22,281 nucleotides of DNA from positions 1 through 22,281 of IMG/VR virus record IMGVR_UViG_3300042361_000843; one strand, 5' to 3'. Position 1 is the first letter of the stretch, and each line of letters begins with the position of its first letter. A model generated the notes under the pieces. The model did no database searches. It saw only the letters and a list, made by a program, of their open reading frames with translations, and had not been told where the DNA came from. Source of the stretch: a virus. The position numbers and the translations under genes were made by a program. Positions 1-22,281 of the stretch are shown here, in pieces.

Positions 1-2
1 CG

Positions 3-1085
3 GCGAAAAATACTTGGTATTTCCGCGTCCAGGTAGATGGCGAGCGGGTGAGCAAGAGCACGGGCGTGCATGTGCACTCGGCGGCAGGGAAGGCGGCGGC
101 GCTGGTGAGGGCTAAGGCGATTGCCTCGGCGCTGGCTACGGCGGACGAGCACAAGATTGCTGCGGTGGTGAAGCGGCCGGGCTTTGCGAAGTGCGGCGAG
201 GTGGCGGAGATTTACAAGGAGCATGGACCGGCAGCCTCGAAGACGAAGAGCCTGAGCCGGTTTGCGGCTTTTGTGCGCGAGGTGACGGGGCGGCAGGATT
301 GGGAAGAGCAGAGCACGCACCAGGTGCTGACGGCAGCGGCGCTGCGAGGATGGATTGAGGTGCAGAAAAAGACCAAGACAAAGAAAAAAGGAGCGGAAGA
401 TGAATTGCGTTCGGAGAGCGGGATTCACACGGATGTTCAGACGATCAAGAGCATCGTGGCCCGCAAAAGATTTTACCTATTCAAGGATCTCAAGCTGCCA
501 AATCTGGAGGAGTTCTGGAGCGTCGCGGGCGTTGCTGCTCCAGACCAGGCTTATGATCCGGTGGACCGTGAGGTGATGCGTGCTATGGATCGGGCGGCGC
601 GAATCCCGCTGCGGCGTCAAAATAAGCGCGTATGGGCCATCTACTGGCTAATGCGCAAGGCTGGGCTGCGTAACAGTGAGGTGGAGGTTTTGGAGTGGAG
701 CTGGGTTGAGTCCAAAGATAACCAAGTTCACATAGCCATGCTGCGGCGGGCAAATTGGAAATCCAAAAACAAAAAATACGGGCGCGTGCCGTTCAACCCC
801 CGCCTTATGAGATTGATTCGCGCCGCGCTTGGAGATGAGGGCGATTTTGTGATCCCAAGGACAAGCGACGCGGACGCCTACAACCTCACGCATTACGATA
901 TTAACAAATTTGTGCGGCGGTTCATTCCCGACGGGAGCAAGGGAGCCTACAACCTGCGGAAAGAATTTGGCTCTGCAATTGTCGAGCGCAATGGGATCGA
1001 AACCGCTGCGAAGCTCCTGCGGGATAGCATCGCCGTGGTGGAGGCCCACTACTTCGGCCTGCTGGACCGCCCGAAGCCGCTTTAG
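3..1085 (+). CDS. Tyrosine recombinase / phage integrase (5' truncated by window edge)
   Basis: Site-specific recombinase that would integrate or excise the element. The frame is open to the left edge, and the residues before the first internal GTG (position 48) read NTWYFRVQVDGERVSKSTG, a typical integrase N-terminus, so the true start is upstream and 360 residues are visible. Numbering from that GTG, the catalytic domain shows Arg I in AGLRNSE (R208), a lysine-rich hairpin WKSKNKK (about 237-243), box II YNLRKEFGS (R304) and the nucleophile Tyr335 in AHYFGL. The usual box II His is Tyr301 and the His of the LGH motif is Asp326, exactly nine residues before the Tyr. Some families tolerate such changes, so it is not necessarily dead. 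Its stop overlaps the stop of the leftward 2023-aa gene by four bases. It is the only rightward gene supported here. Confidence 0.9.
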   Translation, partial: AKNTWYFRVQVDGERVSKSTGVHVHSAAGKAAALVRAKAIASALATADEHKIAAVVKRPGFAKCGEVAEIYKEHGPAASKTKSLSRFAAFVREVTGRQDWEEQSTHQVLTAAALRGWIEVQKKTKTKKKGAEDELRSESGIHTDVQTIKSIVARKRFYLFKDLKLPNLEEFWSVAGVAAPDQAYDPVDREVMRAMDRAARIPLRRQNKRVWAIYWLMRKAGLRNSEVEVLEWSWVESKDNQVHIAMLRRANWKSKNKKYGRVPFNPRLMRLIRAALGDEGDFVIPRTSDADAYNLTHYDINKFVRRFIPDGSKGAYNLRKEFGSAIVERNGIETAAKLLRDSIAVVEAHYFGLLDRPKPL

Positions 1086-4000
1086 CGCTGCTTGTAGTAT
1101 TCGCTTTCTTGAACGAGGGAGCGGATGGCGCTTTGGGCGCTTGAGCGGTTGCCGAGTTCCATGGATGTCTCCACTTCGTCCATGGCGTTTCGATAGGCTC
1201 GGTTCCACATTCCGAGTTCTTGGTATCTAAATTCCTCCCGCTCGCTGCGTTGTTCGCTGCGGGTTTTGAGGTAGTTGTATTCGGTGCGGAGCCCGTTGAC
1301 GAAATCTGGCAGCGAGAGGCGGACCTTGGCCATGTCGCGCTCGTCGGCCTGGTTCAGCTTGAGATCGTTTTGGTAAACTCCCCTGTCGCTGATCTTGAGA
1401 AATTTATTCAGCACCGGCGTGGCGCTGATTGTCATTTCGGTGAGGGTGTCGGCCTCGGTGTCGTAGTTGAAGAAGTTTGTGATTCCGGTAGCGCCGAGGG
1501 TCCAGCCGAGCATGGGCTTGGTTGCTTCCCATCCCCCGGCGAGCCATTGATCTTCGGAGAGGATGTTGCGGTTGCGGAAATCATCCCTCGGGTTTCGGCC
1601 GGCCAAGAAGGTTGTCCAGTTTTGGCCGACCTCGATGAGCGTGTTTTGCCCTGGCACTTGCGAGCTGATGCCTGCGAAGACATCGCCGAGCTGCGGCGCG
1701 GTTGGGTCGCCTTTGGCGGAGCGGATCGAAGCGCTTAGGATTTTGCCGACGACGCCATTGATGACGCGCAGCCCTTCATCTTGCGGCAGGCGGAGGTAGG
1801 CTGTCTTGCCGCCGGTATCGCCGGTGGAGACATTCCCCAGGGGAATGACGGCAAAGTTGGTCATGTCCCAGTTCGGCACGCGGGAGTAGAGTTTTTGCAG
1901 TTCTTCGCCGAGGACGCCTTCCTTGGCGAGGGTTTGCAGCACGGCTATGAGGCCGCCGCCGGTGAAAAGCCAGGCGAGCCACCATTCCTTGGCGTTCATG
2001 TTGCGCTCGGCTCCACGGAAATTGCGCTGGAGCGATTCGTAGGAGCGCAGAAAAATGTTGAGGAACGGCACAATGGCCCCGGCTGATGAAGCGTGGCGGC
2101 CTTTCTTGTAGTAGTTCGGGATGCCGATGTGGTTGCGGATCGTGTTGGCGGCTTGCGGCGCGGGCATTCCCATATCCTTGACGAGCACCTTGTAGGCCGA
2201 CGCCTTGGGAAGCATCTGGAGAATCTGCCCTGCAAACTCGATGGCTTTGAGCGGGGCCATGAGGGCTCGCACATAAACATTGCGCGACTTCTGGTCTTGG
2301 AGGTGAAACTTGCGCAGGATGGCATCGATGCTGTCATCATTACTCCCCATGGGGCCGCCAAAGGCCGAGTGAGGACCACCTGTTGCGGCGTTTTCGATCA
2401 TCTCACGCATGAGCTGCGTCTTGCCCACATCTCCTTGAGCCCAATCGATGGACGCTCCCCAAGCTTCGGGGTCGAGGAGGCGCATGACAAACCTTGCGCG
2501 GCCTTTGATGCCTCCTGGCATGTTGGTGAGTGACCTTTGCAAGTCGCGGAGGGGAGACATGAAAAGCTGGAAGGCCGGGTTGTAGCGAATGATGGCCCCA
2601 TAGACGAGGCGTTGAAACCCCGTCGAGAGGAGCTTAAGAATGGCGTCGCGCTCGGCGGGGGATTGATCCTCCCACATGCGGGCGTAGCGGTCGGGGAGGT
2701 GAACGCCGGTGAGTTGGCCATCGTCCTTCCATTGCACCAGGGTAAAGCCAGTTTCTTGTGACTCCTGCGGCACCATGGCTTTGCCGTTGTATTTCATGGG
2801 CGCGGGCTTCACCAGCTCCGGCGCGGTCTGGCGGATGGCCTCCACGGCGGCGCGTTTGAATCGGTTGTTCTGCGCGGCGCGGTGGATGCTGATGGATTTA
2901 AGAACCGTTTGCTGGAGCGGGTCGGCGATTTCCTTAAAGGTTCCCACCTGCTTGCGGATGGCCGAGGGTAGATACTCCTGCACATATTCCAGCGGGGTGA
3001 AGGCGGCGTAGTTGTCGCGGTTGGCGCTGATGATTTCCCAGAGGTCGGCAGAGAAAAGCCCGGCGTCGTTTGCATCCTCCATGATGGTGAAAACAACATC
3101 GCGGAATCCCGCGACGGCGGATTCGAGGGCGGCGGTTTTATCAGGGCCGAGGCGCTGCTGGAGCGAGGCGAGCATTTCGGCGGAAGTGCGGGCGGTCTCG
3201 CCGCCAGGGTTGGCCATCACAGCGCGGCCTTTCTCCACCGTGAGATCCATTCCCTTGATCTTCTCAGTGACTTCGTAGCGTTCGTTGGCGATGCGGTGAT
3301 GCTTGAGCCAGACGCCGAAATAATCACGCGGCACGCCTGCCGCATCGAGGCTTTGGTAGAGGCGGCCTATGTCGGCCAGCTTTTCTTGGAGTTTACTTTC
3401 GGCCAGCGGGTGCTCCTCGGTGAGCCAGCGGATGCCGTCCTCCTCCGCCTTGGTGATGGTGCCAGCGGCGCGGGCCTTGGCGGCGGATTCGATGAGAGGT
3501 TGGTAGCGGTTCCAGTATTGGTCTTTGAGGTTTTCCCACCAGCCCGTGAGGCTGGCGCGGCGGGCGGCAGCGGCGGCCTGCTTGCCGACGAAAACCTCGG
3601 CCCCGGCCTTAAAGGATTCCAAGTCGCGGGCGAGGCGCTTATCCAGCACGGCATCGCGGCCCATGAGGATGCGGTTTTGGATTTCAAAGATGCTGGCTTT
3701 TACCTGCGGGCGGGCGTCGGCGTAGTTCCAGAAGGCTTTGTAAAATACGGGGGCGCGGGCTTGGAGGTCCGCCGGGGAGTTGAAGAGCACGCTGATGGCG
3801 TCGGCGTAGAGTTCAGCGGCGCTGTGGCGGTAGTCCACATAGCTATCCTTGGCGTCCTCGTAGTTGAAGGGTTTCCACCATTCGCTGAGTTGAATCAATT
3901 CCTCCCGCACATTCGGGTCGTAGGCTCCATCCTCAAATGTTCCTCGCCGGTTTCCGACATAGCCCAAGTTCCGGTCGGCCATGGTCTCTTGGATCAGCTC

Positions 4001-7000
4001 ACGGTATCGTGTTGCCACTTCCGCTTCCCAATCTCCCCGGCCTGGATCGTCTTTCTCCGGCATTGATCCGGCGGGCATGGAGTTTCTGGCTTGAGACTGT
4101 AATTGCCTACGCTCTTTCGGAGTAATAAGTTGCCCACCCTTGTCGATTGGGAACGCATGCTTGAGAAAATTGCCCACATTCATGATGTGGCCGCCGAGGT
4201 TGCCGAGCTTGATGTTGCGCTCATCCATCCAGCTTACGAGGTGCCCGATCTCATGGGCGAAGGTGAGCATGGCGCTGGATTCGTTTTGGAAAAGTTCTGG
4301 CCGGAGTGTGATGATGCCGGACTTGGGATTGAATGTGCCGAGGGCTGTGGGTGTTCGTTTCAGCACAGGGTCGTTGCCGGTGAGGGAGCGCACCATCTCC
4401 ACCAACTCCGGCATTTCGATGACGGGCACCTTGTCCGTGCCGCCCAGGATGAAAGGCATGGTCCATCCGCTTCCCTTTGAGGAACGCACTACACCCACGG
4501 CGTCGGGGTAGTCGGCGAAGACTTGGGCGTCGTTGTAGGTTTCGAGGGCGGGCTTTGGGATAGTGGATCCGGCGGGGATGACGGGGGTGGGCGGGCCTGC
4601 GTCGGCCATGACTTTGCTGCCGCTGCGGGAGGATTTAGTGGGAGGTCCGGCGTCGGCAAATGCCATTTTGGTTTGTCCCTTTTGCGCTTCCTCGTAGGCC
4701 GCTTGTTGGCGCTTGGCTTCGTCGGCTTCGCGTTGAATTGTTAGGCTGTCGTCCAGCACCGGGCGGTCGAGGCTGAATGGCATTTCGGACGGGCTAAAGA
4801 TATTGCCGGAAAAAGGATCGTCCTGCTTGGCAGGGGCAGGCGTGTCGATGGGTTCGCCAAAGAAGTTGTCGATGTCGCCGGTGGGCGGGGCGGCGAGCTC
4901 GGCTTCCTGCACCCACATTTGCGTGCCGTCTTCCACTTTCTGGAGGCCAAATTTTGAACCGTCTTGAAGGGAGATGGTAAATGTCTCGGGGTCGATGGCT
5001 TTCACATTGAGCCACTCGTCGCCAATCTTCACCTTGTCGCCGATTTGTAGCGAGTTTGCAGAGATGGGTTGCAGCTTTGCTTTCTTGGAGTCGGATGGAT
5101 CGAGGGCGGCTTTTGAGAAATTGTCGTATTGCTTCTGGAGCTTGTCGTATTCGGCTTGTTGCGGGTCGCCATCCTTGAGCTGCCGGTAGCTGTTCACCTC
5201 AGCCATGTAGGCGTTGAATAGGGTGTCGGGATACGGGTCGGCGATCAGTCCTTGGTCGTAGAGTTCCTGGGCGCGGACATCGTAGGGCGTGCCGGTGGAG
5301 CGGTGCGTCTCGGCAAAGTGCCTGCCGGTGCGGCGTATCTCATTCCAGTTGTCATTCTCCCCGCCTGCTTTGCCGCTGGCGCTGGTGCGCACGGGAGATT
5401 CTTGGAGCGCGGCGAGGATGGGAAAGGTGCCGGGATCGTAGGACATGCGAGGGAACCGGCGCTTGGGCTTGGAAACAGAGGCCCCCTCCCCGGCGATCAC
5501 TTCGGGTGAGCCTGTCGGTTCAGGCGCTCCACTTGCGGCGGCTGGGGCCGTAGAGGTGTTCGGGGGGATTTCGGTTGCGGTCGAAGGGTCGAAGGTCTCG
5601 GGCGGGTTAACCTGTGGGTTAACTGCGGCCGGTCCTGGTAGGGCTTGGATTCCCTCGGGGCCGGGCAGGGCGTTGCTGCCGCCTTGGAAGGCTGGCGCTG
5701 CACCGCCACGGTTGAGGAACGCTTGGCCGGTGTAGGCGGCGGGTTGGCCTTGTAGAGGGATGGCGGCCTGGGGATTCTCGGCGGCGTAGGGTATGGCGGG
5801 TTGGCTTGGGCGGGGGGTAAAGCCTGCGTCGGCGAGGGCGGCTTGCTGGAAGCGGGGGTTGATGATCTCGGTGGTGTCGAGGAAGCGGAAGCCTGCGGCG
5901 TCCACGGTGGCGCGGCGGATGGCTTGGGCGTCGATGAGGCGTTCGTCGGCGCGGAGGGTTTGCACCGCTTGGCGCATGACATTGTAGTCCTCGGCTTCTT
6001 GTCGGCTGGCACGGCCGGTGCGGACTTGGTTCTCCAGGGTGACAAGCTCCTCGGGTGCGTAGGTTTTATTGCGAGCCTTCACGCCGATGCCTGCGGTGAG
6101 TGCGCCGAGGGTGCCGGATATGGCGGTGCTGGCGGGGTCAAACTCGGGGCGTTGCGGCGGTTGCTGGCCTGTCTGGCGGTATTGCTCGGCGGCGATGAGG
6201 GGGTTGATCTCGGGGTGGATGAGTTTATCCAGGCCGATGTTGGCGGCTTGGATTGCAACATCCGTTCCCACGCCTATAGCGGCTCCGGTGCCGAGGGCTC
6301 CGCTGATAAACTTGGCGGCTTCGGCTCCGCCCTTCTCGGCGCGGATGAGGTTGGCGGCGTTAGCCAGGCGGGAGACTGAGACGGGAGTCGGGGCGAGGAT
6401 CGAGACGAGTTGGCCGGCGGAGTTGTAGCCGGGGGCAAGTTGGTTCGCGGCGTAGAAGCTATCGAGCAGATCGCTTTCCTTGGCCGAGGCTTCGAGGGCT
6501 TTGTCGTAGGCGGCTCCCACACCTATGGCTGTGCCTGTGCCTGCGAGGATGCCGACGCCAATAGCGCCGGGGCCGGTAAAACTGGTGGCGGCGGCAGCGG
6601 CCGGGCCTGCGACAATGGCTCCACCTGTCTGTATGGCTCCCTTGAGGAGGCCGGAGGCGGCGGCTTTGGCTTCGGGGAATGCACCGGCGCGGCGCTCGAG
6701 GTCGCGGCGGGCGGCGGTGGCCTTCTCCACGCCGAGGATGTAGGAGTCGGTCGCTTCGTCGTATTGGTCAACGGTGCCCTTGAGGAGCGAGGTGTAGTTG
6801 GTGGAGTCGATGACGCCGAGGTTCCACATTTGCTCCACGGCCATGTTGTAGCGGGCGGGGTCTATGTAGAGTCGGCCGTCAAGGGTCTTCCACGGCGTGC
6901 TGCCTTGGGGGAAGATGCCTTCTTTTATGCCTTGGTCGTCGGCTGCTTGGCCGTTGCGCTCGGCATCGCGCAGGAAATCAATCGCCTCATCCGGCTGCGG

Positions 7001-7153
7001 CACGGCGGATGGCACTGCGGCAGGGAGTGCGGGATCTTCCTCGACCAACACAGCAGAGGAAACATCAAATTCCTCAAGAGGAACGGCGGTGGTGGGGTCA
7101 AACGCCGGGGCATCCTCTTCCAGAAGGACGGCTGTGGAGGGATCGAAACTCAT
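1082..7153 (-). CDS. Large polyvalent virion protein with zinc-metallopeptidase motif and LPD38-like region
   Basis: A 2023-aa multidomain protein of the kind phages package and inject. Visible parts in order: N-terminal FDP(S/T)TAV motifs (3-35); Gly/Ala-rich hydrophobic stretches (about 163-215 and 283-360) that could insert in membranes; a Pro/Ala-rich linker (450-560); a small beta-rich module around LQIGDKVKIGDEW (702-740); a metallopeptidase region with AHEIGHLVSW (HExxH at 967-971) and a plausible third ligand Glu1114 in SAAELYADA; long helical regions; a region around YGAIIRYNPAFQLF and SPLRDLQRSLTNMPG (about 1505-1740) that I recognise as resembling large-polyvalent-protein-associated domain 38; and a charged helical C-terminus. 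The start overlaps the preceding stop as ATGA, with GGAG seven bases upstream. The likely role is an ejected internal protein whose peptidase could process virion or host proteins. Domain naming is from memory; the zinc motif is seen directly. Confidence 0.85.
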   Translation of the reverse strand: MSFDPSTAVLLEEDAPAFDPTTAVPLEEFDVSSAVLVEEDPALPAAVPSAVPQPDEAIDFLRDAERNGQAADDQGIKEGIFPQGSTPWKTLDGRLYIDPARYNMAVEQMWNLGVIDSTNYTSLLKGTVDQYDEATDSYILGVEKATAARRDLERRAGAFPEAKAAASGLLKGAIQTGGAIVAGPAAAAATSFTGPGAIGVGILAGTGTAIGVGAAYDKALEASAKESDLLDSFYAANQLAPGYNSAGQLVSILAPTPVSVSRLANAANLIRAEKGGAEAAKFISGALGTGAAIGVGTDVAIQAANIGLDKLIHPEINPLIAAEQYRQTGQQPPQRPEFDPASTAISGTLGALTAGIGVKARNKTYAPEELVTLENQVRTGRASRQEAEDYNVMRQAVQTLRADERLIDAQAIRRATVDAAGFRFLDTTEIINPRFQQAALADAGFTPRPSQPAIPYAAENPQAAIPLQGQPAAYTGQAFLNRGGAAPAFQGGSNALPGPEGIQALPGPAAVNPQVNPPETFDPSTATEIPPNTSTAPAAASGAPEPTGSPEVIAGEGASVSKPKRRFPRMSYDPGTFPILAALQESPVRTSASGKAGGENDNWNEIRRTGRHFAETHRSTGTPYDVRAQELYDQGLIADPYPDTLFNAYMAEVNSYRQLKDGDPQQAEYDKLQKQYDNFSKAALDPSDSKKAKLQPISANSLQIGDKVKIGDEWLNVKAIDPETFTISLQDGSKFGLQKVEDGTQMWVQEAELAAPPTGDIDNFFGEPIDTPAPAKQDDPFSGNIFSPSEMPFSLDRPVLDDSLTIQREADEAKRQQAAYEEAQKGQTKMAFADAGPPTKSSRSGSKVMADAGPPTPVIPAGSTIPKPALETYNDAQVFADYPDAVGVVRSSKGSGWTMPFILGGTDKVPVIEMPELVEMVRSLTGNDPVLKRTPTALGTFNPKSGIITLRPELFQNESSAMLTFAHEIGHLVSWMDERNIKLGNLGGHIMNVGNFLKHAFPIDKGGQLITPKERRQLQSQARNSMPAGSMPEKDDPGRGDWEAEVATRYRELIQETMADRNLGYVGNRRGTFEDGAYDPNVREELIQLSEWWKPFNYEDAKDSYVDYRHSAAELYADAISVLFNSPADLQARAPVFYKAFWNYADARPQVKASIFEIQNRILMGRDAVLDKRLARDLESFKAGAEVFVGKQAAAAARRASLTGWWENLKDQYWNRYQPLIESAAKARAAGTITKAEEDGIRWLTEEHPLAESKLQEKLADIGRLYQSLDAAGVPRDYFGVWLKHHRIANERYEVTEKIKGMDLTVEKGRAVMANPGGETARTSAEMLASLQQRLGPDKTAALESAVAGFRDVVFTIMEDANDAGLFSADLWEIISANRDNYAAFTPLEYVQEYLPSAIRKQVGTFKEIADPLQQTVLKSISIHRAAQNNRFKRAAVEAIRQTAPELVKPAPMKYNGKAMVPQESQETGFTLVQWKDDGQLTGVHLPDRYARMWEDQSPAERDAILKLLSTGFQRLVYGAIIRYNPAFQLFMSPLRDLQRSLTNMPGGIKGRARFVMRLLDPEAWGASIDWAQGDVGKTQLMREMIENAATGGPHSAFGGPMGSNDDSIDAILRKFHLQDQKSRNVYVRALMAPLKAIEFAGQILQMLPKASAYKVLVKDMGMPAPQAANTIRNHIGIPNYYKKGRHASSAGAIVPFLNIFLRSYESLQRNFRGAERNMNAKEWWLAWLFTGGGLIAVLQTLAKEGVLGEELQKLYSRVPNWDMTNFAVIPLGNVSTGDTGGKTAYLRLPQDEGLRVINGVVGKILSASIRSAKGDPTAPQLGDVFAGISSQVPGQNTLIEVGQNWTTFLAGRNPRDDFRNRNILSEDQWLAGGWEATKPMLGWTLGATGITNFFNYDTEADTLTEMTISATPVLNKFLKISDRGVYQNDLKLNQADERDMAKVRLSLPDFVNGLRTEYNYLKTRSEQRSEREEFRYQELGMWNRAYRNAMDEVETSMELGNRSSAQSAIRSLVQESEYYKQR

Positions 7154-8172
7154 TTAAAAACTCCATTGCCTTGGTAGACTGCCGTGTTGCCCTTGGCGTC
7201 TGTGTAGGTTCTGCCGACGATAAACTTGTCAGGAGTAGGCATGGGGTTTGGAGGAGGTGTTGGCGATGGCGTGACGCTGGGCGTGGGGGATGGCGTAGCC
7301 TGTGGCGTAGGGGCGGGTTGAGGGGCTTGAGTTTGGGCAGAATCAGAACGGCGCACGGGGCGCAGGGAGATTTCAATGCGCTTGTCGTAGTCGCTTTTCT
7401 CCTTCTCCAGTTGGGTGCGCAGAGCCTTTACCTTTGTTCCCATAAACGGCGCAGCAGCATAGCTGCCGGTCTGGTTGTCATATTCAACCTTGTCGTTTTC
7501 GGTGAAGCTTGTGAGGGCGTTAAGGCGTGCGCCGATGTTTTCACTCTGCATTTGCAGGCGCTTGATGTTGTCCTCTTGCGTGGCTGAGAGCTTGGCTGGG
7601 CCGCGCACGGGTTCACCACTGGCTTCATTCCATGCCGGGAAGCTGCGTCCGGTGAGCGGGTCGATCATCATTATTGTGCCATCTTCCGCTTTCTCTCTTT
7701 CCAACTTTACCGGCTCGGGCTGCTTGGCTTCGGGGATGATTTGGTTATTCACCATGTTCACCGTGCGGCCATCGGGTAACGATACGGACTGCACCTGGTT
7801 GGCGCGGGCGCGTTTCACGCTGTCCTGGTAGATGCGCACGGCGTTGTTGGAAGTAATCTGACCGCCGGAAGACATGGCAGCGCGGACGACTTCCTTCTGG
7901 TGCGGAGACATGGCCGCCCATTGCTCTTTGCTTGTAATGCGAATGCGACGGCCTGCGGCAAGCTGTGCGGCCAAGTCGTCCAACGGTTCCTCTTCCTGAC
8001 CGTCCATGGCATCCATCGCGCTGCCGACAGGCTGTTGTGCCGTGGCGGGATCGCTGGGGTCGAGAGCCGATAGCGCCGGGCCGGTAGGAAGGATGCTGTT
8101 CGGGTCCGGGTCGTTGGTAATCGACGGCAACGGCACGGTGTTTACGAAAGCAGTTTGTGCGCGGGAGGACAT
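7150..8172 (-). CDS. Probable internal virion protein with coiled coil and Pro/Thr linker
   Basis: A 340-aa protein of no family I can name. The N-terminal third is acidic and disordered-looking (DPSDPATAQQPVG near residue 38, then an EEE run). Residues 72-130 are helical. About 195-275 is rich in charged heptad-like sequence and likely a coiled coil. Residues 283-315 form a PTPxATPSPTP linker, followed by a compact C-terminal tail VGRTYTDAKGNTAVYQGNG (319-337) that looks like a small beta module. It lies nine bases after the 162-aa gene and overlaps the start of the 2023-aa gene by four bases (ATGA), so it is co-translated with proteins thought to be virion internal components. Role inferred from position only. 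Confidence 0.8.
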   Translation of the reverse strand: MSSRAQTAFVNTVPLPSITNDPDPNSILPTGPALSALDPSDPATAQQPVGSAMDAMDGQEEEPLDDLAAQLAAGRRIRITSKEQWAAMSPHQKEVVRAAMSSGGQITSNNAVRIYQDSVKRARANQVQSVSLPDGRTVNMVNNQIIPEAKQPEPVKLEREKAEDGTIMMIDPLTGRSFPAWNEASGEPVRGPAKLSATQEDNIKRLQMQSENIGARLNALTSFTENDKVEYDNQTGSYAAAPFMGTKVKALRTQLEKEKSDYDKRIEISLRPVRRSDSAQTQAPQPAPTPQATPSPTPSVTPSPTPPPNPMPTPDKFIVGRTYTDAKGNTAVYQGNGVFK

Positions 8173-8181
8173 GGCAATATT

Positions 8182-8670
8182 TTACTGCCAGATGTCAATA
8201 CCATCGGCGACTTCCACCGAGAGGGCTGGATTGGAACCTCCGCCGCCGAGGGCAGCCTTTTGTTTGGCGAGCTGGATGGCTTGGGTGTATTGAGCGTTTT
8301 GATTGTAGCGGGTTTGGAGGTTTTCCATCGCGGGCATAAAAGCCATCATGGCTCCTGCCATTTTGTCGGGGTTGTTGCCTGCTTTACCGAGTTCAGTTTG
8401 GAGCGCTTGGCCCAGTGCAATGCCTTCCTTTCCATACTGCGGGAGGATGGCTTGCATGGCAGAGCCTGTGGCTTGGACGCCTTGGAGCTTTGCGGTGTTG
8501 GCTTGGGATTTTGCGATAGCTCCCGTGATGCCCCCTGCCAGATTTGTCACGCCATCGGTGATGCCTTGGGCCAGGGCTTGATTCCCAGCGGCGGTGATTT
8601 GGGATGCGTTGGTTTGGTATCCGGCGAGGATTTCGCCGGAGCGGTCGTTGACTGAGGGGTTGTATGGCAT
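8182..8670 (-). CDS. Small Ala/Gln-rich probable internal virion protein
   Basis: A 162-aa protein without recognisable enzymatic motifs. It has a polar N-terminus (MPYNPSVNDRSGEILAGYQ), then an Ala/Gly/Gln-rich helical body with an amphipathic Gly-containing segment (LAGGITGAIAKSQANTAKL), and a Gly-rich GGGGS near the C-terminus. This composition fits small phage internal or ejection proteins. It starts four bases after the stop of the cysteine-rich protein and ends nine bases before the 340-aa gene. No clear ribosome binding site is visible, so coupling to the upstream gene is likely. Function is inferred from neighbourhood. Confidence 0.75.
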   Translation of the reverse strand: MPYNPSVNDRSGEILAGYQTNASQITAAGNQALAQGITDGVTNLAGGITGAIAKSQANTAKLQGVQATGSAMQAILPQYGKEGIALGQALQTELGKAGNNPDKMAGAMMAFMPAMENLQTRYNQNAQYTQAIQLAKQKAALGGGGSNPALSVEVADGIDIWQ

Positions 8671-8674
8671 GGGA

Positions 8675-8968
8675 TTAGGTGGTGAGGTTTTTGGATTGGC
8701 GGGCTTCTATGCAGAGTGGGCTGCCAGGCTGGAAGGACCGGCAGGCGGATGGGCGAGCATGATATATTGCGCAGGCGACTCCTCGGCCCACCTCGCCACG
8801 GAGGGCGATGCAGCGTCCGCAGGGGTCGGTTTTGAGCAGGGGGTAGTCGGTGCGGATGTAGTCGGCAGGGATGCCGGTGGCGTCGGAGCGGTCGCGCCGG
8901 AGCACGGGCCAGCTCCAACGGTGCGAGCAACATGCGCCACACCGTTGACAGTCGTATTGGGATTCCAT
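8675..8968 (-). CDS. YkgJ-like CxxCxxCC zinc/iron-chelating domain protein
   Basis: A 97-aa protein, MESQYDCQRCGACCSHRW..., with the cysteine spacing CxxCxxCC (Cys7, Cys10, Cys13, Cys14), a second group DPCGRC (Cys50, Cys53), CAIYHARPSACRSF and a final Cys near PLC. The C-x-IY-x-x-RP-x-x-C signature is typical of the YkgJ / UPF0153 metal-chelating family, whose biochemical role is not well defined. The same frame is open for 60 more codons upstream, but that stretch is Arg/Pro-rich shadow of the neighbouring gene, so I start at the ATG just before the cysteine motif. The whole 5' part overlaps, in a different frame, the last 262 bases of the PAPS-reductase-like reading frame. The stop is four bases before the next gene. 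Confidence 0.8.
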   Translation of the reverse strand: MESQYDCQRCGACCSHRWSWPVLRRDRSDATGIPADYIRTDYPLLKTDPCGRCIALRGEVGRGVACAIYHARPSACRSFQPGSPLCIEARQSKNLTT

Positions 8969-9801
8969 GTGGGTTGAAAGCCTTGCTCTGGGATGGAGTT
9001 GTCTTCGTAGGGGGCGAGGTGGGCGATGCTGTTGACCTCGCTGCGGAGCTTGGGGCACCACACGGGGGCGGAGAGGTGGCGGTTCACGCAGTTCCAGCAG
9101 ATGGGGTAGTAGTCGGCGTTGTGGGATTTGTCCTGCTTGTGGCCCCACTTGCCGGAGGCGCGGTCGTAGCGGGTGGGGTCCATGGGGACGCCTTCGGCTT
9201 CGAGGTAGTCGAAGATGTCGTCGTCGGTCCAGTGCCGCATGGGGAAAAGTTGGGTGGGGGAGTCGGCGACGCGGCGGACATCCTGGGCGAGGGGGACTTG
9301 GCCTTTGATGAGATCGACATCGGCGGATTTCTGGCCGTGGAATGCGGCGTCCCAGGGCCAGTTAAAGGAACCGGTGGGGCGCTGGAGGACATCGGTGAGG
9401 CCGCACAGGTAGGGCTCGCCTTCCTTGGGGTGCTCGGTGCCGAGGCTGAGGACGAGGGCGCTGTGGTGGCCCCACTGGTAGTATTTGAGGAAATCAAAAC
9501 GGGGCTGGCCGGTCTCGATGTCGAACCCATCTTGGATGGCGATGCGGCCGGGAGCGTAATCGAAGAGGGTGAGGTCCCACTCGCGGGCGAGGAGGTCGCT
9601 GTGGGCGTAGCGGTGGCGGAAGCGGGGTTCGCGCCATTGCACGCAGGGGAGCCGCACGCCGAGCTTGAAGATGAGGAGGTGCAGCATGGCGGTGCTGTCC
9701 TTGCCTCCGCTCCAGAGGACGACGGGGTTGCGAAATTCCCGCAGCCAATACTCGGCACGGGTCAGGGTTTCATCGACGAGGTTTTGCAGGTGTTGGTTCA
9801 T
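8707..9801 (-). CDS. PP-loop PAPS-reductase-like / ATP-pyrophosphatase enzyme
   Basis: A member of the adenine-nucleotide alpha-hydrolase (PP-loop) superfamily. The P-loop SGGKDST is at residues 31-37, preceded by the hydrophobic strand NPVVLW. Further family-like features are WGHHSALVLSLG (110-121), YLCGLTDVLQRP (131-142), FPMRHWTDDDIFDYL (186-200, the typical PAPS-reductase 'W..~DI..Y' segment) and a cysteine cluster CWNC...WC (Cys235, 238, 249) that could bind metal or an Fe-S cluster. Such enzymes activate or reduce sulfate esters or modify bases; the substrate here is unknown. Residues from about 278 onward are Ala/Pro/Thr/Ser low complexity and coincide with the overlapping cysteine-rich gene, so the functional protein may be only about 275 residues. 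The start is joined to the previous stop as TAATG. Confidence 0.85.
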   Translation of the reverse strand: MNQHLQNLVDETLTRAEYWLREFRNPVVLWSGGKDSTAMLHLLIFKLGVRLPCVQWREPRFRHRYAHSDLLAREWDLTLFDYAPGRIAIQDGFDIETGQPRFDFLKYYQWGHHSALVLSLGTEHPKEGEPYLCGLTDVLQRPTGSFNWPWDAAFHGQKSADVDLIKGQVPLAQDVRRVADSPTQLFPMRHWTDDDIFDYLEAEGVPMDPTRYDRASGKWGHKQDKSHNADYYPICWNCVNRHLSAPVWCPKLRSEVNSIAHLAPYEDNSIPEQGFQPTWNPNTTVNGVAHVARTVGAGPCSGATAPTPPASLPTTSAPTTPCSKPTPADAASPSVARWAEESPAQYIMLAHPPAGPSSLAAHSA

Positions 9802-10862
9802 TAAATAGCAAGAGCGGTCATGCCGAGGACCATGCCACCAGCGGCCATGCCTGAGCCCATCATGGAGTTTTGCGATGCGCCTGCGGTGGCACCGGCCTGC
9901 ATAGCCGCTCCTTGGAGGGAGGCGCGGTTGTTCATGAAGCTGTTGTAGCGGGAGTCGAGCATGTTGGCGTTGAAGCTGGCGACATTTCCGGCCATCTGGT
10001 TGGCAGAGTTGTAGGTATTGTCGATCATCTGGCCGCTTTGGCCAAGGGTGCTGGAGCCCATGCCTGCGCCAGGCGCGAGGGCGCGGGCGTAGGGGTCGAT
10101 GGTAATGTTGGCTCCAGCGAGGCCGGTGCGGAGGTTGGCTTGTGCGAGGCGGTTGTTGGCGCTTTGCCCGAGGATATTTCCTACGAGGCCGAGACGATTT
10201 TGCCTGTTGCTGACGAGCATTTGGTTAGTGCTTCCGGCAAAGTTCCGGCGGTCTGCCTCGCGCTGGCTGGCGTAGGTATCGCGGTTGAGGATTTCGGCGG
10301 CGAGGGCTCCACTGCTTGCGCCGAGGCCACGGGCTGCAAACCCCGCTCGAGCAGCCTGCGCAGCTTGGCGCTCTTGCTCAGGGCTGAGGCGGCGGCCGAG
10401 AGCAAGCTCGTTGGAGGCTTGGCGTTGTAGCTCTCGCTCGATGTCTGTGCCTTGCAGGTCTCCGGCAGCGGCGTAGCCGAGCTGGTCCGTGTAATCGGCG
10501 ATGGCTTGCAGGTCGTCGGCTTGCTGCCCTGCGGCGATGAGTTGGTCGGTGGCGCGTTTTGTGTAGAGGTTTGGCGCGGCGGTGCCGATGGTCTCAGAGC
10601 CGGTGATGTTGCCTTTTTCATCCACCTTGTAGCGGGTCACTACACCGCCCTCAGCTCGCAGGTTCGACGCTATATTTGAAATAGTGCCAAGCTGTAGGGC
10701 TTCTTGCTTAGGATACGCTTCGAGCTGGGCGACTACCTGGTCGCGGAATTGTTCCTTAGCTGCCCCGCTGGATTCGCGCATCATTTTGCCGTAGTCGATA
10801 GGCTGCGCCTGTGGCGGTGGCGTTTCTTTCTTGGGCTTGCTGCCCCCTCCTTTGCCGCCCAT
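9801..10862 (-). CDS. Gly/Ala-rich internal virion or DNA-ejection protein candidate
   Basis: A 353-aa protein beginning MGGKGGGSKPKKETPPP, a basic Gly/Lys/Pro leader. The middle is helical and Gln/Ala-rich (LSPEQERQAAQAARAGFAARGLGASSG at about 157-183 in broad outline; AEILNRDTYASQREADRRNF after it). The last third has many Asn/Met/Gly residues and ends in a hydrophobic Gly-rich segment MGSGMAAGGMVLGMTALAI that could enter a membrane. The 'ARGL..SG..AEI..R' pattern followed by a glycine-rich tail is common in phage internal core or tail proteins of podoviruses; I cannot name the exact family. GGGAGG-like sequence lies about nine bases upstream, and the start is fused to the previous stop as TAATG. 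Confidence 0.75.
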   Translation of the reverse strand: MGGKGGGSKPKKETPPPQAQPIDYGKMMRESSGAAKEQFRDQVVAQLEAYPKQEALQLGTISNIASNLRAEGGVVTRYKVDEKGNITGSETIGTAAPNLYTKRATDQLIAAGQQADDLQAIADYTDQLGYAAAGDLQGTDIERELQRQASNELALGRRLSPEQERQAAQAARAGFAARGLGASSGALAAEILNRDTYASQREADRRNFAGSTNQMLVSNRQNRLGLVGNILGQSANNRLAQANLRTGLAGANITIDPYARALAPGAGMGSSTLGQSGQMIDNTYNSANQMAGNVASFNANMLDSRYNSFMNNRASLQGAAMQAGATAGASQNSMMGSGMAAGGMVLGMTALAI

Positions 10863-11227
10863 TAGGACACCCTCCCTTCAACGAGGCCCACGCGGCGGGC
10901 AAGTTTGCACCATGGGTAGGCGTGGGGCTCGAAAGAGTTGCGCCTGTGCCAGATGGCCCACTCTTGGGGGTGCGTGGCTACGCGGAGAAATTCGCGGACT
11001 GGGTTCGCGTGGCCGACCGAGGCGGCCAGCTCGACGAACCAGGCGTTTGGGGGGAGGTCGTAGGTCATAGTGTTAGTATCCGGGGAGTAGTGAGCTTCGT
11101 GGGCGAGGAGGAAGACTTGCGGGGTGTTGAAGACGAGGCCGTGGGCCATGTGCCAGGCGAGGAGGGACTCGAAGGGTTCGGGGGTGTGTTCGTCATGCCA
11201 GTTGCGGGCGCGTTCCCAGGGGAGCAT
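10862..11227 (-). CDS. Small Trp/His-rich phage protein, unknown function
   Basis: A 121-aa protein (MLPWERARNWHDEHTPEPFE...) rich in Trp and His: about seven Trp and ten His. Segments such as LAWHMAHGLVFNTPQVFLL and AWFVELAASVGHANPVREFL look like a compact globular fold. The His and Trp richness could suggest metal binding or a virion role, but I recognise no family and no catalytic motif. It is embedded between a fibre-like gene and the 353-aa gene with TAATG junctions at both ends; a GGAGG ribosome binding site lies about ten bases before its start, inside the upstream gene. Probably a chaperone, assembly factor or minor structural protein, by position only. Confidence 0.75.
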   Translation of the reverse strand: MLPWERARNWHDEHTPEPFESLLAWHMAHGLVFNTPQVFLLAHEAHYSPDTNTMTYDLPPNAWFVELAASVGHANPVREFLRVATHPQEWAIWHRRNSFEPHAYPWCKLARRVGLVEGRVS

Positions 11228-11829
11228 TAGTTGATGCCTCCGATGACGGCGACATGGAGGTCTTTGACATTATAGTTCCCCCCATCGCTGTAAGTCGTTT
11301 GAATTGTAATTGATGATACTGATTGAGCTATCATTCCAACTCCCATATTCATGTCTAAATAAACTGGGTTGTTCCAAAGCGACCCATTGTATGTTTGCCC
11401 GTTATACACGGCATTTCCGATAGCAATGAAATCACTGTCATCCATTGCATTAGAAAAATATATTATATATCTACCATTTGCTATACGGCCTACTTTGGAG
11501 ACATTGTAGGATTTGCGAAGGCGAGTTGGCCTTCCATTGGCCACCGTCAGAGTGCCAGTCGGCACCGTGGCTGCGCTGATGGTGAACTGAAAAGAATTGT
11601 CGGTCCTGCTTGAAATAGTCCAAGTGCCGTTCAGATAAGATTGAGTTCCGGTAAGAGCATCAAATGTAACGAACCAGCCGTTTTGCAAGCCGTGTGCGGT
11701 TTTGTTGACTTGCACCACGGTGTCGCTAATGCGTGAGAAAGTGACACCACTTGTTTCAATGTCTGGGATAGCTCCCTCAATAAAAGCCCACGCCGAGATA
11801 GGTTCTGGATAGTAAGAGTTTAGTTTCAT
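11227..11829 (-). CDS. Tail fibre/tip-associated protein with E1_FCCH-like beta module
   Basis: A 200-aa beta-rich protein. Residues about 31-99 (SDTVVQVNKTAHGL, LNGTWTISSRTDNSFQFTI, TGTLTVANG) form the same module that occurs three times in the 1062-aa nozzle-like protein: an 'HGL/HGY' turn, 'YNG/LNGTW', 'T.SFQFT' and 'TGT...AN'. Automated searches often match this module to the FCCH fold. The C-terminal half (about 110-200) has alternating polar and aromatic beta residues (SNAMDDSDFIAIGNAVYNG) as in receptor-binding or lectin-like fibre tips. Local base composition around 11240-11500 is richer in A/T than its neighbours, which may mean recent acquisition of the tip. ATGA overlap with the upstream gene. 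Confidence 0.75.
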   Translation of the reverse strand: MKLNSYYPEPISAWAFIEGAIPDIETSGVTFSRISDTVVQVNKTAHGLQNGWFVTFDALTGTQSYLNGTWTISSRTDNSFQFTISAATVPTGTLTVANGRPTRLRKSYNVSKVGRIANGRYIIYFSNAMDDSDFIAIGNAVYNGQTYNGSLWNNPVYLDMNMGVGMIAQSVSSITIQTTYSDGGNYNVKDLHVAVIGGIN

Positions 11830-12461
11830 AAAGTTGTATAAATCCTCCAGCCAATCGTGGCTTCTTCATATCGGAGGGTGAATTGCTTACCCGGCACATT
11901 GCAGGTGAGGTTTTCCGCCAGCCCTTCGATGAGCTTCCCATTGGGGTTTATTGTGAGGTTCAATGTGTCCCAAGTCTTGTAGTGATCGGCGAATATGACT
12001 TGATGGAATTTTGAGGGGTTCGCCGGCAGCCTGAGTGTAAAAGCTGCCGACCGAGTATCGGCGGAGATGAGGTCGCCGTCAGAAACGGTTTCGTTGTTGT
12101 TGGCGTTGGTTTTGCTGATCCAGTTCGGATTGATTTTGCCTGAGATATAGCCGCTACCGACGCTGAGGTTGCCGGTGGAAATGGTGACATTTCCCGTGAG
12201 GGTTGAGGTGCCCGAGACCGAGAGGTTGCTGGAAGTCGTGATGCTTCCGGAGGTCGAGATATTGCCAGAAGTGATCGCCGTGCCGCTGACTTTGCCAGCG
12301 GTGGAGATGGTGCCGATTTTGGCTTGGTCAATGGCAGCGGAGGTCGAGATGTCCGCGTTGACTATATCTCTAATCGTCGCCTTATCGACCAGATCGTTGA
12401 GCTTGGTCGGAGTGACAACTTCGTTGGTTGTAAAAATTTTGCCTTTTGTGAGTGTGGCCAT
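11826..12461 (-). CDS. Phage tail fibre / decoration protein with beta-helix-like repeats
   Basis: A 211-aa protein. The N-terminus (MATLTKGKIFTTNEVVTPTKLN, then ADISTSAAIDQAKI) is typical of phage fibre N-terminal segments in which 'ADI...AAI...KI' repeats. Residues about 50-110 are Ser/Thr/Gly repeats (TSGNISTSGSITTSSNLS, SGTSTLTGNVTISTGNLS) expected to fold as a triple-stranded beta-helix shaft. The C-terminal 90 residues form a different domain with LRLPANPSKFHQVIFADHY, an aspartate/asparagine-rich beta section and RYEEATIGWRIYTTL, resembling small fibre-tip folds. It begins two bases after the nozzle-like gene stop, suggesting it docks onto the nozzle. Confidence 0.8.
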   Translation of the reverse strand: MATLTKGKIFTTNEVVTPTKLNDLVDKATIRDIVNADISTSAAIDQAKIGTISTAGKVSGTAITSGNISTSGSITTSSNLSVSGTSTLTGNVTISTGNLSVGSGYISGKINPNWISKTNANNNETVSDGDLISADTRSAAFTLRLPANPSKFHQVIFADHYKTWDTLNLTINPNGKLIEGLAENLTCNVPGKQFTLRYEEATIGWRIYTTL

Positions 12462-12463
12462 GG

Positions 12464-15400
12464 TTATTTGATGGTGTGGGTTCGCATCGCGCCTGGGGAG
12501 AGTTGGGCGTCAGCAGTGATTTGGCGGAGAGTGGGGCGACCTCGCAGCGTGCGGTAGCGAGCTTCGAATCCAGAGGCGCGGAGACGCACGGAGGCTTTCA
12601 GTGAATAATCTTCCGGCCCCTCGTAGTCGTTTTCGCTCAATGCCAAGGCTTGCTCGTCGGTGTCTGGGTCGAGCGTGATGGCATCGAAAGCCATATCGTC
12701 GTGGTCCGTAGTGGTGAGGACATTGGCTTGCAGGCGGTGGATGCGCTTCGGGCTCGGAGTTCCCCAGGTGTAGCGGCGGGTCAGCAGCGTGCCTTCGACA
12801 TACTCGAACTGATCGTCGGCGGTCTGGGTGTCGTCGTATCCATCCGCGCTTTCATCCAAGAGATAAAGGCGGCCATTGACCGAGTTGGCAAAAAGGCGGC
12901 GCTCCTTGCCGAAGGTTGCGACAATGAACCCGTCGAGAGGAAAATTGTAGGTGTCCTTGCTCTCCCATTGTTGGTTGAGCATGTTGTAAATAAAGACCGT
13001 CGTCGGCGCGGTGGCTCCGCGATTGGCGAGGATCGTGCCGGTGGCCGGGGAATCCGGCAGGTTTTGCACAACAAAATCAAAGGTGTTCGTCGTCACATTG
13101 CTGATTGCCCAAGTGCCATTGTAGGCATCCTGCACCGCGCCGCTGATGGTGATGAATTGCCCGGCCTTGTAGCCATGCTTGGCCACCGTGGCGCGGGCGG
13201 TATTGGCCGCCAGATTCGGGCGGATCAGCGAAGTCACCGGCTTGTCGTCGCCCATGAGTGGCACGGCCAAGTAGAAACGGTTGTCGTAATACGCCGCACA
13301 GGATTTTGTTATGGCGTTGGTGTTGATCCGGGCGATCTGGTCGCTGATCTCGTCCGAGAGCGGTTTGGTATTGCCGCGCAATTTGAGGTCAAACTGGCTA
13401 TCTAGCCGAAAAACTCCCCGGTCGCTGAGGAAAAATACCGCCGTGCCTGCGGTCACTACCGACCGGCGGGCCGCGCAGCCGACTTCGTTGGTGAGCAGCG
13501 TGAGCGAGCTGTTGACCGGATCGATGTTGCCCGAAACATCTAAGGCAGCGGTCGCCAGGTAAATTGAGTTGCGGCAGAAAATAAGAAGCTGCTGCTCGGC
13601 GAATGGGTGGATCGCCACGATGTAATCGTTCGACCCCGCATTGGCTCGAAAGGTCTTGAGGATGGCGTCGTAGGTCTCGCCATCGAAAACATCCGAAACC
13701 AAAATCTCGTCGCGGCCACGCGCCACCACCACTTGGTTGTTAAAATAGGCCGCAATCGCCGTGGAAGGCATGCCGATAAATGAAAGCGAATTGAGCGAGG
13801 CCAGCGTGCCGATGTTAACGCGGGTAAAATTCGTATCTGGGTCGCCATCCCACACCAACGAAGGCTGCACGCGCTGGCTGAACATCGCTCCAGCCGCCAA
13901 GGCAAAAGTGGTGCCCGGCACCGAGTAGGTAAAGGTGGTCGTGCTGGGCACCGAGCGGATGATGAACTCGCCATTGTAAGCCTCGGAGGTCGTGACGCCC
14001 TCCGGCAATGTGGCCGGATCCACCACGCCGCTCATTCGCACCGCCTCGTTGACCTTGTAGCCATGCGGCGCAGCGCTGGTGGCCGTGGCCACTCCACGCA
14101 CCACGGCGGTCCAGGTCGTGCTGTTTGTGCTGAGGAGAATGGTGCCAGCAGAGCCTGCGGCAGCCAGGTTGGTGGAGGCACTGCCTCGCACGCCATAGAG
14201 GTCGCCCGTTGTGTTGGAGGTGAGAGCCACCCATGTGGTGCCATCGGTCGAGCGCAGCAACCGGCCGCCATTGCCAGCCGCAAAAATGTTAGTCGTGCCA
14301 GAGCCCCATACGGCGTTGAGCGTGTCGGTCACTCCGCTTGTCAGCGAAGTCCATGCCGTGCCATTGGTCGAACGCACGATGCGCCCCGACGCGCCGACCG
14401 CGTAGATGTTGGTTGTGCTTGTGCCCCACACCGCATTGAGCGCATCTGTCGTTGTGCTGGTCTGCGCGGTCCAGTTGGTGCCATTCCAGCGAATGATTTT
14501 TCCAGCGTCGCCCACGGCGTAGACATTGTTGGCCGCTGTGCCCCACAGTCCGCGCAGAGTTTCGGTGGTGCCACTTGTTTGAGGAGACCAGGAGATGCCG
14601 TTGTATAAAAGGACCGTTCCGTTCGCTCCCACGGCCACCAAGTGCGAGGCGCTTGTGCCCCATACCGCCAGGAGGTTTTCTGTCGTGTCGCTGGTCTGCG
14701 CAGTCCAAGACGCGCCGTTCCATATCAAGATCGTCCCGTTGTTTCCGACTGCCCAGGCATTGGTGGCGTTGGCCGCCCAGATGGCATTGATACCCTCGTC
14801 GGTTCCGGTCACTTGCGCCGCCCAGATTTTGCCATTGTAGGAAAGAATCGTCCCGAGGTCGCCCACCGCAATCATGCTGGTGGTGCTGAAAAGCCAGATG
14901 TCGCGCAGGGTATTCAGCGTGCCGCCGGTCTGCGTGATGCCGCTGATGCGAATCTTTGGCTCTGCCCGGTCGCGCAAGATGTAGAGTTTGTCGAAGGCTT
15001 GAAGGATCGAGACATCATCTGTTGAAAGAATGGTGTCTGTGGTTGGGTAGCTTTTGGAAATGACACTGCCATTTTGTTTCCACAGAAAGGCAGAGCTTGG
15101 CCCAGCCAGGACGATGTATTCACTGGCATTGTCCAGACGCGGCGAGGAGTAAAGGCCGCTGGCAAAGATGCCGCCATCATAGACTTGCTTGATGATAGGC
15201 CCCTTGTTGGCAAAGATCGAACCGCCGGCATTTACTCCAGGGTCCGCAGGCAATGTAAATTGGAACGAGGTGGCGGTGACATTGGTGATATACCAATCGC
15301 CGTTGTAATCGTCGGGAGTCGCGCCTCGGATGTTGAGGAGATCATTGGCCGCGTAGCCATGCCCAGAGGCAATGGTGGCGGTGGCTGTCGTGCCACTGCG

Positions 15401-15652
15401 GGTGATTGTGATGGATCGGTCTGCGGCAAGAGTCATCGATACTCCCGTGGAGCGGACAAACTGAAAATCTCCCGGCAGCGAGATTTCATTAGCTACCCGC
15501 TTTGCGCCTTTGCGTGTCTGGGCTACGCCTCGGTCGAGGCGCATGTTTTCGACATACTGGACCATGCCCGGCTGGAGTTGCAGCGGGTTGAGGCGGGAGG
15601 CCATGCCGAGGAATCCGGCGTCGCCTTCGACTATGGTCTGATCGTCTGGCAT
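12464..15652 (-). CDS. Tail nozzle / stabilisation-type protein with inserted seven-repeat beta-propeller
   Basis: A 1062-aa protein. The N-terminus (GMASRLNPLQLQPGMVQYVENM, RGVAQTRKGAKRVA) matches the start typical of podovirus tail tube-B / gp12 nozzle and P22 gp10-type stabilisation proteins (few-point motif: 'LQPG...ENM..D.G...R.G'). Matching C-terminal features include AIHPFAEQQLLIFCRNSIYLA (about 680-700), VFFLSDRGVFRLD (739-751), AAYYDNRFYLAVP (786-798), FIYNMLNQQWESKD (887-900) and LFANSVNGRLYLLDE (920-934), a propeller-like fold. Between residues about 246 and 520 sits an additional seven-repeat propeller of 'WG....N.YAVG..G.I..WNG..W' units, and three copies of an FCCH-like beta module occur at about 80-149, 517-591 and 809-879. 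The role would be tail nozzle with receptor-binding capacity. It starts directly after the previous stop (TAGATG). Confidence 0.8.
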   Translation of the reverse strand: MPDDQTIVEGDAGFLGMASRLNPLQLQPGMVQYVENMRLDRGVAQTRKGAKRVANEISLPGDFQFVRSTGVSMTLAADRSITITRSGTTATATIASGHGYAANDLLNIRGATPDDYNGDWYITNVTATSFQFTLPADPGVNAGGSIFANKGPIIKQVYDGGIFASGLYSSPRLDNASEYIVLAGPSSAFLWKQNGSVISKSYPTTDTILSTDDVSILQAFDKLYILRDRAEPKIRISGITQTGGTLNTLRDIWLFSTTSMIAVGDLGTILSYNGKIWAAQVTGTDEGINAIWAANATNAWAVGNNGTILIWNGASWTAQTSDTTENLLAVWGTSASHLVAVGANGTVLLYNGISWSPQTSGTTETLRGLWGTAANNVYAVGDAGKIIRWNGTNWTAQTSTTTDALNAVWGTSTTNIYAVGASGRIVRSTNGTAWTSLTSGVTDTLNAVWGSGTTNIFAAGNGGRLLRSTDGTTWVALTSNTTGDLYGVRGSASTNLAAAGSAGTILLSTNSTTWTAVVRGVATATSAAPHGYKVNEAVRMSGVVDPATLPEGVTTSEAYNGEFIIRSVPSTTTFTYSVPGTTFALAAGAMFSQRVQPSLVWDGDPDTNFTRVNIGTLASLNSLSFIGMPSTAIAAYFNNQVVVARGRDEILVSDVFDGETYDAILKTFRANAGSNDYIVAIHPFAEQQLLIFCRNSIYLATAALDVSGNIDPVNSSLTLLTNEVGCAARRSVVTAGTAVFFLSDRGVFRLDSQFDLKLRGNTKPLSDEISDQIARINTNAITKSCAAYYDNRFYLAVPLMGDDKPVTSLIRPNLAANTARATVAKHGYKAGQFITISGAVQDAYNGTWAISNVTTNTFDFVVQNLPDSPATGTILANRGATAPTTVFIYNMLNQQWESKDTYNFPLDGFIVATFGKERRLFANSVNGRLYLLDESADGYDDTQTADDQFEYVEGTLLTRRYTWGTPSPKRIHRLQANVLTTTDHDDMAFDAITLDPDTDEQALALSENDYEGPEDYSLKASVRLRASGFEARYRTLRGRPTLRQITADAQLSPGAMRTHTIK
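14093..14917 (-). repeat. Seven tandem about 40-residue propeller repeats within the nozzle-like gene
   Basis: Translated repeats of about 39-42 residues (about 120 bases each) follow one another at residues 246-520: units centred on IWLFSTTSMIAVGDLGTI, IWAANATNAWAVGNNGTI, VWGTSASHLVAVGANGTV, LWGTAANNVYAVGDAGKI, VWGTSTTNIYAVGASGRI, VWGSGTTNIFAAGNGGRL and VRGSASTNLAAAGSAGTI. The count of seven and the closing Trp-rich 'WNG..W' or 'STNGTAW' turns fit a closed seven-bladed beta-propeller. DNA similarity between units is moderate, so internal recombination is possible. Confidence 0.8.
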
Positions 15653-16141
15653 CTACTTTCTATTGTGCGGATGCTTGTCAAGTAGGCTGCGGATCGCTGC
15701 TACGCTCAGGCGCATGCGGTTGTTTGTGCTAAACAGATCCTTGATCGCGCTGGCGGTTTTGTGCGGGTTCGCAAGGATTTTTTGGCGAACCTTGGGCAGG
15801 AGATCGTCAGGGATGCCGGGGATGGAGTCTGGGGTTTTGTCAGAAACTTGTGGGCTTTTTTCCGACAACTTGGCAGAGGATTTGGCGGGCTTGGGGGTGC
15901 CGGGCTCGATGATGCGGTAGCAGGTGACTTGCACGGGGCGCATGGTGGCGGCGTCCCAATCGCTGAACTTTTTGGTCTCGATGTCGCGGGCTTCGATGGC
16001 GTCGCGCAGGAGGTCGTGGACATTGCGCTCGGGGCAACCGAGTTGGCGGGCGGCTTGCTGGCGGGTGAGCCATCCTTGGTTTGCGGGGATGCCGTATTTG
16101 AGGGCTTTGTGCTTGAGGGCGATGGCGGCGAGTTTGTTCAT
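15653..16141 (-). CDS. Helix-turn-helix DNA-binding protein
   Basis: A 162-aa protein. Residues about 23-66 (GWLTRQQAARQLGCPERN, VHDLLRDAIEARDIETKKF) form a predicted helix-turn-helix of the 'RQQAARQLG' type, followed by a beta-wing-like MRPVQVTCYRII. A Ser/Lys/Pro-rich linker (83-108) leads to a second small helical domain (VRQKILANPHKTASAIKDLF, then MRLSVAAIRSLLDKHP). This looks like a two-domain regulator or terminase-small-subunit-like DNA binder; I cannot decide which. Its start overlaps the stop of the phosphoesterase gene as ATGA, and its stop abuts the nozzle gene start. A transcriptional regulator of the late operon, or a packaging-associated protein, is possible. Confidence 0.75.
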   Translation of the reverse strand: MNKLAAIALKHKALKYGIPANQGWLTRQQAARQLGCPERNVHDLLRDAIEARDIETKKFSDWDAATMRPVQVTCYRIIEPGTPKPAKSSAKLSEKSPQVSDKTPDSIPGIPDDLLPKVRQKILANPHKTASAIKDLFSTNNRMRLSVAAIRSLLDKHPHNRK

Positions 16142-17124
16142 GCGGACTTAGGTTTGAGGAGGAGGCTGGCGTAGCTGGTGCCTTCGTTGATGGTGACATT
16201 CACCATTTGGAAGTTGCCGGTCTTTTTGCTGATGAAGCGGACGAGGTAGCCGTGCGTCCACTCGGTGGGGCGTGTATTTGCGTAGAGGGGCTGGCGTTTG
16301 CACAGGCAGCCGGGGTTCCATGCGCTAATGAGTCCAACGCCGGGGAGGTGCATGGGCTTGTAGGCGGCGCGGTGCGTGTCAAAGAAAACGATGTTTGCAG
16401 CGGCCTTGGCCATGGCTTGCCCGGCGGCGTCGCGGGCGTTGCTGATTTTGTGAACGAAAAACGCCTTGTCGATTTTGACCCAGCCTGGCGTGTCGCAATC
16501 GCCGTGGGTTTTGCCCTGGTGATAATAGCGGATGCCTCGGTCTTTGAGCCTCAACACATGCTCGGGGCAGAAGGTGCGGCGGAGGAGGTCGGTATCCTTG
16601 TGGTGCGCGAGGCGTTGGGTGAGCGCCCATCTCTCGACGCGCCATTCGTGGTTTCCCTCGATGTAGTGGCATTCGGAGGGCGAGGCGGCGGCGAGGATTT
16701 GGTCGAGGAGGCTGTTGGCGACGGCGATGTCGTCCTCGTAGGAATCCTCGGTCTCGGCGACATAGCCGAGCGTGTGGTGCTCGGCGAGGAAGCCGCCGCA
16801 GTCGATGTAATCGCCGCCGATGATGAGGCGGTCGGGATTAAGGGATTTGAGATCGCCGAGGAAAGCAGCCATCGCGGCGGGGTCGTGCTTGTTGCCGTGG
16901 ACATCTGAAAAAATCACCTCAACGATGTCTCCGGTCCCGGCCTTGGAGATGCGCGGAGCAACCTTGCGCGGCGGCTTCGTGAAGCGGGAACGCTCAAGAG
17001 CCTTGACGGTCTCGGCGTGTGCGCGGCGCTCGGCCTCAAGTTGTGCTCGCGCTTGCGCAGCCTCGTTTTGCGCGGCGGTGACTTGGCTGGCGTGAACGAT
17101 GTTTTGCAGTTTGTTGGTCTTCAT
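16138..17124 (-). CDS. Calcineurin-like metallophosphoesterase
   Basis: A 328-aa protein with an N-terminal coiled coil (about 15-50, ALERSRF) followed by the metallophosphoesterase fold: IFSDVHGN (Asp74, His76), IIGGDYID (Asp105, Asp108), EGNHEWR (Asn158, His159), FFVHKIS (His225) and FFDTHRAAYK (His251). The pattern DxH...GDxxD...GNHE...H...(G)HxH is the family signature. The usual first His of the last GHxH is Asp249 here, so metal affinity or activity may differ. The family cleaves phosphodiesters in nucleic acids or nucleotides; the phage substrate is unknown. An AGGAGG-rich site inside the preceding gene lies just before the ATG, and the start overlaps the preceding stop as ATGA. Confidence 0.85.
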   Translation of the reverse strand: MKTNKLQNIVHASQVTAAQNEAAQARAQLEAERRAHAETVKALERSRFTKPPRKVAPRISKAGTGDIVEVIFSDVHGNKHDPAAMAAFLGDLKSLNPDRLIIGGDYIDCGGFLAEHHTLGYVAETEDSYEDDIAVANSLLDQILAAASPSECHYIEGNHEWRVERWALTQRLAHHKDTDLLRRTFCPEHVLRLKDRGIRYYHQGKTHGDCDTPGWVKIDKAFFVHKISNARDAAGQAMAKAAANIVFFDTHRAAYKPMHLPGVGLISAWNPGCLCKRQPLYANTRPTEWTHGYLVRFISKKTGNFQMVNVTINEGTSYASLLLKPKSA

Positions 17125-17354
17125 ACTTCCTCCTCCTCTTCTTCGTCGTCTTCCATCGGGAACAATATGTCGCTGGTCCGCTCGGCGAGCTTTTCGACCG
17201 CGTATTCGTTCCCGAATTTAAAATCCATGTGGAATGTCTCGCCGCCCTCTTCCCAACTCACCACTGCGAGACCGACATCGAATTGCTCGACGAGTTCCTT
17301 GCGGATGCGCTCCAGCACGGCTTTGCGGGTGGCGGGCTTGCGTTTGGCGCTCAT
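17121..17354 (-). CDS. Small acidic-tailed protein, unknown function
   Basis: A 77-aa protein MSAKRKPATRKAVLERIR... with a basic N-terminus, a short beta hairpin-like centre (VVSWEEGGETFHMDFKFG) and a strongly acidic end (MEDDEEEEEEV). A longer upstream in-frame start exists at 17441, but that stretch only shadows the endolysin gene; the ATG at 17354 fits because it overlaps the endolysin stop as ATGA and has an AGGAGG site five bases upstream. Unknown function: the basic-acidic split suggests a nucleic-acid- or protein-binding adaptor or small inhibitor, a guess. Its acid tail codons form the ribosome binding site for the phosphoesterase. Confidence 0.7.
   Translation of the reverse strand: MSAKRKPATRKAVLERIRKELVEQFDVGLAVVSWEEGGETFHMDFKFGNEYAVEKLAERTSDILFPMEDDEEEEEEV
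17129..17137 (-). promoter_or_regulatory. Ribosome binding site embedded in acidic tail codons
   Basis: AGGAGGAGG in the Glu codons at the end of the 77-aa gene sits four bases before the phosphoesterase ATG at 17124, so the poly-Glu tail also serves translation initiation of the next gene. Confidence 0.65.
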
Positions 17355-17896
17355 GCTTCCTCCTCGACGAGCAGGTAAGGGATTGTCTTCTGCCCGGCGC
17401 GGTCCATTTCGGAATAGACCAGGGAAATGAAAGACTCCCACTGGCTGGGGTAGATCGTCTGACAGCCTTCGCTGCTGGTGGTGCGGAAGCCGCCTTTGTG
17501 GATGTTGATGGCGATGCCCATGCTGTCGCCTTGGCCGTCACGGGTCACGGGGAGTTCTTCGGCGGGGTTTGCGGGGCGGAGGGCGGGGTAGCCGCCGCCG
17601 GGCTTACTGAGGCCATGCTTGCCCTTGCGGTAGCGATGCACGCCAGGCTTTAGAACAGCGATGCCTTGGCGCTTCACGCTCGGATCGGTGTTGGCGTTGA
17701 AGGTGGCGTAGGCGTTTGGCGAGACAAGGAAAATGGCGTCGTCGTAAATGCCTCGGTCGTTCTCGCCTGGGACTCCCATGCTATCGCGGTAGTAGCCTCG
17801 AATGCCCACAAGCGCCACGGCATCATCGACGCGGGCCTTGGTGAGCAGGGCTTGCGTCTTGGACTTGGCTTGTTGCGGACGGCTCGGGGGGAGCAT
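17351..17896 (-). CDS. Probable endolysin, L,D-transpeptidase (YkuD)-fold-like
   Basis: A 181-aa soluble protein with no signal peptide. Near the C-terminus it has IAINIHKGGFRT followed by TSSEGCQTIYPSQWESF, resembling the catalytic His and Ser-x-Gly-Cys of YkuD L,D-transpeptidases (His133, Cys145). The rest (GVPGENDRGIYDDAIFLVSP, VLKPGVHRYRKGKHGLSKPG) fits a phage peptidoglycan-targeting enzyme. It lies directly after a lipoprotein and two small membrane proteins, the classical lysis layout, so it probably cleaves peptidoglycan cross-links after holin permeabilisation. It starts 22 bases after the lipoprotein stop with no good ribosome binding site and ends in the ATGA overlap. Family assignment rests on the motif and context, so another cysteine-peptidase-like fold is possible. 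Confidence 0.65.
   Translation of the reverse strand: MLPPSRPQQAKSKTQALLTKARVDDAVALVGIRGYYRDSMGVPGENDRGIYDDAIFLVSPNAYATFNANTDPSVKRQGIAVLKPGVHRYRKGKHGLSKPGGGYPALRPANPAEELPVTRDGQGDSMGIAINIHKGGFRTTSSEGCQTIYPSQWESFISLVYSEMDRAGQKTIPYLLVEEEA
17359..17364 (-). promoter_or_regulatory. Ribosome binding site within endolysin 3' end
   Basis: AGGAGG inside the VEEEA codons of the endolysin, four bases upstream of the ATG at 17354, decides the start of the 77-aa gene against a longer upstream in-frame ATG at 17441. Confidence 0.65.
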
Positions 17897-17918
17897 CGGG
17901 AGGATTAAAATTTATGGG

Positions 17919-18086
17919 TCATTTTGAGGAAGTCGGCTTTGGCAGCTCCGGCAGCGTGTAGCTGAATTGCCCGTAGTCCGTCTGGAGCGAGATGCCCAGC
18001 GTGCTGCATCCACCGAGGAGCAGGAGGGCTCCTACGGCGAAGGCGGTGGCGACGAGGCCGGTAACGATCTGGGCGGGGTGGATCAT
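17919..18086 (-). CDS. 55-aa lipoprotein, Rz1-like outer-membrane lysis protein candidate
   Basis: A very short gene encoding MIHPAQIVTGLVATAFAV, then GALLLLGGCSTLGIS and a proline-containing tail TLPELPKPTSSK. The hydrophobic segment ending in LLLLGGC with Cys27 is a clear lipobox, so the mature protein is a lipoprotein of about 29 residues. An AAGGA ribosome binding site lies six bases before the ATG, and the start overlaps the preceding membrane-protein stop as ATGA. Lipoproteins with short Pro-rich tails in this position are outer-membrane spanin (Rz1-type) proteins in Gram-negative phages. No obvious inner-membrane spanin partner is seen, so it may be a unimolecular or separate-mode protein. 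Confidence 0.75.
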   Translation of the reverse strand: MIHPAQIVTGLVATAFAVGALLLLGGCSTLGISLQTDYGQFSYTLPELPKPTSSK

Positions 18087-18250
18087 TTGGATTCCTTGCG
18101 GAACACTTCGTAGAGGCCAACGAGGGAGATCAGAATTGTCGAGGCATGGCCAAACAAGGCGGGGTCGATGACGAGGCCGAAGGCGCTGAGTAGTGCGGCG
18201 AGGCCAGCGTAGGTGGATTTTTCTTTGAGGCGGGCGAGGATGTTATTCAT
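18083..18250 (-). CDS. Small membrane protein, holin candidate 2
   Basis: A 55-aa protein MNNILARLKEKSTYAGLAAL..., with a charged N-terminus, a first hydrophobic segment STYAGLAALLSAFGLVI and a second STILISLVGLYEVF, ending in Lys/Glu (RKESK). The 'RLKE.STYAGLAAL' beginning is common in small phage holin-type proteins. A longer upstream in-frame ATG at 18385 exists, but the intervening residues are a Ser/Pro/Arg shadow of the 60-aa gene. Its start overlaps the stop of the 60-aa holin candidate by eight bases and its stop overlaps the lipoprotein start (ATGA). Two membrane proteins next to each other suggest a holin and antiholin or a pinholin pair. Confidence 0.7.
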   Translation of the reverse strand: MNNILARLKEKSTYAGLAALLSAFGLVIDPALFGHASTILISLVGLYEVFRKESK

Positions 18251-18425
18251 GGGGGTGCTTTTTGTTTCTGAGGATGGCATAGAGGGAGGCGAGGCCGACG
18301 GCACAGCCGATGAGCAAGGACGCGATACGAAGCCACGCCTCAAGCTCGGGGAGCATGGAAAGCGTGATGCCGCTCGCCGTAGCAAGCAGGCCGGTGAACG
18401 AGGCGGTGGCTTGGTGAGTGTCCAT
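18243..18425 (-). CDS. Small membrane protein, holin candidate 1
   Basis: A 60-aa protein MDTHQATASFTGLLATASGI... with two hydrophobic stretches (FTGLLATASGITLSML; WLRIASLLIGCAVGLASLYAIL) and a basic C-terminus (RNKKHPHE). Size, double-segment topology and position before the endolysin fit a holin or antiholin. The ATG is fused to the upstream fibre stop as TAATG. I do not recognise a named family. Confidence 0.7.
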   Translation of the reverse strand: MDTHQATASFTGLLATASGITLSMLPELEAWLRIASLLIGCAVGLASLYAILRNKKHPHE

Positions 18426-19873
18426 TAGCTGAGGGCGGCTGCGAGTTGAGCGCCAGTAATTGCTACCGTGCTTTGTTGCTTTGCGCGTTCACCGATGGAG
18501 TCTGCCACCGTCAATTCATTTGCCGGTTTGGACCAGACGGCGGTGGCGTTCTGCGCGGCTGTAGGAATGTCTCCGGTCGCTGCTGGTGAGGCAGGGAGCA
18601 GGTCCGTTTTTGCTTTCACTGCGGCGAGCTGGGTGCTGTTGCTGTCGATTTCAGCGCGGATTGAAGCGGCGCTTGGCACGGTTGGCGCGTTGGTCAAAGT
18701 ATCGACCGTGCCGCCAGTGATCGTGCGGGTGGCGTGGCTCCAGATGTCGCTCGGCGTGACCGAGGCTGGTGCGTTGGTGAGGTTGGTCACCGTCGCAAGC
18801 GTGCCGCTTGGCGCGAGCCTGCTTGATATGGAGGCATCAAGACGCCCAAGCTCGGTGGCGAGTTCCGTTCTCACAGCCGAGGCGATTTGCGCGGCGGTCT
18901 GGAAAGGAAGAGTGCCGACCGTGTTGTCCACGGGCGTGCCCGCCGCAACCTGCGCCGGGTCCGGGACAACACAAGTTCCGCTGACGACTCCTCCGATGCC
19001 ATAGGTGATTCCGCTGCGCACATTGCTGGCGGCTGGGAAATTTGTCGCGTTGTCGGGGGTGACGAGGTTGCGCTTTTGCAGGAGCGTCTGCGTGCCGACT
19101 TCGATGTAAGTCTGGTTGTTCAGTGCCGAAGCCCAGCGCCATGCGACGCAGGCGATGGGGTTGACGCCAAAAGTGGGCGAGATGAGGAATGGGCCGGTGA
19201 GGAGCGTGACTTGCTGGGCGCTGGTTCCGCCGACGCCTGCGACAAATTCGCTGGCTTGGATCACGCCATTGATGAGCATGGTGCCGGTGGAGTTGTTGTT
19301 TGCGCCTACCGCTCCACTGCCTCCAATGCAGTTGCCGGTGATGTTCAGCGTGCCGGTGGAGCTGTTGTTTACGCCAACCGCTCCAGTGCCTCCAGTGCAG
19401 GTGCCGGTGATGTTCAGCGTGCCGGTGGAGCCGTTGTGTGCCCCAACCGATCCAGTTAGGCCAGCGAATGCAGAGCCTCCAGTGCAGGTGCCAGTGATGT
19501 TGAGAGTGCCGGTGGAGCTGTTGTGTGCGGCTCTTGCGTTAACTCCCGTGCAGTTTCCTACAATATTTGCGAAATTGCCTGCTGTGCCCGCAAACGATAC
19601 TAAAGATGTCGAGCCAGATATGCAATTTGCCGTGAGCGTCACGCCATTGGAAAGCGTGAATGACCCGCCTGCGGTGGCTCCGCCAAATGTGTCATTACGC
19701 ACCTCGCCAGTCGCGCCGAGGTCGGTCGAGACATTGACCGTGATGGCGAACGAATTGGCCATGAGGACATCGCCAGCGGCGAATGTGACAGCCGATGCCG
19801 TTCCGGCGGGAGCGGTCGCCCAGACATCGGCGGCGTTAATGTTTCCTGCCTTGCGGGCGTAGTAGGTTGGCAT
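18425..19873 (-). CDS. Fibre/adhesin protein with beta-helix-like tandem repeat
   Basis: A 482-aa protein. N-terminal YYARKAGNINAADVWATAP leads into Gly/Ser/Thr-rich beta sequence. Residues 117-209 contain four units of '(H/N)N(S/G)STGTLNITGTCTGG' (23-29 residues) with regular Cys, as in right-handed beta-helices. A mid-section (about 210-320) has VNPIACVAWRWAS and PVDNTVGTLPFQT. The C-terminal third has typical fibre chain motifs: ASAVRTELATELGRLDASISSR, SDIWSHATRTITGG, SIRAEIDSNSTQLAAVKAKTDLLPASPA in outline. The N-terminus may be cell-surface-exposed. An AAAGGA ribosome binding site is nine bases upstream of the ATG, three bases after the 94-aa gene's stop. The stop is fused to the holin start (TAATG). 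Confidence 0.8.
   Translation of the reverse strand: MPTYYARKAGNINAADVWATAPAGTASAVTFAAGDVLMANSFAITVNVSTDLGATGEVRNDTFGGATAGGSFTLSNGVTLTANCISGSTSLVSFAGTAGNFANIVGNCTGVNARAAHNSSTGTLNITGTCTGGSAFAGLTGSVGAHNGSTGTLNITGTCTGGTGAVGVNNSSTGTLNITGNCIGGSGAVGANNNSTGTMLINGVIQASEFVAGVGGTSAQQVTLLTGPFLISPTFGVNPIACVAWRWASALNNQTYIEVGTQTLLQKRNLVTPDNATNFPAASNVRSGITYGIGGVVSGTCVVPDPAQVAAGTPVDNTVGTLPFQTAAQIASAVRTELATELGRLDASISSRLAPSGTLATVTNLTNAPASVTPSDIWSHATRTITGGTVDTLTNAPTVPSAASIRAEIDSNSTQLAAVKAKTDLLPASPAATGDIPTAAQNATAVWSKPANELTVADSIGERAKQQSTVAITGAQLAAALS
19281..19530 (-). repeat. Tandem DNA repeats (69/69/87 bp) in the fibre gene
   Basis: Units beginning GTGCCGGTGG start at 19281, 19350, 19419 and 19506; the first two are 69 bp, the third 87 bp, and the fourth is a partial copy. 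All lengths are multiples of three, so unit gain or loss keeps the frame. Encodes the STGTLNITGTCTGG-type turns. Confidence 0.85.
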
Positions 19874-19876
19874 GGT

Positions 19877-20161
19877 TTAGAGTCCTTTCGATTGGATGTA
19901 GGCTTGGAGGGCAGCTTGGATCGCGCCGATGGCGGTTTGCTCTTCGGTGCTGGCTTGGGAGAGCGAGCCGAGGACGACGGCCTTGCGGTGTTCCATGCCT
20001 GCTTGCTCGACCACACCGTCTTCGACGCGGGTCGGGATGAGCGACATGGCGACATTTGCATCGGGCTGGCCTTCGGGCTTGTAGAAGCCGGTGATGGCGA
20101 GGTTGAGGCTGTATTTGTCGAACGATTTGCCGTCGATTTGGAGTGGTGTGGATGCTGTCAT
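19877..20161 (-). CDS. 94-aa phage protein, tail-tip or fibre accessory, unknown
   Basis: Begins MTASTPLQIDGKSFDKYSLN; central YKPEGQPDANVAMSLIPTRV and VVEQAGMEHRKAVVLGSL; ends helical with STEEQTAIGAIQAALQAYIQ. A longer frame to 20329 exists but encodes an Arg/Gln-rich shadow of the preceding gene, so the ATG at 20161 is preferred. It lies 20 bases after the preceding stop with an A-rich leader and no clear ribosome binding site. I do not recognise a family; the position between two fibre genes suggests a fibre accessory or chaperone. Confidence 0.65.
   Translation of the reverse strand: MTASTPLQIDGKSFDKYSLNLAITGFYKPEGQPDANVAMSLIPTRVEDGVVEQAGMEHRKAVVLGSLSQASTEEQTAIGAIQAALQAYIQSKGL
19883..19888 (-). 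promoter_or_regulatory. Ribosome binding site of the 482-aa fibre gene
   Basis: AAAGGA nine bases before the ATG at 19873, overlapping the end of the 94-aa gene; it supports this start. Confidence 0.6.
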
Positions 20162-20181
20162 GGTGTTTGGATTTTTGAGGT

Positions 20182-20556
20182 TTAGGAAAATTGGAGTTGG
20201 GTTTTGTTCGACCACGCGCCGGTGGCGGATTGCTCCGAGACGACATCGCCGGCGGAGTTGGTGCTGATTTTGTAAATTGTCCAGGCGGTGGAGTCTTCTG
20301 GTTCGCCGGTTGCGGGGTAGTCGTCCCACTCAAGGCGTCCGATGTAGAGGTTCGCTCCGTCTACGGCGTGGACGAGGATGGCGGGGATTTCGTTGCGCGG
20401 GGGAGAGGTGAGTTGGAGGACGGCTCCGGTCTGCGGGTGGCGTCCATAAATTTTAATGTCTGCGTAGTTAATGCAGACTTCGCCGAGCGAAAGATCCGCA
20501 GTGCCGGGGATACGGTTCGGCACTACGGACTTTTTAGGCTTTATCGGAACTGGCAT
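20182..20556 (-). CDS. Fibre-associated protein with tail-fibre N-terminal attachment motif
   Basis: A 124-aa protein. MPVPIKPKKSVVPNRIPG... followed by ADLSLGEVCINYADIKIYG and GAVLQLTSP resembles the 'GEla.N..D..iy.k...G.v' start common in phage fibre proteins, where the N-terminus docks on the tail. The neighbouring 262-aa protein begins similarly (MSVPIRIRRRQSGS..., ELAFNEVDGILYYG), so the MPVPIK start is chosen by analogy over an in-frame ATG at 20595. The C-terminal half (AVDGANLYIGRLEWDDYPATG, WTIYKISTNSAGDVV) is beta-rich, with the WTIxKxxxxxxGDVV pattern also seen in the partial fibre at the window edge (WTITRSVFTPSGELV). Unknown tip function. Confidence 0.7.
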   Translation of the reverse strand: MPVPIKPKKSVVPNRIPGTADLSLGEVCINYADIKIYGRHPQTGAVLQLTSPPRNEIPAILVHAVDGANLYIGRLEWDDYPATGEPEDSTAWTIYKISTNSAGDVVSEQSATGAWSNKTQLQFS

Positions 20557-20582
20557 GAGTATGGACTCGGAAGAAATTGAAA

Positions 20583-20628
20583 GGCCGGTCGTCATGAATG
20601 GTCACGAGTGGACCGGCCCTGTGGGCCG
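20583..20628. other. Overlapping inverted repeats between fibre genes
   Basis: GGCCGGTC (20583-20590) pairs with GACCGGCC (20611-20618), and CGGCCC (20614-20619) pairs with GGGCCG (20623-20628) through the 3-base loop TGT. The two stems share bases 20614-20618 and cannot form together. No clear U-rich run follows on the leftward strand, so a classical terminator is uncertain; on the rightward strand TTTGCTTT follows. Confidence 0.5.
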
Positions 20629-20634
20629 TTTGCT

Positions 20635-21423
20635 TTAGAACGAGCCGCCGTCGATCTCGGTCTCGAGAACGAGGATGCGGGCGCTTAAAGCGTTGTCGTC
20701 TGAGAGGCGTGTGCTTGCCTCCGAGCTGATGGCGGACTGGCGGGCGCTGGTCTCTGCGCTGATCGCTGCTGCGCGGGCTGTGGACTCGGCGCTGATCGCG
20801 GAGGCGTTTGAGGTGATGCTGCTCTCGGCGCTGGTGACGCGGCTATTGAGAGCCGATGCGGCTGTCTCGATGTCCGAGATGTCGGAAGCGAGAACGGCCT
20901 CGGCTGCGGTGGCGCGGTTTACCTCGTTTGTGAGGTTTGTGGATGCGCTGGATGCGAGGCTGGTGATTGCTCCGTTGAGCGAGGAGTCTGCGGCTTGGAA
21001 GGCGCTCACAACTTCCGTCAGCGAATCAAGCGATCCTGCCGTGGTGTTGGAAAGCACATTGTCTATCCTTGTGCCGAGGGCTGCTTCGGCGTTTTGCGCA
21101 CGGGTGATCTCGTTCGAGAGATTCGTGGAAATCGTGCTTTCTGCGCCCTGCGCCCGTGTGACCTCGCTGGCGAGGTTTGTGGTGAGGGTGTTATCCGCTG
21201 CGATGCGTGCGGCTTGCTCTGTGGCGACGATGCCGTCTGCGTAGCTGCTCGAGGCGTTGCCGCCGATGCCAACGATTTGTGTGGCGTTGCCTTGGGCGTC
21301 GGCACCTTTACCGTAGTAAAGGATTCCATCAACTTCGTTGAAGGCGAGTTCGGCTGATTTGAGAACTCCGGGTGCTCCGGCGGAACCGGATTGGCGGCGG
21401 CGAATGCGAATTGGGACAGACAT
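20635..21423 (-). CDS. Tail fibre protein with coiled-coil shaft
   Basis: A 262-aa protein. N-terminal attachment segment MSVPIRIRRRQSGSAG, then ELAFNEVDGILYYG. The rest is a long Ala/Ser/Thr/Glu helical repeat region (TNLASEVTRAQGAESTIS, TNLSNEITRAQNAEAALG, then ISAESTARAAAISAETSAR), typical of trimeric coiled-coil fibre shafts, ending LETEIDGGSF. The final 'EIDGGSF' is closely matched by 'EIDAGFF' at the end of the partial fibre, a common fibre tip ending. Its leader is A-rich with no ribosome binding site. A 39-79-base spacer with hairpins follows before the next gene. Confidence 0.8.
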   Translation of the reverse strand: MSVPIRIRRRQSGSAGAPGVLKSAELAFNEVDGILYYGKGADAQGNATQIVGIGGNASSSYADGIVATEQAARIAADNTLTTNLASEVTRAQGAESTISTNLSNEITRAQNAEAALGTRIDNVLSNTTAGSLDSLTEVVSAFQAADSSLNGAITSLASSASTNLTNEVNRATAAEAVLASDISDIETAASALNSRVTSAESSITSNASAISAESTARAAAISAETSARQSAISSEASTRLSDDNALSARILVLETEIDGGSF

Positions 21424-21558
21424 GATTTTTTTGTGGTGTGGTGGTTGTGGTTGCGGTGTCCGGTGGTCGGACGGGCGTTATTTTGCCGCTCGAAAAAATC
21501 GTGTCTTCTGCGGGGCGTTCCTTGCGATTTTCACCACGCAGAGCGCGGAGGGGGAGAG

Positions 21559-21626
21559 TGACCGGCGTAGAGGCGGTGAGCGGTTTAAGGGAGGCACAGC
21601 ACGCCTTCCCCCGCTTGCGCCGGTCA
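21559..21626. repeat. Long nested inverted repeat in non-coding gap
   Basis: TGACCGGCG (21559-21567) is the exact reverse complement of CGCCGGTCA (21618-21626). Inside it AGCGG (21579-21583) pairs with CCGCT (21611-21615), and GGGAGGC (21589-21595) pairs with GCCTTCC-C (21603-21609) with one G-U on the rightward strand and a 7-base loop. Together they form an extended hairpin of about 68 bases. Confidence 0.65.
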
Positions 21627-21634
21627 AAATGGTG

Positions 21635-21650
21635 GCCGGGTTAACTCGGC
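21635..21650. promoter_or_regulatory. Imperfect palindrome centred on GTTAAC, operator candidate
   Basis: GCCGGGTTAACTCGGC is a 16-base near-perfect palindrome with one mismatched pair around GTTAAC. A dimeric repressor or regulator could bind it. No regulator for it is identified. Confidence 0.4.
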
Positions 21651-21715
21651 ATTATTGGGAAGGGCGTTTAAAAGCGCACCGCCTGAGCCGCCGACCATAT
21701 AAATTAAAACCCTAC

Positions 21716-21733
21716 GCCCAAGCGTCCTTGGGC
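21716..21733 (-). terminator. Rho-independent terminator candidate after the edge fibre gene
   Basis: Stem GCCCAAG / CTTGGGC (7 bp) with a 4-base loop. On the leftward strand it is followed by GTAGGGTTTTAATTT, a short T-rich tail six bases away. It lies 66 bases after the stop of the partial fibre gene. The tail is weaker than in textbook cases. Confidence 0.5.
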
Positions 21734-21798
21734 CTCATCTGTCGGTTCAGATTGTCAGTTGCGCATGGCAAGCCAGCCAGATGGCGTGACGGGTAGTT

Positions 21799-22281
21799 TT
21801 AGAAGAACCCTGCGTCGATCTCGCTGGTGGATACGGCCCCGGCGACATAGTTGGCAGTTTCGCGGGTGTCCCAGACTGCGTTTGCAGCTACGCCTCGGCT
21901 CACGAGTTCGCCGCTGGGCGTGAATACGCTGCGGGTGATTGTCCACGCCGATTGATCCGTGCCGGTGCCTGCGGAGGCGCGTCCGATCCAGTGCGTGAGG
22001 TGGTCGTCGGAGACATCCGAGATGAAGGAGAGGGAGCCGTAAACGAAGGCGGGGCCGCGCTCGCCTGCATCTCCCTTCGGGCCGGGGGCTGGTGACGGGA
22101 TGCCGAAATTGAGAACGGCGTTTTCCTGCGTTCCAACATTGGCAATCGTAGGCGTTGCGCCTGCGGGCAGCATGAAGACCGTGCCGACTGCGATGGTGGA
22201 GGAAAGGCCGCGAGGGAGGGCGAAATTCAAGACGGCATTTTGTGGCGTGCCGACATTTGAGACGGTGGCGGGTTGGTTCCC
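21799..22281 (-). CDS. Tail fibre protein, C-terminal part (5' truncated by window edge)
   Basis: Open frame to the right edge, 160 residues visible. Two copies of a short unit: PATVSNVGTPQNAVLNFALP and TPTIANVGTQENAVLNFGIP, a motif frequent in phage fibres ahead of collagen-like stretches. Here a very short collagen-like run GPKGDAGERGP follows. The C-terminal part includes HWIGRASAGTGTDQSAWTIT and FTPSGELVSRGVAANAVWDT and ends TSEIDAGFF, like the 262-aa fibre. An in-frame TTG at 22230 is unlikely as the real start because the first repeat copy continues upstream. Confidence 0.8.
   Translation of the reverse strand, partial: GNQPATVSNVGTPQNAVLNFALPRGLSSTIAVGTVFMLPAGATPTIANVGTQENAVLNFGIPSPAPGPKGDAGERGPAFVYGSLSFISDVSDDHLTHWIGRASAGTGTDQSAWTITRSVFTPSGELVSRGVAANAVWDTRETANYVAGAVSTSEIDAGFF

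Follow-up and report, generated by a model that had tools for sequence, protein, structure and literature searches.

A virus record of 22,281 bases in IMG/VR, referred to here in its entirety as the window, carries at positions 21559-21626 a hairpin that is real and that recurs in other phage records as a short element, which we call C. As judged from the sequences compared, C is a discrete unit whose stems co-vary and which is both exchanged and dispensable. The explanation that we favor, and in which we place about even confidence, is that C is an exchangeable palindromic cassette, the exchange being directly visible among related loci, that would also serve as a hairpin at the boundary of a transcript.

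Most of the long ORFs of the window lie on the minus strand and its first ORF is integrase-like. The hairpin is found in a gap of 375 nt (21424-21798) between two co-directional minus-strand ORFs (20635-21423 and 21799-22281). This is the largest gap in the ORF layout, but its description in an earlier note on this DNA as the only large non-coding gap was overstated, since there are others of ~300 nt (near 19874-20181 or 20334-20634, depending on the choice between two overlapping ORFs) and of 226 nt (17125-17350). Two plus-strand ORFs cross the hairpin (21338-21796 and 21438-21644), and the one of them that was scanned, 21438-21644, was without a Pfam match; the same note's view that the stretch is not coding nonetheless fits the swapping of cassettes and the occurrence of copies of 67 and of 68 bases (see below). 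The coordinates of all features are collected in Table 1. As separate observations, a 14-nt inverted repeat (21418-21431 / 21493-21506, 93% complementary) spans the start codon of the downstream gene (20635-21423), which could be hidden by it in the mRNA, and the distal arm of this repeat differs among relatives. Far from the gap, the stretch 8707-9801 (minus strand) has a short N-terminal match, covering residues 6-48 only, to phosphoadenosine phosphosulfate reductase families.

Table 1. Features in and around the gap that contains element C (positions in the window).
Feature	Position	Strand	Basis or remarks
Element C, 68-bp hairpin cassette	21559..21626	.	Inverted repeat, folding, alignment, covariance model
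Left arm of 9-bp outer stem	21559..21567	.	Exact inverted repeat, partner 21618-21626
Right arm of 9-bp outer stem	21618..21626	.	Exact inverted repeat
Middle stem, 5' arm	21572..21576	+	Partner 21611-21615; one pair doubly compensated
Inner hairpin, 5' arm	21589..21595	+	Partner 21603-21609; 7-nt loop 21596-21602
Element B, full form	21631..21796	-	Conserved cassette adjoining C; full form seen elsewhere only in L191
Degenerate CTCCGTG-type repeat remnant	21532..21554	-	Repeats follow the slot in relatives; stricter pattern without match here
20-mer GGAACGCCCCGCAGAAGACA	21502..21521	-	Single in the window; promoter-like by position only
Downstream gene, 262 aa	20635..21423	-	Residues 1-55 match head decoration protein; other parts tail-fibre or hypothetical proteins
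Upstream gene, truncated at window end	21799..22281	-	Fibre-like, by reading only

Two other virus records help to place the window. One (G010), with matches to integrase, baseplate, tape-measure, terminase, portal, and capsid/protease, is 86 and 84% identical to the window at the right end of the latter, and the other (G034), with a terminase of a different family, an exonuclease, and tail proteins, shares four blocks at 87-91% identity. The window is a mosaic, and these lineages therefore exchange modules; for this reason the idea that C links two unrelated phage types was toned down, the shared blocks being themselves evidence of module exchange. Searches further afield gave little: neither the gap nor C had a blastn match in phage and plasmid collections, and the protein of the neighboring gene had two weak matches in genome_contigs, one in an alphaproteobacterial and one in a clostridial MAG. 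A search with the covariance model of C through 398 genomes from the phylum of G040 had no hit and is uninformative, with no positive genome available as reference. No C-like element was recognised in the literature among the matches listed.

The ends of C are 9-bp terminal inverted repeats (TGACCGGCG/CGCCGGTCA). For its plus strand the folding energy is -36.9 kcal/mol, where shuffled sequences average -25.5 (z -3.52, with 1 of 200 shuffles equally good). This fold has an outer stem of 11 pairs, among them a G-U pair, then a bulge of 2 nt and a middle stem of 5 pairs, and, further inside, a one-sided loop followed by the 7-pair inner hairpin. The minus strand reaches -31.5 kcal/mol (z -2.09, with 7 of 200 shuffles equally good), so that folding both strands, as the earlier note had advised, gives a hairpin on each, and its extended hairpin with a perfect 9-bp outer stem and two inner stems is borne out by the exact repeat and by folding. 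The hairpin is not directly followed by a T run, with only two T within the next 8 nt on either strand of the window, which rules out an intrinsic terminator and agrees with the former description of this hairpin as something other than an ordinary U-tract terminator. In the other four distinct copies these 8 nt contain 2-5 T, five being reached in L082 (gene-sense) and L087 (antisense). A terminator scan of both strands called no site at 21559-21626, a weak test because it accepts loops of 3-8 only.

Copies in other records were found by exact and degenerate patterns. C is present in nine records (the window, L009, L011, L082, L084, L086, L087, L088, and L089), which reduce to five distinct sequences of 67-68 bp; matches in L090 (17-mer pattern; 96% to C over 24 nt) and in L091 and L092 (arm pattern) were read as chance and excluded from the nine. 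Among 85 virus records searched over their full length, many of them fragments, the covariance model was positive in 9, with one copy each. These 85 consisted of 40 records, among them the nine positive ones, and of 45 further ones with none, where a hit in the repeated record G035 is a known copy.

C occurs at two non-homologous gene boundaries and its limits coincide with its own outer stem, beyond which the flanks of the two loci are unalignable except for the adjoining repeats; in the same way, the alignment between the window and G034 near C covers only C and these repeats. The copy of the window is 97% identical to that of L082, at the other locus, and 94% identical to that of L009, at the same locus. 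The orientation relative to the flanking genes is the same in nine of nine records, which may be the product of only two or three events. No target duplication is evident by eye in the flanks, and no exact empty site matching the window copy was found.

Eight columns vary among the five distinct sequences, and the invariant core includes unpaired bases. Two pairs have changed on both sides, G-C to C-G in the outer stem and C-G to T-A in the middle stem, and when the same change patterns were placed at random two compensated pairs were obtained in only 41 of 200,000 trials, so the fold appears to have been kept. In the alignment 96.2% of the cells pair, against 41-51% with the partners slid by 1-3 columns, where double compensatory changes fall to zero. 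Of 500 shuffles, 7 matched the covariation score, but 240 did as well when pairs with changes on both sides were simply counted, and L009 and L011 carry one mismatch in the outer stem; all of these values come from five distinct sequences only. The proposal of a structured element thus gains from the compensatory changes in homologous copies, and a check of homologous gaps for stems changed without compensation left the hairpin reading standing, on the same five copies. A chance fold of GC-rich sequence would explain why the hairpin is stable, and of 80 control segments taken from related loci (mean z -0.28, sd 1.25) 7 also lie at z -2 or lower; nevertheless, with a z of -3.5 in the window, all five distinct copies folding below their own shuffles on both strands, compensatory changes, and unit borders that fall at the stem ends, we consider chance scarcely credible.

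The question of which strand would act as RNA is less clear-cut. Wobble pairs favor one strand each, and the invariant G-U pair suits the plus strand, the antisense one, which also folds more stably in four of the five distinct copies (window, L009, L082, and L084) and slightly less stably in L087. On the other hand, one change, seen in two copies, preserves its pair solely on the gene-sense strand, and the flanking genes lie on the minus strand, so that the suggestion that the G-U pair favors folding of the rightward transcript holds for the pair itself, which adjoins the 9-bp stem, and for four of five copies but not for that change or for the direction of the genes. Both the stabler plus-strand fold and the invariant G-U pair would be expected if C were a small structured RNA transcribed from the plus strand, antisense to the operon. 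We regard this as very unlikely, given that no sigma-70-like promoter was called in the region (a weak test), that no Rfam match was obtained, and that the change just mentioned keeps its pairing on the opposite strand.

To see what relatives carry in the same place, viral contigs were searched with the downstream protein, the best 80 of 477 relatives were kept, and gaps were inspected at 30 loci. Classification was based on 25 loci (window included) in which the 20-mer was present together with the start of the downstream gene and the stop of the upstream one, and which correspond to 22 distinct gaps; 12 loci that repeat counted records and one (L035) that covers no more than residues 1-53 of the gene were left out. 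Fourteen of the 22 contain a canonical terminator with a GC stem and a T run (element A), five a shortened form of another cassette, B, two contain C, and one, the window, has full B together with C. Since A never occurs together with B or C in these 22 distinct gaps (25 loci), terminator and B/C are mutually exclusive at this boundary, the A flag of the window being a false match on GGGTTTT inside B. Past the slot, the order is CTCCGTG-type repeats, then the 20-mer, and then the leader of the next gene. In the window the end of full B is formed by its own GC stem and T-rich stretch, so that the boundary in that gap may be set without C. The 20-mer is missing from six distant relatives (L021, L022, L029, and L031-L033), which lie outside the 25 loci and whose short gaps contain neither a terminator nor a cassette nor a repeat.

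Six of the nine copies belong to the second boundary, flanked by a small gene and a putative scaffold gene (by reading) and situated upstream of a major capsid gene. A search with the capsid protein, of which the best 80 of 103 relatives were kept, gave 84 loci after adding L086, L087, L088, and L082. Both landmarks were present in 54 of them, corresponding to 47 distinct gaps, and 30 loci without landmarks were dropped, 19 of which have less than 1.35 kb of sequence ahead of the capsid gene; among the other 11 we saw E in L116, L123, L129, and L156, and C in L082. The 47 gaps are quite varied, with 9 empty slots, 8 with E, 6 with a small hairpin, g, 5 with D, 4 with g+C, 4 with F, 3 with g+F, 2 with E+F, 2 with H, and 4 scored as other, one of which (L120) is by reading a variant of E. 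F lies within the CTCCGTG block and not ahead of it, and hairpin g adjoining C is, by reading, likewise no U-tract terminator.

At this locus the contents of the slot are swapped between near-identical flanks. L087, which has C, is 93-98% identical in its flanks to L148 and L153 (empty), L160 (D), L158 (H), and L168 (E), and in a lineage whose capsid is 49% identical to that of L084, L194 and L206 carry E where L082 has C, with slot-adjacent flanks 95-96% identical. That C might be an essential DNA site of the phage, for packaging, as an origin, or for site-specific recombination, is made attractive by the six copies shortly upstream of the major capsid gene. It is most improbable all the same, since close relatives do without C, which is replaced or absent between near-identical flanks and was not found in 76 of the 85 records (many of them fragments), and the empty slots disfavor it further; the packaging-related site of the earlier note is likewise not supported by this evidence. 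The 9 empty slots of 47, with the six relatives lacking any element at the first locus, also indicate that a boundary hairpin is not always needed.

Several of the other elements deserve description in their own right. On both strands, cassettes C, A, F, and H reach z values of -2 or below, the one exception being the C of L009 in sense (-1.70). For B, D, E, and K the values range from -1.8 to -0.2, inside the control range, so the generalization that every cassette is unusually folded was not supported. The full form of B links the window to an AT-rich contig (L191:1995-2128), with 96% identity over 69 nt and over 27 nt, L191 being without an Rfam match, and B is shortened in five other contigs (L012, L017, L024, L025, and L193). 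Element E, of ~140-200 nt, was found with one pattern in 16 contig stretches (L110:2514-2663, L118:481-656, L120:2470-2669, L194, and others) and in two phage lineages, with paired ends (AAGACAGG / CCTGTCTT in L194), invariant stretches, and inner parts of variable length. A structured RNA is one possibility for E, but its z-scores for folding do not stand out, and five loci, four of them carrying E, gave no Rfam match. Stretch K (L082:3683-3776), between the stop codon and C, is by reading flanked on both sides by AAACTTT, perhaps a duplication that another insert left behind.

The CTCCGTG-type repeats are seen in G010 (4310, 15867, 32238, and 35981) and G034 (19815), by position mostly at gene borders, and were not found in the two MAGs tested. 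As for the 20-mer, eight loci (L002, L009, L011, L013, L017, L023, L024, and L025) have three sites each, with 0-1 mismatch, two of the three coming in every case after a terminator or cassette, and none was detected in L082, L084, or L087.

Putting these data together, C would be a short palindromic cassette, bordered by its own outer stem, that occupies a gene-boundary slot in phages that exchange modules. The slot sits past the stop codon of one gene, ahead of short CTCCGTG-type repeats and of the next gene's leader. As these repeats are the sole flank common to the two locations of C, we propose that exchange takes place at gene borders, and that C may move between co-infecting phages through recombination or single-strand annealing. 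Once in an mRNA, C could mark the boundary of the upstream transcript, by stalling the polymerase or by protecting the 3' end, a role suggested by its occupying, at the locus of the window, the place of the intrinsic terminator of relatives. Against this role stand the empty slots of the second locus, the first-locus relatives without an element, the full B beside C, and the antisense fold that is stabler in four of five copies. Only tentatively would we extend the proposal to C, B, E, and probably further interchangeable cassettes, a number of which are closed by their own stem, as gene-less miniature mobile elements that move between phages as folded single strands into slots beside CTCCGTG-type repeats and reset transcript boundaries.

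A related possibility is that C is a non-autonomous mobile element of single-stranded DNA, similar to REP or to IS200/IS605 ends, whose folded strand is recognised by a host or phage enzyme, any effect at the RNA level being incidental. A hairpin-bounded unit at unrelated sites, the complementary ends of E, an invariant core that takes in unpaired bases, and folding on either strand with DNA parameters (window and L084) would all suit such an element. We think it unlikely, with a single copy per record, no Y1 transposase (PF01797; TnpA-REP), an enzyme that a host could instead encode, or TnpB-type domain (PF07282) in any of the nine C records (several being fragments), no consistent tetranucleotide 5' of the hairpin, and no target duplication seen by eye; an exact 23-mer of C was also without match in genome_contigs, a weak test because the 23-mer includes a position that differs between copies. 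By analogy with the RNase III sites of T7, C could instead be a cis-acting site for processing or stability in a polycistronic late mRNA, where cutting in the asymmetric loop would separate the fates of the messages. The long hairpin with its asymmetric internal loop, the co-directional genes on either side, the missing T run, and the conserved folding are all compatible with this, to which we nevertheless assign a low probability, C being dispensable between close relatives and alternating with terminators at the locus of the window, something not required of a mere processing site.

If the cassette reading is true, gene borders in these phages would be hot spots that exchange non-coding folded units besides genes, and a gap that looks unique from a single genome would owe this appearance to the single-genome view. 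The second locus would also provide a natural series (empty, C, D, E, and H), with near-identical flanks, for measuring the effect of a boundary element on structural genes.

Among known systems, several assignments were discarded. No Rfam family matched, either in the whole window at gathering thresholds or in 21400-21830 at E up to 5, and tRNA and tmRNA were rejected by ARAGORN. An IS200/IS605 TnpB-associated RNA was set aside for want of a TnpB-type domain on any of the nine records, several of which are fragments. The 9-bp ends of C do constitute terminal inverted repeats such as those that characterize MITEs. With intrinsic terminators C shares the slot at the locus of the window, but it has no T run and its hairpin is long and asymmetric. 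Integron attC sites are imperfect palindromes at gene 3' ends that work as folded single-stranded DNA, and C is likewise an imperfect palindrome at a gene 3' end; RYYYAAC / GTTRRRY boxes are absent from all five copies on both strands, and attC was rejected. T7-type RNase III sites are long asymmetric hairpins between co-directional phage genes, as is C, which differs in being swapped and dispensable. The boundary sequences of mosaic phages are short linkers at gene borders where modules are exchanged, and module exchange is common to both, although here the exchanged unit is the non-coding folded cassette itself.

GGAG, a variant of the REP tetranucleotide, occurs within 6 nt of C on the antisense strand in three of the five copies, inside the adjoining G-rich stretch, and on the gene-sense strand a REP tetranucleotide precedes none of the five distinct copies. 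REP elements measure 20-50 nt, are most often preceded by GTAG, and reach ~600 copies in E. coli K12 (PMC8266576). Like REP and REPIN sequences, C is a short intergenic bulged palindrome and a unit able to appear at new sites (PMC8266576, PMC3116915). C differs from these in its 67-68 nt, its one copy per phage record, its inconsistent tetranucleotide, and records in which no Y1 transposase was detected, and membership was rejected on the tetranucleotide, the copy number not agreeing either in the phage records examined. From the comparison with REP, attC, Y1/TnpB, and T7-type RNase III systems, C would be best counted among the short palindromic exchangeable elements, as a variant of them.
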